Source: Streptomyces sp. Q6 (lineage in GTDB: Bacteria; Actinomycetota; Actinomycetes; Streptomycetales; Streptomycetaceae). From it: DNA of 64,000 bases. The stretch's first letter is position 1, and each line of letters starts with the position of its first letter. Below, in pieces: positions 1-64,000 of this stretch. The notes beneath the pieces are model-generated. The model was not told the origin of the DNA and did no database searches. It worked only from the letters and a program-made list of their open reading frames with translations. The stretch covers positions 248,001 to 312,000 of the forward strand of contig NZ_CP146023.1 in the NCBI RefSeq assembly GCF_036967205.1. The letters are read 5' to 3'. The position numbers and the translations under genes are program-made.

Positions 1-183
1 GACACCGGTCCGGCACTGGCCCAGATCGAGGAGGCCAAGGATGTGTGCCGGTATTGCGCCGTCATCGAGCCCTGCCTCGAGTGGGCCCTGGCGGCGCAGG
101 AGGCCCACGGCATATGGGGGGCGACAACCGAGGCCGAACGGCGCCGACTTCGCCGCGCGGCGATCCGCACGGCGCAAGCCTGA
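1..183 (+). CDS. WhiB-family protein, C-terminal part (5' end outside window)
   Basis: The open frame from base 1 ends at TGA 181-183. It contains the Cys-x2-Cys pair (C-R-Y-C), then E-P-C-L-E-W-A-L, then the turn G-I-W-G-A and a basic tail. This is the standard C-terminal half of a Wbl protein: three of the four cysteines that hold a redox-sensitive [4Fe-4S] cluster are visible, with the G[VI]WGG-like turn and the DNA-contacting basic residues. The usual second glycine of the turn is alanine here. The first cysteine and the start lie before the window. Wbl proteins are actinobacterial transcription factors that contact the principal sigma factor. The family is clear; which member cannot be told from this fragment. 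Confidence 0.9.
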   Translation, partial: DTGPALAQIEEAKDVCRYCAVIEPCLEWALAAQEAHGIWGATTEAERRRLRRAAIRTAQA

Positions 184-204
184 CCCGCCCGGCCGTCGGC
201 CACA

Positions 205-2142
205 TCAGTCCTCCCAGTGGCGGACCGCCTTGGTCGCGGTGACATCACCGGCGTAGACGAGCGCCACGCGGTGGTTGAACTGGATGGTGTACATCTGCTT
301 GCCGCCGATCACGACCGCCCCGCTGGAAGGGAAGTAGTCGTCGGTGGCGGTGGGTCCGGTGGTGGCGACGTACGCCTGGCCCGCCGGGATGGCGTACATG
401 TTCAGCGGCGCCTGTGTGGAGGCGCCCAAGCCGGCCGGGTACTCGGCCTTGTCCGGGTAGCTCGAACCGTACACGGACACCGGAGCGGTGCCGGCGGGCC
501 GGATGACCCGCACGCCGTAACTGATCCTGGTGTTGGCGCCGTCGGGGTTGTGGAACCAGACCTTGGCGCCGCTGTACCAGATCGCGGTCCAGTCGGCCTG
601 CGTGTCCGCGACGACGAACTGCTGCCCCGACTGGGCGGTGCTGCCCCAGTCGTTGATCCGGTCGGTGCCGGCCGCTGTGCCATGGACCGCCTGGTCGCCG
701 AAGAGCGGTGCCGTCTCATTCGGAGCGGTGCGCAGGAAGACGAAGTCGGCAGGCTGCTGTCTCTGTGTGCAGGCCGTCGTCTGCCCGGTCGGGTCGTCGG
801 ACGGGCACACCTGGACGGTCTGCACGTTCTGGGCGAACGGTGGGTTGACCGTCACGACGTCGCCGGGCTGCGGCACCCCGGCGATGCCGCTCGCCGGAGC
901 GCGCAGCAAGGTCATGAAATGCGCCCAGTCCCAGGAGGGGCCCGGGTCCCAGTGCATACCGGCGACCAGGGCCGAGTTGGGGCCGGCGACGTTGTCATGA
1001 CCGATGATGTGCTGCCGGTCCAACGGGATGCCGAACCGCGCGGCGAGGTACTGGACCAGGTAAGCCGTCGCCTCGTACTGCGCCTCGGTGTACCAGGCCG
1101 CGCCCTGGACTGCGAAGCCCTCGTGCTCGATGCCGATCGAGTGCAGGTTGCTCGAGTAGTTGCCCGCGTGGAAGGCGATGTTCTTGGTGGGCACCATCTG
1201 GGTGACCGTGCCGTCCGAGGACATCACGTAGTGCGTCGAGGCGGTGTTGGTGGGATTGGCCAGCCCTGCCACACCGACGTCGTAGGTGGTCTCCAGGTCG
1301 TGGATGAGGATGGTGTCGATCCTGATGCCGTTGGCCGGACGGTCGGAGACCTGGCTCCCCGCGGGAGATCCGGCGACGAAGGTGCAACGGACGGCGGGCG
1401 GGCACTCGGTGTCCGTGCCGGCCGCCGCCGCATCCGTACGCAGCGCGGCACGCTGCGAAGGCGCCGCGGCGAGGGACCGGTGGGCGTCCAGCCGGACCCG
1501 TTGGCCGTCCCGTGTCGTGACGGAGGCGCCGCTGCGCAGAGTGGCGAAGACGCGGTCGGCGAAGGCCGCCGCTCCTTGCTTCTCCTTGGACTGGCTGTAG
1601 CGGGCCACGGCGCCGTACCACCGGGAAGCGTCCGAGGGTGTCCCGCCGATCAGTTGTTTCTCGTACGAGGCGAGCAGCGCGGCACCGCCCCGGATGTTCG
1701 CCACGTCGTCCGCACGCAACTCGCGCGGGGACAGCCCCGTCAGCTCGGCGGCCTTCTGGAGGGTGTGCAGGGCCGGGTCCGAGGCCAGCGACTTCAGGTC
1801 GGCGCGGCCCACAGCCCCCGCGGCGCCGCCTGCCAGCATGCGAGGGGTGACGTCGGTGAGGTGCATGACTCCATAGCCGCCGTCCGTACTGGCCTGCGTA
1901 CCGTGCGAGTCCCAGCGCGACTCCTGGTAGGACAGCGCCAGCAGGAGGCCGGGCGGGACGTGGTACTCGGCTGCGGCGGACTCGAACGCCCGCTGCCGGG
2001 ACGTGGAAGCGCCGTTTGAGGAACCGGGCGAACCGGGTGAGGTGTCAGCGGAAGCGGTGAGCGGCGACATGAGCAGGCCGCTGGCGGCCAGCACACTCGC
2101 GGCGATGACGATGGGCGCGCCGGCTCTTTTTCGTTTGTGCAA
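205..2142 (-). CDS. secreted N-acetylmuramoyl-L-alanine amidase with lytic-transglycosylase-like N-domain
   Basis: About 645 residues. I place the start at the TTG whose first base is 2142: it is preceded by AAGGA at 8-nt spacing and opens directly into a basic signal peptide (M-H-K-R-K-R, then a hydrophobic stretch ending T-A-S-A). The nearby ATG is out of frame and the longer in-frame GTG upstream has no signal sequence. Residues about 65-110 resemble the SLT/lysozyme-like fold (L-A-L-S-Y-Q-E-S-R-W). Residues about 270-405 are an Amidase_2 domain: the zinc ligands are likely the His in I-L-I-H-D, the His of I-G-H-D-N and the Asp in H-W-D-P-G. It should cleave the glycan-peptide amide of peptidoglycan outside the cell. 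The C-terminal 230 residues have repeated beta-rich character and may bind the wall. Confidence 0.85.
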   Translation of the reverse strand: MHKRKRAGAPIVIAASVLAASGLLMSPLTASADTSPGSPGSSNGASTSRQRAFESAAAEYHVPPGLLLALSYQESRWDSHGTQASTDGGYGVMHLTDVTPRMLAGGAAGAVGRADLKSLASDPALHTLQKAAELTGLSPRELRADDVANIRGGAALLASYEKQLIGGTPSDASRWYGAVARYSQSKEKQGAAAFADRVFATLRSGASVTTRDGQRVRLDAHRSLAAAPSQRAALRTDAAAAGTDTECPPAVRCTFVAGSPAGSQVSDRPANGIRIDTILIHDLETTYDVGVAGLANPTNTASTHYVMSSDGTVTQMVPTKNIAFHAGNYSSNLHSIGIEHEGFAVQGAAWYTEAQYEATAYLVQYLAARFGIPLDRQHIIGHDNVAGPNSALVAGMHWDPGPSWDWAHFMTLLRAPASGIAGVPQPGDVVTVNPPFAQNVQTVQVCPSDDPTGQTTACTQRQQPADFVFLRTAPNETAPLFGDQAVHGTAAGTDRINDWGSTAQSGQQFVVADTQADWTAIWYSGAKVWFHNPDGANTRISYGVRVIRPAGTAPVSVYGSSYPDKAEYPAGLGASTQAPLNMYAIPAGQAYVATTGPTATDDYFPSSGAVVIGGKQMYTIQFNHRVALVYAGDVTATKAVRHWED

Positions 2143-2358
2143 GGCATGGATCCTTAGGAACCGGGAGACATGATGCCGTGACGGCTGCTCCGGACGGCGG
2201 AACGTGTGCCCGAGGCAACCTCTGGACCTGCCGCAGACTATAGGGGTCTTGATGTCGACAGGAACGCAAGTACGTGCCGAGCGGGGCAAGTTGATGACCC
2301 TGTCCGAGATTCCTACCAGCTAGTAAGTGTGTCACGCGCGGTGGCGGGCCGAGGCAGA

Positions 2359-2364
2359 TATACT
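2359..2364 (+). promoter_or_regulatory. -10 element TATACT, probable leaderless promoter
   Basis: TATACT ends 7 nt before the ATG at 2372, so transcription would start at or next to the start codon. No Shine-Dalgarno lies at normal distance. No clear -35 is visible. Confidence 0.45.
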
Positions 2365-2371
2365 CACACGT

Positions 2372-3160
2372 ATGACGAGTAGACATGTGGTTCGCGAGGC
2401 GGCTGAGGCTTTTCAGGCGGCCACGGAACAGCTCACCGACATCCTGCCGAACGGCTTGCACGAGCGCGGCCCCAACGGCGCCCTCCTGGCCGTGACCGGC
2501 TCCATGATTCCCGTGCTGAACGGCATCATGAGCGTGTCCGACGTCCCGGACGCCGAGGAGATCAGGCTGCTGTGCGAGAAGGCCGAGCCGCATGTCCAGC
2601 AGCTGCCCTGGAGCATCCGGCTGCGGGGTGAGGCCGGTGAGGAGATCACCACGCTGGCCGCGCGCCGCGGCCTGTCCACTCGGCTTCAGCAGCCTTTCAT
2701 GCTGCTCTCGCTTGCGGACGGGCCTGAAGTCGGCCGGGATCAGCGGCAGTTCGGCCCGGAATCCGTGACCGTCCGTCCGCTGGGCGACGACGAGCACGAG
2801 ACCTTCGCCGCGGTCCTCGGCACGGCGTTCGGTGCCCCGCCGGTGATCATCAGCAGTCTCTACACCCCGCACGTCCTGGGCCAGGCGTTTGTCAAGGCAT
2901 ACATCGCCGAAGCGGATGGCATACCTGCCGCGGCCGGCCTGGCGATCGTCACCGAACGGCACGTCGGCCTCGCCAACATCGGCACCCTGCCCGATCACCG
3001 GCGGCGAGGGCTCGGCCGGGCGGTCGTCGAGGCGATTCTTCGGGACGCCCGGGCCGCCGGGGCGCACACGGCATACCTGCACTCGAGCGACGAAGCTCTT
3101 CCGCTCTTCGAGCAGGCCGGCTTCCGCACGGAGGAGTCATGGGCCGCCTTCACCGCCTGA
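2372..3160 (+). CDS. GNAT-family N-acetyltransferase
   Basis: 262 residues from ATG 2372. An upstream in-frame ATG at 2327 would add 15 residues without a ribosome site. The C-terminal half (about 130-262) is a Gcn5-related acetyltransferase fold: a beta strand A-N-I-G-T-L, then the acetyl-CoA pyrophosphate loop D-H-R-R-R-G-L-G-R, and the closing L-F-E-Q-A-G-F-R strand. The N-terminal 130 residues are an extra domain, as in many two-domain streptomycete GNATs. The acceptor substrate cannot be predicted. It is divergent from the amidase with a 229-bp gap that includes a TATACT box just before the ATG, suggesting a leaderless message. Confidence 0.85.
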   Translation: MTSRHVVREAAEAFQAATEQLTDILPNGLHERGPNGALLAVTGSMIPVLNGIMSVSDVPDAEEIRLLCEKAEPHVQQLPWSIRLRGEAGEEITTLAARRGLSTRLQQPFMLLSLADGPEVGRDQRQFGPESVTVRPLGDDEHETFAAVLGTAFGAPPVIISSLYTPHVLGQAFVKAYIAEADGIPAAAGLAIVTERHVGLANIGTLPDHRRRGLGRAVVEAILRDARAAGAHTAYLHSSDEALPLFEQAGFRTEESWAAFTA

Positions 3161-3446
3161 GCAGGTGAAAGCCCTTCCGGCCGCATCTGCGAGGACAACC
3201 TCGGAGCCTGGATCAACGCCAAGGTCCGCGGCCATCTCCGGTGCGCGCCTTCGCACCGGGGATGGCCGAGGCCAAGGGATGCAGTTGGGCGGGCCTGGAG
3301 CGGCAGGCGGCCGAGTCCGTCGCGATCGTAGGGCCATCGCCTTTCTGGCCTGCCTCGCTCAGCGCGGCCCTCAACGTCGGCACGATCACCCCGAGCACCC
3401 AGACCGAGGTACACGCGGCGCGGTACGGCGGCGTGGGATCAGGAGC

Positions 3447-4148
3447 TCAGGAGCCCGCAGCTGTCGGATCGCCGTTCGCCCGAGCGGCATGTTCCTGCTG
3501 CCTCTGACGAAGCGTTTCAAGACGCCGGCGGTTCGTCTCGTCGATGGCCTGGCGGTTCGCGGTGGCGTAGTTGCTGCTGATCGATTTCAGGTGATCCACC
3601 ACTTTCCCGAGCTTGTCCTCGACCTTCTGCGTCGGGCGTTCCCCCCGGAGAACCGCGCCCAGGACATGCAGGTCGGCGTCGTACTGCATGGTCTCCACCG
3701 GGCCTGCGGGGCCGTGCGCGTGCACCGTGAACTGGTAGGCCATTGGCAGATCCGTCTCCCACCGCTGGTTGGTGTCGAAGAGGTACTCCAGCTTGTGTCC
3801 GGGCGGCAGCACCGGAATGCGGCGCGCCAGGGCCTCCCGCAGATGCGCGGTGGCGTCCTCGTCGACGGAGGACTCAATCTCCGGGACGACGTTGATCCGC
3901 ACGTTGCGGGCCACCGTCGGGCCGATGTTCTCGATGGCCACGACCAAGACAAGCGACCAGGGGTCCCGCGGCTGGATGGTCACGATCACGTACGGCTCGG
4001 AGGACTCCTTTTGGACCCGCTCGGCCAGGGCCAGGGAGTTCTGTGCTGCCTCGGTCTGCTGCCGGGCGTACTTCACCTGGTACGCCGCGACACAGGCGAC
4101 GAGAGCGGAGGCTATGGCGACGACGAGCGACCACTGATCTGTGTGCAT
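3447..4148 (-). CDS. unknown protein with one N-terminal membrane anchor
   Basis: 233 residues from ATG 4148. Residues about 6-24 (S-L-V-V-A-I-A-S-A-L-V-A-C) form a single transmembrane helix, followed by a coiled-coil-prone stretch rich in Gln/Ala/Glu, a soluble beta-rich body with a V-A-I-E-N-I-G-P-T-V strand, and a second charged helix (R-R-R-L-E-T-L-R-Q-R-Q). I do not recognise a named family. The layout (anchor, coiled coil, beta domain, C-terminal coiled coil) resembles membrane-tethered proteins of streptomycete accessory regions. A motif also found before the PIN gene at 4793-5716 lies about 53 bp upstream of the start. The longer frame to 4370 lacks a sensible start. Confidence 0.7.
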   Translation of the reverse strand: MHTDQWSLVVAIASALVACVAAYQVKYARQQTEAAQNSLALAERVQKESSEPYVIVTIQPRDPWSLVLVVAIENIGPTVARNVRINVVPEIESSVDEDATAHLREALARRIPVLPPGHKLEYLFDTNQRWETDLPMAYQFTVHAHGPAGPVETMQYDADLHVLGAVLRGERPTQKVEDKLGKVVDHLKSISSNYATANRQAIDETNRRRLETLRQRQQEHAARANGDPTAAGS

Positions 4149-4200
4149 GGGCGCAGCGTAGGAGTTGGGTCTGACAGTCGGGCTGCGGCCAGGTCTCCGG

Positions 4201-4229
4201 GTTGTCCCAGAGCCCGGTGTGAGCGATGA
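4201..4229 (-). promoter_or_regulatory. repeated upstream motif, copy A
   Basis: A 29-bp stretch beginning GTTGTCCCA on the plus strand and ending CCGGTGTGAGCGATGA. It is nearly the same as 5763-5793. Each copy lies about 50 bp upstream of a minus-strand gene, as expected for a shared promoter or operator. Confidence 0.45.
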
Positions 4230-4321
4230 GGGGGGTTGAGGAACAGCTGAACTCCTGCCCGGTCGCGGCCTTCTCGCCGTTACTCTGGCGGCCGTACTTC
4301 TGGACCGGAGAGGCGGCCGCC

Positions 4322-4777
4322 GTGCTCGACGAGCCCACCCCTGAGAGCGGCGATGTCGCTCCCGCCGCAAGGACGCGAAAGAGCGAGCTCACGAAGAAGG
4401 TGTTCGTCGGTCTCGGCGTCGCAGCCCTCTTGCTCCTCAAGTTCGCCAAGGGGCAGCACGTCACGGACGGCGTCGCTGCTGAGCAAGCGCCCCTGGGTCG
4501 GGCGCCGACACCGGAGGAGCTCGAGTTCGCCGAGATCGTGAAGTCTGCCGCCGAAAGCGCCTACAGGCTCATCAGCTACTCCACGCACGGCTTTACCGTG
4601 GAAGCGCGGTTCCGGTCCGGTTCCGGGAGAGGCAACTGGACCGCGTATCTGGAGTTCGATCCGGAGACGGGCAACTACACCCACAGCCATCCGTACAGAG
4701 GCGCGACTGCGCCTCTGTTCTTCGGCGACGAGATCAGACGGCGTATCAGGGAAGCAGGGGGCGTCGTCTCCGGTTGA
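4322..4777 (+). CDS. hypothetical protein with one transmembrane helix
   Basis: 151 residues. I chose GTG 4322 because GGAGAGG sits about 8 nt upstream. An earlier in-frame ATG at 4226 has no ribosome site. A charged N-terminus is followed by a hydrophobic helix (F-V-G-L-G-V-A-A-L-L-L-L) near residues 32-44 and a soluble C-terminal domain with two beta hairpins (F-T-V-E-A-R-F and W-T-A-Y-L-E-F-D). No family is recognised. It converges with the PIN gene, leaving only 15 bp between stop codons. Codon bias is typical of a real gene. Confidence 0.65.
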   Translation: MLDEPTPESGDVAPAARTRKSELTKKVFVGLGVAALLLLKFAKGQHVTDGVAAEQAPLGRAPTPEELEFAEIVKSAAESAYRLISYSTHGFTVEARFRSGSGRGNWTAYLEFDPETGNYTHSHPYRGATAPLFFGDEIRRRIREAGGVVSG

Positions 4778-4792
4778 CGGTCAGGACTCGGT

Positions 4793-5716
4793 TCAGGTGT
4801 CCTGCTGTTGGGCGTTGCGTGCCCGGCGTTGTGCCCGCAGTCCGGTGCCCGGCTTCGTCTCGCGCGCCCGGTTCGGTTCCTCGGCCGACAGGTCGTGGCG
4901 CAGCTTCAGCACGGCCACCCCACGGGTGCGGGCTCGCAGGGCCTGCCCCGTGTCGTAGGTGATGAGGGTGACCGGCGCGGCAGCGGTGTCCTTGATGGCC
5001 CGCGTACGGTCGACGATTTCGTCGTCCACGTCCGTGAGGCGGGTGTGGCTGGGAGCGTCGAACAGGACCTCCACCGTGGTCTTCGTGGGCTTGCCGTCCG
5101 GAGTGGTGAGACGGCCTACGCCTTCTGCGGAGAGGATTTTGTCGAGAACGGCCAAGGTGTACCCGGCGCGCCACCGTGCGTGCTCCTTCCCGGCTTCCTT
5201 GAGGCGGTCGAGTTCGTCGATGACGACGATCGGTGCCAGTAGCTGGACCGTGCTGCCGGTGGCGGACAACAGCGCGGCCAGGTTGGTCTCTTCCAGCTTG
5301 GTCGGATGCTGAATGTAGAAGCTGGTGTCGGCCACGGCCAGCACGGTGCGGCCGCTCCACCGGCGACTGTGGTTGAAGAGGTCGTCGCACGCGGCCTGGA
5401 GGTCTTCGACGCGGTGCTGCAACTCGAGGTCAATCATGGGGAAGAGGAAGCGGCGTTGGTCGTTCGTCGTGTACTCGCCCATGTAGCTGCTTCCGTCGAC
5501 GATCCGGCGGTACCCGTCGGTGTAGACCAGGTTGCGGATGTCAGCGTCGCGGACTTGGTGGTGCAGCAGGCGGGCTGACGTGCTGGCCCACTCGAGATAC
5601 TCGAACAGGTAGTCCCCGTCGTGGCTGTTGCGCAGGTTCTCTGCGGCGACACGGACGCGGTCGAGGTTTTGGCGGAGGTTGTTGCGGTGGGCGCCGGGAT
5701 ACGGCGAGATCAGCAT
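4793..5716 (-). CDS. PIN-domain ribonuclease-like protein
   Basis: 307 residues from ATG 5716, with AGGA and GAGG just upstream. The C-terminal half (about 135-275) has PIN-fold features: a first strand V-L-A-V-A-D-T-S-F-Y with the first acidic residue, I-V-V-I-D-E-L-D-R-L carrying the second acidic group, then D-V-D-D-E-I and I-T-Y-D-T-G-Q with further acidic residues. PIN proteins are Mg-dependent RNases, often toxins or RNA-processing factors. The 130-residue helical N-terminal part is not a usual VapC feature, so this is a longer streptomycete type and not a simple toxin. No small antitoxin gene adjoins it. The repeat motif at 5763-5793 sits about 47 bp upstream. Confidence 0.75.
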   Translation of the reverse strand: MLISPYPGAHRNNLRQNLDRVRVAAENLRNSHDGDYLFEYLEWASTSARLLHHQVRDADIRNLVYTDGYRRIVDGSSYMGEYTTNDQRRFLFPMIDLELQHRVEDLQAACDDLFNHSRRWSGRTVLAVADTSFYIQHPTKLEETNLAALLSATGSTVQLLAPIVVIDELDRLKEAGKEHARWRAGYTLAVLDKILSAEGVGRLTTPDGKPTKTTVEVLFDAPSHTRLTDVDDEIVDRTRAIKDTAAAPVTLITYDTGQALRARTRGVAVLKLRHDLSAEEPNRARETKPGTGLRAQRRARNAQQQDT

Positions 5717-5762
5717 TCCTCGATCCTGCCGGGTGCCGCGCAGGCTGTCAGCCGGATTCCGC

Positions 5763-5793
5763 GTTGTCCCATACAGTCCGGTGTGGGCGATGA
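5763..5793 (-). promoter_or_regulatory. repeated upstream motif, copy B
   Basis: Matches 4201-4229: both share GTTGTCCCA, then CCGGTGTG, then GCGATGA, with a 2-bp length difference in the middle. It precedes the PIN-domain gene in the same orientation and at about the same distance as copy A precedes its gene. Confidence 0.45.
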
Positions 5794-6011
5794 CGTCGGC
5801 GGTGACGGGGGCTGGCGTCGAACTCGTCGCGCGGATCGGTCTTCTCGTGGAGGGCTGCCGACGCACTGCCCAGCGCCCGCAATCACGGCTTCGGCGCAGG
5901 GCGGTGGGAGAAACCGCCGCACGAGGTCGTCCATGATCTCGTGAGATTCCCATGGGTCGGACTACTTCGCCGGCTCCGGCTCAAAAGTCACTCGGCACCT
6001 CCTCGCAGCAC

Positions 6012-6023
6012 TCACACGTGTGA
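6012..6023. promoter_or_regulatory. perfect palindrome TCACACGTGTGA
   Basis: A 12-bp perfect palindrome in the gap before the secreted protein gene at 6198. It contains ACACGTGT, which recurs in other intergenic regions of the window. Confidence 0.4.
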
Positions 6024-6197
6024 CTGCCGTGATCGCGCAACGCGCGTTCGCCGCTCAGTGGTCACAGGACACCCAAGGGTGATTCAAGAGTGTCCCCCGG
6101 GACGTAAAGAAGCGGAAGGTGCGAGAACCGCCTGCTGCAAGAAAGCCTCATACATATCGGAAGGCCCCAAAACGGGGCATCCGGAAGGGGGCACAAC

Positions 6198-6734
6198 ATG
6201 CTCTTCAACGGGCGCATCCACCGCCTCGTCACTCCTGCCGCTCTCTCGGCGGTCGTAGCGGCGGCGCTGGTCGGTGTCACCGCGGGTCCGTCGCAGGCCG
6301 CGACTCGGCCAGGCTGGGCGGACACGTCCTCGCTGTCCGTACGTGTGCACGCGCTGGACTCGGGCGCGGGTCAGCGCTACGCGGCGGTGATTCTCACCAA
6401 CAAGACCCACAAGACCGTCCGGACCGAGGGATACGTGGGGCTGCAACTCCTCAACTCGCACGGTAAGGACGTGGCCACGCGGGTGGTCCGCGACCGCGGC
6501 CGGGCTGTGCCGATCACCCTCAAGCCGGGGCAGAGCGCCTATGCCCGGCTGCACTGGGGAGAGGTGCCGGCCGCCGGCGAACCGACCAAGGCGGAGAAGA
6601 ACCCCACTCGGCTGGAGGTCACCCCGCCCGACTCCCGCCACCACCTCAACACGGCGTGGAAGCTGGGCGAGGTCCTCCAGAAGGGCCGCATCGACATCAC
6701 CCCGCTGGCCAAGGGCGCCGGCCCGAAGTTCTGA
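6198..6734 (+). CDS. secreted DUF4232-like protein
   Basis: 178 residues. A strong ribosome site GGAAGGGGG lies 6 nt before ATG 6198. Residues 1-34 are a signal peptide (basic, then hydrophobic A-L-S-A-V-V-A-A-A-L-V-G, cleavage after S-Q-A). The mature part begins with S-L-S-V-R-V-H-A-L and has the DUF4232 pattern: G-A-G-Q-R-Y, then I-L-T-N-K-T (the usual T-N-x-S/T strand), a G-Y-V-G-L strand and L-K-P-G-Q-S-A-Y-A-R-L. These are Ig-like domains of unknown function, abundant in streptomycete exported proteins. The usual cysteine pair and lipobox are missing, so it is probably released. It converges with the gene at 6768-7130. Confidence 0.75.
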   Translation: MLFNGRIHRLVTPAALSAVVAAALVGVTAGPSQAATRPGWADTSSLSVRVHALDSGAGQRYAAVILTNKTHKTVRTEGYVGLQLLNSHGKDVATRVVRDRGRAVPITLKPGQSAYARLHWGEVPAAGEPTKAEKNPTRLEVTPPDSRHHLNTAWKLGEVLQKGRIDITPLAKGAGPKF

Positions 6735-6767
6735 ACGGCCCGCTTGACCTGGGGTCCTGCGGCACGG

Positions 6768-7130
6768 TCAGGCCGGGACCACCCGGTAGCTCCACGCCTG
6801 CCAGGGAAGGTCGGTCTGCGCCAGTGAGCCACTGCGCCAGGCAACGGCGCCGGTGCAGTCGGCCCCGGGGTACAGCTCCAGGGACGTGGAGCCCGAGACG
6901 ACCTGAACGGACAGCGCCGAGGTCGACAGCGTGTGGCAGGTTCCCAGGTCACGGAGGTCGACCTCGGTCGCTGTGCCTGTCCCGGTGGTGCCCGGATAGA
7001 GGTACGCGCCCTCCTGCAAGGGGGGCCAGCCAGCCGCGACCGCCGTGCCGGCGCCGATGCCGACGACCAGCGCGCCGGCCGAGGCCGCGCCGACGGCCGC
7101 GGCACGGAGTCTCGTCATGGAGGCGAACAT
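6768..7130 (-). CDS. small secreted protein, beta/gamma-crystallin-like
   Basis: 120 residues from ATG 7130, with GGAGAGGG 8 nt upstream. A signal peptide (A-A-V-G-A-A-S-A-G-A-L-V-V-G-I) precedes a mature domain of about 85 residues. That domain has G-A-Y-L-Y-P-G, a central T-C-H-T-L, and S-L-E-L-Y-P-G-A-D-C-T-G, a pattern like one beta/gamma-crystallin unit with a disulfide. This resembles the I36 inhibitor-type proteins, one of which is encoded at 11218-11640. The family assignment is by pattern only. It is divergent from nothing and convergent with 6198-6734. Confidence 0.65.
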   Translation of the reverse strand: MFASMTRLRAAAVGAASAGALVVGIGAGTAVAAGWPPLQEGAYLYPGTTGTGTATEVDLRDLGTCHTLSTSALSVQVVSGSTSLELYPGADCTGAVAWRSGSLAQTDLPWQAWSYRVVPA

Positions 7131-7265
7131 GTGATCCACCCTCTCCTGTGCGTGACGACGTCGCGGGGGAGCCTGAGCCGCCGTCACCACTCGTTCGTCA
7201 AACGTGCTCGGCTCTAAACTCTTGCACGTTCAACCATGGGAGGGAGAGATCAATACCGGCCACCC

Positions 7266-7275
7266 ACACATGTGT
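7266..7275. promoter_or_regulatory. perfect palindrome ACACATGTGT
   Basis: Lies in the gap upstream of the minus-strand gene that starts at 7130. A variant of the ACACGTGT palindrome seen elsewhere, with one central C/G to T/A change. Confidence 0.3.
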
Positions 7276-7306
7276 CAGACGACCGGCACAGAGCCGACCG
7301 CAGAGG

Positions 7307-8152
7307 CTACTTGTTGGCGCCGAGCTCGATCGGCACGCCGACCAGCGAGCCGTACTCGGTCCACGAGCCGTCGTAGTTCTTGACGTTCTCGACGCCGAGC
7401 AGCTCGTGCAGCACGAACCAGGTCAGCGCGGAGCGCTCACCGATGCGGCAGTACGCGATGGAGTCCTTGGCGAGGTCCACGTTCTCCTCGGCGTAGAGGG
7501 CCTTGAGGTCGTCGTCCGACTTGAAGGTGCCGTCGTCGTTGGCGTTCTTCGACCACGGGATGTTGCGCGCGGACGGGACGTGGCCCGGACGCTGCGACTG
7601 CTCCTGCGGGAGGTGGGCCGGGGCGAGCAGCTTGCCGGAGAACTCGTCGGGCGAGCGCACGTCGACCAGGTTCTGGTTGCCGATCGCGTTGACGACGTCG
7701 TCGCGGAAGGCGCGGATCGAGGTGTCCTGCGGCTTGGCCTTGTACTGCGTGGCCGGGCGGTTCGGGACGACGTCGCCGTCGACCAGGTCGCGGGAGTCGA
7801 GCTCCCACTTCTTGCGGCCGCCGTCGAGGAGCTTGACGTCCTGGTGGCCGTAGAGCTTGAAGTACCAGTAGGCGTAGGACGCGAACCAGTTGTTGTTGCC
7901 GCCGTAGAGGACGACGGTCGTGTCGTTGGCGATGCCCTTCTCCGACAGGAGCTTCTCGAAGCCCTCCTGGTCGATGAAGTCGCGGCGGACCGGGTCCTGG
8001 AGGTCCTTGGTCCAGTCGATCCGGATCGCGTTCTTGATGTGGTTCTTCTCGTACGCCGTCGTGTCCTCGTCGACCTCGACGATCGCCACGTTGTCGTTGT
8101 CGAGGTTGGCCTCGCCCCAGTCGGCGTCTACCAGGACGTCGCTGCGGCTCAT
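7307..8152 (-). CDS. cysA: thiosulfate sulfurtransferase (two-domain rhodanese)
   Basis: 281 residues from ATG 8152, with GGAGGA 7 nt upstream. Two tandem rhodanese modules: an inactive N-terminal one (V-L-Y-G-G-N-N-N-W) and a C-terminal one with the active loop C-R-I-G-E-R-S, catalytic Cys at residue 235. The signature stretches A-Y-W-Y-F-K-L-Y-G-H, D-V-R-S-P-D-E-F-S-G-K and N-Y-D-G-S-W-T-E-Y-G-S match the actinobacterial CysA2/CysA3 (SseA) group very closely. The reaction is transfer of sulfane sulfur from thiosulfate to an acceptor through a Cys persulfide in the cytoplasm. The DUF1416 gene that often follows it in Streptomyces is absent here. It is divergent from the TPP enzyme. Confidence 0.95.
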   Translation of the reverse strand: MSRSDVLVDADWGEANLDNDNVAIVEVDEDTTAYEKNHIKNAIRIDWTKDLQDPVRRDFIDQEGFEKLLSEKGIANDTTVVLYGGNNNWFASYAYWYFKLYGHQDVKLLDGGRKKWELDSRDLVDGDVVPNRPATQYKAKPQDTSIRAFRDDVVNAIGNQNLVDVRSPDEFSGKLLAPAHLPQEQSQRPGHVPSARNIPWSKNANDDGTFKSDDDLKALYAEENVDLAKDSIAYCRIGERSALTWFVLHELLGVENVKNYDGSWTEYGSLVGVPIELGANK

Positions 8153-8292
8153 GCTGTGTTCCTCCGGGGCAGTTGCAGGGGGGACGAGTACTGGGTGCGC
8201 GGCCTGCCCTCTCCCGCCAGGACACACACCTCTGGAACGCACCCGCCGGGCCTCGCGGTTCAGCCCCGACAGTGAACTTCTCTCCAACTCGG

Positions 8293-8300
8293 ACACGTGT
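8293..8300. promoter_or_regulatory. ACACGTGT palindrome
   Basis: Sits between the divergent sulfurtransferase and TPP-enzyme genes. One of five exact intergenic copies. Confidence 0.35.
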
Positions 8301-8380
8301 TTTGAGTGAGCACCCGAACACCCAGCCGCGCATCCCCGTCGTACGCGTCCCGCGTACACGCGCGGCACGGAGGACGAACG

Positions 8381-10048
8381 ATGACAACCCTTGCCGACGC
8401 GATCGCACAGACACTGGCCGACGACGGCGTACGGCACGCCTTCGGCGTCGTCGCCAACGGGAACGTCCTCGCCGTCGCCGGGCTCACCCGACGCGGCGTT
8501 TCCTACCTCTCCGCCCGCCATGAGGGTGGGGCGCTCACCATGGCGGACGCCTACTACCGGACCACCGGCGAGGTCGCCGTGTGCACCACGGGCGCGGGCC
8601 CGGGGCTGACGAACACCGCCACCGGCCTGGCCGACGCGGTCAAGCACCGCAGCGGTGTCCTGCTGCTGTGCGGCGACGTGCCCACAACAGGTCCTCGCCG
8701 GATCGACATCGACCAGGACACGTTCCTTGACTCCCTCGGCGTACCCGTCGTCCGCCTGACCGACCTCACCACCGCGCGCACCGACACCCTGAGGGCCCTG
8801 CGGCTGGCCCGCGGCGAACAGCGCCCGGTGGCCCTGTGCCTGCCACAGGATCTGATCACGGCCCAGGTCACCGAGCAGGCGCCGATCGACCGCTACTCGC
8901 AGCGACTGCATCGCATAGCCGCGGACTCCGCCGGGACGCAAGCGGCCCTGAAGGCGTTGGCCGGCGCCCAAAGGCCCCTGATCCTGGGTGGTTTGGGCGC
9001 CTGGCGCTCAGGCGCGGCCAAGATCCTCACCGAACTCGGGGACCGGCTCGGCGCTCTTTCTACGACCAGCGCCATGGCAAGCGGCCTGTTCGCTGGCAAC
9101 CCCTGGTCACTGGGCGTGTGCGGCGGATTTGCCTCGCCCCGTGCTGCCGAACTGATTGCCGAGGCGGACGTCGTGCTCGCCTTCGGAGCGAGCCTCGACC
9201 AGTGGACCCTCGCCGGCGGTCGGCTCCTCGCCCCCGATGCCGTACTCGTCCAGGTGGACACCGCCGCCGCCCCCACCACCGACCGCGTCGACATCCTCCT
9301 CACCGGCGACGCCACCGAGGCGGCCACGGCCCTCCTCGACGGTGTCCAGGCAGCAGACCTGCCCCGGTCGACCTGGCGCGAGGACGTCAACGACCTGACA
9401 GCACAACTGGGTTGGGACTATGAGCCCTTCGAGGCGGCACACCAGCACGACCGGATCGATCCACGCGCACTGACTCGCTGCGTCGCGGGCCTGCTGCCCG
9501 AGGCACGCACCCTCGTCACGGACGGTGGCCACTTCGTGGGCTGGCCCGCCATGTACTGGACGGCCCCCGACCCGGCCGCTTACGTCTTCACCGGAGCCGC
9601 CTTTCAGAGCATCGGCCTCGGCTTCGCGGGCGCGGTCGGCGCAGCCGTCGGCCGGCCCGACCGGACGACCGTGGTCGCTCTCGGCGACGGCGGAGCGCTC
9701 ATGGGCCTGCCCGAACTCGAGACCCTGATCCGCACCGGCCGCTCGGCCCTCGTGGTGATCTACGACGACGGCGGCTACGGCATGGAAGTCGTCCTGTTCG
9801 GCGACCGCGGTGCCGATCCCGCGTCCATGCTTTTCGGCGACACCGACTTTGCCGCCACGGCACGAGCGCTCGGCGCCCGCAGTGCCACCGTGCGCTCGGC
9901 GGCCGACCTTGCGGTGGTCCGCGCCTGGCTGGACGAGGGAGCCAAGGGCGTCCTGCTCCTCGACTGCAAGGTCGTCCCCAGGGTCGTGGCCCCCAGTTTC
10001 TCCAAGCTCACCTCGCTCATCACCGGGGGGCGGGGAAGCCGTCCGTAG
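8381..10048 (+). CDS. thiamine-pyrophosphate enzyme, acetolactate synthase/benzoylformate decarboxylase type
   Basis: 555 residues from ATG 8381, with GGAGG 7 nt upstream. Three domains in the usual order: the PYR domain (1-170) with catalytic Glu48 in S-A-R-H-E-G-G and the G-A-G-P-G loop, a central Rossmann-like domain (about 190-330), and the PP domain with G-D-G-G-A-L-M near residue 434 followed by Y-D-D-G-G-Y-G. The second half of the TPP/Mg motif normally reads N-N or N-D, and here the first Asn is Asp. It should use ThDP to decarboxylate or carboligate a 2-oxo acid; the substrate is unknown. It stands alone, without an acetolactate synthase small subunit, so valine biosynthesis is unlikely. 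It converges with a TetR gene. Confidence 0.85.
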   Translation: MTTLADAIAQTLADDGVRHAFGVVANGNVLAVAGLTRRGVSYLSARHEGGALTMADAYYRTTGEVAVCTTGAGPGLTNTATGLADAVKHRSGVLLLCGDVPTTGPRRIDIDQDTFLDSLGVPVVRLTDLTTARTDTLRALRLARGEQRPVALCLPQDLITAQVTEQAPIDRYSQRLHRIAADSAGTQAALKALAGAQRPLILGGLGAWRSGAAKILTELGDRLGALSTTSAMASGLFAGNPWSLGVCGGFASPRAAELIAEADVVLAFGASLDQWTLAGGRLLAPDAVLVQVDTAAAPTTDRVDILLTGDATEAATALLDGVQAADLPRSTWREDVNDLTAQLGWDYEPFEAAHQHDRIDPRALTRCVAGLLPEARTLVTDGGHFVGWPAMYWTAPDPAAYVFTGAAFQSIGLGFAGAVGAAVGRPDRTTVVALGDGGALMGLPELETLIRTGRSALVVIYDDGGYGMEVVLFGDRGADPASMLFGDTDFAATARALGARSATVRSAADLAVVRAWLDEGAKGVLLLDCKVVPRVVAPSFSKLTSLITGGRGSRP

Positions 10049-10107
10049 TGGACCGCCGGCTCATCCGCTCCGCCGTGCTGAGCGCCACGGCTGCGAACGG
10101 TCGCCGA

Positions 10108-10728
10108 CTATGCGTCGACACCCTCCGGACCACCGACGGAGCGGTGTGCGGTACCGGGTTCCTCGGTCACGGGGCGAAGCATGTCGGCGATCAGGCCCGC
10201 GAGTCGGTCGTTGTCGGCCGTGGCCAGCGCGGTGGTGCCGACGATGCTGCGCAGCAGCCACGTACCGGCGAGCAACGCGAGTCCCAACTGTGCACGGACC
10301 TCCGCGTCGGGGCCCTCGAGCAGGCCGGCGAGCCGGGAGCCCACATGCGTCTCGATGCCCCGTCTCATGATGTCCGCCGCCTCCGGATCCGATGCCGACC
10401 GCAGCAACAGCAGGAACGGGTCGAGCCGTTCGGCGTTTGGCGCTGTGCGCTCGGCGAGCGTGCGGGCGACAGAGTCCGCCAGACCGGACAGTCGGTCGCC
10501 GGCGATGGTCGGTGGCCCGAAGACACGGTCGACGACCTCGGCGAACAGCCGTTCCTTCGAGCCGAAGTACCGGTTGATCATCATCGCCGTGACACCCGCG
10601 CGTTCGGCGATCTGCCTTACTCCGGCCCGGGCGTACCCGTGCTCGGTGAACTCGGTGACGGCCGAGGCCAGAATCGCCTCGCGTGTCGCGGCGCCGTCAC
10701 GCTTACGGACAGGCTGCTCGGAACTCAT
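10108..10728 (-). CDS. TetR-family transcriptional regulator
   Basis: 206 residues from ATG 10728. An alternative in-frame ATG at 10740 is equally close to no good ribosome site. The N-terminal helix-turn-helix is typical: A-T-R-E-A-I-L-A-S-A-V then G-Y-A-R-A-G-V-R-Q-I-A-E-R-A-G-V and I-N-R-Y-F-G-S-K-E-R-L-F. The C-terminal helical domain would bind an unknown ligand. The gene is convergent with the TPP enzyme and faces a long empty intergenic stretch, so its operator may lie at 10741-11000. Confidence 0.88.
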   Translation of the reverse strand: MSSEQPVRKRDGAATREAILASAVTEFTEHGYARAGVRQIAERAGVTAMMINRYFGSKERLFAEVVDRVFGPPTIAGDRLSGLADSVARTLAERTAPNAERLDPFLLLLRSASDPEAADIMRRGIETHVGSRLAGLLEGPDAEVRAQLGLALLAGTWLLRSIVGTTALATADNDRLAGLIADMLRPVTEEPGTAHRSVGGPEGVDA

Positions 10729-11217
10729 GCGCAGGAGCATACGTGGGCCTGAGTGCCCTCCATGGCACGCGATGACCTCGGCCGGACACAGGCCCCCTCA
10801 GAGGCCGCAGCCCTGCTCGGCCGTCGCGGCGAGGAACGCCGGCGCGAAGGAGTTCACGGACATAAACCACACTCCGACGCCCGGGCCGGCCCCTCCTGGT
10901 GTGCGCGTGGTCCGACCGCTGTGTGGTGATCGTCCGCGCGGCAGGTGCTGAAGAGGCCCGGTTGTGCAAGTGTCGTCGACATGGTCGCTGCGAGGCGGCG
11001 AACGGGCACCTGTCCGAAAGAGCCTCAGCACCTGCGACCCTGGACTTCACACGTATCAGGCAACGGGCAAGCGGTCACATGGCACGGCAGTCGGCCGACG
11101 ATGCCGGACCGTCACTTTGCACCACTGGGCCACCGTGGCGCGCAACCGTGCGAACCCGCCGCGGTTCGCGCCCGGTTCACCGGGCTTCTGCCTTGCCCGG
11201 CCCATCGGCACGCCGTG
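10729..11217. other. intergenic region, 489 bp
   Basis: No convincing gene. It holds the shared upstream region of the TetR gene (minus) and, at its right end, a short hairpin downstream of the I36 gene. A 21-codon frame on the minus strand (10798-10863) has a GGAG at plausible distance but no recognisable product. TTCACACGTATC at about 11045 resembles the recurring ACACGTGT motif. Confidence 0.5.
11170..11185 (-). terminator. short hairpin after I36 gene
   Basis: GCCCGG-TTCA-CCGGGC is a perfect 6-bp stem with a tetraloop, about 33 bp past the minus-strand stop at 11218. There is no U-run, which is common in high-GC genomes. Confidence 0.4.
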
Positions 11218-11640
11218 TCAGCCCCCGGCGTCACAGGGCCACGTCTGAATGGACTCGATCCGGTTGTCCCACGTGGACCCGAGTCCGCTGTACCACCCCC
11301 AGGCCTGGATCTTGAAGGTGCTGCCGGCCCCGTAGCGGTACTCGGCGCCGCAGAACGTGGTGCCGGTCTTGTTGATGATGGAGGAGATGTTGGTTCCCAG
11401 GAAACCGTAGTACCTGGGGATGTCGTTGAGCTTCCAGACGTCGGCCCAGGGAACGCCGATACCGCTTCCCTGGTAGTTGCCCTGGTCCCAGATGCACAGG
11501 GCGTACTGACTGCCGCAGTTGCCGGATCCGGAGCCGATCCAGGCGTCCGCCGACGCCGAACCGCCGGTGGCGAGCGTGATGGCCGCGGCCGACGCTCCCG
11601 CCACCGCCAGGGTGGTGATTCGAGTCTTCAGGGTCCCCAT
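11218..11640 (-). CDS. secreted peptidase-inhibitor I36 / beta-gamma-crystallin protein
   Basis: 140 residues from ATG 11640, chosen because GGAAGGA sits about 9 nt upstream. The upstream in-frame ATG has no ribosome site. Residues 1-33 are a signal peptide ending S-A-S-A. The mature domain has C-G-S-Q-Y-A-L-C-I-W, a Y-Q-G-S-G strand, N-I-S-S-I-I-N-K-T and a terminal W-P-C, with four cysteines for two disulfides. This is the I36 family pattern known from the Streptomyces SMI metalloprotease inhibitor. An M4 metalloprotease is encoded 7 kb away, so a target relation is possible but only by inference. Confidence 0.82.
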   Translation of the reverse strand: MGTLKTRITTLAVAGASAAAITLATGGSASADAWIGSGSGNCGSQYALCIWDQGNYQGSGIGVPWADVWKLNDIPRYYGFLGTNISSIINKTGTTFCGAEYRYGAGSTFKIQAWGWYSGLGSTWDNRIESIQTWPCDAGG

Positions 11641-11853
11641 GCCCAGCCGTCCTTCCATGTCTGTGTTCCCGCTGTTCGGAAGTGGATCAAAGCCGTACAG
11701 GGAACACGTTGACGCGGCGCAGAAAGGTTCACCCCTGATGCCTGGCGGTGAACCCCTGGCTGCTCGCCTTTCCCTCCCGGGGGGTGGGAGCATGCAGGAG
11801 GAGAGCGCTCTTGCTGAAGGACAGGAGTGCGTGCACCGCAGCAGGGGGAACCG

Positions 11854-14800
11854 ATGAACGGGCACGGCAGGTTCGCCTCCCTTGCCGCAGTGGAGGAGGC
11901 GCAGCCCACCTCGTTGCTGGCCCCTTTCCTGCATCAGGCACGGCCGGGGGACCCGGGCTTCGTCGGCCGGGGCGCCGAACTGCGGGCGCTGCGGGACTTT
12001 CTGCTCCGGGCGACCGCTCGGGGAGCGGCCCTGGTGGTGTCCGGGCAGGCCGGCGCGGGCAAGTCGGCACTGCTGGAAGCCGCCGTTCAGGCGGCAAGGG
12101 TCGATGGCATGCGTGTCCTACGGTGTACCGGCATCCGCGGCAGTGATCCGCCCGAACTGTCCGGCCTGCTCCAGATCATCTGGCCGGTGCTGGCGAATTG
12201 GTCAGGCTCAGCGCACCCGACCGTCGACCTGGTGAGCCCGACTGACCCGACCGATGAGGCGAGCCCCACCGCCCTGCCCTGGACCGACGACGATGTGTGC
12301 GACGCCGTGGACCTCGATGCGGCGTACCTCGACGCGCTGTTCCGCGTGCTGGTCGACGGCGCCCCCGCGCCAGGCGGCGGAGACTCCTGGCTGGCCTTCA
12401 CTGTTCTTGAGGTGTTGGCAGCAGTCTCCCAGGCCGGACAACCCCTCCTGGTCGCCGTGGACGACTGGGACGCGCTGGACGAACCCAGTAGACGCGTGCT
12501 CACCTTTGTCGCCCGAAGGGCCCAGGGGCATCCGCTGGCCCTGCTGTTGACCACCCGTCCACACACCACACCGCCCCACACGGCGGCCCAGGACAGCACA
12601 CCGCCCCACCTTGCGACCGGCCTTCCCACCCTGCCGCTCAGCCCGCTGTCGCCTGCCGAGTCCGCCCGGCTCCTGGCCTCGCGACGTCCTGATCTCGCCG
12701 CGGAGACCGCGCGCGAACTTCTGGCGACCGCGGCCGGCAACCCCCTGGCATTGCTAGAACTACCCGTCCCGTCCGAGGACGCACGGCCGAGCATGCCCGG
12801 CTCCTCCGACCGGCTGGCCGCCGCCATGGCGCCGGGCGTAGCGGGACTGCCCCCCGGGACCCGGGACCTGCTGCTGGTCGCGGCCCTGCACCCGGAGGCC
12901 GACCTGCCGCTGCTCCTGTCGGCCGCGTCCCTGCTCGCCGGCGCGGAATTGGACTTTGCGGTACTGGATCCCGCGGAGCGCGCGGGCCTCGTGGTGTTCG
13001 ACGGCAGGCGGACGCGCTTCGGTCACCCGGCGATGGCGGGGGCGGTCATCCATGGCACCGTCGCGCGCAGGTGCCGGGCCGCGCACGCGGCGTTGGCGGC
13101 CGTCCTGCCGGCCGGCTCGGTACGGATGCTGTGGCACCGGTCCCAGGCGGCGGAGGGACACGACCCGGAGCTGGCTGCTCGGCTGGAGGCGCTGCACGGC
13201 GACACGCTGGAACAGTGTGAGCCAGCGATGGCCGTACGGCTGCTGCGGCGCGCAGCCGACCTTCACCGGAGCCCCGCCGACCAGGGACGCTGCGCTCTGC
13301 GAGCCGCCCAGCTCGCCCAACTCCTCGGGCTGGAGCGCATGACCCGCACGATGGCGCACCGCGCCCTGCGCCACCCGCTGGGCCCCTTGGGCACGTTGTG
13401 TGCCCGCGTCCTGATCTCCATTGAGCACGCTGACGGACGGCAGCCGACCGCGTCGGTGAGCGTCCGCAGGGGGACACCCGAAGCAGGGGCCGCCCCGGCT
13501 CGCCGGACGGCCCCTGCCCGTCGCGTCCTTGACGGTCCCGGCTCCGCCGTCCCGAATCCCACCGACCCGGCCTGCTGGCCCACCCCCGTCGGCGCCGATG
13601 AGCAGGAGAACGCCCTGGAGCTGGCCCGGATCACCGCGCCCGTTCTCGTGGGCGACGACGAACGATCCGAGGCGCTGCTGGCCTTCCTCGACGCTATGCC
13701 GGAGCGTGCGGACGACTCCCGGTGGCTGCACTCCATGGCTATGGTCCGCCCGCTGGACCGGGCCGGCACCGTCCTCGCGGGCATGCCCGTCGACCGGCAC
13801 CTGACCGACCTGCCCGTGCGCGACATCGAGCGCCTCGGGCAGGCCGCGATGCTGGCCGGTGACCCCGTCCGGGCCATGGACCTGTTCCGGCAGGCGGAGC
13901 GCCGCCGCTTCCACGCCCGGCCGGACCAACTGCCGTGGGCACTGCTGAGGCAGGGACTGGCGCATCTGGGCATGGGCAGCTGGGCCCAGGCTGAGCACGC
14001 CTTCCGGCGGTGCGTGAAGCTGGCCGACAGCGCGTACCGCCAGGACCACCACGCGGCGGCCGCCCGCCTTCTGCTGGATGTCGTACGAGCTCTGCGCACC
14101 GGCACTGCGGCTCGCCCGCGCAGTGCCAGGGATCTGGCGGCGGCCAGGCGCTCGATGCCGGCGATCGACACGGTCCTCGCCGTCTGCACCGCCTGGGCCC
14201 TGGTCGAGGGCGGCGACTACGCGTCGGCCTTTCCCGCCTTGTCGTCGCTGCTCAGGGCCCCGCGCACGCGCTCGCTCGCCCTGTTCGCCCTGGTGGCCTT
14301 CGCCGAAGCCGCCAAAGCCGAACAAGGCTCCCCGGAAGCGCTCGCGATGCTCGACCGGCTGGAGACGGAGCTGGGCGCGCAGTGTCCCGCAGTCGTTGCC
14401 CTCCGGTTCACGGTGGCGCGGGCCGTTCTCGCGGACGAGCACGACGCCCAGGAAATGTTCAAACGGGCCTTCGGTGAAGACCTGACCCGCTGGCCCTACC
14501 TGGAGGCGCCGCTGCGTCTGGCCGAGGGCAAGTGGCTGCGACTGCGGCGGCAGTTCGCCGACTCCCAGGCCACACTGCGCCAGGCGGCTGCCGCCTTCAC
14601 CATGCTGGGGTCCGAGGCCCGCGCCCCGCGGATCGCCGAAGAGCTACGGGCTTCCGGAGAACGGGCGGACAGCGCCGCCCTGGGCGCGTCCCGGCCCGCC
14701 ACGGCGCGCGACCTGCTCGCCGCCCGCGAACTGCGGATCGCCGAGCTCGCCGCCCGCGGCCTGTCCAACCGCGAGATCGGCGAACAACTCGGCCTCGCAC

Positions 14801-14910
14801 CACGAACCATCGGCGCGTACCTCTACCGCATCTTCCCCCAACTGGGCGTGACGTCCCGGGCACAACTGGCCGAGACACTGAGGGAGCTGACGGACCCGCC
14901 CGCTCCCTGA
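11854..14910 (+). CDS. large ATP-binding LuxR-family (LAL) regulator
   Basis: 1018 residues from ATG 11854, with GGGGAA just upstream. It begins with an F-V-G-R-G-A-E-L module and a Walker A G-Q-A-G-A-G-K-S near residues 61-68, with a Walker B-like L-V-A-V-D-D-W. A long TPR-like helical region follows. It ends with a LuxR/FixJ helix-turn-helix: L-R-I-A-E-L-A-A-R-G-L-S-N-R-E-I then G-E-Q-L-G-L-A-P-R-T. LAL proteins (MalT/PikD type) are usually pathway activators switched by nucleotide and an inducer. A proline/alanine-rich linker lies around 540-580. Its stop is only 11 bp from the stop of the next LAL gene, which points the other way. Confidence 0.92.
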   Translation: MNGHGRFASLAAVEEAQPTSLLAPFLHQARPGDPGFVGRGAELRALRDFLLRATARGAALVVSGQAGAGKSALLEAAVQAARVDGMRVLRCTGIRGSDPPELSGLLQIIWPVLANWSGSAHPTVDLVSPTDPTDEASPTALPWTDDDVCDAVDLDAAYLDALFRVLVDGAPAPGGGDSWLAFTVLEVLAAVSQAGQPLLVAVDDWDALDEPSRRVLTFVARRAQGHPLALLLTTRPHTTPPHTAAQDSTPPHLATGLPTLPLSPLSPAESARLLASRRPDLAAETARELLATAAGNPLALLELPVPSEDARPSMPGSSDRLAAAMAPGVAGLPPGTRDLLLVAALHPEADLPLLLSAASLLAGAELDFAVLDPAERAGLVVFDGRRTRFGHPAMAGAVIHGTVARRCRAAHAALAAVLPAGSVRMLWHRSQAAEGHDPELAARLEALHGDTLEQCEPAMAVRLLRRAADLHRSPADQGRCALRAAQLAQLLGLERMTRTMAHRALRHPLGPLGTLCARVLISIEHADGRQPTASVSVRRGTPEAGAAPARRTAPARRVLDGPGSAVPNPTDPACWPTPVGADEQENALELARITAPVLVGDDERSEALLAFLDAMPERADDSRWLHSMAMVRPLDRAGTVLAGMPVDRHLTDLPVRDIERLGQAAMLAGDPVRAMDLFRQAERRRFHARPDQLPWALLRQGLAHLGMGSWAQAEHAFRRCVKLADSAYRQDHHAAAARLLLDVVRALRTGTAARPRSARDLAAARRSMPAIDTVLAVCTAWALVEGGDYASAFPALSSLLRAPRTRSLALFALVAFAEAAKAEQGSPEALAMLDRLETELGAQCPAVVALRFTVARAVLADEHDAQEMFKRAFGEDLTRWPYLEAPLRLAEGKWLRLRRQFADSQATLRQAAAAFTMLGSEARAPRIAEELRASGERADSAALGASRPATARDLLAARELRIAELAARGLSNREIGEQLGLAPRTIGAYLYRIFPQLGVTSRAQLAETLRELTDPPAP

Positions 14911-14921
14911 GTCCCGCCGCG

Positions 14922-17756
14922 TCAGTCGGCCCCGAACCGCGCGGCCAGCTGCGCCCGGGAGGAGACGCCCAGCTTCGGGAAGATCTGGTACAGGTGCGAG
15001 GCGACCGTACGCGGTGACAGGCGCAGCTGTTCCCCGATGGCCCGGTTGGACAGGCCGCGGGCGGCCAGGCGGGCGATGGTGAGCTGCTGCGGCGACAGCA
15101 GGCGTGGGATGTCGTTCGAGTCGTCCTCGGCGTGCCGTTCCTCCGTCGCCCAGCCTGTCGCCCGCAGCTCAGAGGCGGCCTGTTCGGCGCGCGCAGGGGC
15201 GCCCAGGGTCCGGAAGACCGACTCGGCCGTGGACAACGGCGTACGGGACTCGGTGACGCGCCGCCGACGCCTGAGCCAGGCTCCGTAGCCGAACTGGGTC
15301 ATGCCGTGCAGCAGCGGCCACCTCTCGATCCCGGGCCGCAGCACCCGACGGTAGCGCTCCTCCGACTCGTCGTCCGGGGCGAGTACCGCGTCCGCGTAGG
15401 CCACGATCCGCTCCAGCAGAGGTGAACACCCCGCCCGCGTCAGCGCCGCGACATGGTCGACGACGGTCCTGGCATCGGCCTGCTCCCCGGCGGGCAGCGC
15501 CGCCTCCGCGAGGAAGGCGAGCCCCCAGAACTGCTCGAAGGCGTACGGCGTCGTCGGGTCCGCGAAAAGAGAGCGCAGCCGGACATAGGCCTCGGCGTAG
15601 CGGCCCGTGCCGGACGCGGTGACCGCGCGAGCCAGGACCGCCAGGCTGAGCTGCCGGCTCTGGCCGAGACGCAGGGAGGATTCCTCGACCTCGGCGGCGC
15701 ATTCCGACGCCCTGTCGTGCTCCCCGCGAAGGGCCGCGACGATGGCCAGCATCCCGGTGGCCCGCGCCGCCCAGTCCTGCTGCCCCGTCCGCTCGGCGAT
15801 CACCCGGCTCTCCTCGGCCAGCACCAGGGCCTTGTCCCACTGGGTGCCGAGCCAGATCTGGCACATCGTCCGCGGTACGAGCATCAGCGACAGCTGCCCG
15901 TACCGGCCGGAGGCACGGAAGGCGTCCTCCACCTCCTCAAGGAGCGGCTCCGCCTGCTCGAGGTCGATGGTGAGGGTGGTCACCTGACTGAACAGGCTCC
16001 GCCCCTCGACCTCGGAGGGCAGGGGAATGGGCTGCGGGACCGGCGGCCGGGGCACTCGCAGGGGGTCGATCAGTGACAGCAGAACGAGATACCACCCGTC
16101 CCGTGGCCCGGCTTCCAGCTCCTTCGCCGTGCGCAGGACCAGGTCGCGCTCCCTCTCCCCGACCTGCTGCCACCGGCATCTGCGGGCCGCCGCGAGCAGC
16201 AGTTTCCGGGAGAGCACGGGATCCTGCGCGGCGACCGTGCGCGCCGCGTCGCACAGCTCGGCGATCCGCTCTCGGCCGGCCGTGCTGCTGCCCGGCAGCA
16301 GATCGTGCACCCGCAGCAGCAGGGCGCGCCCGAACGTCCCCAACTCGGTCGGGTCGATCTGGCACACGAGCCGCAGCGCCTGGTCCACCAGACCGTGGTC
16401 ACCAGCCAGCTCGGCGGCCCGCAGCAGTCGTACCGCCCGGCTTTCCCGATCGGGGGAGAGCCGCGCCGCACTCTCCAGCGCGGCGAGCACCACCAGCACC
16501 CCGGTGATCGAACCCGAACCGCCCACCAACCCCTCCAGCCGCTGCGCAAGTTCATCGTCGGGACCCGCCATGCACTGGGCCGTGTGCCAGGCGGCGTGGG
16601 CAGGACTGTTGAGGCTCCGCCCGAGCGCGGAGTGCACGGCCATGCGCCGTGAGGTTGACGCCAGCCGCAGCACGGCCGAGCGCATGAGCGGCTCATGGAA
16701 GCGAATCCGAGGGGCGTCGCCGCCGACACCTTCCTCGACCTCCTCAACGCTTTCGTCGACGATCAGTCTCCGGGCCACGAGCTCCGCGAGACCGGCGCGG
16801 GCCGCGCCGTCGTCGTCGCCGAGCAGGGAGCTGCTCGCGCGCAGAATGTCCCATGTGCCCGGCGAGATACTCAGCGCGGCGGTGAGCAGCACGTCACGGG
16901 CGGACGCCGACAAGACCGCCCAGTCGTACGCGTACGCCTCGGCCAGGCGCGGGGTAGCGGGCAGCATGCCGAACCCGGCCGCGTCCCCGAGCGGACCATC
17001 GCCCAGGGAAAGCTCCGTGAGGGCTAGCGGATTGCCGCGCGCCACGGCGAGGACGAGCTGCTCCTCGCTGTACCCGATGACCCGTCCGGTACGGGCGATG
17101 AGCGCGCGGGCGTGCGGGTCGGGCAATGATCCGAGTGTCACGGAGAGGCCATGCGCATGCGACGCTGAGCCGCCATCGCCGCGCTCGGCGACGATCATGC
17201 CCACCGACCCTGACCCGGTTTCTGCCCCCGCCGACGTCGAGCCGCAGAGCCTCGCCAGAGCGAGCAGGGCATTGCGGCTCGCGGCGTCGAGCCGGTCGAG
17301 GTCGTCCACGCACAGCAGCACCGGCTCCGACAGCGTGGCCAGCAGCCGCAGCCCTGCCGCGGCCAGCTCCACGGCGCTAGGCACGGCGCCGCCGCCGGTG
17401 AACGCGGCGCGCAAGACGACACGTTCACGGTCCGGCAGGTCGTCGATACGCGCCAGAGCGGGGAGCAGGAGGCCTTGCAGCGCGGCGTACGTCAATTCAT
17501 CCTCGCCGGACGCCCACGCCGTCGACAGCACACGTATGCCCTGTCTCACAGCTTCTGCCGCGGCGGAGTGCAGGACGGCGGACTTGCCGGTACCGGGCGT
17601 GCCGTTCAGGTGGAGCACGCCGCCGTTCTCCGGCAGGCCGGTCAGGAACGAGGACACCAGCTTCCACTCTCGATCCCGGCCGACCAAGCCGGTGCCTCCC
17701 GGGCCAGTGCCGTCCGGGCCGGTTTCCTCCGCCGTGCCGACGCGCGAGCTGATCAC
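14922..17756 (-). CDS. large ATP-binding LuxR-family (LAL) regulator
   Basis: 944 residues from GTG 17756, with GGAGG 4 nt upstream. Walker A G-T-P-G-T-G-K-S at residues 52-59, then L-L-C-V-D-D-L-D as Walker B, a long helical repeat region, and a C-terminal LuxR helix-turn-helix (I-A-R-L-A-A-R-G-L-S-N-R-A-I, then L-S-P-R-T-V-A-S-H-L). The C-terminal 60 residues closely match those of the facing LAL at 11854-14910, so the two may be old duplicates, although the N-terminal parts differ clearly. The small gene 17841-18311 is upstream on the same strand, 84 bp away, and may be co-transcribed. Target genes are unknown. Confidence 0.92.
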   Translation of the reverse strand: MISSRVGTAEETGPDGTGPGGTGLVGRDREWKLVSSFLTGLPENGGVLHLNGTPGTGKSAVLHSAAAEAVRQGIRVLSTAWASGEDELTYAALQGLLLPALARIDDLPDRERVVLRAAFTGGGAVPSAVELAAAGLRLLATLSEPVLLCVDDLDRLDAASRNALLALARLCGSTSAGAETGSGSVGMIVAERGDGGSASHAHGLSVTLGSLPDPHARALIARTGRVIGYSEEQLVLAVARGNPLALTELSLGDGPLGDAAGFGMLPATPRLAEAYAYDWAVLSASARDVLLTAALSISPGTWDILRASSSLLGDDDGAARAGLAELVARRLIVDESVEEVEEGVGGDAPRIRFHEPLMRSAVLRLASTSRRMAVHSALGRSLNSPAHAAWHTAQCMAGPDDELAQRLEGLVGGSGSITGVLVVLAALESAARLSPDRESRAVRLLRAAELAGDHGLVDQALRLVCQIDPTELGTFGRALLLRVHDLLPGSSTAGRERIAELCDAARTVAAQDPVLSRKLLLAAARRCRWQQVGERERDLVLRTAKELEAGPRDGWYLVLLSLIDPLRVPRPPVPQPIPLPSEVEGRSLFSQVTTLTIDLEQAEPLLEEVEDAFRASGRYGQLSLMLVPRTMCQIWLGTQWDKALVLAEESRVIAERTGQQDWAARATGMLAIVAALRGEHDRASECAAEVEESSLRLGQSRQLSLAVLARAVTASGTGRYAEAYVRLRSLFADPTTPYAFEQFWGLAFLAEAALPAGEQADARTVVDHVAALTRAGCSPLLERIVAYADAVLAPDDESEERYRRVLRPGIERWPLLHGMTQFGYGAWLRRRRRVTESRTPLSTAESVFRTLGAPARAEQAASELRATGWATEERHAEDDSNDIPRLLSPQQLTIARLAARGLSNRAIGEQLRLSPRTVASHLYQIFPKLGVSSRAQLAARFGAD

Positions 17757-17840
17757 GTCTCCTCCGCCCCCACCCTCCGTAGGCCTGCCTTGTGCCTGGT
17801 CGCCTCTATCGTTCCAGGCCGGATGGTCTGCGGTACCCGC

Positions 17841-18311
17841 TCACCCGTGCGCTCCTTCTTCTCCTGCTTCTGCTTCGGCTTCTGCTTCCGCGAACCCGCT
17901 GTCCGCACTATCGGCCACTGCTGTCCCGTACAGATCACGGATGCTGACGGCGGCCCCGGACTCCAGACGGCTGAAGACCCAGTCGATGGGATGGCACTCC
18001 CGGGCGTCGGGCAACACCACGATGAAAGGGGCGGATGTGGGGTGGGCGGCCGAGGCGGACCGCCAGGTGCCTCCGATGTGGCGCGTCACGATCTCGCCGA
18101 GGTAGCAGCCGAAGGCGACGAGCGATTCGGCCATCTCCTCGCTGCTCACACCCTCGGCCCGGAAGCCGTCGACGATGTCCTCCACGACATCGATGCTCTC
18201 CGGGCTGTAGTCCAGAGCCGCATCACTGATGTCGGCCGCTGCCGCCACGATGGCGACGGCGAGCTCGGGCGCACTACCGGGTTCGAGCGGGGGGTTCAGG
18301 TGCACCTGCAT
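17841..18311 (-). CDS. hypothetical cytoplasmic protein
   Basis: 156 residues from ATG 18311, with AGGA 5 nt upstream. No signal or membrane segment. A helical N-terminal half (I-V-A-A-A-A-D-I-S-D-A) is followed by Y-L-G-E-I-V-T-R-H-I-G-G-T-W, a pattern seen in small streptomycete proteins of unknown role, and a beta segment F-I-V-V-L-P-D-A-R-E. The C-terminus is strikingly acidic (repeated Glu-Ala pairs). It lies 84 bp upstream of a LAL regulator gene on the same strand. I do not know its function. Confidence 0.7.
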   Translation of the reverse strand: MQVHLNPPLEPGSAPELAVAIVAAAADISDAALDYSPESIDVVEDIVDGFRAEGVSSEEMAESLVAFGCYLGEIVTRHIGGTWRSASAAHPTSAPFIVVLPDARECHPIDWVFSRLESGAAVSIRDLYGTAVADSADSGFAEAEAEAEAGEEGAHG

Positions 18312-18726
18312 GTTGGTCCTCGGGCTGTTGCCGTCAATGAGGTCAAACTAACCGCAGAACACTCGTCTACACATGTCCCTGCCCGGTACATGGCGGAATG
18401 CGACCGTCCGGGGGCGATGCCCAGCGCACATGTTTCTGCTGGTGCGACACACAAACAGCAGCGGGAAATTGCCAAAGTTCTGAAGTGGCCCGATGTTGCC
18501 ACGGCGTAAAGGCGCCCGTCGAGGGGGGCGCCGGTCCCGGTGTGCAGGAGCACGAGGTGGCCGGATTTCGAACAGTGATCACCGAAGTGCTGACAGCAGG
18601 CGTGTTACCTGTAACGATCCCGTCGCCTGCGCTGTTTCGTACAGCTGTCGCATTCGCCTCTCAGCTCCACAGGCAGCCCCATCGACGTGGCACCTGTGTC
18701 GCCTGCCCCTCCGAGCCAGGAGAGCC
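18312..18726. other. intergenic region, 415 bp, with GTTAC/GTAAC inverted repeat
   Basis: Divergent upstream region of the hypothetical gene (minus) and the M4 protease (plus). GTTACCTGTAAC at 18604-18615 is a perfect inverted repeat about 110 bp before the protease start and could be a regulator site. TACACATGTCC at about 18368 resembles the recurring palindrome. No gene is supported. Confidence 0.45.
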
Positions 18727-21069
18727 ATGTCCCGCTTCAAGCTCGCCGCACGTGTTCCGCGTGCGGACCGGCCCACATCGTCCCTCAGACCCGTGGGCGC
18801 GCTCGCCGTCTCCCTCGCCGTGGCCCTGGGCACCCTCGCCCTGACCACCCCGCCCGCCACCGCCGCCCCCGACACCGCCCACACTCCGGCGCCCCCGCTG
18901 GTCGCAACCAAGGCCAGGGTGGGTGCCAAAGCCGTGCCCCTCAGCCCCGCCGAGCGCACGTCGCTGCTCGACCGGGCCGCCGCCGACCGCGCCGCCGTCA
19001 GAAAGGCACTGCACGCCGGAAGCCACGAGAACCTGGTGGCGAAAGACGTCCTGAAGGATGCCGACGGCACGGTCCATACCCGCTACACGCGGACCTACCA
19101 GGGATTGCCCGTCGAGGGCGGCGGCGACCTGATCGTGCACGACGGCCCGCACGGCCGCAGCCTCGACGACTCCCTGCATACCCCGCTGTCCGTCCCCGCC
19201 GTCGACGACGGTGTGACGGCCAAACGCGCAAGGAACGGGGCGCTGGCCGAGGCCAGGAAGGAGCACGTTGAGCACGCCGCCGCCGACGGAACCGCGCGCC
19301 GCATCGTCTGGGCCGGTTCCGGCACTCCGCGCCTGGCCTTCGACCACGTCATCACCGGAGTGCGACAGGACGGCACGCCCAGCCGCCTGCACGTCGTCCT
19401 CGACGCTGCCACCGGCAACCGGCTCGCCGCCTGGGACGAGGTGACCGCGGGCGTCGGCAACAGCCAGTACAGCGGCACCGTCCAGCTCGGCACCCAACGG
19501 GTGGGGGGCACCTACCAGTTGGTCGACACCCAGCGTGGCGGCAACAGCGTCCGTGACGTCACCAACGGGGGCCTCGGCGTCCTGTACACCGACGCCGACG
19601 ACGTCTGGGGCGACGGCACCGCCGACGACCGGGCGACAGCGGCCGTCGACGCCGCCTACGGGTCCCGTACCACCTGGAACTTCTACCACGACGTGTTCGG
19701 CCGCAATGGCATAGCCGACGACGGCGTGGGTGCCGTCTCCAACGTGCACGTCTCGGGCCTGGCCAACGCCTACTGGCTCGACAGCTGCTTCTGCATGACC
19801 TACGGCGACGGCCTGGACAACCGGCACCCGCTCACCGAACTCGACATCGCCGCACACGAGATGACCCACGGCGTCACCGCCGCCACCGCCGGCCTGCTGG
19901 AGACCGGCGAGTCCGGCGCCCTCAACGAGGCCACCAGCGACATCCTGGGCACCGCCGTCGAGTTCTTCGCGAACAACCCCAAGGACGTCCCCGACTACAC
20001 CATCGGCGAGCTCGCCGATGTCCGCGGCACCGGCAAGCCCCTGCGCTATATGGACCGGCCGTCCAAGGACGCCTCGGAAAAGGGCACTTCACAGGATTAC
20101 TGGACCGCCGGAACCCATCTCCTCGATGCGCACTTCGGAGCCGGGGTCGCCAACCACTTCTTCTACCTGATCTCCGAAGGCAGCGGCAGCAAGACCATCA
20201 ACGGTGTCGCCTACGACAGCCCCACCTACGACGGTCTCCCGGTCGCCGGCATCGGACTGCGCAACGCCACCAACGTCTGGTACCGCGCCCTGACGCACTA
20301 CATGACCAGCACCACCGACTACGCCGGAGCACGCACCGCCACCCTCCAGGCCGCGTCCGACCTGTTCGGTACCGCCAGCGACGCCTACGAGTCCGTCGCG
20401 AACGCCTGGGCCGCTGTCAACGTAGGCCCCCGCTACGTCAACCACATCGCGATCACGTCCCTGTCCACCCGTGACGCGGCCGTCGGTCAGCCGGTCGCCC
20501 GCACCGTCGCCGCCGTCTCCACCCGCCCCGGCGCCGTCACCTACGCGGCCGACGGCCTGCCCGCCGGGCTCGCCATCGACACCCGCACCGGCCTGATCTC
20601 CGGTACCCCCACCACCGCGGGCACCTTCCCGACCACCATCACCTTCACGAACTCGGCCGCCGAGAAGCGCCGTTACTTCTTCGACTGGTCCGTCATCGCC
20701 TCCGGCGGCGACTTCTTCGTCGACCCCGACCGCCACGACTACGCCCCCTGGAAGAGCGTCGAGACACCCCTGACGGTGACCGGCCGCACCGGCGACGCGC
20801 CCGCCGACCTCAAGGTTTCCGTGGACCTGGTCCACACCTTCATCGGTGCCCAGGTCGTCCAGTTGATCGCCCCGGACGGCACCGTGCTGATGGTGAAGGA
20901 CTTCACGTGGGACACCGGCACGGAACTGCACGACAGCTTCACCGTGGATTCCTCCGCCCTCCCCGCCAACGGCATCTGGAAGCTCCGCGTCACCGACTAC
21001 ACCCCGGCCGCCCCCGGCATCCCGTTGAGCGAGGGCGGCTACCTGAACCGCTGGAGCCTCACCTTCTGA
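18727..21069 (+). CDS. secreted M4 (thermolysin-type) metalloprotease with Ig-like and P domains
   Basis: 780 residues from ATG 18727, with AGGAGA just upstream. The longer frame to 18493 has no signal. An N-terminal signal peptide (R-R-x-type basic start, then A-V-S-L-A-V-A-L-G) is followed by an FTP/PepSY propeptide. The M4 catalytic domain carries H-E-M-T-H starting at residue 377 and the downstream Glu in N-E-A-T-S-D, giving the three zinc ligands. After the catalytic domain comes a putative Ig-like domain (G-L-P-A-G-L-A-I-D-T) and a C-terminal proprotein-convertase P domain (I-A-P-D-G-T, then W-K-L-R-V-T-D). It should digest extracellular protein. The stop overlaps the end of the facing PAP2 gene by 31 bp. 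Confidence 0.93.
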   Translation: MSRFKLAARVPRADRPTSSLRPVGALAVSLAVALGTLALTTPPATAAPDTAHTPAPPLVATKARVGAKAVPLSPAERTSLLDRAAADRAAVRKALHAGSHENLVAKDVLKDADGTVHTRYTRTYQGLPVEGGGDLIVHDGPHGRSLDDSLHTPLSVPAVDDGVTAKRARNGALAEARKEHVEHAAADGTARRIVWAGSGTPRLAFDHVITGVRQDGTPSRLHVVLDAATGNRLAAWDEVTAGVGNSQYSGTVQLGTQRVGGTYQLVDTQRGGNSVRDVTNGGLGVLYTDADDVWGDGTADDRATAAVDAAYGSRTTWNFYHDVFGRNGIADDGVGAVSNVHVSGLANAYWLDSCFCMTYGDGLDNRHPLTELDIAAHEMTHGVTAATAGLLETGESGALNEATSDILGTAVEFFANNPKDVPDYTIGELADVRGTGKPLRYMDRPSKDASEKGTSQDYWTAGTHLLDAHFGAGVANHFFYLISEGSGSKTINGVAYDSPTYDGLPVAGIGLRNATNVWYRALTHYMTSTTDYAGARTATLQAASDLFGTASDAYESVANAWAAVNVGPRYVNHIAITSLSTRDAAVGQPVARTVAAVSTRPGAVTYAADGLPAGLAIDTRTGLISGTPTTAGTFPTTITFTNSAAEKRRYFFDWSVIASGGDFFVDPDRHDYAPWKSVETPLTVTGRTGDAPADLKVSVDLVHTFIGAQVVQLIAPDGTVLMVKDFTWDTGTELHDSFTVDSSALPANGIWKLRVTDYTPAAPGIPLSEGGYLNRWSLTF

Positions 21070-22073
21070 ACGCCCTGCCCCAGCAGTCTTAGTGAACGGC
21101 GTGGGCCCGCACCTCGGTGTGAGCCCACCGTGTCGTCCGTGACGCAACGCCGCAGCAGCCCGAGCCACACCAGCGAGGTGCCCGCCCCGGCACCCGCCGC
21201 GAGTGCGTGTCCCGCCGTGTACGCGACACCTGGTGCGGACCACGCCGGTGCCACTCCGCAGACGGCGCCCGCGAGGAGGATCCCGCCGGTGCCCAGCCCG
21301 GTGAGTGCGACGAACAGCAGGGGACCGATCACCAGCAGGCTCCCGACCCGACGGCGGCGCCCCGAGACTGCGCGCACTTTGCCGATGCGGGCCAACACGG
21401 AGACGAAGCCGCAGGCGACGGTCAGGACCACCAGGTCGCCGCCGATCACGTCGCTGGGGCGGTGCCATCCGGCGGCCACCGTGTACGCGCCGACGAGGGC
21501 CGCCCACACGGCGCACGCACCCACGGCGGCGGCCCGCAACCGGTAGGGCACGACCAGGGCCAGCCCAACGACCACGCTCGTCGCAATCGCCGTGTGCCCG
21601 CTCGGGAAACTGTTGTCCAGTAGCCGGGGAGGCGCTCCCACCAGGTCCGGGCGCCGCAGCACAAAGCGCTTGAGCACCTCGCTCAGCATGAGTGATCCGC
21701 CTACGACACCCGCTGCGGCCATCGTCACCGCGTAGCACCGGCGCACCGCCCCGATCAGCACCAGCACGGCCACGGCGCCGCCCAGGGACATCACCGTGAT
21801 GTGGTCCAGCACCCGGTCGGCCCGGTGCATCGCGGCCGGCGACTCGTCCTGGGCCCGCCCGGCCCACACGGCGTTCTCCCACAGCTGGCCCGTGGCCGCA
21901 CGGACGAACACCAGGTACACCAGCAGCCATGCCACCGCAGCCACGGCCGCGGCGACACCGAACCGCACGGAGACCCTCGTCGAGAAGCGCCGATCGGCGT
22001 CGTTCTGAGCAGCGTTCAACGGCACGCTCACGAAAGTACGTGTGTACCGGCCCGGAACATATCGCATGGACAT
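21039..22073 (-). CDS. PAP2-superfamily membrane phosphatase
   Basis: 344 residues from ATG 22073. The start is uncertain: there is no ribosome site and a second ATG lies two codons on. Several hydrophobic helices. The three phosphatase motifs are present in order: K-R-F-V-L-R-R-P, then P-S-G-H-T-A, then A-G-W-H-R-P-S-D-V-I-G-G, with the catalytic His in the second and third. Such enzymes dephosphorylate lipid phosphates or undecaprenyl pyrophosphate at the membrane. The C-terminal 45 residues are low in similarity to the family and lie where the frame overlaps the protease end, so the native stop may have been lost. Confidence 0.85.
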   Translation of the reverse strand: MSMRYVPGRYTRTFVSVPLNAAQNDADRRFSTRVSVRFGVAAAVAAVAWLLVYLVFVRAATGQLWENAVWAGRAQDESPAAMHRADRVLDHITVMSLGGAVAVLVLIGAVRRCYAVTMAAAGVVGGSLMLSEVLKRFVLRRPDLVGAPPRLLDNSFPSGHTAIATSVVVGLALVVPYRLRAAAVGACAVWAALVGAYTVAAGWHRPSDVIGGDLVVLTVACGFVSVLARIGKVRAVSGRRRRVGSLLVIGPLLFVALTGLGTGGILLAGAVCGVAPAWSAPGVAYTAGHALAAGAGAGTSLVWLGLLRRCVTDDTVGSHRGAGPRRSLRLLGQGVQKVRLQRFR

Positions 22074-22159
22074 GTGATGACGGGTGTTGAGTGCCGAAAC
22101 TACCTTGTCCTACCTGAAATCCGGTTCAAAGTCGCGGGCCGGCCCCCAAGGAGAGACTC

Positions 22160-23782
22160 ATGCGAGTACACACGTATGCCATCTGGCCCGCCCTCACCAC
22201 CGCCGTGGCCCTCACTCTCACCGGTTGCAGCGGGTCCGGCGGCGGCGACGGCGGCGCGGCCGTGCTCAGTGCGGTCTGGGGTGACCCGCAGAACCCGCTG
22301 GAGCCCGCCAACACCAACGAGGTGGAGGGCGGCAAGGTCCTCGGCATGATCTTCCGTGGCCTCAAGGAGTACGACCCGAAGACCGGCAAAGCCGAGAACG
22401 CGGTCGCCCGGAGCATCACCACCACGGACTCCCGCACCTTCACCGTCAAGCTCAAGAAGGGCTGGAAGTTCAGCAACGGTGAGCCCATCACCGCGCACTC
22501 CTTCGTGGACGCCTGGAACTACGGGGCGAGCCTGAAGAGCAACCAGAAGAACGCGTACTTCTTCGGCTACATCGAGGGCTACGACAAGGTCCATCCGGAC
22601 ACCGGCAAGCAGACCGCCGACTCCCTGTCCGGGCTGAAGGTCGTCAACGACCAGACCTTCACCATCCGGCTCACCCAGAAGTTCTCCACGTTCCCCGACA
22701 CCCTTGGCTACGTCGCGTTCGCGCCGCTGCCCAAGGCGTTCTTCACCGACCACGCCGCCTGGCTCGCCAAGCCGGTGGGCGACGGGCCGTACACCATCGA
22801 GTCGTACACCAAGGGTGCGCAGATGCAGCTGCGCAAGTGGGACGGCTACCCGGGTGCCGACAAGGCTGAGAACGGCGGCGTGGACCTGAAGGTCTACACG
22901 GACAACAACACCGCCTACACCGACCTCCAGGCCGGCAATCTCGACCTCGTCGACGATGTTCCGGCGCAGCAACTCACCCATGTCCGCAAGGACTTGGGTG
23001 ACCGCTACCTCAACACCCCGGCCGGCATCATCCAGACCCTCGCGTTCCCGTTCTACGACAATGACTGGAACACCGCCGGCGCGGCGAAGGTCCGCAAGGG
23101 CCTGTCCATGGCCATCAACCGGGCGCAGATCACCAAGACGATCTTCCAGAACACCCGTACCCCCGCCACCGACTGGACCTCCCCCGTGCTCGGCGCGAGC
23201 GGCGGTTACAAGGAAGGGCTGTGCGGCGACTACTGCGACTACAACCCCACCGAGGCCAAGCAGCTCATCCAGGAGGGCGGCGGCATCCCCGGCGGGCAGC
23301 TCAAGATCACATACAACGCCGACACCGGCTCCCACAAGGAGTGGGTGGACGCGGTCTGCAACTCCATCAACAACGTCCTCGGCGACGACAAGGCGTGCGT
23401 GGGCTCGCCGGTCGGCACCTTCGCCGACTTCCGCAACCTCATCGGCCAGGACAAGCTGACCGGGCCGTTCCGCGCCGGCTGGCAGATGGACTACCCGCTC
23501 ATCCAGGACTTCCTCCAGCCGCTGTACTACACCGACGCCTCCTCCAACGACGGCAAGTGGTCCCACAAGAAGTTCGACAAGCTGGTCGACCAGGCCAACG
23601 CGCAGACCGACCCGAAGAAGGCCGTACAGCTCTTCCAGCAGGCCGAGGGCGTCCTTCGGGACGACATGGGAGCCATCCCGCTCTGGTACCAGAACGGAAG
23701 CGCCGGCTGGTCCGGCAGGTTGTCCCATGTCGCCCTCGATCCGTTCAGCGTCCCGGTCTACAACGAGATCAAGGTCGGCTGA
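22160..23782 (+). CDS. dipeptide/oligopeptide ABC transporter, substrate-binding lipoprotein
   Basis: 540 residues from ATG 22160, with GGAGA 6 nt upstream. A lipoprotein signal with lipobox L-T-G-C ends at Cys near residue 23. The rest is a family 5 solute-binding protein: an early L-S-A-V-W-G-D-P strand, F-R-G-L-K-E-Y-D, V-G-D-G-P-Y-T-I and the C-terminal I-P-L-W-Y motif. It captures peptides outside the membrane and delivers them to the permeases encoded next. First gene of a five-gene operon whose members overlap or nearly touch. Peptide import affects aerial growth in Streptomyces (BldK is the known case), but nothing shows this copy is BldK. Confidence 0.95.
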   Translation: MRVHTYAIWPALTTAVALTLTGCSGSGGGDGGAAVLSAVWGDPQNPLEPANTNEVEGGKVLGMIFRGLKEYDPKTGKAENAVARSITTTDSRTFTVKLKKGWKFSNGEPITAHSFVDAWNYGASLKSNQKNAYFFGYIEGYDKVHPDTGKQTADSLSGLKVVNDQTFTIRLTQKFSTFPDTLGYVAFAPLPKAFFTDHAAWLAKPVGDGPYTIESYTKGAQMQLRKWDGYPGADKAENGGVDLKVYTDNNTAYTDLQAGNLDLVDDVPAQQLTHVRKDLGDRYLNTPAGIIQTLAFPFYDNDWNTAGAAKVRKGLSMAINRAQITKTIFQNTRTPATDWTSPVLGASGGYKEGLCGDYCDYNPTEAKQLIQEGGGIPGGQLKITYNADTGSHKEWVDAVCNSINNVLGDDKACVGSPVGTFADFRNLIGQDKLTGPFRAGWQMDYPLIQDFLQPLYYTDASSNDGKWSHKKFDKLVDQANAQTDPKKAVQLFQQAEGVLRDDMGAIPLWYQNGSAGWSGRLSHVALDPFSVPVYNEIKVG

Positions 23783-23787
23783 TCGAT

Positions 23788-24711
23788 GTGGGGCACTATC
23801 TGATACGGCGTCTGCTCCAGATGATTCCGGTGTTCATCGGAGCCACGCTGCTGATCTTCCTCATGGTCAACGTCCTCGGCGACCCGGTCGCGGGGCTGTG
23901 CGGGGACAAGTCGTGCGACCCCGCCACCGCCGCCCAGCTGAAGAAGGAATTCGGCCTCGACCGACCGGTCCTGGAGCAGTACCTGACCTACATGGGCCAC
24001 CTCGTCACCGGCGACTTCGGCACCGCCTTCAACGGGCAGAAGGTCATCGATCTGATGAGCAGCGCCTTCCCGGTCACCATTCGGCTGACCGTCGTGGCCG
24101 TCCTCCTCGAGATCGTCCTCGGTCTCGGCCTCGGACTCTTCACCGGCCTGAGCCAAGGCCGCGTGCTGGACAGCGCGATCCTGTTGCTGACCTTGGTCGT
24201 CATCTCGATCCCGACCTTCGTCACCGGCCTCGTGCTCCAGCTCCTGCTGGGTGTCGAGTGGAGCTGGATCTCGCCCTCCGTGTCCACGGAGGCGCCCTTC
24301 AGCGAGCTGATCGTGCCGGGCCTGGTGCTGGCGTCGGTGTCGCTGGCGTACGTGACGCGGCTGACCCGGACGTCGATCGCTGAGAACCGCCGCAGCGACT
24401 ACGTGCGTACGGCGGTGGCGAAGGGCCTGCCGAGACGGCGGGTCGTCACCCGCCACCTCCTGCGCAACTCGCTCATCCCGGTGGTCACCTTCATCGGCAC
24501 CGACATCGGCGCCCTGATGGGCGGCGCGATCGTCACGGAGCGGATCTTCAACATTCACGGCGTCGGCTACCAGCTCTACCAGGGCATCGTGCGCCAGAAC
24601 AGCCAGACGGTGGTCGGCTTCGTGACCGTGCTCGTGCTGGTCTTCCTGGTCGCCAGCCTGCTCGTCGATCTCCTGTACGCCGTACTCGACCCGAGGATCC
24701 GCTATGCCTGA
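23788..24711 (+). CDS. peptide ABC transporter permease (DppB type)
   Basis: 307 residues from GTG 23788, five bases after the binding-protein stop. N-terminal H-Y-L-I-R-R-L-L-Q-M-I-P-V-F-I-G-A-T is the typical DppB opening helix. The large loop holds G-L-D-R-P-V-L-E-Q-Y and G-D-F-G-T-A-F. The EAA-type cytoplasmic loop (Y-V-R-T-A-V-A-K-G-L) contacts the ATPases. Six membrane helices. It forms the membrane channel with the next gene product. Confidence 0.94.
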   Translation: MGHYLIRRLLQMIPVFIGATLLIFLMVNVLGDPVAGLCGDKSCDPATAAQLKKEFGLDRPVLEQYLTYMGHLVTGDFGTAFNGQKVIDLMSSAFPVTIRLTVVAVLLEIVLGLGLGLFTGLSQGRVLDSAILLLTLVVISIPTFVTGLVLQLLLGVEWSWISPSVSTEAPFSELIVPGLVLASVSLAYVTRLTRTSIAENRRSDYVRTAVAKGLPRRRVVTRHLLRNSLIPVVTFIGTDIGALMGGAIVTERIFNIHGVGYQLYQGIVRQNSQTVVGFVTVLVLVFLVASLLVDLLYAVLDPRIRYA

Positions 24712-25585
24712 GCCGACGGCATCCGCCGCGCCGCAGGGCGCGGCACGCAGCCTCGGGTCCGACGCGATCCGCGACCTGTTGCGCAACCCCGTCTTCGTCC
24801 TCTCCGCCCTGGTGATCCTCTTCCTGATCGTGATCTCCCTCTGGCCGTCCCTGATCGCATCAGGCAACCCATTGAAGTGCGACCTCGCCAAGGCACAGCA
24901 GGGCTCGCAGCCCGGCCATCCCTTCGGCTACGACGGTCAGGGCTGCGACGTCTACACGCGCACCGTCTACGGCGCCCGTACGTCCGTCACGGTCGGCGTT
25001 TGCGCCACGCTCGGTGTCACGGTTCTGGGATCGGTCCTCGGCGGTCTCGCCGGTTTCTTCGGCGGCCTGGGGGACACCATCCTGTCCCGCATCACCGACA
25101 TCTTCTTCGCCATCCCCGTCCTCCTGGGCGGCCTGGCACTGCTCTCCGTGGTCACTGGCGGCACCGTCTGGCCGGTCATCGGCTTCATGGTGCTGCTGGG
25201 CTGGCCCCAGGTGTCCCGCATCGCGAGGGGCGCGGTCATCACGGCCAAGCAGAACGACTACGTGCAGGCCGCGAGAGCCCTGGGCGCCTCCAACTCCCGC
25301 CTGCTGCTCCGCCACATCGCGCCCAACGCCGTGGCTCCCGTCATCGTCGTGGCCACCATCGCGCTGGGCACCTACATCTCCCTCGAGGCGACCCTGTCCT
25401 ACCTGGCTGTGGGCCTCAAGCCCCCCACGGTCAGCTGGGGCATCGACATCTCCGCGGCCTCCCCGTACATCCGCAACGCCCCGCACATGCTGCTGTGGCC
25501 GGCCGGCGCCCTCGCGGTCACCGTCCTGGCGTTCATCATGCTCGGCGACGCGGTCCGCGACGCCCTCGACCCGAAGCTGAGGTGA
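24704..25585 (+). CDS. peptide ABC transporter permease (DppC type)
   Basis: 293 residues from ATG 24704, overlapping the previous gene by 8 bp. A hydrophobic first helix at residues 30-50, a periplasmic loop with H-P-F-G-Y-D-G-Q-G-C-D-V, then five helices, with the EAA loop Y-V-Q-A-A-R-A-L-G-A-S. The ending L-D-P-K-L-R is typical of DppC. It pairs with the DppB-type partner. Confidence 0.94.
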   Translation: MPEPTASAAPQGAARSLGSDAIRDLLRNPVFVLSALVILFLIVISLWPSLIASGNPLKCDLAKAQQGSQPGHPFGYDGQGCDVYTRTVYGARTSVTVGVCATLGVTVLGSVLGGLAGFFGGLGDTILSRITDIFFAIPVLLGGLALLSVVTGGTVWPVIGFMVLLGWPQVSRIARGAVITAKQNDYVQAARALGASNSRLLLRHIAPNAVAPVIVVATIALGTYISLEATLSYLAVGLKPPTVSWGIDISAASPYIRNAPHMLLWPAGALAVTVLAFIMLGDAVRDALDPKLR

Positions 25586-25588
25586 GTC

Positions 25589-26563
25589 GTGCTCCTGGAA
25601 GTGCGTGATCTGCACGTTGAGTTCAAGACCCGGGACGGGGTCGCCAGAGCCGTCAACGGGGTCTCTTACAGCGTCGACGCGGGCGAGACGCTGGCGGTGC
25701 TCGGAGAGTCCGGCTCGGGCAAGTCCGTCACCGCGCAGGCGGTGATGGGCATCCTCCCGTCCCCGCCCGGCCGGGTCACCGCGGGCGAGGTTGTGTTCCA
25801 GGGCCGGGACTTGCTGAAGCTGAAGGAGAGCGAGCGGCGCAAGGTCCGGGGCGCCGAGATGGCGATGGTCTTCCAGGACGCGCTGTCGTCGCTCAACCCG
25901 GTGCTGAGCGTGGGCGACCAGCTCGGTGAGATGTTCATGGTCCATCGGGGCATGTCGAAGAAGGACGCGCGGGCCAAGGCCGTCGAGCTGATGGACCGGG
26001 TGCGCATTCCGGCAGCGAAGGAGCGGGTCAAGCAGTATCCGCACCAGTTCTCCGGCGGTATGCGTCAACGCATCATGATCGCGATGGCATTGGCTCTGGA
26101 GCCGGCTCTGATCATCGCCGACGAACCCACGACCGCGTTGGACGTGACGGTTCAGGCCCAAGTCATGGAACTGCTCGCGGAGTTGCAGCACGAGTACCAC
26201 ATGGGCCTGATCCTCATCACCCACGACCTGGGCGTGGTGGCGGACGTGGCGGACCGGATCGCGGTGATGTATGCGGGCCGCATCGTCGAGCAGGCCCCTG
26301 TCCGCGAGATCTACAAGGCCCCGGCGCACCCCTACACGCGCGGCCTCCTGGACTCCATCCCGCGTCTGGACCAGAAGGGCCAGCAGCTCTACGCGATCAA
26401 GGGTCTGCCGCCGAATTTGATGAGCATCCCTCCGGGGTGTGCGTTCCACCCCCGCTGCCCAATGGCCCAGGACATCTGCCGCACCGACGAACCGCGACTG
26501 AACAAGCTGGACAACTACCGGCAGAGCGCCTGTCACTTCTGGGAGGAGTGCCTCGATGGCTGA
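25589..26563 (+). CDS. peptide ABC transporter ATPase (DppD type)
   Basis: 324 residues from GTG 25589, with AGGTGA 3-4 nt upstream and only 3 bp after the permease stop. Walker A G-E-S-G-S-G-K-S, signature F-S-G-G-M-R-Q-R, Walker B L-I-I-A-D-E-P-T. The C-terminal extension has the four-cysteine-type oligopeptide-transporter motif (P-G-C-A-F-H-P-R-C-P and C-x6-later Cys), which in relatives can hold an iron-sulfur cluster. It hydrolyses ATP to drive peptide uptake. Confidence 0.95.
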   Translation: MLLEVRDLHVEFKTRDGVARAVNGVSYSVDAGETLAVLGESGSGKSVTAQAVMGILPSPPGRVTAGEVVFQGRDLLKLKESERRKVRGAEMAMVFQDALSSLNPVLSVGDQLGEMFMVHRGMSKKDARAKAVELMDRVRIPAAKERVKQYPHQFSGGMRQRIMIAMALALEPALIIADEPTTALDVTVQAQVMELLAELQHEYHMGLILITHDLGVVADVADRIAVMYAGRIVEQAPVREIYKAPAHPYTRGLLDSIPRLDQKGQQLYAIKGLPPNLMSIPPGCAFHPRCPMAQDICRTDEPRLNKLDNYRQSACHFWEECLDG

Positions 26564-27581
26564 GCCGATCATCGAAGTGACCGGGCTGGTCAAGCACTAC
26601 CCGCTCACCCAAGGCATCCTGTTCAAGAAGCAGGTCGGTGCCGTGAAGGCGGTCGACGGTCTGGACTTCACGCTCAACAAAGGGGAGACCCTCGGGATTG
26701 TGGGGGAGTCGGGCTGCGGCAAGTCGACGGTCGCGAAGATGCTGGTCAATCTTGAGCAGCCGACGGCTGGTTCGATCAAGTACAAGGGCGAGGACATCAC
26801 CAAGCTGTCCGGCAAGGCTCTGAAGGCAGTGCGTCGCAACATCCAGATGGTGTTCCAGGACCCGTACACCTCGCTCAACCCTCGAATGACGGTCGGCGAC
26901 ATCATCGGCGAGCCCTACGACATTCACCCCGAGGTGGCCCCCAAGGGCGACCGCCGACGCAGGGTCCAAGACCTCCTGGACGTGGTCGGGCTCAACCCCG
27001 AATACATCAACCGCTACCCGCACCAGTTTTCCGGTGGCCAGCGCCAGCGCATCGGCATCGCACGGGGGTTGGCCCTGCGCCCGGAGGTGATCGTCGCCGA
27101 CGAACCCGTCTCCGCGCTCGACGTCTCCGTCCAGGCCCAGGTCGTCAACCTGATGGACCGCCTCCAGAACGAGTTCGACCTCTCCTACGTCTTCATCGCC
27201 CACGACCTCTCGATCGTCCGCCACATCTCCGACCGCGTTGGCGTCATGTACCTGGGCCGGATCGTGGAGATCGGCAGGGACGAGGAGATCTACGACTACC
27301 CCACCCACCCCTACACCCAGGCCCTGCTCTCCGCGGTCCCTGTCCCCGACCCCGAGGCCCGCGAACACCGCGAGCGCATCATCCTGGCCGGCGACGTCCC
27401 CTCACCCACCAACATCCCTTCCGGCTGCCGTTTCCGCACCCGGTGCTGGAAGGCCAAGGAACGCTGCGCTACGGAAGTCCCGGTTCTGGCTATCCCCACC
27501 GGCCTCCCCGACTCCACCGGGCCGGCAGCCCACGACTCGGCATGCTTCTTCGCCGAGGAGCGGTCGTCGGCTGCGAGGTGA
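26556..27581 (+). CDS. peptide ABC transporter ATPase (DppF type)
   Basis: 341 residues from ATG 26556, overlapping the DppD-type gene by 8 bp. Walker A G-E-S-G-C-G-K-S, Q-loop V-F-Q-D-P-Y-T-S-L-N-P, signature F-S-G-G-Q-R-Q-R and Walker B V-I-V-A-D-E-P-V. The C-terminal oligopeptide-transporter domain contains P-S-G-C-R-F-R-T-R-C. It should pair with the DppD-type subunit as a heterodimer. A hairpin 36 bp past its stop probably ends the operon. Confidence 0.95.
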   Translation: MAEPIIEVTGLVKHYPLTQGILFKKQVGAVKAVDGLDFTLNKGETLGIVGESGCGKSTVAKMLVNLEQPTAGSIKYKGEDITKLSGKALKAVRRNIQMVFQDPYTSLNPRMTVGDIIGEPYDIHPEVAPKGDRRRRVQDLLDVVGLNPEYINRYPHQFSGGQRQRIGIARGLALRPEVIVADEPVSALDVSVQAQVVNLMDRLQNEFDLSYVFIAHDLSIVRHISDRVGVMYLGRIVEIGRDEEIYDYPTHPYTQALLSAVPVPDPEAREHRERIILAGDVPSPTNIPSGCRFRTRCWKAKERCATEVPVLAIPTGLPDSTGPAAHDSACFFAEERSSAAR

Positions 27582-27616
27582 CCCGGCGTGGTGGCGTCGT
27601 TGTTGACGACGAAGGG

Positions 27617-27651
27617 GTTCCGCGGGCGCCGGCGGACCGGCCGCGGAACCT
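27617..27651 (+). terminator. hairpin ending the peptide importer operon
   Basis: GGTTCCGCGG (27617-27626) pairs perfectly with CCGCGGAACC (27642-27651) around a GC-rich loop, followed by TCTTG. Located 36 bp after the last operon stop. Confidence 0.6.
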
Positions 27652-27765
27652 CTTGCTGCCCAGCGCGAGGGACGCCGCGCTCGTCGAAGATGCCGATGCC
27701 GCATACATGTGGACCCGCCTCGGAGCTGTGGCCTTTGTTGCGGCAAGCGTCCGAGATGGACAAGA

Positions 27766-27818
27766 GTCCAGTGGCCTCTTAAAGTGGGGAAATGCGTAAA
27801 GGTCCAGCGGCCTCTTAA
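27766..27818 (+). promoter_or_regulatory. two direct repeats, probable operator
   Basis: GTCCAG(T/C)GGCCTCTTAA occurs at 27766-27782 and 27802-27818, 16 of 17 bases alike and 36 bp apart, ending about 35 bp before the SDR start. The spacing is close to three or four helical turns. The TetR gene two positions downstream is the likely binder. Confidence 0.5.
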
Positions 27819-27853
27819 GACGTCTCGACGAGAACAGGGAAAGAGGCACCACC

Positions 27854-28672
27854 ATGAGCAAGACCTGGCTGATCACCGGAAGCTCCCGCGGCCTTGGCCG
27901 CGCCATCGCCGAAGCCGTGCTGGCGGCCGGCAACACCCTGCTCGCCACCGCCCGGCGCACCGAGCCCATGAACGACCTTGTCGAGAAGTACGGCGACCAG
28001 GTCCGGCTGGTCACCCTGGACGTGACCGACGCCGAAGCCTCCCGACGGGCCGTGCAGGCCGCCGTCGACGCCTTCGGCCGCCTTGACGTCGTGGTCAACA
28101 ACGCCGGCTACGCCGACATGGCCGCCCTGGAGGACATGTCCGATCAGGCCTTCCGCGACCAGATCGACGCCAACCTCTTCGGCGTCGTCAACGTCACCCG
28201 CGCCGCCCTCCCCGTCCTGCGGCAGCAGGGCTCCGGCCACATCATCCAGATCTCCTCCGTCGGCGGCAGGGTCGCAGTCCCGGGCCTGGGCGCCTATCAG
28301 GCCGCCAAGTGGGCGGTGGGAGGCTTCTCCGAGGTCCTGGCCCAGGAGGTGGCCCCCCTCGGCATCAAGGTCACCGTCGCCGAGCCGGGCGGCATGCGTA
28401 CCGACTGGGCCGGCTCCTCCATGGCCACCCCGCCGGTAAGCGAGCCGTACCAGCAGGTCGTCGGCGGTGCGGTCGCCGCCATCCGTGGCCAGAACGGCAA
28501 GCAGCCCGGCGACCCGGGACGCATCGCCCAGATCCTCCTCGACATCGTGGAGGCCGAGCGACCGCCGCTGCGTCTGCTGCTCGGCAAGGACGCCGTCCAA
28601 GTCGCGCAGGCCTTCGCCGAGAACCTCGCCGCCGGGGACGCCGAGTGGCGCCACGTGAGCGAATCGGTATGA
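27854..28672 (+). CDS. short-chain dehydrogenase/reductase
   Basis: 272 residues from ATG 27854, with GGGAAAGAGG about 7 nt upstream. The NAD(P)-binding motif T-G-S-S-R-G-L-G-R is at residues 8-16, N-N-A-G-Y in the middle, and the catalytic Ser (I-S-S-V-G-G) and Tyr/Lys (Y-Q-A-A-K) follow. The arginine after the glycine motif favours NADPH. The substrate is unknown; similar proteins are annotated as ketoacyl reductase or oxidoreductase. It sits with a TetR gene downstream on the same strand and repeated operator-like sites upstream. Confidence 0.9.
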   Translation: MSKTWLITGSSRGLGRAIAEAVLAAGNTLLATARRTEPMNDLVEKYGDQVRLVTLDVTDAEASRRAVQAAVDAFGRLDVVVNNAGYADMAALEDMSDQAFRDQIDANLFGVVNVTRAALPVLRQQGSGHIIQISSVGGRVAVPGLGAYQAAKWAVGGFSEVLAQEVAPLGIKVTVAEPGGMRTDWAGSSMATPPVSEPYQQVVGGAVAAIRGQNGKQPGDPGRIAQILLDIVEAERPPLRLLLGKDAVQVAQAFAENLAAGDAEWRHVSESV

Positions 28673-28837
28673 CACGTGAGCCCGTTCCGGCGCCCGGCAC
28701 CAGACACCCGAGGCAGGAACCCGCCCCGTCCCCAGACCCCTTCGGCGCCGCCCCAGGGGCCGGTGTCACCGGGGCTTAGGGTTGTCGCAGGCCGCGCCGC
28801 ACGGGCCGCGAGCAAGATGTTCCCCGGGGAAGCGACG

Positions 28838-29503
28838 ATGACAGCAGACGACCAGGCCGCCGGCTTTCAGCGCGCACGCAGCGCCGAGCAGCGGGAGATC
28901 CGCAAGCAGGCCATCCTCGACGCCGCGACGCAGCTGCTGACGGAGATGCCGGTGAGCGAGATCAGCCTGAGGGAGCTGAGCCGCCGGGTCGGGCTGTCGA
29001 AGACCAACGTCGTGCGCTACTTCGAGACCAGGGAAGCGGTTTTCTTCGAACTCCTCAACCGTTCCCTGGCCCGGTGGGTCGACGACCTGTCCACCGAACT
29101 GGCGACGACTGAAAGGTCCTCCACCGCGGTCACCGACACCTTGGCCCACTCGCTGGCCGGCCGCCCGCTGCTGTGCGACCTGTTCAGCGTCCTGGGCTCG
29201 GAACTCGAGCGGAACATCTCCACCGAATCGGCACGCGAGTTCAAGCTCGCCCACGTCCGGCTCCTGCGGACTTTGGCCGACCTCCTGCGCCAGCACATCA
29301 CCGGCCTGACACCGGACGCCGCCCGCGAACTGGTCTCCCTGACCGTCGTCTGCACGGCCGGGCTCTGGCCGTTCGCCCATCCCTCGGACGCCGTCGCCGA
29401 AGCCCAGCGGCACCCCGAACTCACTGACACCAGGGTCGACTTCGCCGCGATGCTCAGCCGTACCCTGCACCTCCTCGTCACCGGACTGGTGCGTACGCGC
29501 TGA
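28838..29503 (+). CDS. TetR-family transcriptional regulator
   Basis: 221 residues from ATG 28838, with GGGGAA 6 nt upstream. The helix-turn-helix reads I-R-K-Q-A-I-L-D-A-A, then I-S-L-R-E-L-S-R-R-V-G-L-S-K-T-N and V-V-R-Y-F-E-T-R-E. A TetR C-terminal ligand domain follows. It lies 165 bp behind the SDR gene in the same direction and probably controls it through the repeats at 27766-27818. Confidence 0.9.
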   Translation: MTADDQAAGFQRARSAEQREIRKQAILDAATQLLTEMPVSEISLRELSRRVGLSKTNVVRYFETREAVFFELLNRSLARWVDDLSTELATTERSSTAVTDTLAHSLAGRPLLCDLFSVLGSELERNISTESAREFKLAHVRLLRTLADLLRQHITGLTPDAARELVSLTVVCTAGLWPFAHPSDAVAEAQRHPELTDTRVDFAAMLSRTLHLLVTGLVRTR

Positions 29504-29530
29504 CCCTGGCCGGCGCACCGGTCCGGCGGC

Positions 29531-30283
29531 TCAGCGCAGGAGCCCGCTCACCGCTCCGTCGACGTGGAGGTTCTGTCCACTGACCCACCGTCCGTCCGGA
29601 CCGGCCAGAAAGGCGACCACGTCGGCGATGTCGGCGGGCTCGCCCAGTCTGCCGAAGGGCGACAACCCGGCGGCCTGCCGCAGGGCCCCCTCGGAGTTCA
29701 CCGAACGCAGCAGATCGGTGTCGGTGAAACCAGGCGAGACCGTGTTGGAGGTGATGCCGCGCGAACCCAGCTCCAGCGCCGCCACGGTCGTGAACTGCTC
29801 GACGGCGCCCTTACTGCCCGCGTAGACGGCCGCCCCCGGAATCGCCAGCCGGGTGTTGATCGTGGACATGGTGATGATCCGGCCGCCGTCGCGCATGTGC
29901 CGGGCCGCGTCCCGCAGAGCGAGGAACACCGCCTTGGCGTTGACGGCCATGACCCGGTCGAAGTCCTCGTCGGTGGTCTCCGTGAGCGGGGCGGGAACCG
30001 CGCATCCGGCGTTGTTCACCAGGATGTCGAACCCGCCCAGCCACTCGCGGGCCGCTGCCAGGAATTCCTGTACCGCGTCGGGCTCCGCCAGATCGGCCCG
30101 GAACCCTTTCGCCCCGCCGCCGTCCGCCGCCGTCCTGTGCTCCAACTCGACGGCGGGCCCGGCACCGGAGCGGTAGGAGAAGGCCACGCGTGCCCCGTCG
30201 GCGGCGAGGCGTTCCACCACCGATCGGCCTATCCCGCGCGACCCGCCGGTCACGATGGCGCCCATACCCTGAAGCTTCCGCAT
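29531..30283 (-). CDS. short-chain dehydrogenase/reductase
   Basis: 250 residues from ATG 30283. T-G-G-S-R-G-I-G-R cofactor motif, N-N-A-G-C, catalytic M-S-T-I-N and Y-A-G-S-K, and the C-terminal G-Q-N-L-H-V-D-G-A that marks the FabG-like classical SDRs. It is convergent with the TetR gene, with 27 bp between stops. The substrate is not predictable. Confidence 0.92.
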   Translation of the reverse strand: MRKLQGMGAIVTGGSRGIGRSVVERLAADGARVAFSYRSGAGPAVELEHRTAADGGGAKGFRADLAEPDAVQEFLAAAREWLGGFDILVNNAGCAVPAPLTETTDEDFDRVMAVNAKAVFLALRDAARHMRDGGRIITMSTINTRLAIPGAAVYAGSKGAVEQFTTVAALELGSRGITSNTVSPGFTDTDLLRSVNSEGALRQAAGLSPFGRLGEPADIADVVAFLAGPDGRWVSGQNLHVDGAVSGLLR

Positions 30284-30581
30284 GCTGTCTCAGCCCCGGT
30301 CCGTAGCCAATGCCGCTGTGGGCACCCTTGGCCCACTCCGCTTCCGTTGGTCGAAGCCACCGCGGGGCCAGATCTGCAGCTCGGTCCCGTTGGTGGAGCT
30401 GTGGCCGGTGACGTTGAGGCAGGACAGAACTGAAGGCTGCCGGTCGGGGGGCATTCTGTATCTCACACAGTCATGACGTGTACGGCACGACACCGAGTTC
30501 ACCGAGCCGCCGCCGGGAACCGATCACGTGCGTCATGCGGTTGCGACCATCAAGCCGTCATGGGCCGAAGGCTCCGAGGCT

Positions 30582-30780
30582 GAGGCGCTGTTCCACTTCG
30601 CGACCAGCGCGCCAGGGGCCGCACAAGCAGCACGGTTCTGGCGCGAGGCCCTCGGCTTTGGCCGCACGGCCACAGTGGACCCGATCGCCGAGGTGCGCGT
30701 CTGCTGTCGATCCGAGCGGACAGCGCTGGATATCAGCCGGCCCGCGCCCGCCACCCTCCCCGAGCGCTGGACGGACACCT
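30582..30780 (+). pseudogene. degenerate VOC/glyoxalase-like fragment
   Basis: In one frame the stretch reads L-F-H-F-A-T-S-A-P, then A-A-R-F-W-R-E-A-L-G-F, which is the opening of a vicinal-oxygen-chelate domain of the glyoxalase-like type. Beyond about 65 residues the frame turns into low-quality sequence, while another frame resumes a plausible P-H-V-F-L-P-N-L-L. It looks like a truncated, frameshifted remnant. The rest of 30284-30913 holds no gene I can support. Confidence 0.35.
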
Positions 30781-30913
30781 GCGCCCGTGAGGCGCTCACG
30801 GGCAGCCCCCCGTGCCCCACGTTTTCCTCCCCAACCTGTTGCGCCTCGGCTTCGATGTGGTCGACGAGCGGCAGAGCCGGGTGCGGTGGCCGCGCCTCGT
30901 ACGGTGTGACGGA

Positions 30914-32107
30914 TCAGCTGCGAGCATCGTTCGGCACGGTGATCTGGCGTTCTCCCCAGCCCATCTTGCTGGTTGCCTGGTAATTGACTGCCGTACCTGC
31001 CTTGAGTCCCGCTGCCTTGGCCCTGGCCGAGGGCTCGACGAGCAGGAGTTCGTCGCTGAGCATGTCGCCGGTGGCGGGGTCGATGACCAGCCGCTCCTGC
31101 GTGGTCCCGAGCGGCGTCCGGTACGTGCCGGGGAACGCGACGGCCACACCTTCGCGGCCCAGCGGGTCGGTGACATGACCGACCACACGAACACCGGGCA
31201 GAGCGGCCATCAGACGGTACGCCGCGGCCCGGACGCCGGGCTTCACGGGCATGGTGACGAGGTTGCCCGCCTGACGCAGCATCCAGGCACTGCGGCCCGA
31301 CGCGCCGCCGTCGGCGCCGTTGTCCTGTGCGTACAACTTCTCCAGATAGCGGCGGAGTTCACCGCTGGTGGAGGGCAGTGCCCGCAGGTCTTGGTACGTG
31401 ACGTTGTTCGGGCCGACGGCGTAGATCTTGCCACCGATGTCTGTGCGCATGACCGTGGGCCGCCCGGTGCCCATCTTCAAGGCGACCTTGTGCGTTCCGC
31501 TCTGTTGTCCGGCCTCGACCTGGAGCGTGTGCGGCGAGCCCGCGGCTTTCCACACCGCCTCGTCCGCCGCCGTGCGGGGCTCGACCTCGGCGTCCAGACC
31601 GGACACCATGACACTCTTCGTCCCCGGCCGCACCCCCACCGACCAGTTGTCGGTGGACGCGCTGCGCACGGCGAAGTACCGACCACCCGCCTCCGCGACA
31701 TCCACGTACTGCGCGAGCGTGGTGGTCTGCCAGTACGTCCCCCCGGCAGGAGCGGCTTCTGCCTTCTTGGCCGCGCTGAGCAGTTCGATCTGCCCGTCGA
31801 CCGTCGTTTTTGCGGTGCCGCTGGGCGCCTGCGTCGCGGGCGGATCGGCCGGTGCTTGCCGGTCGAAGGTGCCCACGGACACCACCACGGACGCCGCCAC
31901 CGCCACGAGGGCGACCGCCCCCAGCGGACGCAAACGCAGCGGCCGGCGCGCCGCCCGGCCGTCCACGGGCTCGGCGACGATGCGTACGAAGTCCTGCTGT
32001 TGCCGCCTGGATTCGGTCAGGCGAGCCGGGTCCAGCTCGTCGGGCCGCGCGTCCGCGAGCACCCGCATGACGTCGGCCGGCTTCGATCGCTCCTGTGAGT
32101 TCTTCAC
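30914..32107 (-). CDS. CU044_5270-family membrane protein
   Basis: 397 residues from GTG 32107, with AGGAG 7 nt upstream. The start overlaps the sigma-factor stop by 4 bp (GTGA), so translation is coupled. About 60 cytoplasmic residues, one membrane helix (V-A-L-V-A-V-A-A-S-V-V-V-S-V), then a large extracytoplasmic domain with Q-I-E-L-L-S-A-A and L-V-I-D-P-A-T-G. This is the CU044_5270 family, regularly encoded after ECF sigma factors in actinomycetes. Position and topology suggest an anti-sigma or sensor role, but that is inference. Confidence 0.85.
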   Translation of the reverse strand: MKNSQERSKPADVMRVLADARPDELDPARLTESRRQQQDFVRIVAEPVDGRAARRPLRLRPLGAVALVAVAASVVVSVGTFDRQAPADPPATQAPSGTAKTTVDGQIELLSAAKKAEAAPAGGTYWQTTTLAQYVDVAEAGGRYFAVRSASTDNWSVGVRPGTKSVMVSGLDAEVEPRTAADEAVWKAAGSPHTLQVEAGQQSGTHKVALKMGTGRPTVMRTDIGGKIYAVGPNNVTYQDLRALPSTSGELRRYLEKLYAQDNGADGGASGRSAWMLRQAGNLVTMPVKPGVRAAAYRLMAALPGVRVVGHVTDPLGREGVAVAFPGTYRTPLGTTQERLVIDPATGDMLSDELLLVEPSARAKAAGLKAGTAVNYQATSKMGWGERQITVPNDARS

Positions 32108-32679
32108 GCGGGTGCTCCTTTGCTGTGCGGTTGGGTGACGCCTGCGGTGGGTGCGGAGGCCGCCTCGGCGGGGTCGGACGCCTGCGCTGTCTCGAGGGCC
32201 TTCTCCAGGCGTCGGCGCGCACGGTAGAGACGGACGGACAGTGCTGCGCCGGTGCACTTGAGGACCTGGGTGGCCTCCTTCGTGCTCAGGCCGTGCCAGG
32301 CGATCAGGGTCAGCAACTCCCGGTCGCTCTCCGGCAGATTCGCGAGGGCCTCCAGCGCGATGTGCCGATCGGCGACCATCGCCGCGACGTCTCCGGCCTG
32401 GGCCTGGGTGCCACTGGCCACGCGCTGTGCTTCCTCGGCGGCGAGGAGGTATCGCAGAGCGTCCCCGCGGCGCATCTCCCGCACCAGATTGCGGGCCACC
32501 CCGAACAGCCACGGCAGGCTCGGGTGGGGGACGTCGTTGTGGATGCGCCGCCAGGCAACGGTGAACGTTTCGCTGGTGATGTCCTCGCCCACCTGGCGTC
32601 CCACCAGACTGGTGGCGTAGGCGAGGACCCGTGGGTAGTACTCCTCGTAGACATCGTGGAAGCGCTCGGCGGGTGTCAC
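32104..32679 (-). CDS. ECF RNA polymerase sigma factor
   Basis: 191 residues. I prefer GTG 32679 because GAGGGG lies 6 nt before it; the GTG two codons earlier (32685) would put the ribosome site too close. Region 2 reads Y-P-R-V-L-A-Y-A, then E-D-I-T-S-E-T-F-T-V-A-W. Region 4 reads L-P-E-S-D-R-E-L-L-T-L, then L-S-T-K-E-A-T-Q-V-L. Region 3 is absent, as in ECF factors. It directs polymerase to a regulon not visible here and is coupled to the membrane protein that follows. Confidence 0.92.
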   Translation of the reverse strand: MTPAERFHDVYEEYYPRVLAYATSLVGRQVGEDITSETFTVAWRRIHNDVPHPSLPWLFGVARNLVREMRRGDALRYLLAAEEAQRVASGTQAQAGDVAAMVADRHIALEALANLPESDRELLTLIAWHGLSTKEATQVLKCTGAALSVRLYRARRRLEKALETAQASDPAEAASAPTAGVTQPHSKGAPA

Positions 32680-32867
32680 GAGCACCCCCTCATCTCGGTT
32701 TTCATACCTGGAAATGTGGGAAACGGCCCGCTTCTTACCAGCAGGCGAGAAATACCTGTGTGATCGGCATCACGTCTTTGCGGGCCTCGCGTGGGCCGCG
32801 GGGAATGAGCGGTACCGCCTGCCCGCCCCGTGGCAGATCCCCGAGCACCCACCGAGGTCCCGGATGA

Positions 32868-33794
32868 TCAGGAAGCGCCGGCCCGGGCCCCGGATGCGGC
32901 GGCGAGAGCCTTCAGCGCGGGCCAATCCACCCGCGGTTGGCGCAGGTTGCGCTTGCGGAGGTAGGCGCTCGTCGCGCGACGGGCGTTACGCAGGGTGCGA
33001 GCGCCGCCTGCCGACGGCTCGACAACGCGGTGGGGCACCAGCAGCCAGCCATCATCATCGCCTGACCGACGCAACTCGCCCCGCACCAGTGCGTTGTACA
33101 GCCCGGCCAGCCGGTCGTCGTGGCGGTGCACGAGCAAGGAGGCCGGACCGGCCACCACTTCGCAATCGGCGGCGGTCTCCACCAGGAACCCCTCGGGCGT
33201 CGTTTGGACCGGCGTCCGCATGAGCAGGGGAGCGCCACAAGCGTCCCGGGCCCCGAGGACGGCGGTGGGAAAGCGCGCCAGAATGTCGGCGCCGGGGAGG
33301 GGAAGGCGCACGTCTACGGCGGAGTGCCGGTCGGCGGACTGCACGGACAGGGGCGGGCGGACGGTCACGGCTGTGGGGGTGATGGTGATCAGCAGCCGCA
33401 GGTAGTACCAGTCCATGAGCCAACGGGTGGGCAGATCCACATAATGCCGGCTGTCGGGCTGGCGGTCGAAGAGCATCGACCAATACGCCTCGTCGCCGGA
33501 CGGCGAAGTGACAATCTCCTCCGGGCAGATGGCCGTACCGGAGATGAACACCTGCTCTGCACCGTCCCATCCGCTGCCGGTGGGTTCTGAGAAGAGCAGG
33601 GCGACCCTGCTGTCGCGACGCACGTTGAGTGCCTTCTGGGCGAAGGCGATCGACGTGGTGACAAGAAACGTGTCGTCATCGCGGCGAAGGGGCGCTGTGG
33701 GCCAGGTGATCGGTGTGCCGTCCCGTGCGAGGGTCGCGAACTCGCAGGTCCGGTAGGCGTCGACAATCTTGGCGAGCGCGGAGTCCAGTGGCAT
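32868..33794 (-). CDS. pyridoxamine-5'-phosphate-oxidase-like flavin protein
   Basis: 308 residues from ATG 33794 (GTG 33803 is an alternative). The N-terminal part matches the FMN-binding split barrel: A-T-L-A-R-D-G-T-P-I-T-W-P, T-S-I-A-F-A-Q-K-A and N-V-R-R-D-S-R-V-A-L-L. The second half may be a related, degenerate barrel. Such proteins reduce or oxidise small molecules with FMN or F420; the substrate is unknown. It has no close operon partner; the sigma factor is 180 bp downstream on the same strand. Confidence 0.75.
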   Translation of the reverse strand: MPLDSALAKIVDAYRTCEFATLARDGTPITWPTAPLRRDDDTFLVTTSIAFAQKALNVRRDSRVALLFSEPTGSGWDGAEQVFISGTAICPEEIVTSPSGDEAYWSMLFDRQPDSRHYVDLPTRWLMDWYYLRLLITITPTAVTVRPPLSVQSADRHSAVDVRLPLPGADILARFPTAVLGARDACGAPLLMRTPVQTTPEGFLVETAADCEVVAGPASLLVHRHDDRLAGLYNALVRGELRRSGDDDGWLLVPHRVVEPSAGGARTLRNARRATSAYLRKRNLRQPRVDWPALKALAAASGARAGAS

Positions 33795-34069
33795 CGGATG
33801 CACGACCTGTCTGTGTCGAAAGGGCTAAGGGGGAGGCGGTGTTCCGGCGCCGTGACCAGACACCTCGTCGAACCGGCCCGACCGGTGGGCCGCCCGCGTC
33901 AATGAAACGGCCGTGACTTCGCCTCAGGTTCATCGCGACGGGATGGTCGGGGGCTGAAGAGCATCGATGTTCCGCCCGCCTCCCCGGCGAAGGGCGAGTG
34001 CGCGGAAAGCTCCCGCGGGGCAGCTATTTCGCGCAAGGAGAGACGGGCGCGGTGTTCGAAGTCCAGTGA

Positions 34070-35589
<1,520 letters not shown>

Positions 35590-35621
35590 CGCACGCTGGG
35601 AGCCGCTCGGTCAGCGAGAGC

Positions 35622-36392
35622 TCAGCTGAGCCTGCCCCCATCGACCCGGAGTACGGCGCCGGTGACGTAGGAAGCACGGTCACTCAGCAGCCAGGCCGCC
35701 GCCTCGGCGATCTCATCGGGGTCGGCGGCACGTCGCAGCGCGGTCCGGCTGTTCAACTGGCCGATGACGCCGGGTGCCCGCTCTTCCCATCCGTGCAGCA
35801 TCTCGGTGAGTGTTGTGCCGGGGGCGATCGCGTTGACACGGATGCCTTCCGGGCCGTACGTCGCGGCGGCTGACGTGGTGAGGTGGTTGAGCGCCGCCTT
35901 CGCGGCGCCGTACGCGGGCAGCGTGGGATTGGGCAGCAGACTGCCGACGCTGGAGTTGTTGACGATCGCACCTGTCCCGGCGGTCGCGCGGATCGCGGCG
36001 ACCTCGGCGTTCATGGCTAGCCACTGGCCTTTGAGGTTGACGGCGCTGACCTGGTCGAAATCGGCTTCCGCCAACTGGTCCATCGGGCCGGGTGGTTGGG
36101 CCGTGGCGCCGTTGTTGAAGGCGATGTCGAGACGGCCGTACAGCGTGACAGCCCGATCGACGGCGGCCTGGATGCTGACCCGGTCCGCCAGATCGCAGAT
36201 CACATGATCCGCGGTGCCACCGGCCTCCCGGATCTCGGCCGTGACTGCTTCGAGCTGGGACTCCGTACGCGATGTAAGCAGGAGGTAGGCGCCTTCCCTG
36301 GCGAACAGCCGGGCCGCGGCGGCGCCAATGCCCCGCCCGACGCCGGTGACGAAGGCGACCTTGCCATCGAGCAGGCGCGACGCATGACTCAT
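35622..36392 (-). CDS. short-chain dehydrogenase/reductase
   Basis: 256 residues from ATG 36392. T-G-V-G-R-G-I-G-A cofactor loop, N-N-G-A (in place of N-N-A-G), catalytic N-S-S-V-G and Y-G-A-A-K, and G-A-V-L-R-V-D-G-G at the end. Its start codon overlaps the stop of the upstream XRE gene (ATGA), so the two are translationally coupled and the regulator probably controls it. It converges with the hydrolase. Confidence 0.9.
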   Translation of the reverse strand: MSHASRLLDGKVAFVTGVGRGIGAAAARLFAREGAYLLLTSRTESQLEAVTAEIREAGGTADHVICDLADRVSIQAAVDRAVTLYGRLDIAFNNGATAQPPGPMDQLAEADFDQVSAVNLKGQWLAMNAEVAAIRATAGTGAIVNNSSVGSLLPNPTLPAYGAAKAALNHLTTSAAATYGPEGIRVNAIAPGTTLTEMLHGWEERAPGVIGQLNSRTALRRAADPDEIAEAAAWLLSDRASYVTGAVLRVDGGRLS

Positions 36393-36607
36393 GCGGCGAT
36401 TCTGCCTTCTGCCGGAGCGGCAGAGGGCTGAGTCCGTCGTATCGAGCGCACCGCCACAACGAAGGTGCCTCGTGATCGACTGCGCCCACGCTCCATGTCG
36501 CTGATCGCGCGGACACTGAGGCCCGCGGCCTCCGACAGCCGCTCGAGCGTCAGCCGCGACTCTTGCCGTGCCTCCCGCAGCAGTGAGCCGAATGTCTGGC
36601 CGTCCAT
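36389..36607 (-). CDS. small XRE-family regulator
   Basis: 72 residues from ATG 36607. A helix-turn-helix reads F-G-S-L-L-R-E-A-R-Q-E-S-R-L-T, then L-S-E-A-A-G-L-S-V-R-A-I-S-D-M-E-R-G. This DNA-binding module is normally fused to large ATPase/TPR bodies in streptomycetes, so the 72-residue form may be a truncated remnant. Overlap with the SDR start suggests it is still expressed. Its own start has no strong ribosome site. Confidence 0.65.
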   Translation of the reverse strand: MDGQTFGSLLREARQESRLTLERLSEAAGLSVRAISDMERGRSRSRGTFVVAVRSIRRTQPSAAPAEGRIAA

Positions 36608-36839
36608 CGTTCCCCATGTACCCCGAGGTCTCTCCCGAAGCGCGCTTCGGCACCCGCCCGGCGCGACCCCATGTTGCGCAATACCAGCCCGCATTGCCCC
36701 CATTGTGGAATGACCACTCTGCCACGTGTGCTGCGGTCCGCAGGTGGTGATCTCCGATTCCCGAAGTGGGACGCCAGGTCGGGGCGTGCGCGGCTGGGTG
36801 GACTTCCGCGGGGAGGACGGTTACGGCATCGCACGAGAC

Positions 36840-36847
36840 ACACGTGT
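36840..36847. promoter_or_regulatory. ACACGTGT palindrome
   Basis: Exact copy of the recurring intergenic 8-mer, inside the 411-bp gap between the XRE gene and ohr. Confidence 0.35.
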
Positions 36848-36893
36848 TTGGTTCGAAACGTACATCTTCACACTTGTTCATTGCGACACCGGC

Positions 36894-36919
36894 TTGACAG
36901 GTGACGCGGGCGATAGCAT
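36894..36919 (+). promoter_or_regulatory. candidate ohr promoter
   Basis: TTGACA at 36894-36899 with TAGCAT at 36914-36919. The 14-bp spacing is short for a sigma-70-type promoter, and a -10 a few bases further on is also possible. The rest of 36608-37018 holds no gene. Confidence 0.35.
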
Positions 36920-37018
36920 GCTGATGTCACCGCCTGAACCAGTGACGTTGGATCCGATGCCGTCCCGGCAGGGCACCTGAAGAGTGCCTCTTTTCGACCC
37001 AGATGGGGAGCAGCAGTC

Positions 37019-37444
37019 ATGGCCACTAGCTACACCGCCGTTGTCGACGTCGACGGAGAGGGGCGCAATGGCGGTCACGTGCACTCCTCGGACGGACTGC
37101 TCGACTTCGCCCTCGCCCTGCCCAAGGAACTCGGTGGCTCTGGTGCGGCGACCAACCCCGAGCAGCTCTTCGCCGCGGGCTGGGCCGCTTGTTTCCTCGG
37201 GGCCCTACGTCGCGCGGCGACTTCCCGCAAGATCCGCCTCACCAGCACCACGATCAGTGCCGAGGTCACGCTCACCCACGGGGACGACGGCGAGTTCTCC
37301 CTGTCCGCGACCCTCTCCCCGGTGCTCGGCGGCGTCGACGGCGTCACTGCCCAGGAGCTCGCCGACGCGGCCCACCAGCTCTGCCCGTACTCCAAGGCCA
37401 CGCGCGGCAACATCGCCGTCACCATCAACGCTTCCGCGGCCTGA
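37019..37444 (+). CDS. ohr: organic hydroperoxide resistance protein Ohr
   Basis: 141 residues from ATG 37019, with GGGGAG 7 nt upstream. The OsmC/Ohr fold shows its hallmarks: N-P-E-Q-L-F-A-A-G-W-A-A-C with redox Cys58, and C-P-Y-S-K-A-T-R-G-N with Cys122. These two cysteines reduce alkyl hydroperoxides to alcohols, with dihydrolipoamide as the usual reductant. Length fits the family. No OhrR gene adjoins it, so it may be controlled from elsewhere. A very strong terminator follows 14 bp after the stop. Confidence 0.95.
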   Translation: MATSYTAVVDVDGEGRNGGHVHSSDGLLDFALALPKELGGSGAATNPEQLFAAGWAACFLGALRRAATSRKIRLTSTTISAEVTLTHGDDGEFSLSATLSPVLGGVDGVTAQELADAAHQLCPYSKATRGNIAVTINASAA

Positions 37445-37458
37445 CCCCACCCCAGATT

Positions 37459-37498
37459 GCGGGCCCCGTGCGCCTTCCCCCCCCAGCACGGGGCCCGC
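37459..37498 (+). terminator. strong ohr terminator
   Basis: A 13-bp perfect stem, GCGGGCCCCGTGC with GCACGGGGCCCGC, around a 14-nt C-rich loop, immediately after ohr. Confidence 0.75.
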
Positions 37499-37518
37499 TC
37501 CCGGCCCGGGCCGGGAGC
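37497..37518. repeat. 22-bp perfect palindrome
   Basis: A perfect self-complementary 22-mer of GC-rich sequence overlapping the end of the ohr terminator by 2 bp. It may be a second terminator element or a regulator site. Confidence 0.4.
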
Positions 37519-37775
37519 GCCGACTCGAGGAAGACGGCACACATGTTCGGCAGGACACAGGCACAGATACGCAGCCCTCGACAGCACCGCCGTGCCGTCT
37601 CCCTACCGGCCACACCGGCCCCCGATGCCTACGAACGCCCCGGGCCACCGGCTCCGGTGACTGCCTCCGGCGCTGACGGGCTTGATGCCGCGCACGTGTG
37701 GGTGTGGTCCGCGACCGCGGTCATGTGGGGCTACGGGCCGACGCCGTCGGACTTCCTCGACCGGACGGAGGGTCG

Positions 37776-38190
37776 ATGACCACGGCCCGAGACCTCGCGC
37801 TCCTCGTCCTGGACGGAACGTACGACCGATGTGCCGAGCCGTCCGAGCTGTCGCTGGCGCTCGCGGGGGCGAGACCATCGACATGCTGGAGCTCGGTGGT
37901 CTGACGCTCGACGGTTTCAGCATCGTGCCCCCTACCCGGACGGCCACCGGTGATGGACCAGGCTTCTGCCGTGCTCACCCGGCTGTACCCGTACGAGAGG
38001 GCCGCGTTGCTCACCGCCGCCAGGATCTGCAGCCCTGACGGATCGGGGACGTTCGACGAGAGCCTGCTCGGGGAAGTGGTCACGACGGTGCTGGCGGCCG
38101 TCGGCGAATCCGTGGCAGAGCGGGAGGCCGTACGTCTGCGCTGCGGGATCGAGTACGCCGCATTCGACAACGTGTGGCGTGACGAAACGG
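37776..38190 (+). pseudogene. frameshifted GPP34-family gene
   Basis: The ATG at 37776 opens M-T-T-A-R-D-L-A-L-L-V-L-D-G-T and L-S-L-A-L-A-G-A, the N-terminus of GPP34 (Golgi phosphoprotein 3-like) proteins. A one-base change near 37865 moves the sequel (I-D-M-L-E-L-G-G-L-T-L-D-G) to a second frame, and another near 37950 moves the C-terminal A-V-L-T-R and I-E-Y-A-A-F-D-N-V-W-R to a third. The middle of the protein is also missing. The family match is by pattern. Confidence 0.5.
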
Positions 38191-38195
38191 CTCCG

Positions 38196-38726
38196 TCAGT
38201 TCGAGCCCTTCACGACGGTGTACGTGACCGCCCGGCCCTCCTTGTGCCGCCGGATGCGGCCCTGCGCGACCAGGGACTCCAGGGTGTTCCGCACGACCTG
38301 CGGTGTCGGGTTGCGGCTCGGGTGCTTCTTGAGGAGTTCGTCACGGAGCTCCTTGGCCGGGCAGGGCTCGTCATGACCGGGCAGCAGCTCCAGCAGCACG
38401 TCACCGAGCAGTGGTCGACGCGTCTTCCTCTTCGCGCCCCCCTTCTTCGCCCCCGCCGCAGCCGACTTGCCCGCCGTGGTGAGCGCCCGCTGCTTCGCCG
38501 TCGCGGCAGCGGGCTCATCCTGCGCCTGCTGCGGCAGCCGTGAGGCGTCGCCGAAACCCTCGTACTGTTCGGCCAGTTTGAGGATGTCCGCCAGCAGAGC
38601 TTCTTCCTCCTGGAGCAGGGTGAGCTTCTTCGTCAGCTCCTGCTGGCGCCTGCGGTTCTTCGCCAGATCCGACGCGGCCTGTACCGCGTACCGCGATCGG
38701 AGCGTGCCGGCTGATTGACTGGTCAC
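38196..38726 (-). CDS. coiled-coil protein with C-terminal winged helix
   Basis: 176 residues from GTG 38726, with AGGAG 9 nt upstream. Residues 15-60 form a coiled coil (K-N-R-R-R-Q-Q-E-L-T-K-K-L). An Ala/Lys-rich linker follows. The C-terminal 75 residues resemble a winged helix (V-L-L-E-L-L, then P-Q-V-V-R-N-T-L-E-S-L-V-A-Q-G-R-I-R). It is probably a small DNA-binding regulator of the kind common in streptomycetes. No partner gene adjoins it. It converges with the GPP34 remnant. Confidence 0.75.
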   Translation of the reverse strand: MTSQSAGTLRSRYAVQAASDLAKNRRRQQELTKKLTLLQEEEALLADILKLAEQYEGFGDASRLPQQAQDEPAAATAKQRALTTAGKSAAAGAKKGGAKRKTRRPLLGDVLLELLPGHDEPCPAKELRDELLKKHPSRNPTPQVVRNTLESLVAQGRIRRHKEGRAVTYTVVKGSN

Positions 38727-39330
38727 AACCGTGCACTCCTTTAGATAAGTTTGAACCTGTACATGTTACCCGCAGAGGGTTCTCCGTAGGTGTATGTCTG
38801 TGCCGGACGGCGTATCGGGCCATCTGTCAGGTGTGTTCCTCACCATAGGCGCAAGTGTGCTCAGGAGAACAGGGTTGGAGCGGTGCTGACACCCTTCCAG
38901 TCAACACGTGTGTGTGGCTGTGCAGGGAAACGTTGGCGCGTGTGCGGATGATAGGGTTTCTCCTTTTCGCAACTGTGTCCCGGCTGGGCGCGGGAGCGCG
39001 GCGCCTTACAGAACCGGTTGGCTCATGTCCCGGTCCGATCCGTTCCGCAGCTTCATGAGGGAGCACATATCGACCGCCTGGTTCGCGTGGAGGAGGCGGT
39101 GCGGGTACCCGCCTGCTGGGTCAACTGGCCAAGGACCGTCCTTCGAGCGCCAAGGACGCTGCCCCCGACCCTTGTCAACGACGCCGGCCGACAGGCCGGG
39201 CAGCTCCGGCAGTCGAGGAGTGACGACACCGCGTCGATCAGCGGGAAGACGACAAGTAGCGTGACGGCCACTCCCGGTGCATGGTGAGGCAGCGGAAGCT
39301 GGAGGCAGCGACCGGGGCACCCTGGCCCCG
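38727..39330. other. intergenic region, 604 bp, upstream of the IS
   Basis: No intact gene. It contains ACACGTGT at 38904-38911. On the minus strand near 39200-39290 a hydrophobic stretch L-L-V-V-F-P-L-I-D-A-V could be the remnant of a small membrane protein, but it has no usable start and is not listed as a gene. Confidence 0.4.
38904..38911. promoter_or_regulatory. ACACGTGT palindrome
   Basis: Exact intergenic copy, 178 bp upstream of the minus-strand gene at 38726. Confidence 0.35.
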
Positions 39331-39334
39331 CTAG

Positions 39335-39359
39335 AGCGTGTCTCTTTGGTGGGCTGACC
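39335..39359 (+). repeat. left terminal inverted repeat
   Basis: Left end of the IS; pairs with 40575-40599. Core TGTCTCTTTG at 39339-39348. Confidence 0.6.
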
Positions 39360-39371
39360 AGTTGATCGGAC

Positions 39372-40237
39372 GTGTCCATCCGGTTAGTGATCACTGATGC
39401 GATGTGGACCCGGATCAAGCCGCTGATGCCGGCCGATCCGGTCCGCGGTCGGCGATGGGCCGACCACCGCCGCACCCTTGAGGCCATTGCGTGGAAGTAC
39501 CGCACCTGTTCGCCCTGGCGGGACCTGCCAGAGGAGCTTGGCTCCTTCCAGACGGCCCACAAACGTCTCATCAGGTGGGCCGTCGACGGCACCTGGGCAC
39601 GGATCCTTGCCGCCGTCCTGGCCACCGCCGACGCTGATGACGACGTGGAATGGACTGTCTCGGTGGACTCCACCATCTGCCGGGCCCATCAGCACGCGGC
39701 TGGGGCTGTGAAAAGGGGGCTGCGCGGCGGTCCGAACCCGACGATCATGCACTCGGACGTTCTCGTGGCGGCCTGAGTACGAAAGTACATCTGGCCAGCG
39801 ACAACCGGGCACGGCCGTTGGCCCTCTACGTCACCGCTGGTCAGGCGGGTGATGCTCCGGCATTCGAGGCCGTCATGGCCAGGATCCGCGTCCCGCGACG
39901 CGGACTCGGTAGGCCCCGGACTCGCCCGGAGACCGTCCTCGCGGACCGCGCCTATTCTTCCCGCGCGATCCGCAGCCATCTCCGACGGCGAGGCATTCGC
40001 GCCGTCATCCCGCAGCCTGCCGACCAGGTCGGACACCGTCTGCGGAGAGGGCGAGCTGGAGGCCGACCGCCAGGTTTCGATGCGGAGGCATACAAGCAGC
40101 GCAACACCGTCGAACGGTGCATTAGCCGATTGAAGCAATGGCGCGGTCTGGCAATGCGCACGGACAAGCTTGCCCTGGCCTACGAGGCTGCTGTGCACTT
40201 GGCGGCCATCCTGATCTGGTCCCGCTCGACGCAGTGA
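39372..40237 (+). CDS. IS5-family transposase, made by -1 frameshift
   Basis: The first frame (39372-39776, GTG start) carries the N-terminal domain and the first catalytic Asp in V-S-V-D-S-T. The second frame, running to 40237, carries A-D-R-A-Y-S-S with the second Asp and N-T-V-E-R-C-I-S-R-L with the Glu, completing a DDE nuclease. The frames overlap, and AAAAGGGGG at 39711-39719 is a natural slippage site for a -1 shift: the sequence after it continues the family pattern (S-E-P-D-D-H-A-L-G-R-S-R-G-G). The first frame contains a TTA codon at residue 5. It probably moves the element by cut and paste. Confidence 0.85.
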
Positions 40238-40238
40238 T

Positions 40239-40547
40239 TCAGAGCAACTCGTGCACGACCAGTCGCGACTGCTGCCCCGAAAAGGCGCTTCGCAGGGCTC
40301 GGGCCTCACGGTTGCGGGCGGCGAAGACTCCTCGCTTGTCCACATGCACGACCAGGACGTCGTAGCTGTCGATGACCTCGGAGATGCCCCGCGTCTGGAT
40401 GGTGTCCCGCCAGGCTTCCGTGTTCCGACCGAACCACTCCGGCAGTCCGCAAGGCTCAGCCAGGGCGTCCCAAAAGTCATCGAGCGTTTCGATGGGCCTC
40501 CCCCGCAGGTCAACTACCAGCTCCGACTCAATCCTCTTGGCCACCAC
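40239..40547 (-). CDS. barstar-family (ribonuclease inhibitor) protein inside the IS
   Basis: 102 residues from GTG 40547 (a second GTG follows at once). D-L-R-G-R-P-I-E-T-L-D-D-F-W, then G-L-P-E-W-F-G-R-N-T-E-A-W-R-D matches the barstar core; the acidic loop that blocks barnase-type RNases is conserved in position. Its stop is 1 bp from the transposase stop, tail to tail. Its start falls within the IS ends. No ribonuclease gene is next to it. It could protect against a toxin elsewhere, for example a contact-delivered RNase. The ribosome site is weak, so the start is uncertain. Confidence 0.7.
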   Translation of the reverse strand: MVAKRIESELVVDLRGRPIETLDDFWDALAEPCGLPEWFGRNTEAWRDTIQTRGISEVIDSYDVLVVHVDKRGVFAARNREARALRSAFSGQQSRLVVHELL

Positions 40548-40574
40548 GACAGAGTAATTGGCCCGCTTCCAAGG

Positions 40575-40599
40575 CGTCAGGGCTTCAAAGAGACAGCGC
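40575..40599 (-). repeat. right terminal inverted repeat
   Basis: Right end of the IS, inverted partner of 39335-39359. The core CAAAGAGACA is at 40586-40595. Confidence 0.6.
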
Positions 40600-40768
40600 C
40601 TAGCGGAGCACCCGCGGACAGCGGCACCGGTCGCGCTCGATCCGGCCTCGAGCGCGGGATTACCGCGTCCAACGGCGTGGTGAGCATCCTCGCCGCGATT
40701 GTCGTGGGCATCGCGGGGGCGGGCGATGTCGCGCCGGTGCCAATGCGGCGGCGTGGACGATTCAGGGC

Positions 40769-41560
40769 TCAGGACTCGCCGTTGATGATGGTCAGTACCT
40801 GCAGCGCCTCCAAGTAGATCCACACCAGTGTCATGGTGAGGCCGAACGCGGCGAACCACGCCTCCTCCCGGGGCGCGCCGAATGCGATGGCATCCTCCAC
40901 CTGCTTGAAGTTCAGGGCGAGGAAGCATGCGCCGAGCAGAATGCCGATGACGCCGAAGGCGATGCCCAGGCCGCCGCTGTGGAAGCCGAGGCCGTGACCC
41001 GCGCCGAAGGCGGAGAAGAGCGAGTCGGCGACCAGCAGCAGAAGGAAGCCGGTCGCGCTCGCCGCGACAGTGCCGGCGAATCGCTGCGTCACACGTATCC
41101 AGCGCCTCCGGTAGGCGATGAGCATCCCCGCGGACACGGCGAACGTGCCGAGGACCGCCTGCACGACGACGCCCGGGGCGATGTACGTCGAGGTCGCACT
41201 GGACAGCACACCGAGGAAGACGCCCTCGAACGCGGAGTATCCGAGGATCAGCGCCGGTGACGGCGTCCGCTTGAACGCCTGGGCCATCGAGAGCACGAAG
41301 GCGATGAGGGCGGCGAACACGGCGATGCCGTAGGAGCGGCCGATGCTCGCCTCGTCCACGGGCAGGAGGAGCCAGGACAGGACCGCGGCCAGCGCCACTG
41401 TTCCGAGCGTGGTCGCGGTACGGACGACGACGTCGTCCAGCGTCATGGTTGTCTGTGTGGTCTGTGTGGTCTGTGTGGTTCGCTCCGGAGCATACGGGTT
41501 TGCCGAGTACTCGCTCCGGGTGGCGTCCCAGCGGGAGAAGACCGGGTTGCTGCTCTTCAT
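40769..41560 (-). CDS. Bax-inhibitor-1 / YccA-type membrane protein
   Basis: 263 residues from ATG 41560, with GGAGGA 5 nt upstream. A cytoplasmic N-terminus (K-S-S-N-P-V-F-S-R-W) includes three T-T-Q repeats. Seven hydrophobic helices follow, with the family strings F-E-G-V-F-L-G-V-L-S and L-N-F-K-Q-V-E-D-A-I. BI-1 proteins are proton- or calcium-leak channels of inner membranes; the bacterial role is unclear. The gene at 63167 is a diverged relative with the same K-S-S-N-P opening. It follows an SsgA-like gene, but a strong hairpin separates the two. Confidence 0.85.
   Translation of the reverse strand: MKSSNPVFSRWDATRSEYSANPYAPERTTQTTQTTQTTMTLDDVVVRTATTLGTVALAAVLSWLLLPVDEASIGRSYGIAVFAALIAFVLSMAQAFKRTPSPALILGYSAFEGVFLGVLSSATSTYIAPGVVVQAVLGTFAVSAGMLIAYRRRWIRVTQRFAGTVAASATGFLLLLVADSLFSAFGAGHGLGFHSGGLGIAFGVIGILLGACFLALNFKQVEDAIAFGAPREEAWFAAFGLTMTLVWIYLEALQVLTIINGES
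41451..41477 (+). repeat. three tandem 9-bp repeats inside the BI-1 gene
   Basis: GTCTGTGTG three times in a row on the plus strand. Encodes the T-T-Q repeats of the cytoplasmic tail, so copy-number change would keep frame. Confidence 0.75.
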
Positions 41561-41572
41561 CACGTTCCTCCT

Positions 41573-41602
41573 GATGTCTGTCTGTCCGATGTCTGTCTGT
41601 CC
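41573..41602 (+). repeat. two tandem 15-bp repeats upstream of the BI-1 gene
   Basis: GATGTCTGTCTGTCC occurs twice without a gap, just before the ribosome site of the minus-strand BI-1 gene. It may affect expression or be a slippage product. Confidence 0.7.
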
Positions 41603-41643
41603 GGTGTCGAGTGATGTCTGGCTCTGCGCCTGGACAGGTCGTT

Positions 41644-41678
41644 CGGGCGCCGCGACCGTCAATCGGTCGCGGCGCCCG
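41644..41678 (-). terminator. strong hairpin ending the SsgA-like gene
   Basis: A 15-bp perfect stem with a 5-nt loop TCAAT. The SsgA-like stop codon (41659-41661) lies in the loop, so the hairpin overlaps the end of the gene. It should separate that gene from the BI-1 gene downstream. Confidence 0.75.
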
Positions 41679-42126
41679 GACTGTCGAGGAGCCCCCGCAG
41701 AAAGGCATCCCAGTCGAGGTCGGCCATCTCCGCCTCAGCGGGGACGATCCGGTACGTGGCATCGAGCCACCGGGCAAGGCCCGCGGTGGGCAGCTCGAAC
41801 AGCACCTCCACCTGGGGAGCTTCGAGGAGCAGCCAAGATGCGGGGTGCTCGCCGGGCAGTGTCGGCCACATCCGCACCTCACCGGATCCGCTCATCGCCG
41901 TCAGGCCCTGGTGCAGCAGCTCGCGGCCGATGCGCCACAGAAGGCCGGGACCGCGTTCGGCGAGAAACTCGACTCTGATCACCGCGGGCATGTCCGGGTC
42001 GAAGTGGAAAATCGCTCGCAGGGACTGCCGGGTGAACTCGTCCAGCATCTGGTCCACGTCGACGCTCAGCGGCGGTACGTGTGCGGGCACCGGATGCGCC
42101 TGCAACGGTGACTGATCACGATGCAT
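41659..42126 (-). CDS. SsgA-like sporulation/cell-division protein
   Basis: 155 residues from ATG 42126, with GGGGAG 7 nt upstream. The SsgA-family core is clear: F-H-F-D-P-D-M-P-A-V-I-R-V-E-F, W-R-I-G-R-E-L-L, G-E-V-R-M-W-P and V-E-V-L-F-E-L-P, ending L-D-W-D-A-F-L. SALPs act in septum placement and cell-wall remodelling during sporulation of Streptomyces. One of three in this window. The 23-bp inverted repeat at 42198-42220 sits about 72 bp upstream. Confidence 0.92.
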   Translation of the reverse strand: MHRDQSPLQAHPVPAHVPPLSVDVDQMLDEFTRQSLRAIFHFDPDMPAVIRVEFLAERGPGLLWRIGRELLHQGLTAMSGSGEVRMWPTLPGEHPASWLLLEAPQVEVLFELPTAGLARWLDATYRIVPAEAEMADLDWDAFLRGLLDSPGAATD

Positions 42127-42197
42127 GACGGGGCTCCCCTTCGTGAGGTGAAGTCTGCAACTCCCACTCTTCATCCGGCGGTGCGCACCTACATCGG

Positions 42198-42220
42198 TCA
42201 CATGACGGTCGGACATGTGA
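42198..42220. promoter_or_regulatory. inverted repeat TCACATG-N9-CATGTGA
   Basis: Perfect 7-bp arms with a 9-bp gap, upstream of the SsgA-like gene. It fits a dimeric regulator site. The rest of 42127-42484 holds no gene. Confidence 0.45.
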
Positions 42221-42484
42221 GGCGTGTGCTGAATTTTTCACCGGGCGCGCGCCTCCGCGGGAACATTGATGGCACACATACGGATCGGGCAGGGCGTCAG
42301 CGTCCAGCCGGTGGCGGGGAGGGCACCCTGCTGGTCGTGGCGACAGTGGCGGCGCGGACGGAGCGGATGCGCGGCCCGTAATCGGTTCTGCGAGTGCCCG
42401 AGGGCATACGGATACGGACGTGCCTTCCTCCAGGCCGGGGCGGCACGAGGCGCACGATCGGGGAATCGGCGGCGTCGTTGCTGA

Positions 42485-45280
42485 TCAGTTCGCCCGGCCC
42501 TTGTCCATCCGCTCCAGCGCGTCCCGCAGCGCGATGCGCGACGCGATGCCGAGCTTCGGATAGATCTGGTACAGGTGTGTGCCGACGGTCCGGTGCGAGA
42601 TGAACAGGCGCTCCGCGATCTGCTTGTTCGTCAGTCCGCTCGCGGCCAGCTCGGCGATCTCCCGTTCCTGGGCGGTGAGCGCCGCCGCACGACCCTCGTC
42701 GCCCGTGCCCGCCGACATGCGGCCGGCCGCCCGCAGTTCCTTGCGGGCGCGCTCCGCCCAGGCCGTGGAGCCCAGAAGCTCGAACGCCGTTACCGCTGCG
42801 GTCAGCGGACCCTTGGACTCGGACAGCGCCCGCGACCTGCGCAGACGTTCACCCTGAGCCAGCCGCACCCGCGCCACGGTGAACGGCGCTCGCTCCGCCC
42901 CCGGCACGGCGAGCGCAGCGTCGAAAAGCCGGGCCGCCTCGGCGTCGTCCTCCGCCACGAGCGCTTCGGCGCCGCCTGCCAACAGAGCGAGCCGGGGCGA
43001 GAGTTCCGCCACGTGCGTCGCGCGCAGCGCCCGTACGTGGGCCAGCGCCTGCGCACGTCGGCCGCTGTGCACGGCGGCCTCGACCAGGTCGAAGAAGACC
43101 CAGGACGCGTGAGCGACGTACGGGGGGAAGCTGCCGGCCGCACTGATGGCGCTCACCCGGCGGAACGCCGCGTCGAACTCGCCGTCGGCGATGTGCGCGA
43201 GGGTGTGCACATGCAGGGCGCAGTGCACGGCCTCCCGGATGCCCCGGGGGGCCGCCCAGTTGATCATCGCGTCGGCGAGCTCGTGGGCGGTCGCGGAGTC
43301 GCCCTGTGACGCGGTGATCAGGCCCTTGGTGTACTGGAAGAACCAGGTGCAGACGGTGTATCCGGACGTCTGGCACGCAGTGAGGCCCTCTTCGGACAGC
43401 TCCAGGGCCTCGGCCCACGCGCCCCGGTGCCAGTCGTCCAGGCAGAGGTGCAGCAGCGCCCCGATGTGCCGACGCACCGCTCCGCCCTCCCGCCCCTGCC
43501 GCACCAGTCGCCAGGCCGCGTTGCGCACCGACGACAGCCGGTCCGGGTAGACGGCGGCGGTTCCCACACGGACCACCCGCGCCGGATCGGTCTCCGCCGT
43601 CGTACCGTCGATGATCTCGTCCAGCGTCTTGAGCGTCTGCGGGTCGGCGTGGGCCGGATCTCCCCAGGTGCGCGCCGCGACCAGCAGCAGCGGCGGGGGA
43701 GCGGGGCGCAGCCGGGCGACGGCTGCGTAGAAAGGCACCCAAAGCTCCTCGCGCGCCCCGTAGTTGCACAACAGCAGAAGGAAGTGCAGGGCGTCGACCA
43801 GCGCCGGGTCGTCGGCGTCGAAGCCATGGTCGCCCTGCTCGATCGCGCCGACCAGGAGGCGGTGGGCCGTCGCCAGATCCCCGTCACCGTTCAGGACGAG
43901 CTGCACGGCCGCGGTCGCCGAGCGCAGCGACGCACCATGGTGCGGATCCGCCCGCCAGGCGTCCTCGAGGAGCTCCGACGCGCTGTGCAGGGCTCCGATC
44001 GCCTCGGCGCCCACATACGCGGCCTCGGCGAGGCGGCGCGCGCGGTCGCTGTCCAGCGGGCTGAGGTCAGCGGCACGGGTGAGCGCGCTGATCGCGGCCA
44101 CCGAATCACCGCGTTCCAGGACGCGCCGAGCGGTCCGCTCGAGGAGCAGCGCGACGTCCTCGTCGGCCGTGAGCGTCGACTCGCCCAGGTGCCAGGCCCG
44201 TTCCTCCGGCTTGTCGACCAGGACGTGGGCGAGGGCGCGATGGGCCGCGCGCCGGGCGCTGCTGGTCGCCGTCTCGACGACCGCCGACATGATCAACGGG
44301 TGCCGGAACACCAGACGTCGCGGCGCCTGCTGTACGCGGACCAGGCCGTCCTGTTCGGCGGGGTCGAGGTCCCGCAGGTCGCTGTGGCCGAGGCACTTTC
44401 CGGCGGCGGCGGACAGCACGTCGAGGTCGCCGGTGCTGTCCAAGGTGGCGAGGAGTAGCAGGGTGCGGGTCGCGTCCGGCAGGGAGCTGACCCGGGAGAC
44501 GAACAGGGACTGAAGCCGTTCGCCCAGCGGCAGTACGGCGGGCAGCACCTCCCGCGCGCTGCGTTGGTCCGCCCGCAGCGCTGCCGGTAGTTCGAGCAGC
44601 GCCAGGGGATTGCCCTGCGCGACGGTCAGGAGGCGATGGCGCACTGAGTGCGCCAGGTCGGGGAAGCGCAGGTCCACGAGACGTGCGGCGAACTCGTCGT
44701 CCAGGGCGGAGAGTTCGTACGACGGCAGTCCGCTTCCGTCGAAGAAGCCGGCCACGCCCGTACGGGACGCGCCGAGGAATCGGACACGGTCGGTGTCCCT
44801 GGTCAGGCGCCGGGCGAGGAATCCGAAGACGGCCGCGCTCGCCCGGTCCACCCAGGGCAGGTCGTCCACGACGAGCAGCACGGGGCTGTCCTCGGCCGCT
44901 GCCCGCAGCAGGGCAAGCGTGGCGTTGCAGACGAGGAGGCGCGCGGGCGCCGACCCAGCACCGAAACCCAGCGCGACGCTCATCGCCTCCCGGCTCGCCG
45001 CAGGCAGGCGGTCGAGAGTGCCGTGCAGAGGGAGCAGGACCTGATGCAGCGTCGCGTAGCTGATGTCCGCCTCGAACTCGACGCCGGCCGCGTGCAACAC
45101 CCGCGTACCGCCGGCGGCAGCCGCTTCGGCCACGGCGTCCAGGACCGCGGACTTGCCGACGCCCGGGTCCCCGGACAGCAGCAGTGCCCCGGCACCCGGC
45201 GCCTGCGACCAGGTGCCGATCCGGTCGAGATCGCGGTCGCGCCCCACGAGAGCGGCTGTGTGCGGCGAGGCGTTCGGCAT
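42485..45280 (-). CDS. large ATP-binding LuxR-family (LAL) regulator
   Basis: 931 residues from ATG 45280. Walker A G-D-P-G-V-G-K-S at residues 37-44, Walker B L-L-V-V-D-D-L-P-W, a long helical repeat region and a C-terminal LuxR helix-turn-helix (I-A-E-L-A-A-S-G-L-T-N-K-Q-I, then R-T-V-G-T-H-L). Divergent from a P450 gene with 137 bp between starts, so it may control it. TACAAT sits 6 nt before the ATG, suggesting a leaderless message. Confidence 0.92.
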   Translation of the reverse strand: MPNASPHTAALVGRDRDLDRIGTWSQAPGAGALLLSGDPGVGKSAVLDAVAEAAAAGGTRVLHAAGVEFEADISYATLHQVLLPLHGTLDRLPAASREAMSVALGFGAGSAPARLLVCNATLALLRAAAEDSPVLLVVDDLPWVDRASAAVFGFLARRLTRDTDRVRFLGASRTGVAGFFDGSGLPSYELSALDDEFAARLVDLRFPDLAHSVRHRLLTVAQGNPLALLELPAALRADQRSAREVLPAVLPLGERLQSLFVSRVSSLPDATRTLLLLATLDSTGDLDVLSAAAGKCLGHSDLRDLDPAEQDGLVRVQQAPRRLVFRHPLIMSAVVETATSSARRAAHRALAHVLVDKPEERAWHLGESTLTADEDVALLLERTARRVLERGDSVAAISALTRAADLSPLDSDRARRLAEAAYVGAEAIGALHSASELLEDAWRADPHHGASLRSATAAVQLVLNGDGDLATAHRLLVGAIEQGDHGFDADDPALVDALHFLLLLCNYGAREELWVPFYAAVARLRPAPPPLLLVAARTWGDPAHADPQTLKTLDEIIDGTTAETDPARVVRVGTAAVYPDRLSSVRNAAWRLVRQGREGGAVRRHIGALLHLCLDDWHRGAWAEALELSEEGLTACQTSGYTVCTWFFQYTKGLITASQGDSATAHELADAMINWAAPRGIREAVHCALHVHTLAHIADGEFDAAFRRVSAISAAGSFPPYVAHASWVFFDLVEAAVHSGRRAQALAHVRALRATHVAELSPRLALLAGGAEALVAEDDAEAARLFDAALAVPGAERAPFTVARVRLAQGERLRRSRALSESKGPLTAAVTAFELLGSTAWAERARKELRAAGRMSAGTGDEGRAAALTAQEREIAELAASGLTNKQIAERLFISHRTVGTHLYQIYPKLGIASRIALRDALERMDKGRAN

Positions 45281-45286
45281 CCGGCC

Positions 45287-45292
45287 ATTGTA
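45287..45292 (-). promoter_or_regulatory. -10 element TACAAT, probable leaderless promoter
   Basis: Read on the minus strand, TACAAT ends 6 nt before the LAL start codon. No ribosome site is seen. Confidence 0.45.
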
Positions 45293-45417
45293 GGAGCGCA
45301 CACCCCGTTCATGATCCTCCGAATGAACCTGAGCGGGGGCGGCCTCCGTTTTCCTGAAGACACCTCTACCCGGAGGTCCCTCCACCCGGAGAACCCCTTC
45401 AGTGAGGACGTACACGC

Positions 45418-46701
45418 ATGGAAACGGATCACACGTATCAGCCGGCCCCTGCGAGCGGCGGCGGTGCGTCGGCCGAGCCCGTCGTCATGGGCCCGGAATT
45501 CAAGGCGGACGCGCCCCGTCGGTTCGCACGGATGCGGGCCGAGGGGCCCGTGCACCGGGCGCAGTTCTTCCCCGGCATCACGGGATGGATCGTGGTCGAC
45601 CACGAGGTCGGCCGGGCGGCCCTGACCCACCCGGCGCTGCTCAAGAACGCGGAGCCGGCTGTGGCGATGCTGGAAGCAGCCGGGTTCCTCGGACACCAGC
45701 GCGGCACCGGCCTTGGCGGCAACATGCTGGAATCCGATCCGCCCGAGCACACCCGACTGCGCCGCCTGGTGTCCGCCGCCTTCTCCCCGAAGCGGACCGC
45801 CGCACTGGAACCGCGGATCACCCGGATCGCTCATGGGCTCATCGATGCGCTGCCGCCGGCCGGGCAGACGGACCTCGTGGAGACGTTTGCCGCGCCGCTG
45901 CCCATCGCGGTCATCGCGGAACTGCTCGGCATCCCCGAGGCCGACCGTTTCGACTTCCGGCGCTGGACGACGCTTGCCTTTCAGGTGAACCACCCCGAGT
46001 ACGCGACGGCCGTGGCGAGTCTGCACGGGTTCCTGCGAGCCCTGGTCGAGGAGAAGCGCCGCGCGCCGGGCGACGACCTGTTGTCGGTTCTCGTGGCTGC
46101 CCGTGACGAGGACGACGGCCGCCTCTCGGAGGACGAACTCGTCGGCACCGCGGCCCTGTTGGTCATCGCCGGGCACGAGACGACCGTCAACCTTCTCGGC
46201 AACGCGGTTCTGGCGCTGCTGCGGCATCCGGATCAGCTCGGCCTGTTGCGGGCCGACCCGGGCCTGCTGCCTGGCGCGATCGAGGAGTTCCTGCGCTATG
46301 ACTCGTCCGTGGAGCGCACCACGAACCGGTACGCCGCACAGGACCTTGAGCTCGGCGGCGTACATATCCCCCGGGGCTCCGTCGTCGCCGTGGCCCTGTC
46401 CTCGGCGAGCCGCTCCCTGCCGCAGGAGGACGGCGGCGACTCGGACACCCTGGACGTCACCCGGCGTGCCGCCCGCCATCTCGCCTTCGGCCACGGCATC
46501 CACCACTGCCTGGGCGCTCCGCTCGCTCGCCTTGAAGCCCGTGTCGCTCTGCACACCCTCCTCAGCCGCGTCCCCGACCTGGAACTGGCCGTGCCTGCCG
46601 AGGCCTTGGACTGGTTCCCCGTCGGCATGGTGCGCGGCGTACTCTCCCTGCCGGTGCGCTACCGGACTGTAGAGCGGCCCGCAGAGGGGACCGCGTCATG
46701 A
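45418..46701 (+). CDS. cytochrome P450
   Basis: 427 residues from ATG 45418, with GAGGA about 9 nt upstream. All landmarks are present: I-helix A-G-H-E-T-T near 251, the ExxR (E-E-F-L-R), and the heme loop F-G-H-G-I-H-H-C-L-G with Cys364. It uses two electrons from a ferredoxin to insert oxygen into an unknown substrate. No ferredoxin gene is adjacent. A 72-residue protein gene overlaps its end by 4 bp (ATGA). Confidence 0.94.
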   Translation: METDHTYQPAPASGGGASAEPVVMGPEFKADAPRRFARMRAEGPVHRAQFFPGITGWIVVDHEVGRAALTHPALLKNAEPAVAMLEAAGFLGHQRGTGLGGNMLESDPPEHTRLRRLVSAAFSPKRTAALEPRITRIAHGLIDALPPAGQTDLVETFAAPLPIAVIAELLGIPEADRFDFRRWTTLAFQVNHPEYATAVASLHGFLRALVEEKRRAPGDDLLSVLVAARDEDDGRLSEDELVGTAALLVIAGHETTVNLLGNAVLALLRHPDQLGLLRADPGLLPGAIEEFLRYDSSVERTTNRYAAQDLELGGVHIPRGSVVAVALSSASRSLPQEDGGDSDTLDVTRRAARHLAFGHGIHHCLGAPLARLEARVALHTLLSRVPDLELAVPAEALDWFPVGMVRGVLSLPVRYRTVERPAEGTAS

Positions 46702-46916
46702 GGCGTCACGAGGATCCGTCCACGAACCGGAACTCGAACCCCTATCCGGCCCCGTATTCGTATCCGACCAAGGAACAGGCGGCCCTCCAGGACCTGCTCA
46801 GCCGGGTCAACTGCAACGACCGCCGCGAACCAGACCCCGACGCCCGTGCGGCGGAGGAGTACGCTGCCCGGACATTGCGCCAGGTCGCCGTCACGTACCT
46901 CAGTGCGTTCCTCTGA
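46698..46916 (+). CDS. small protein coupled to the P450
   Basis: 72 residues from ATG 46698, overlapping the P450 stop (ATGA), so translation is coupled. The N-terminal third is rich in Asn, Pro and Tyr (N-P-Y-P-A-P-Y-S-Y-P); the rest is an acidic amphipathic helix with one Cys, ending T-Y-L-S-A-F-L. No signal peptide and no known family. It could be a P450 helper, a redox partner-like tether, or in principle a modified peptide precursor; nothing decides between them. Confidence 0.6.
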   Translation: MRRHEDPSTNRNSNPYPAPYSYPTKEQAALQDLLSRVNCNDRREPDPDARAAEEYAARTLRQVAVTYLSAFL

Positions 46917-46920
46917 ACCC

Positions 46921-46942
46921 GGGCGACGACTCGCAGTCGCCC
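46921..46942 (+). terminator. hairpin after the P450 unit
   Basis: GGGCGAC, 8-nt loop, GTCGCCC; a 7-bp perfect stem 4 bp after the small-gene stop. Confidence 0.5.
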
Positions 46943-46967
46943 CGGTAGTGAGTCGACCGATGGGTGA

Positions 46968-47240
46968 GCAATGAGTTGGCCGGCCGGGCGGCCGTGGAGC
47001 GCAGGGGAGTGGCCCGAGCGACGGCCTCGCTCGCGCTGATCTTCGGCAGGGCGTTGGGGACGGCGGTGGACATCTGGGCGACATTCGCCGTGGCCACCTT
47101 CGGCGGCCCGCTGCTCGGCGGTGTCATCACCGACATCTCACGGCACGGCGGGCGGTGGTGCCTGTTCGTCAACATCCCCTTCACTGGCACCCGCCTCACG
47201 GCTGTCCTCGTGGGTGGCGTCCTGCTGACCGGGGCCTGCC
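46968..47240 (+). pseudogene. fragment of an MFS drug transporter
   Basis: One frame holds A-T-F-G-G-P-L-L-G-G-V-I-T-D, then W-C-L-F-V-N-I-P-F, the typical central motif of DHA2-type 14-helix exporters. Only about 90 residues remain; both ends are lost. Confidence 0.6.
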
Positions 47241-47310
47241 GGACCTGCTTCCGCTTCCGCGCCGGATCCGACTCCATCCCCCACACCTCTGCGAGTAAGC
47301 GACGTGACGT

Positions 47311-47795
47311 GATGATCAACCGACGCCATCTCCTGCGCACGAGCGGTGTTGCCGCGGCAGGGGCGCTCGTGCGCCGGTGCCCTGCCGGTGCCCCCGGCAG
47401 CCGCCGACTCCGGCGACCTGACCGAGGGGGTCACCCGCGCCCTCCTCCAGGAACACCCGTCGCCCGCCGAGGCTGGGAAGCCGCACAGACCCTCGTACAG
47501 ATCCCCCGGCACAAGGAGTCGGAGACGGCACAGCCATCCCGGCGTCGAAGTCGGGTTCATCATCCGCGGCGACGTGCTCATGGAATTCGACCATCGTCCA
47601 CCACTGCGCCTGCGCACCGGTGCCCCTTTCTTCATCCCGCAGGGTGCGATCCACAACGCCCGCGACGTCGGGACGGTCACGACGTTGATGATCTCCACCT
47701 ACGTCGTCGACGAGCCCCTGGTGGCCACGTACCAGCCGGTGTGCGGCACGCCCTGCACGGGGCGCGTCGACCCGCGTGGACTTGCTTTGCCGTAG
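47311..47795 (+). pseudogene. frameshifted exported cupin protein gene
   Basis: The frame from ATG 47311 gives a twin-arginine-like signal (N-R-R-H-L-L-R-T-S-G). The body is then spread over two frames: D-L-T-E-G-V-T-R-A-L-L, then Q-T-L-V-Q-I-P-R-H-K-E-S-E-T, then H-S-H-P-G-V-E-V-G-F-I-I-R-G and G-A-P-F-F-I-P-Q-G-A-I-H-N, which are the two cupin motifs. At least three frameshifts are needed. Not functional as read. Confidence 0.65.
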
Positions 47796-47859
47796 CCCTG
47801 GACAAACCGTAGGGCTCCCCCTATGGCCCGCCCGTCGGCCGGTTGGGCATGCTGAGATC

Positions 47860-48225
47860 ATGTGCATCAACATCGTCGTCGTCGACGACGACCCCGGATT
47901 CCGTCGCATCGCCACCATGCTGCTGACGGCGCGCGGCCTACGTGTCGTCGCGGAGTCCCGGGACGGCGCCTCGGCGCTTGACGCGGTGCGCGCCCACCGC
48001 CCCGACGGGTTACTGCTCGATCTGCACCTGCCGGACGTGGACGGGCTGAGCGTGGCGCGCCGGCTCGCGGAGGAGGACCACCCGCCGCGGATCGTGCTCA
48101 CCTCGACCGACAAGTCCTTCTGGTCGCCGGAGGAGTTGCACGGCGCGGGGATCACGTCGTTCGTGGCGAAGGACAAGTTGGTCGACGCGGACCTGCGCGG
48201 CCTGTTCGAGCCCTCGGCCTCTTGA
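47860..48225 (+). CDS. stand-alone response-regulator receiver domain
   Basis: 121 residues from ATG 47860. Acidic pocket V-V-D-D-D, phosphoacceptor Asp in L-L-L-D-L-H-L-P, Thr in V-L-T-S-T-D and Lys in V-A-K-D-K, all in place. No output domain follows, so it acts like CheY or Spo0F type proteins or as a phosphate sink. A TTA codon at 48010-48012 makes it a likely bldA-dependent gene. It is convergent with the NarL-type regulator, 15 bp away. Confidence 0.85.
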   Translation: MCINIVVVDDDPGFRRIATMLLTARGLRVVAESRDGASALDAVRAHRPDGLLLDLHLPDVDGLSVARRLAEEDHPPRIVLTSTDKSFWSPEELHGAGITSFVAKDKLVDADLRGLFEPSAS

Positions 48226-48240
48226 CCGACCCGTGGGTCA

Positions 48241-48900
48241 TCACTGCCCGAGGTAGCGCAGCACCGCGAGAACCCGTCGGTGACGGCCCGAAGCGGTCTG
48301 GCTGAGACCCAGCTTCAAGAAGATGCCGGTCACGTGCCGCTCGATGGCCGCGACGCTCACGAAGAGCCGCTCGGCGATCCCCGTGTTCGAGTGCCCCTCG
48401 GCCATCAGGGCAAGGACCTCGCGTTCCTTCCGGGTCAGCGCTGACAGCGGATCCTCCGGACGCTTACGGCCGAGGAGAGCCGAGATCACGTCCGGGTCGA
48501 GCGCCGAGTCGCGGGCGACGACCCGCTCCACGGCGTCGATGAGGAGTTGCGGGCTGGCCACCTTCTCCTTGAGCAGATAACCGACGCCGCTCGGATCGTC
48601 GCCGACCAGGTCGAGCGCGTACGACGCGTCGAGGAACTGGGACAGGACGATGACGGCCGTCTCGGGCCGGGCCGCGCGTATCGTGCGCACCGCGCCCAGG
48701 CCGTCCGCTTCCAGGGTTGGCGGCATTCGGATATCGGTGATCACCACGTCGGGCCGGTGCTCCTCGGCCGCGCGGACGAGGTCCACCGCGTTCTCGACGG
48801 ACGCGACCACGTCGACGCCCGCGCTCCGCAGAATGGCGGCGATCCCCTCCCGCACGATCGGCTGGTCTTCTCCGAGCACCGCCCGCAGTGGTTGACTCAT
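48241..48900 (-). CDS. NarL/LuxR-type response regulator
   Basis: 219 residues from ATG 48900, with AGGA 7 nt upstream. Receiver with G-E-D-Q at the start and phosphoacceptor Asp in V-V-I-T-D-I-R-M-P, then a LuxR helix-turn-helix (E-R-E-V-L-A-L-M-A-E-G-H-S-N-T-G-I, then S-V-A-A-I-E-R-H-V). The histidine kinase at 50799-52220, of the matching HisKA_3 class, is the likely partner although not adjacent. Confidence 0.92.
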   Translation of the reverse strand: MSQPLRAVLGEDQPIVREGIAAILRSAGVDVVASVENAVDLVRAAEEHRPDVVITDIRMPPTLEADGLGAVRTIRAARPETAVIVLSQFLDASYALDLVGDDPSGVGYLLKEKVASPQLLIDAVERVVARDSALDPDVISALLGRKRPEDPLSALTRKEREVLALMAEGHSNTGIAERLFVSVAAIERHVTGIFLKLGLSQTASGRHRRVLAVLRYLGQ

Positions 48901-49324
48901 GGCGGCATCCTAGCCCGGCCGGACATACGCACGTGTGGGGGCCGTGACCTGCGCGGCAGGCTTCGTACACGTGTGACAACGGAACAGTGCTGGGTTGGCC
49001 GGGCCCGGGCACGCGGCGTCCGAGCCCGGGTTGCTTCGCGGTTCAGGGGATGCCCCGGCACGGAGCAGTCAACGCCGCGTTCCAAACGCCGACTTCACGT
49101 TCGACACGGCCTGCACGACGTGTGGGCATAGACGCAGGTCACATACATGTCCCCCGCCTCGGTGTGGGGTGGTCCCTACATCGGTCTGTGGCAGCCCCGA
49201 CGGAGTCCGAGGGGACACACGACAGACCTGGATGTGCCGTGATCGGAGACTGTCGTTGGCTTCAGGGGAAGTCGCTGCGACGGAAACGTCCAGGGAACCC
49301 CGGTATCAGGAACGGGAAGTGGAC
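48901..49324. other. intergenic region, 424 bp
   Basis: Divergent upstream region of the NarL-type regulator and the DUF308 operon. It holds ACACGTGT at 48967-48974 and a related GCACGTGTG at about 48930. No gene is supported. Confidence 0.5.
48967..48974. promoter_or_regulatory. ACACGTGT palindrome
   Basis: Exact copy, 67 bp upstream of the NarL-type regulator start and 350 bp before the DUF308 gene. Confidence 0.35.
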
Positions 49325-49936
49325 ATGGCTCAGCTGGAATCCCTCCGAGACGACTTCCGCACGCCCACGGACCGACCCGCCCCGCGCGTCGTCGCCGGGC
49401 CGGGCGGGGTCCTGACCCGAAAGACGATGCTGGTCGGCTCCCTGGTCTCGGCCGCGGTCGGGGCGGCGCTGCTCGTCACCTCTGTCCGCACGGTGACAGC
49501 CGTGGGAGTGTTCTTCGGGGTGCATATCGCGGCCCAGGGTGTGCTCCAACTGCTCGCGGTTCACGGGTCGCGGGCGTCGACCGCGGTGCGCCGGCTCCTG
49601 GCCGGCGGCGGTATCGCGGCCCTGGTGCTGGGCGTGGTTCTCGTCTATGGCCGGGCGGACACGGTGCTGCTCGGCGTGTGGATCGGGTGCGGCTGGCTCC
49701 TGCGGGGGCTGACCATGGCCGTGTCCGCCACCTCGTCCTCGGTGAGCCACGTCTTCGTCCACGACGATGTCCTGAACGCGGTGATCGTGTCGGCGGGCCT
49801 GTTCATGACTGCTTTCCCTTACGAGTCCCCGGGGCAGCTGGCCGATGTCGGCGGCTTTGTCCTGCTGGCGACCGGCGTGATCGAGGCGTTCGCCGCCGCG
49901 CGACGCCACCCCGGCACCCTGCGCGCCATCGACTGA
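49325..49936 (+). CDS. DUF308/HdeD-type membrane protein
   Basis: 203 residues from ATG 49325, with GGAAG 5 nt upstream. Six hydrophobic helices arranged as repeated pairs with short loops, after a 35-residue cytoplasmic tail. Helix strings such as V-G-V-F-F-G-V-H-I-A and W-I-G-C-G-W-L-L-R-G fit the HdeD/DUF308 group, linked to acid or membrane stress in other bacteria. First gene of a three-gene operon with an SsgA-like and a WhiB gene (gaps of 47 and 45 bp). Confidence 0.8.
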   Translation: MAQLESLRDDFRTPTDRPAPRVVAGPGGVLTRKTMLVGSLVSAAVGAALLVTSVRTVTAVGVFFGVHIAAQGVLQLLAVHGSRASTAVRRLLAGGGIAALVLGVVLVYGRADTVLLGVWIGCGWLLRGLTMAVSATSSSVSHVFVHDDVLNAVIVSAGLFMTAFPYESPGQLADVGGFVLLATGVIEAFAAARRHPGTLRAID

Positions 49937-49983
49937 ACCCCCTTTACCCGGCCGGGAGATCGGCCGCGCCCGAGGAGGCAACC

Positions 49984-50391
49984 ATGAACCAGTCCCACCT
50001 TTCCCTCGTCGTCACGCACCGGGTCACGTCCGAACTCGGGCTCACACTCAACTGCGAACTCTCTTACGACGCGGGAGACCCTCTCGCCGTCAGCCTGGTC
50101 TTCACCGGCAAGGGACCGCGCTCGGTGCGCTGGATCTTCTCCCGCGAACTGCTCGCCGCGGGCATGAACGCCCGCACCGGCGACGGTGACGTCGTGCTCT
50201 GGCCAGTGCTCGACGAGGATGGCGAGCCCGATTCCCTTCAGATGCGCCTCGGCGGCGACCGCACGGCGCTCATCGAACTCGACGCCGCACCGGTCGCCGA
50301 GTGGCTCGCCGAGACGTATGAGCTCGTACCGCTCGGCACCGAACTCGACGGAGTGGACTGGGATGCGCTCGCTGCCCAGCTCACCGAGTGA
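49984..50391 (+). CDS. SsgA-like sporulation/cell-division protein
   Basis: 135 residues from ATG 49984, with GAGGAGG 5 nt upstream. SALP core: L-N-C-E-L-S-Y, P-L-A-V-S-L-V-F, W-I-F-S-R-E-L-L, G-D-V-V-L-W-P and V-D-W-D-A-L-A. Second SsgA-like protein in the window. Middle gene of the DUF308-SsgA-WhiB operon. Confidence 0.92.
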   Translation: MNQSHLSLVVTHRVTSELGLTLNCELSYDAGDPLAVSLVFTGKGPRSVRWIFSRELLAAGMNARTGDGDVVLWPVLDEDGEPDSLQMRLGGDRTALIELDAAPVAEWLAETYELVPLGTELDGVDWDALAAQLTE

Positions 50392-50436
50392 CCCGCCCGC
50401 TCACCGGACACACCCACACCTACTGGAAGGACCGTC

Positions 50437-50739
50437 ATGCGTGCCGCACCTAGGCCGCTCCTCGTCGACTGGGATTGGCAGCAGCACGCTGCCTGTCGCG
50501 GTATGAACAGTTCCGCCTTCTTCTCACCGTCGGGAGAACGCGGCCGGGCCCGCCGCACCCGTGAGGAGCGCGCACGCCGCGTATGCGCCGGCTGCGAGGT
50601 CCGTACGGTCTGCGCGGCCACCGCCCTCAAGCACGGGGAGACGTACGGGGTGTGGGGCGGCCTGTCCCGCGACGACCGCCGCAGGCTCGACGACGCGGCT
50701 GCCCGTACGATCACGCGGCACGAGGCCCCGTCGCAGTGA
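50437..50739 (+). CDS. WhiB-family iron-sulfur transcription factor
   Basis: 100 residues from ATG 50437, with GGAAGGA 5 nt upstream. Four cluster cysteines: C20 (H-A-A-C-R-G), then C-A-G-C-E-V-R-T-V-C. The G-V-W-G-G-L-S turn and the D-D-R-R-R-L basic tail follow. Such proteins sense oxygen or NO and bind the main sigma factor. Last gene of the DUF308-SsgA-WhiB operon. Confidence 0.94.
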   Translation: MRAAPRPLLVDWDWQQHAACRGMNSSAFFSPSGERGRARRTREERARRVCAGCEVRTVCAATALKHGETYGVWGGLSRDDRRRLDDAAARTITRHEAPSQ

Positions 50740-50798
50740 TACGTGCCGGGACGGCAGCACCCGTCATCCGTGACACCGGTCGGCCGCTCTGAACTCCC

Positions 50799-52220
50799 CT
50801 ACGCGTGCGCCGTATCCGCGGTACCCGCCACATCCACACAGTCCGGAATCGGGATCTGGATCAGTAGCGAGGTGCCGGCACCGGCAGGGGAGCTGATGGT
50901 CAGCTTCCCGTCGAACGCAGCCACCCGGTCCGCGAGGCCCGCACTGGCCTTTCCGACTCCGCCGACGCCGTCGTCAACGACCCTGATCCGCAACATGTCC
51001 CTGAACTCGATCCGGACGTCGATCCGTGACGCGGACGCGTGCTTGACCGCGTTCGTCACCGCCTCGGCCACGACGAAGTACGCGTTCGACTCGACGGCGG
51101 AGGAGATCCGGCGCTCGTTCTCACAGGTCACGACGGTGGCCACAGGACAGCGGGACGCCAGGTCCCGTACAGCCGCCACGAGGCCCTTGACGGTCAGCAC
51201 CAACGGGTAGATGCCGGAGGCCAGTTCACGCAGCTCGTTGATCGCTGTCTGCGCGTTGTCGATCGACTGGTCCAGCAGGTCGATCGCCGCGGGCTCGGTG
51301 TCGGCCAGCATCTCGCGGGCAAGGCGCAGACCGATCATGAGGCTCACGAGCCGCTGCTGAGCGCCGTCGTGCAGGTCGCGTGCCGTACGCCGGTGTACGG
51401 CCTCGGTGCTCTCCATGATGCGCCGTCGGCTGTCCTGCAACGAAGCCGCCATGGTGTTGAACGAGGTGCCCAGCGCCTTGATCTCCGCCATCCTGCTGGG
51501 CGGCACCCGCACACTGAGGTCACCGCCCGCCAACTCCTGGGCCGCGCCCGCGGCGCCGCGCACCGGTCTGACCACCGCCCGGTGCTGCGACACGGTGAAG
51601 ACGGCCACCAGCGCCAGCGAACCGGCGAGGCCGAGCGTGGCGGCGAGCACGGCCTGACGGCTGTTGGTACCCGCAGCATCCGTGCGCTGCGCGAGCTGGG
51701 CCCGCTCGTCCTTCATGTAGCTGTCGAACCGGGCCCGCAACGTGTCGACACGTCTCTTGCCCTCGGCGGTCTCGTGGAGCCCCGCCGCGGAGGGATCGCC
51801 GCGGCGTACCATCGCGACCAGCGGGACCGAGTAGTCATTGAGGAACGACTCGACGCCGTGCGCGATCCGCTCGGCGGCCCGACGCTGATGCGGCGACGTG
51901 GCGCTCGTGGTGAACCGCTCGGAAGCCGCGGGCAGCGCCTTGCGCGCGGCCGGCCACGGCTGGAGAAACTCCTCCTTCTTCGTGATCACGAAGCCGCGCT
52001 GCCCCGTCTCAAGATCGAGCAGCAACTGCTCCATCGTCCCGGCCTCGACCAGCGCCGTACGCGATGCCCGACGGGCCGACACTGAACTGTTCGCGTCGGA
52101 GATCGCCCACAGCAGCACGGCGAACACGACACCGATCAACGCGGCGAGCAGCGCGCTCGCCACGACGGTCAGACTCGTCAATCCGAGCTGACGCCCCGTG
52201 TGTTCCCGTTGTACGCCCAT
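50799..52220 (-). CDS. CHASE3-type sensor histidine kinase
   Basis: 473 residues from ATG 52220, with GGAAGG 10 nt upstream. Transmembrane helix 1 near 15-38, an extracytoplasmic CHASE3 domain (M-E-Q-L-L-L-D-L-E-T-G-Q-R-G-F), helix 2, HAMP (V-R-P-V-R-G-A-A), then HisKA_3 with phospho-His in A-R-D-L-H-D-G-A-Q-Q-R and an ATPase domain (N-A-V-K-H-A, then D-D-G-V-G-G). The NarL-type regulator at 48241-48900 is the probable target. It converges with the WhiB gene. Confidence 0.92.
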   Translation of the reverse strand: MGVQREHTGRQLGLTSLTVVASALLAALIGVVFAVLLWAISDANSSVSARRASRTALVEAGTMEQLLLDLETGQRGFVITKKEEFLQPWPAARKALPAASERFTTSATSPHQRRAAERIAHGVESFLNDYSVPLVAMVRRGDPSAAGLHETAEGKRRVDTLRARFDSYMKDERAQLAQRTDAAGTNSRQAVLAATLGLAGSLALVAVFTVSQHRAVVRPVRGAAGAAQELAGGDLSVRVPPSRMAEIKALGTSFNTMAASLQDSRRRIMESTEAVHRRTARDLHDGAQQRLVSLMIGLRLAREMLADTEPAAIDLLDQSIDNAQTAINELRELASGIYPLVLTVKGLVAAVRDLASRCPVATVVTCENERRISSAVESNAYFVVAEAVTNAVKHASASRIDVRIEFRDMLRIRVVDDGVGGVGKASAGLADRVAAFDGKLTISSPAGAGTSLLIQIPIPDCVDVAGTADTAHA

Positions 52221-52372
52221 GCCTCGTGTGCCTTCCCTGCTTCGCTCCATGGTGCGGGTGAGGGCGGCCGCCCGTCCTCAGGGGAGCGGACGAGGGGGCC
52301 ACCCGATCCTGCCGTCGGCGGGTCCGGCCAGGTGCCGCACCGCCCGCAGGGGCTCACATCAGGGACGCGGCG

Positions 52373-52843
52373 TCAATCGGACGGTATCCGCGGCCGGTCG
52401 AGGAGATCCGTGACCGCGACGTCCCAGTCCATGCCCGCAAGTTCCCGGCCGACGGGCACCAGTTCATAGGTGTGCTCGAGGAAATCGGCCAGCGGCGGCA
52501 CCGGCAGGTCGAACAGCGCGGCCATATCGCCGGAGACCAGCTGAAGTCGCGCAGTGCGACGGCCTGCGGCCCCGGTCGGCCAGATCTGCACGTCCCCGAG
52601 GCCGCTCATCGAGTACAGACCCTGCCGCAGAAGATCGCGCCCGATCCGCCACACCACGGACCGGCCACCCTCGATGCCCAACTCGACACGCACGGTCAGC
52701 GGGGAGCGCGGGTCGAACCGGAACTCGGCCCTGATCGTCTGACGGGCGCGGACGTTCAGGACGCGCTCAATGTCCAGGGCCAGCCGGGAACGGCCCTGCG
52801 GCGCCCTCGGGTTGACCTGGACACCTGGTGAAGAGCCACTCAT
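52373..52843 (-). CDS. SsgA-like sporulation/cell-division protein
   Basis: 156 residues from ATG 52843, with GGAAGGA about 10 nt upstream. Core strings I-R-A-E-F-R-F-D-P, V-W-R-I-G-R-D-L-L, G-D-V-Q-I-W-P and A-A-L-F-D-L-P. Closest in pattern to the SALP at 41659-42126. Third SsgA-like gene of the window; it lies 152 bp upstream of the kinase gene on the same strand. Confidence 0.92.
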   Translation of the reverse strand: MSGSSPGVQVNPRAPQGRSRLALDIERVLNVRARQTIRAEFRFDPRSPLTVRVELGIEGGRSVVWRIGRDLLRQGLYSMSGLGDVQIWPTGAAGRRTARLQLVSGDMAALFDLPVPPLADFLEHTYELVPVGRELAGMDWDVAVTDLLDRPRIPSD

Positions 52844-53049
52844 GACGGGTGGATCCTTCCCTGCGGAGGAAGCTGACTCGCACCACTGTCGTGCTCTGCG
52901 GGACGACGTACATAAGTAAGTTGACCGTCGAAATCCTTCGGGCACGCGTCGTCCAGTCATCCAACTGTCTTCGCGCGGCCTCCCGCGAAGGGTCCTGAGG
53001 CGGCCGGTACGCCGATGCCGGACGGTCGTCGTGGTCCGAGGAGCCAACT

Positions 53050-53230
53050 GTGAAAGGTACTCCTGCCGTGTTCATCCATGGCGCGTGGCTGCACGTCCGG
53101 TCCTGGGAGCCATGTTCGGCCTGGTCGACCATGCCGACAAGCGGGGGGACGTGGTGCGTACCCCTCGGTCCCCACGCTTGCCGCCTGCGCCTGCAAGTCG
53201 CTGCGGCGACCACTACGACGGCGAGGATGA
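53050..53230 (+). pseudogene. fragment of an alpha/beta hydrolase
   Basis: Opens with G-T-P-A-V-F-I-H-G-A-W and S-W-E-P, the oxyanion-loop end of an alpha/beta hydrolase, then loses the family pattern within about 25 residues. Only the first few dozen codons remain. The rest of 52844-53271 holds no gene. Confidence 0.5.
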
Positions 53231-53271
53231 CCAACATGTTCATGAGGTCCTCGGGCCCCGCGCGGGGGCGC

Positions 53272-53601
53272 CTACTCCAGCACGCCGAGCGCGGTGTCCG
53301 GCCGGCAGTGCGGGCACGCGTCCACGCCCGCGGCGAGCGCCTGCCGCGCCTGGCCCCGAGATGCTGCGGCCGATCGCTTCCCGGCCATGTGGCAGCCGCC
53401 GACGTGGACGTACACGGCGCGGCGTCCGGTGAGTCCTTGCTCGATGAGCCAGTCCGGTTCCGGCGGCCGGGCTGCTGCACCGCGGGCCCGCTCCGCCTGG
53501 CGCTGTTCCTCGGCGGCGATCCACCTGCGCGTGCGAGCGAGGTCGCCCTCCTGCACACGCTCCAGGAAGCGCAGCAGGTCGAGACGGGTAGGATCGTTCA
53601 C
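53272..53601 (-). CDS. DUF6233-family small protein
   Basis: 109 residues from GTG 53601. N-D-P-T-R-L-D-L-L-R-F-L-E at the start, Y-V-H-V-G-G-C-H-M-A in the middle and C-P-H-C-R-P-D-T at the end match DUF6233, a streptomycete-specific family of unknown role; the Cys/His residues could bind a metal. TAGACT ends 7 nt before the start, suggesting a leaderless message. Divergent from 53668-53892. Confidence 0.8.
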   Translation of the reverse strand: MNDPTRLDLLRFLERVQEGDLARTRRWIAAEEQRQAERARGAAARPPEPDWLIEQGLTGRRAVYVHVGGCHMAGKRSAAASRGQARQALAAGVDACPHCRPDTALGVLE

Positions 53602-53667
53602 GTGTTCGAGTCTAGATCGGCGGGTGAGCCCCAGCCCAGCACCCCACCCGCCGCCGATCATGAGCTC

Positions 53668-53892
53668 GTGACGCCGCCCGACCGCTACCACCTGACCCTC
53701 GCCATCGACGGCCGCACGATCCTGCGCGGCTGGTGGGACAACGCCGGCACTGCCGACGGCAAGTTTGACGGCTTCCGTGACGAGCACGAAGCGCACGCCG
53801 GCGCGCATCTACTCCTCACCGAGTGGGACGCCGGCCGAGAATGGCCGCTCCGGGAGTGGCCTACTCCTGCGCCTGCGGAGGATGCCGGGTGA
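53668..53892 (+). CDS. hypothetical small protein
   Basis: 74 residues from GTG 53668. A compact beta-rich sequence (Y-H-L-T-L-A-I-D-G-R-T-I, then G-W-W-D-N) with no signal or membrane segment. Divergent from the DUF6233 gene with 66 bp between starts. Its end overlaps the next gene, on the other strand, by 32 bp. No family is known to me. Confidence 0.5.
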   Translation: MTPPDRYHLTLAIDGRTILRGWWDNAGTADGKFDGFRDEHEAHAGAHLLLTEWDAGREWPLREWPTPAPAEDAG

Positions 53893-54094
53893 CCTGCCGG
53901 AGCGCCTTCTCGGCGTCGAACTGGTTGAGGTCGTGCTCCTGTGCGTGCGCAGTGACCGCGGCCTGAGCGCGCGCCGCCGCCTCGAACCAGACCTCGCGCT
54001 GCTTCTCGCGGTCTTCGCCGTCGAGATGTTCCAGCTTCTTACCCTCGTCGTCGGCCGCGCGCTGCAATTCGATCAAGCTGTCAGGTAGATCCAC
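53861..54094 (-). CDS. hypothetical small helical protein
   Basis: 77 residues from GTG 54094, with AGGA 7 nt upstream. Highly charged and helical (D-E-G-K-K-L-E-H-L, then A-A-A-R-A-Q-A-A-V). Probably cytoplasmic; no recognised family. It lies 16 bp downstream of the end of the interrupted membrane-protein gene on the same strand and was likely in its operon. Confidence 0.6.
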   Translation of the reverse strand: MDLPDSLIELQRAADDEGKKLEHLDGEDREKQREVWFEAAARAQAAVTAHAQEHDLNQFDAEKALRQVTRHPPQAQE

Positions 54095-54431
54095 GAGCGG
54101 ATCCTAAGACCTACGGCCGCGAGTCCCCCGGATCACCGTTCGAGCCGTTCCCAGTGTCCGCGTTCAGAGCATCGCGCCCGGCGATCATGGCCTTCGCGAT
54201 CTCCACCACAACTTTGGCACGCTGCTCGCCGCTCAGCCCAGAATTCAGAACAAGCCGCTCGGCCGCAAGGTAGCGCGAGAGCTCCAGCGGCTGATCGAAG
54301 TATGCGCGGAGGTGTCCAGCAGCCACCTCCTGCGAACGTATGAAGGTCCGGCTCACAAAGGCCGCAAGGCCTGCCGCAACCGTCCCCAACCCTCCCGCCA
54401 CAGCAGCCCCGGCTGTAGTACTGGCCCCTAA

Positions 54432-54449
54432 GAACGGCTAACACAATGA
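54432..54449 (+). repeat. terminal inverted repeat (left)
   Basis: GAACGGCTAACACAATGA, perfect inverted match to 55305-55322. Confidence 0.9.
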
Positions 54450-55267
54450 CTGGAATTGCCGGTGCGTGATGAGGCAGCAGGCCAGTTTGAGGAAGGCTTC
54501 GTGGATGTCGGCTCGGCGTTCCCAGCGGACGCGGAGTCGTCGGAAGCCGTGCAGCCAGGCGAAGGTCCGTTCAACCACCCACCGGTAGACGCCAAGTCCC
54601 GTGCCGTGGCGGGTGTTTCGGCGGGCGATGGCCGGGACGATGCCGCGGGCACGGACCTGGTCGCGGTAGATGTCGTGGTCGTAGCCGCGATCGGCGAACA
54701 GCGAGTCCGGCCTGCGCCGCGGATGACCGACCCGCCCGCGGACGGGCGGGATGGCGTCCAGCAGCGGCAGCAGCTGGGTGACGTCGTTGCGGTTGCCGCC
54801 GGTAAGGAGGACCGCGAGCGGGGTGCCGTGCCCGTCGGTGATCAGGTGATGCTTCGAGCCTGCCCGGCCTCGGTCGACCGGCGACGGACCCGTGTGGATC
54901 CCCCTTTTAGGGCCCTGACGTGCGAAGAGTCGACGACACAGCGGGACCAGTCGAGCCGCGCGGCCGCGTTGAGTTCGGCCAGCAGGACTTCGTGGAGCCG
55001 CTGCCAGACGCCGGCCTCGTTCCAGTCCCGCAACCGGCGCCAGCACGTCATCCCGGAACCGAAGCCGAGCTCCTTGGGAAGGTGTTCCCACTGGATGTCG
55101 GTGTGCAGCACGTACAGGATCCCGCACAACACCTGCCGGTTCGGGACCGGCAGGCGACCGGGGTAGCGGAACCGCCGCTCCTTCCTCGGCAGCAGCGGCT
55201 CAATCCGCACCCACAAGTCGTCCGGCACGATCCACGGTGAAGTCCCCACGGCCCGGACAACGCCCAA
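54438..55267 (-). CDS. IS5-family transposase, made by -1 frameshift
   Basis: The first frame (from TTG 55267 or GTG 55249) carries W-I-V-P-D-D-L-W and the first Asp in C-V-V-D-S-S-H. The second frame, to 54438, carries F-A-D-R-G-Y-D with the second Asp and V-V-E-R-T-F-A-W-L with the Glu. AAAAGGGGGG at 54909-54900 (minus) is the likely -1 slippage site. The stop codon falls within the terminal repeat. Same design as the transposase at 39372-40237. Confidence 0.88.
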
Positions 55268-55304
55268 CTCACTTGTCAGGCACGGCTACCAGGACCGAAG
55301 CACC

Positions 55305-55322
55305 TCATTGTGTTAGCCGTTC
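55305..55322 (-). repeat. terminal inverted repeat (right)
   Basis: Perfect inverted match to 54432-54449; TAA follows at 55323. Confidence 0.9.
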
Positions 55323-55860
55323 TAAGGCCACAATGACGAAGGAAGTCAAGAGAACAAAGCCAAGGAGCATGGCGAATTGGGCGTTCCGGAAGGACCGGGA
55401 AGCTTGCCCCGAGGCAATTTCATGATAGAGATCCAATCGCCTGTGGGTAACGCTCCATAACTCCGGAAGGGCAAGCGGGCGAAGGTGGTCCGCGCCCACA
55501 GCATGCTCGGGTGGAGGGGGAGGGGGAGGACCAGGCGGAGGCAGGGTCCAGTCGTCGCCCCCGTCGCCCCCTCCGGGTTCTCCGTGGCCCTCATCGACTG
55601 ATGCCTCAGACGGGGTGGCGTCGTAGCCACGGGCATCACGAAGCGCACGCTCAAAATCTTGCTCTGCAGCATGCACGCGAGTACGCGCCTCAGCCGCGCG
55701 GATGATCGCGGCACGCCTTTGTAGGGCCGCTACACCAACAAGGGCAATAGTCGCTGTACCTAATCCGAGCAGCCCAGCCCACAATGCATCCATGCAAGTT
55801 GAGCATGACCAATGCTCATGCACCCGTCCAGAAGCTCAATGAGGTCTGGTGCGTGTGCGG

Positions 55861-56229
55861 CTACGGCCGCCACTCCTCGCGGTAACCGGGCCGGTCCGCG
55901 TACGGCATAGCGAGCGCCACTACCACCGGCTTCAGCACGACAAGCGCCATCTTCGCCGGGCCGCTCAGCATGTAGTCGGTCGATGCCGCCGCGTCGATGT
56001 GGACCTGGACGATTGCGAGCACCTGACGCTTGGCGTCGACCTCACGCAGCACCCGCGCCGGACTATGCCGCGCGATGTGCTCAACCACTCCCGGCCCGAT
56101 GACCCCGGCGCCCGACTCACCCGCGAACACTCGGAACGGCTCCCCTCTTCGCCCCTCTTCGCCTGTACCCCGCGCGACCCGCTCGTCCTCGTCGAGTTGC
56201 TTGCCGAGCCACTGCACGAGATCATCCAC
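55861..56229 (-). CDS. DUF6221-family protein
   Basis: 122 residues from GTG 56229, with GAGGTG 5 nt upstream. D-D-L-V-Q-W-L-G-K-Q-L-D-E-D-E at the start, H-I-A-R-H-S-P-A-R-V-L in the middle and P-Y-A-D-R-P-G-Y-R-E-E-W at the end are diagnostic for DUF6221, a streptomycete family common in phage and plasmid-like regions. Function unknown. Nearly touches the GIY-YIG remnant upstream. Confidence 0.85.
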   Translation of the reverse strand: MDDLVQWLGKQLDEDERVARGTGEEGRRGEPFRVFAGESGAGVIGPGVVEHIARHSPARVLREVDAKRQVLAIVQVHIDAAASTDYMLSGPAKMALVVLKPVVVALAMPYADRPGYREEWRP

Positions 56230-56231
56230 CG

Positions 56232-56510
56232 CTACACCTCCGCACCCTTGCCACTGTCGGCACGCCGTCCGGCGATCTCGGCACGAACATGCCCAGACAC
56301 CACGCTCGCCCACCTAGGTGTTCCGTGGATGTTGTGCACCGGATCATCCTCCTTGAGCACTCGCCGCTCCTCCGCCGCGGCCGCCTCGCGCGACGGGAAC
56401 CAAGAGACCTCATACTCCGCAACATCCCTCCACCAGGCGGGAGCCGTCAGGTGGGCCAAAACTCGCGCGAAAGCGGAGCCGGGTCTCGTCTGTGAAGCCA
56501 AGCCGCCGGA
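56232..56510 (-). pseudogene. frameshifted GIY-YIG nuclease-like gene
   Basis: One frame gives R-R-L-G-F-T-D-E-T-R, the second strand and loop of a GIY-YIG fold; a neighbouring frame continues A-P-A-W-W-R-D-V, S-W-F-P-S-R-E-A-A-A-A-E-E and V-H-N-I-H-G. One frameshift near 56450 separates the two, and the N-terminus is missing. It lies 2 bp before the DUF6221 start. Confidence 0.5.
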
Positions 56511-56679
56511 GAATCCTCCGGCGCTGCCCCTCGCGGGCCCTATGACCATGTCGGTGGCCGTCCGGACGGCCGTCAGAAACGAAGCAACCCATGCCCTCTG
56601 CAAGCGGCAGGGCGGTGGTGACCGATCTGAAGCCGATCGTCCACCGTGGCCACAGTCTCGTCATCGCCGAGCGGTGACG

Positions 56680-59441
56680 TCACACGTTCTGGTCCTCCGG
56701 CAGCCTCCCCAGCGCGTCGCGGAGCGCCGCCCGCGAGGTGATGCCGAGCTTGGGGAACACCCGGTACAGATGGGAGCTGACCGTGCGCGGCGACAGATGC
56801 ATCCGTGCACCGATCTCCTTGTTGGTGAGGCCGCCGGCCGCGAGGTCCGCGATGCGCCGCTCCTGCCAGGTGAGGTCGGTCAGACGGGCGGCCCCGGCGG
56901 GTGTGGGGGTGCCGGTTGCGCGCAGCTCCGCGAGGGCCCGCTCGGCCCAGGGACGGGTGCCCAGGCGTTCGAAGGTGTCCGCGGCGAGCGTGAGCGGCAG
57001 CCGGGCCGCCTTGCGGCCGTGAGTGTGCCGCAGGTGAATACCGTGGGCGAGCCGGACCCGGGCGAGCTCGAACGGGAACCCGGCCGCGCTGGGCAGCGCC
57101 TCGGCCCGCCGGAAGTGGTTCTCGGCCTCGCCGGCGTCATTCGAGGTGAGGGCGAGCGCGCCCTCGGTGACGAGCGTGAGGCGCGGCGAGCGAGCGGGCA
57201 GGTCGGCGTCCCGCGCGGCGACGGCGTGCCGGCGGGCCTGCTCGGCGCGGCCGGTGTGCAGGGCTGCCTCCACCAGATCGAGGAGTGTGCGGGGCGCCTG
57301 GTGCGCGTAGGCGGCGAACGTGCCCGGCGGTGTGATGCCGATGGCATGGAGGTAGGCGGCTTCGTAGTCGCCGTCGGCGAGCGCGGCGGCGGTGCCGATC
57401 GCGTCGGTGATCTGCGTGAGGAAGCCGACGCCGCGCGGCCGGGCCCAGGCGTCGACGTCGGCCTGGAGCCCGCGTGCCTCGTCCGTGCGGCCGCGCAGGG
57501 CGGCGAGCAACCCGAGGTAGGCGCGCGTGTGGTGGGCGAACAGCGTGTTGCCGTGGGAGGTGGTGATCTCCAGATTGCGCTGGCCGGTGCGCTCGGCCTC
57601 GTCCCACTCACCCACCGCCATCTGGTCGAGCATGATGTGGTGCAGCAGTGTCATGCCTGTCGACACGGCCCCGGTCTCCACCTCCCGGTCGACGACGCGC
57701 TGGAAGCGTGGCCGGTACTGGCTGAGCGTGTCGACGTGGTAGGCGGCGGTGCCCAGGCGCGTGACGTCCCACGGGTCGAGCGGGCGCGGCTCGGTGAACG
57801 CCCGCTCCACGCGTTCGCGTACTCCGGCGCCCCGCTGGACGATGTCGCCCCACGCGTCCTCGTAGATCCGCGAGAGCGGGGGCACCAAGTCGCCGAGCGA
57901 GGCGAGGAGTCCATGGGTGCGCCGCCAGACTCCGGCGTCGCTCGTGTACTGGCTGATGGCGAGGAGCAGGTTCACCAGCCGGGTCAGCAGTTCGTTCGGT
58001 TCCGTGACGCCGCCGTCCCGGATGCTCTCGATCGCCGCGAGCACCTGCCGGTGCGAGGCCCGTACGTCCCCGTCCTCGTACAGTGCGACATAAGACGACG
58101 CGATCACCGCGGCCGGCGACTCGGCGCCCCCGGACGCCGCGTCGAGCCCCATCAACTGCCGTGCCTTGTCGAGGAGGCCGGCGTGCGAGGCGATGAACGC
58201 GGCGTCGTCGAAGCGCCGCGTCCGCGTCTCCCGGGCCGGGCTGAGCTCCGCGGCCCGGGTCAGCCAGGCCACGGCCGCCCTTGCGCCGCCTCGCCGGGTC
58301 GCCGAGTTCGCCGCCGCATCCAGGGCGGCCGCGACCTTCTCGTCCGGGTCGACGGTCGCCGCCGCCAGATGCATGGCGTGCCGTTCCACGTCGTCACGGT
58401 GGACTTCGGCCAGCGCCGTGTGCGCCGCGCGCCGTTCGTTCGGGGTCGCCAGCTGGACGACCGTCGAGCGCACGAGGGGATGCCGGAAGACGAAGTCGCC
58501 GGAGACCGGGTCCAGGTCCAACAGGCCGTCGCCCGCGGCCTGTTCGGCGCCCGCCATGCGGTAGTGGGTGCGCCCGGACGCCGTTCCCGCGCCGCCGCCG
58601 TCCAGGGCGGCGCGCAGCAACTCGCCGCGGACGTCACTGTCGAGTGCCGCGATCCGGGCGCCGTACACCTGCTGGAGCCGCTGGGGGAGCGGGGTGCCTG
58701 TGAAGGTGTCGGGCAGCGTCTCCCCGTCGTTCGCGTTGCGGACGCTGCGCAGCACGTGGGGCGGAAGTTCCAGCAGAGCCAGGGGGTTTCCGCACGCCTC
58801 TTCAAGCACCCGGGCACGGATCCGCTCGTCAAGACCGGGGTGGCGTAGGTCGAGGAGTCGCTGCGAGGCCTCGTCCGAGAGCGTCGTCACCGGCAGGCCC
58901 GGCAGCGCCGCCGTGTCGAACCCGACGGCACGTCCGAGCGCAGGCCGACGGCGAGCCGTACCGAACTGCCGGTGAGCCTGCGCCCAACGAAACCGCATAC
59001 CTCGGTGCTTGACGTGTCGAGCCACTGGCCATCATCGAGGACGAGCAGGAGCGGCCGCTGTGAGGCGGCCAGCGACAGCAGGTCGAGGACGGCGATCCCC
59101 AGCGTCATGACCGAGGGCGGCGCGCCCTCACTCCGGCCGAAGACCACGTCGAACACCTTGCGTTGGGCCTCGTCGAGCCGGTCGATGCTGGGCAGCAGCG
59201 GAAACAGGAACTGATGCAGTCCAGAGAACGGCAGTTCCACCTCCGCCTCGACACCCGCTGCCCTGATGACCCGGTGGTCCTCGGCCACGGCCAGCGCGGC
59301 GACGTGATCGAGCAGCGCGCTCTTGCCCACCCCCGTATCGCCCCGCAGCACGAGTGCCTGGGCGCCCGCGCCCCGTACGAACACGGCCAGCGCCTGCTGC
59401 TCGTGCTCCCGTCCCACCATCGACCCGTCGAACGACACCAT
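56680..59441 (-). pseudogene. LAL regulator broken by one frameshift
   Basis: Start ATG 59441 after GGAAGGA and GGGGGA. Walker A G-D-T-G-V-G-K-S at residues 34-41, then L-L-L-V-L-D-D-G-Q-W. The first frame stops at 58887, and near 58921-58935 the sequence continues in another frame (V-G-F-D-T-A-A-L-P-G-L-P) through the rest of the LAL body to a C-terminal LuxR helix-turn-helix (I-A-D-L-A-A-G-G-L-T-N-K-E-I). A single missing base would explain it. It may be a real mutation or a sequencing error; if repaired, a protein of about 920 residues results. Divergent from the prephenate-dehydratase-like gene. Confidence 0.85.
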
Positions 59442-59600
59442 CGTCCCCCACGTCCTTCCCCGCTGGAGGCGGCGCAGATACCCGACCGGGACATGTGTTC
59501 GTTCGGCATGTCCCCAGCCCTTTGCAGCAGCTTAAGTGTCTCGGCATGTTTCGTCATTCCATGCGGCTGAGAATGCGCCCCTTTGGGACACATGTCGTTG

Positions 59601-59614
59601 GTTCACATGTGAAC
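59601..59614. promoter_or_regulatory. 14-bp perfect palindrome GTTCACATGTGAAC
   Basis: Lies between the divergent LAL and prephenate-dehydratase-like genes. It resembles the ACACGTGT sites and is long enough for a dimeric regulator. Confidence 0.45.
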
Positions 59615-59833
59615 CCTTGGGCTGTTCGCACACGTTGTCCAGTTGAGTGGGCATGCGCCGGCGAGGGCGGCCCGGTGGTCCATGGACGACCTCAGGAAGA
59701 AGCTGATGCGCGACCACCGAAACGACCTCAGCCGTGTGCCTGTTGGGGGCTTGCGCACCGATACTTCAGCAGGTGCGGTACGCAACTCAGTTGCTGCCCC
59801 CGCCCACAGACTCCTTCGGAAAGGCTCCACACG

Positions 59834-60673
59834 GTGACGACCGTCGCATACCAGGGTGAACCAGGCTCCAACTCGGCCACTGCGGCGCAGGCCCGGTTCC
59901 CCGACAACGCCGAACTGCCCTGCACAGGCTTCGAGCAGGCACTGGACGCCGTGACGCTCGGCGCGGCCGACGTCGCCGTGATCCCGGTGGACAACTCCGC
60001 GGCGGGACGCGTCGCGGACGTCCACCATCTCCTGCCCGAATCAGGTCTGTTCATCGTCGACGAGTACTTTCTCGCGATTCGCTTCGACCTGATGGCCGTG
60101 CCGGGCACGACCCTGGACCGCGTGGAGTGCGTACGCAGTCATGTGCACGCGCTCGGCCAGTGCCGCAAGCTGCTGCGCGAAGGCGGCTGGCGCACGCTGG
60201 TCAGCGACGACACCGCCGGAGCCGCGCGGGAGATCGCCGAGCTCGGCGACCCGCGGCACGCGGCGCTCGCCCCGCCCGCGGCCGCCGCACTTCACGGACT
60301 CGATGTCCTGCGCGCGGGGGTCGAGGACGATCCCGACAACACCACGCGCTTCGTCGTCCTCTCCGCGGAGGCCGCCTTCGCCTCCGGCATCGGTCGGCCG
60401 ACGATGACGAGCCTCTTCTTCAGTGTGCGCAACATCCCCAGCGCCCTCTACAAGGCGCTCGGCGGATTCGCCGCGGGCGGCGTCAACCTCACCAAGATCG
60501 AGAGCTATCAGATCGGCGCGGGCCTCAACGCCAGCCGCTTCTACGTGGAGATCGAGGGTCACCCCGACGACGAACGGGTCGCCCTCGCCCTGGAAGAGCT
60601 GAGGTTCTTCTCGTCCGAGGTGCGTGTCCTCGGCGTGTTCCCCGCGCATCCGCACCGACAGGCAGACACGTGA
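59834..60673 (+). CDS. prephenate-dehydratase-like protein with ACT domain
   Basis: 279 residues from GTG 59834, with GGAAAGG about 9 nt upstream. The catalytic domain opens V-A-Y-Q-G-E-P-G-S-N-S, and the T-R-F motif is present in N-T-T-R-F-V-V-L. The ACT domain has S-A-L-Y-K-A-L-G-G-F-A and I-E-S-Y-Q-I-G, where housekeeping PheA has G-A-L and E-S-R-P, the phenylalanine-binding residues. It likely makes phenylpyruvate from prephenate or a related acid, with altered or lost feedback control. The HAD gene overlaps its end (GTGA). Confidence 0.85.
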   Translation: MTTVAYQGEPGSNSATAAQARFPDNAELPCTGFEQALDAVTLGAADVAVIPVDNSAAGRVADVHHLLPESGLFIVDEYFLAIRFDLMAVPGTTLDRVECVRSHVHALGQCRKLLREGGWRTLVSDDTAGAAREIAELGDPRHAALAPPAAAALHGLDVLRAGVEDDPDNTTRFVVLSAEAAFASGIGRPTMTSLFFSVRNIPSALYKALGGFAAGGVNLTKIESYQIGAGLNASRFYVEIEGHPDDERVALALEELRFFSSEVRVLGVFPAHPHRQADT

Positions 60674-61329
60674 ACCCAAGGGGCCCCCGGCGCAGGGGCC
60701 TCGTCCTCGACTTCGGCGGCGTCCTGACCACATCTCTGCTGCCCGCGGCGCTCGCCTTCGAGCGGCGCGAGGGCCTGGCGGAGGGAACCCTGCTCACCGA
60801 CCTCTGCCTGGCGCCGGAGGGGATCCGGATCACCGAGGACCTGGAACGCGGCGTGATCGGCCAGACCGAGTGGAACACGGTCGCGGGACGGCTCCTGCGC
60901 CTCCGGCCCGACAACCTGCTGGGCCGTATCTTCACCGATCTGCGCCCCGAGCCGGCGGTGATCGTGGCCGTGGCCGTCGCCCGACGAGCCGGCGTCAAGG
61001 TCGGCATCCTTTCGAACTCCGTCGGTCTGACCCCGTGGAACCTCTACCAGGGTTATGCGCTGAACCGGCTCTTCGACGCCGTGGTGCTCTCCCATCGCCA
61101 CGGTGTTCGCAAGCCCGATCCGGACATCTACCGCCTGTTACTCACCCGACTCGGGGTCACGGCCGAGGAGTGCGTGTTCGTCGACGACACCGCCCAGCAT
61201 CTGGCGCCGGCCGCCGCCATGGGTTTCACCACCGTGCACGCGCAGGAGCCCGCGCGGACCGTCGCCGCAATCGAAGCAGCACTCGGCATCCCGCTGGTGG
61301 GCGTCACGCCCGAGCGGACAGGCCGGTGA
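60670..61329 (+). CDS. HAD-superfamily hydrolase
   Basis: 219 residues from GTG 60670, overlapping the previous stop by 4 bp. Motif I L-D-F-G-G-V-L-T, motif II I-L-S-N-S, motif III K-P-D-P-D-I-Y and motif IV F-V-D-D-T complete the HAD phosphatase set. The usual nucleophile Asp is in D-F-G-G. A TTA codon at 61138-61140 suggests bldA dependence. Substrate unknown; coupling implies a shared pathway with the dehydratase-like enzyme. Confidence 0.9.
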   Translation: MNPRGPRRRGLVLDFGGVLTTSLLPAALAFERREGLAEGTLLTDLCLAPEGIRITEDLERGVIGQTEWNTVAGRLLRLRPDNLLGRIFTDLRPEPAVIVAVAVARRAGVKVGILSNSVGLTPWNLYQGYALNRLFDAVVLSHRHGVRKPDPDIYRLLLTRLGVTAEECVFVDDTAQHLAPAAAMGFTTVHAQEPARTVAAIEAALGIPLVGVTPERTGR

Positions 61330-61637
61330 CGAAGCGGCCGTGTGAGCCCCGAGCCCGTGCAGCAGCCTGTCGACGACGGTGTCCGCGGCCTTGTCCGGAG
61401 CCGAGGTTGACACCAGGTGCACGAGCTCGGGGAGCAGTTCGCCGGACCAACGACGGGGACCTCACGCAGTCGGGCGGCCTCGATGGCGATACGCGGGTGG
61501 TGGCGCCCGGGCCCGTCGCGCGCATACGGGCGGCGGACCCAGCGCGCGCGGAGACACTGCGCCCACACATGTGAACTTCCGTGCCGCCGCCAGACGTGTG
61601 AGGGAGGACAGAGTTCGTCGAACGAGGTTGTGATCAG
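61330..61637. other. intergenic region, 308 bp
   Basis: No gene supported. A minus-strand stretch with L-V-S-T-S-A-P-D-K-A-A could be the end of a lost gene. CACATGTG lies at 61566-61573. Confidence 0.45.
61566..61573. promoter_or_regulatory. CACATGTG palindrome
   Basis: Variant of the ACACGTGT palindrome, 65 bp before the FAD oxidase start. Confidence 0.3.
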
Positions 61638-63032
61638 GTGAACACGGACAAGTTCCAGACACGCGACGTGGCGGCGCTGCGGGGCGCGATTCGAGGACCG
61701 GTCCTCGAACCCGGGGAGGAGGGCTACGAGGCGGAGTGCGCCACCTTCAACCTGAACTGCCCGCTTCACCCCGCCGTAGCCGTCGGCGCGACCGGCCCGG
61801 ACGACGTCGCCTTGGCGATCCGTTTCGCTGCCCGGCACGGACTCCCCGTCGCGGTGAAGGGAGCCGCCCACCAAATGGTGGCCGACGCGCGGGGCGCCGT
61901 GCTGATCACGACGCAGCGCATGACGCGTGTGACCGTCGACCCGCGGGAGCGCACGGTATGGGCAGAGGCGGGTGCGCTGTGGCGCGATGTGCTGCCGCTC
62001 ACCGCGGAGTTCGGCCTCGCGCCGGTCGTGGGCTCCGCGCCGAACGTCGGTGTCGTCGGCTACACCCTCGGCGGGGGCCTCAGCCCGCTGCTCGGCCGGT
62101 CCCGCGGATACGCTGCCGACCAGGTGCGCCGCCTGTCCGTGGTCACCGCCGACGGAGAACCGCGTGAGGTGACACCCGACAGCGAACCCGATCTGTTCTG
62201 GGCGCTGTTGGGCGGCAAGGGAAACTTCGCGGTCGTGACCGGGATCGAGTTCGAGGTGTTTCCCGTCGCCCGTTTCTACGGGGGCGGCCTCTACTTCTCC
62301 GGCGCACATCTGGCCGAGGTCCTGGAGGCGTGGCGCGCCTGGCTGCCCGGCACGGGCGAGGACATGACCTCCTCTCTCGCCGTCCAGCGACTGCCCGACG
62401 TCCCGGTTCTCACGGACGCCCTGCGCGGCGCCTTCGTCCTGCACCTGAGGATCGGCTACCTCGGATCGGCCGCCGACGGTGCCGAACTGATCGCCCCGTT
62501 GCGGGACTGCGCGCCCGTTCTGCTCGACCTCGTGGCGGAAAAGCCCTTCACCTCGATCGGGGAGATCCACATGGATCCTGTGTTCCCGATGCCGTACTTC
62601 GATCGCAGCACGTGTCTCACCGAGTTCACCGAGAAGACGGCGCGGACCCTCGTCGACCTTGCGGGCACGGAGTCCGGGTGCACCCTGGCGAGTGTGGAGA
62701 TTCGCGCGCTGGGCGGCGCGCTCGACCGGACGCCCGCAACGCCGAACGCGGTGTCGAGCCGCGGACTCCCGTACCTCGTCTTCGCGCTCGCGCCGGGCGG
62801 CCCGGCTCAGGCCAACGAGATACGGGCGGAGCTCGACCGGGTCGTGGGCGGTCTCGCCCCCTGGGCCGCCGACCGTGGCATGGTCAACTTCCTCTCCCCG
62901 GATGAGGCGACAAGCCCCAACGCGGTGCGCGAGGTATTCGGGGCGGAGCGGTACGACAGGCTCGCAGCGGTGAAGAGGCGCTACGACCCGGACAACGTCT
63001 TCCGGTTCAACCACAACATCACGCCCGCCTGA
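61638..63032 (+). CDS. FAD-linked oxidase, berberine-bridge-enzyme type
   Basis: 464 residues from GTG 61638 (AGG about 10 nt upstream). PCMH FAD domain: P-V-A-V-K-G-A-A-H-Q-M with the His that can link FAD, L-I-T-T-Q-R-M, and G-V-V-G-Y-T-L-G-G-G. The second covalent Cys normal in G-x-C-P is Ala here (G-S-A-P-N-V-G), so FAD is probably held by one covalent bond. The C-terminal BBE signature A-A-V-K-R-R-Y-D-P-D-N-V-F-R-F-N is present. It oxidises an unknown small molecule with O2. Confidence 0.92.
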   Translation: MNTDKFQTRDVAALRGAIRGPVLEPGEEGYEAECATFNLNCPLHPAVAVGATGPDDVALAIRFAARHGLPVAVKGAAHQMVADARGAVLITTQRMTRVTVDPRERTVWAEAGALWRDVLPLTAEFGLAPVVGSAPNVGVVGYTLGGGLSPLLGRSRGYAADQVRRLSVVTADGEPREVTPDSEPDLFWALLGGKGNFAVVTGIEFEVFPVARFYGGGLYFSGAHLAEVLEAWRAWLPGTGEDMTSSLAVQRLPDVPVLTDALRGAFVLHLRIGYLGSAADGAELIAPLRDCAPVLLDLVAEKPFTSIGEIHMDPVFPMPYFDRSTCLTEFTEKTARTLVDLAGTESGCTLASVEIRALGGALDRTPATPNAVSSRGLPYLVFALAPGGPAQANEIRAELDRVVGGLAPWAADRGMVNFLSPDEATSPNAVREVFGAERYDRLAAVKRRYDPDNVFRFNHNITPA

Positions 63033-63166
63033 CAGGAACGGTGACGGCGACCGTCAACTGACTGATGTGCACCATTTGCGCATCGGTCAGGCTGGCCACG
63101 GGGCCCAGGATCCGAGGGTTCCGGGCGGCACGCCCGCCGCGCCCGACACAGAGATGAGGACCTGAC

Positions 63167-64000
63167 GTGACATCGGTCGAGCAGCCGCGTGCGCTCAAGA
63201 GCAGCAACCCGATCCTGTCGCGGGAACAGTTCACGCGGCGCGGCGGACAGAAAACGGCGATCCGCGACCCGCAGACCGGGATCGCTGTCGTACGGGACCG
63301 TATCGGGGCGGGCACAGACCGAGATCTGGGCGGTCCCGGCAGGCGGGAGCCGCTGCCCGTCCTCGTCGGCGACCTGCTCACGATGGACGACGTCCTGCCC
63401 CGCGCGGCGTCGGCGCTCGGCGTCTGCGCCCTCACGGCCGTGCTGTCGTGGACAGTGTTCCCCCTCGCCGGCCTCCCCGCGGCCGTGTCGTACGCAGTCG
63501 CCGCCTGCGCCGCGGCTGTCGGTGCAGCACTCGTGGTGGCGCAGTGTCGCCGCAGCCGCTCCTCGTCCTGGCCGGCGCTGGCGTTCGCAGTGTGCGAGGG
63601 GTTGTTCCTGGGCGTGCTGTCCGCCACGGCCTCCAGTCACCTGTCATCGGGTGTCCTCGTCCAGATCGTGCTCGCCACGATGGCGACCTCCGCCGCAACG
63701 CTGTTCGCGCGGGCGCTGCACTGGATATGTGTGACCTCGCGGTGGTACGGACACGTGGGCGTGTCTCTGCTCGGCCTGGCCGTCCTCGCCTGGGCCGACT
63801 GGTTCCTCGTCTCCCTGCTGGGGCCCGACCGGCTAGGTCTGCGGCCTTTCGGCCTCGGCGCCGCCATGGGCGTTGTGGGCATCGTCCTGGCGGTGTCCTT
63901 CCTGCCCCTGCACTTCAAGCAGGTCGAGGCGGGCATCACCCACGGCACACCTCGTGACCAGGCGTGGCCGGCGGCGTTCGGGCTCACCCTGACGCTGGTC
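63167..64000 (+). CDS. Bax-inhibitor-1 / YccA-type membrane protein (3' end outside window)
   Basis: 278 codons from GTG 63167 to the window edge without a stop, with AGGA 6 nt upstream. N-terminal L-K-S-S-N-P-I-L-S-R and a cytoplasmic tail, then hydrophobic helices with C-E-G-L-F-L-G-V-L-S, H-F-K-Q-V-E-A-G-I and A-W-P-A-A-F-G-L-T-L-T-L-V. It is a diverged relative of the gene at 40769-41560; both share L-T-M-D-D-V-like and F-K-Q-V-E stretches. It follows the FAD oxidase by 134 bp. Confidence 0.85.
   Translation, partial: MTSVEQPRALKSSNPILSREQFTRRGGQKTAIRDPQTGIAVVRDRIGAGTDRDLGGPGRREPLPVLVGDLLTMDDVLPRAASALGVCALTAVLSWTVFPLAGLPAAVSYAVAACAAAVGAALVVAQCRRSRSSSWPALAFAVCEGLFLGVLSATASSHLSSGVLVQIVLATMATSAATLFARALHWICVTSRWYGHVGVSLLGLAVLAWADWFLVSLLGPDRLGLRPFGLGAAMGVVGIVLAVSFLPLHFKQVEAGITHGTPRDQAWPAAFGLTLTLV

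Follow-up and report, generated by a model that had tools for sequence, protein, structure and literature searches.

The window analyzed here, a stretch of 64,000 nucleotides from the genome of Streptomyces sp. Q6, contains at 39335-40599 a 1265-bp element with CTAG on either side, in which an IS5-type transposase is followed, on the opposite strand, by a gene of the barstar family (Table 1).

Table 1. Features of the element and its flanks (positions in the window)
Feature	Position	Strand	Basis or remark
Left CTAG (target site)	39331..39334	.	CTAG likewise around copy 2 and most relatives
Left terminal inverted repeat	39335..39358	+	Sequence and repeat finder
Transposase frame A	39372..39776	+	DUF4096 = PF13340; N-terminal part of NF033580
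Transposase frame B	39650..40237 (stop 40235-40237)	+	PF01609 DDE domain; C-terminal part of NF033580
Probable -1 frameshift site AAAAGGGGGC	39711..39720	+	Motif in 15 of the 17 elements printed
Barstar-family cargo gene, 101-102 aa	40239..40547	-	PF01337; barstar fold; dN/dS
Promoter-like sequence CTGACG-18 bp-TACTCT	40551..40580	-	6 nt before the GTG at 40544
Right terminal inverted repeat	40576..40599	-	Sequence and repeat finder
Right CTAG (target site)	40600..40603	.	Seen in the sequence

The two ends share a core, TGTCTCTTTG, in inverted order. The left end (39331-39358) reads CTAG AGCG TGTCTCTTTG GTGGG CTGAC, and the right end (40576-40603), on the minus strand, reads CTAG GCGC TGTCTCTTTG AAGCC CTGAC. 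A repeat finder pairs 39325-39358 with 40576-40609 at 74% complementarity, the longest inverted pair there. A first-pass annotation, made from the letters of the window alone, had proposed ends with a shared core, CTGAC and flanking CTAG, all of which are indeed present; CTGAC need not, however, belong to the inverted repeat, since the same letters occupy the -35-like place of the promoter-like sequence of the barstar gene. The left CTAG is replaced by TTAG in some relatives, such as L050 and L058 (L numbers being our locus handles).

The transposase is spread over two overlapping frames. Both score above the cut-off of the NF033580 model ("IS5 family transposase"), and PF13340 and PF01609 match as well, which, together with the terminal inverted repeats, places the element in the IS5 family. 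Since frame B is the -1 frame relative to frame A in 14 of the 17 elements printed, and AAAAGGGGGC or AAAAAGGGGC occurs near element position 376 in 15 of them, the two frames are probably joined by programmed -1 frameshifting. The median dN/dS of frame B is 0.14 over 66 transposases, a set that includes fragments; several relatives have no intact frame B. Seven other places in the same genome (G000, L007 and L009-L014) show ~65% DNA identity over the same 493 bases and are another multicopy IS5-type element of this strain.

As for the cargo gene, it runs on the minus strand from a GTG at 40547 or 40544 to a stop codon at 40239-40241. Its product matches PF01337 (E 3.8e-8, 33.6 bits against a cut-off of 23.4), in agreement with the earlier assignment of an opposite-strand barstar-family gene between transposase and right end. 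A structure model built from 16 homologues (pLDDT 86.6) displays a barstar fold, its 29 best Foldseek matches in the PDB being barstars, at moderate TM values of ~0.5-0.6. At the sequence level, the resemblance to solved barstars is weak (E 0.003 with a profile). The Asp aligned with the binding Asp of barstar is invariant. In 14 of the 15 barstar elements printed, an ATG or GTG is preceded at 6 nt by a TA-box (TACTCT, TAGTCT or TAGGCT); given how near this promoter-like box is to the start, transcription from within the element may yield a leaderless barstar message. The barstar of L072/L110 is broken into two frames.

The central claim of the first-pass annotation, an IS with a barstar gene as internal cargo, is borne out by further copies that have the same limits, and the multiple copies of the 1265-bp unit for which it suggested looking do exist. 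A second full copy in the same genome, inverted and starting 318 bases past the end of the window, differs from the first at 2 of 1273 bases; since it is likewise bounded by CTAG at either end, with the same limits and other flanks, the ends go beyond chance. The other contig holds a third, truncated copy (93%). Copies of 1270 bp, 2 bases different and at different sites, occur on plasmids of Streptomyces sp. WA1-19 and 604F, where they are annotated with the same barstar protein accession. A search of named genomes with the barstar protein returned 30 loci, 6 of which contain the whole unit with both ends: S. coeruleorubidus (L050), S. resistomycificus (L051), S. toyocaensis (L056), Streptomyces sp. 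BK340 (L058), Isolate_45 (L059) and S. neyagawaensis (L068). Four S. coelicoflavus loci are cut off within the unit where their contigs end, a behavior expected of a multicopy repeat. That copies with the same limits occupy different sites indicates that the whole unit transposes and that the barstar moves along with it. With a passenger gene inside its ends and one transposase, the element is a transporter IS (tIS).

The same copies bear on a simpler account, in which a plain IS landed by a barstar gene that was already there and the apparent right end beyond that gene is a chance resemblance. Plain elements do exist in the family (19 of 53, see below), as do standalone barstar relatives; however, a transposase-barstar unit that recurs with the same limits at different sites, between unrelated flanks, rules this account out, and we give it practically no credence. 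The two full copies in Streptomyces sp. Q6, mutually inverted and ~23.7 kb apart, flank the remainder of the window (40604-64000) and ~310 bases beyond, and might, in principle, mobilize the intervening DNA.

Empty sites, another check suggested at the outset, were found for a sister element and not for the window copy. When the joined flanks of the window copy were compared with 295 genomes (one per species, two candidates per genome), none of the matches listed, own genome aside, crossed the junction; in a few genomes, short stretches of the two flanks are matched, but apart from each other. No plasmid record covered 80% of the joined flanks of L198, L196 or L204. The site of L202, a sister element with an SMI1/KNR4 gene on a plasmid of Streptomyces sp. 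A144, can be read uninterrupted in four other plasmids, with CTAG once in three of them and CCAG in one; the left flank of the occupied site reads CTA and the right one CTAG. CTAG stands on both sides of both copies in Streptomyces sp. Q6, a one-CTAG empty site comes from L202 only, and duplications of CTAG and of TA look the same here. Elements L024, L197, L199 and L219 adjoin IS701-family copies (the last three by annotation), and the flank beside CTAG is TACTGCAA in L024 and L197, so that the two kinds of IS may share CTAG targets.

While the first-pass annotation recognized the barstar, it missed that the slot in which the gene sits, between the transposase stop and the right end, is occupied by about 17 cargo types, of which barstar is one. 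The unit is matched at E 1e-20 or better in 244 of 392 genomes of the same genus (two candidates scored per genome), and a plain element is matched at E 1e-100 in 96 of 294 genomes of the order, only one of the 96 lying outside the genus. Plasmid records matching the element number 249, of which 203 are from Streptomyces, and 20 of the 249 were opened at the IS. From the loci of the genome searches and 60 further stretches, with one rule for both ends, we counted 53 complete elements (L083 and L084 among them being a repeat within one genome): 19 plain ones, of 905-931 bp save for one that is internally deleted, and 34 with cargo, of 1205-1830 bp. Elements that lack two clear ends, among them L093, L037 and L045, are outside this count.

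The 66 elements of the tree described below carry 17 cargo labels, taken from the longest or annotated frame, or none. A family could be assigned to barstar, DUF6221, GNAT, LysE, MerR-GyrI and L7/L12 C-terminal domain cargo. The SMI1/KNR4 (SUKH-like) cargo, so named by RefSeq, scores 25.3 and 24.6 bits, just below the Pfam cut-off of 25.4, and the Imm1-like cargo scores 18 bits, clearly below its cut-off of 22.4, with a structure model too poor for use (pLDDT 65.5). The remaining labels have no significant family, and the coding status of at least three cargo types (L042, L043 and L205) is doubtful. DUF6221, which is not known to have a role in immunity, is the second commonest cargo. Compared across these elements, the one-gene slot of this IS lineage proves polymorphic. 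At L119 (G001:C475), an SMI1/KNR4 gene lies directly behind the transposase; it was dropped as cargo since no outer end was found, and is perhaps an intermediate or broken cargo form. In plasmid pSM17A (L214), a cargo-bearing element is immediately preceded, at 1-1002, by a gene whose annotation names a polymorphic toxin-type HINT protein.

A transposase tree was built from 66 hand-selected rows, comprising 34 cargo and 16 plain elements of the 53 and 16 elements from plasmids. Left out were L084 (the repeat of L083), L091 and L160 (both internally deleted) and, from the plasmids, L197 and L201 (near-identical to L196 and L200), L212 (no right end found) and L219. The tree has one clade of 47 rows, every one with cargo, and another that holds all 17 plain rows together with one barstar (L056) and one MerR element (L142). 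Elements that end directly after the transposase, which the first-pass annotation had named as a sign against its reading, do occur (19 of the 53 complete elements); the plain rows fall in a sister clade, and do not affect copies with a right end beyond the barstar. Cargo labels need 24 changes on this tree, against a mean of 44.5 when shuffled, with at least 4 for barstar alone, which indicates that cargo is inherited, yet often exchanged. In an earlier 70-row tree that included incomplete elements, 29 label changes were needed, and L093, L045 and L037, with plain-type or decayed right ends, stood among the cargo bearers.

How a plain IS may acquire cargo is suggested by L056. Its transposase part is 92.6% identical to that of the plain element L090 and 76.8% to that of the window element, and its cargo part is 90.8% identical to that of the latter. 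Behind the transposase stop, a plain right end survives in decayed form (15 of 18 bases) with CTAG, and is followed by the last bases of a window-type transposase gene, a stop and then the barstar. L056 thus has the appearance of a plain element joined to the rear part of a window-type cargo element; since its frame A has an early stop, it may no longer move by itself. An inner end of at least 13 of 18 bases, a score reached by 0 of 2791 background windows, occurs in 3 of 49 rows (L035 and L056 with 15/18, L044 with 13/18) and in 1 of 15 others (L203, 13/18). L108 and L119 score 12/18, which 0.6% of the background reaches. The window element, at 9/18, has no relict. The idea that cargo forms in general can be told by a relict inner end was rejected, since such an end is present in a few lineages only, the window's not among them. 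Our script's rule assigns the outer right ends of 5 cargo elements out of 34 (L024, L030, L032, L035 and L039) to the left-end type, which would fit a far IS copy that was sometimes inverted.

Judging from the sequences of the copies, the transposase acts on the two outer ends and inserts at CTAG, with the barstar carried along. We infer that a gene becomes cargo when it lies between two IS ends of which the inner one is skipped and then lost. The starting state for the gain or swap of cargo would be an element beside a gene that is followed by the end of another copy. The transposase would then skip its own right end and use the farther one; the skipped inner end would decay afterwards, leaving relicts in a few lineages.

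What the cargo does was approached through selection and gene neighborhoods. IS-borne barstars have a median dN/dS of 0.21 (14 copies, 90 pairs), which points to purifying selection, and the values for other cargo are 0.26 (5 Imm1-like genes) and 0.22 (7 DUF6221 genes), all these pairwise values including time spent outside the IS. Selection of this order in the three largest cargo groups, and the conserved promoter-like sequence, argue against the cargo being a neutral hitchhiker, caught by accident and of no use to host or element. Such a reading would suit the diversity of the cargo types, the several that have no known family and the frames that are broken or doubtful, but on balance we hold it to be distinctly unlikely.

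Against a rough baseline of 13 Streptomyces genomes with 19 barstar genes (3 IS-borne genes of Streptomyces sp. Q6 not counted), 58 SMI1/KNR4 genes and 0 Imm1 genes, the chance that 2 of 17 cargo types are barstar or SUKH is about 8e-5 to 2e-3, if genes are taken to occur once every 1.1 kb and small ones are given a factor of 1 to 5. Imm1 was left uncounted, its cargo match being weaker than the baseline limit. As cargo types are not independent draws, this amounts to no more than a hint of a bias.

According to PMC3482391, Imm-barstar acts specifically against barnase-like toxins. Coordinates place a PF00545 RNase gene close to a barstar gene in 12 of 21 genomes. The cargo barstar has two relatives that adjoin a PF00545 RNase, that of L074 found at E 3.3e-14 and that of L075 (59% identical) by tblastn. 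Among 13 loci with neighbors listed, 12 have no RNase neighbor, and tblastn of the loci gave no more than L074 and L075. We consider that the cargo barstar probably neutralizes RNases of the barnase/RNase Sa type, and would protect a new host from the outset. An alternative role, for instance against a different nuclease or on a host factor, would agree with the weak similarity to solved barstars and with the scarcity of RNase neighbors among the listed near relatives, most of which have none; the barstars that make up the best Foldseek matches, the RNase genes beside the L074 and L075 relatives and the invariant Asp speak against it, and make it somewhat unlikely.

Within the element, the reading frames are those of the transposase, the barstar and antisense frames only. 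The addiction-like trait envisaged in the first-pass annotation finds no support here, since there is no toxin gene between the ends, and a toxin-antitoxin module was rejected because no further gene lies there. A host could also be made dependent on the element by a toxin encoded elsewhere, such as an orphan RNase: of the two PF00545 genes of the host, one (C1:1369945-1370214) has a barstar neighbor, and the other (C1:6903574-6903837) has no barstar match beside it. However, the element holds no toxin, sister elements carry unrelated cargo and orphan RNase genes also occur in sampled genomes that have no barstar of this element (e.g., G009), and dependence of this kind is very improbable.

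Taken together, we consider it likely that the element is an IS5-family transporter IS with a barstar in a polymorphic slot, the cargo of which would be gained or swapped by end-skipping and would probably confer RNase immunity. This reading is favored by the copies with identical limits, the empty site of L202, the 34 cargo and 19 plain elements, the 24 label changes, the structure of L056, the dN/dS values, the barstar fold and the RNase neighbors. It is weakened by the lack of an empty site for the window copy, the small number of relict ends, the early stop of L056, the broken frames, the few RNase neighbors, the weak to moderate similarity to barstars and the commonness of DUF6221. More tentatively, and at less than even odds, one Streptomyces IS lineage may have become a minimal gene-capture system, cassette-like and free of an integrase, the slot of which would be refilled by nested insertion at CTAG and end-skipping, and which would preferentially keep single-gene protective functions (toxin immunity, acetylation, export). 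Immunity genes that have no adjoining toxin are common, and their route of travel is often unclear; the lineage looks like a minimal vehicle that moves one gene at a time, and an IS of 1.2-1.6 kb with one immunity-like gene, the sisters of which carry others, makes such a vehicle concrete and testable. The family also illustrates how a plain IS may turn cargo carrier, with the old right end decaying and a new one beyond the gene taking over.

Several known systems invite comparison. Like other IS5-family IS (NF033580), the element has the transposase model, short inverted ends and a CTAG target, the cargo gene between transposase and right end being its own feature; the name IS1647-like comes from one plasmid annotation. 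As in a composite transposon, the gene is bounded by two IS ends, and such a transposon is the likely ancestor of the cargo forms. The element itself is not one, since a single transposase lies between its ends instead of two flanking IS copies, and the far copy would be reduced to a terminal repeat. RNase-barstar gene pairs are common in Streptomyces, and the cargo shares PF01337 and the barstar fold with the barstars (Imm-barstar) that accompany barnase-like RNases; in contrast to these pairs, no RNase gene adjoins it and it sits inside an IS. Integron gene cassettes, too, are exchangeable single genes in a mobile frame, but the present element has no integrase or attC, and exchange would use nested insertion and end-skipping. 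Transporter IS are a known class that spans several IS families, and those described in PMC9330008, PMC7986276 and PMC10132070 resemble the present element in having a single transposase and an additional gene within a pair of ends. The examples given there are single IS with one passenger each, whereas in the present lineage many different genes occupy a common slot. Searches of open-access PMC text (including PMC3937824), a scope outside which ISfinder and most subscription journals lie, listed no report recognized as describing barstar or exchangeable cargo in this IS. Within the open-access literature, the exchangeable slot and relict ends look like a new form of tIS.
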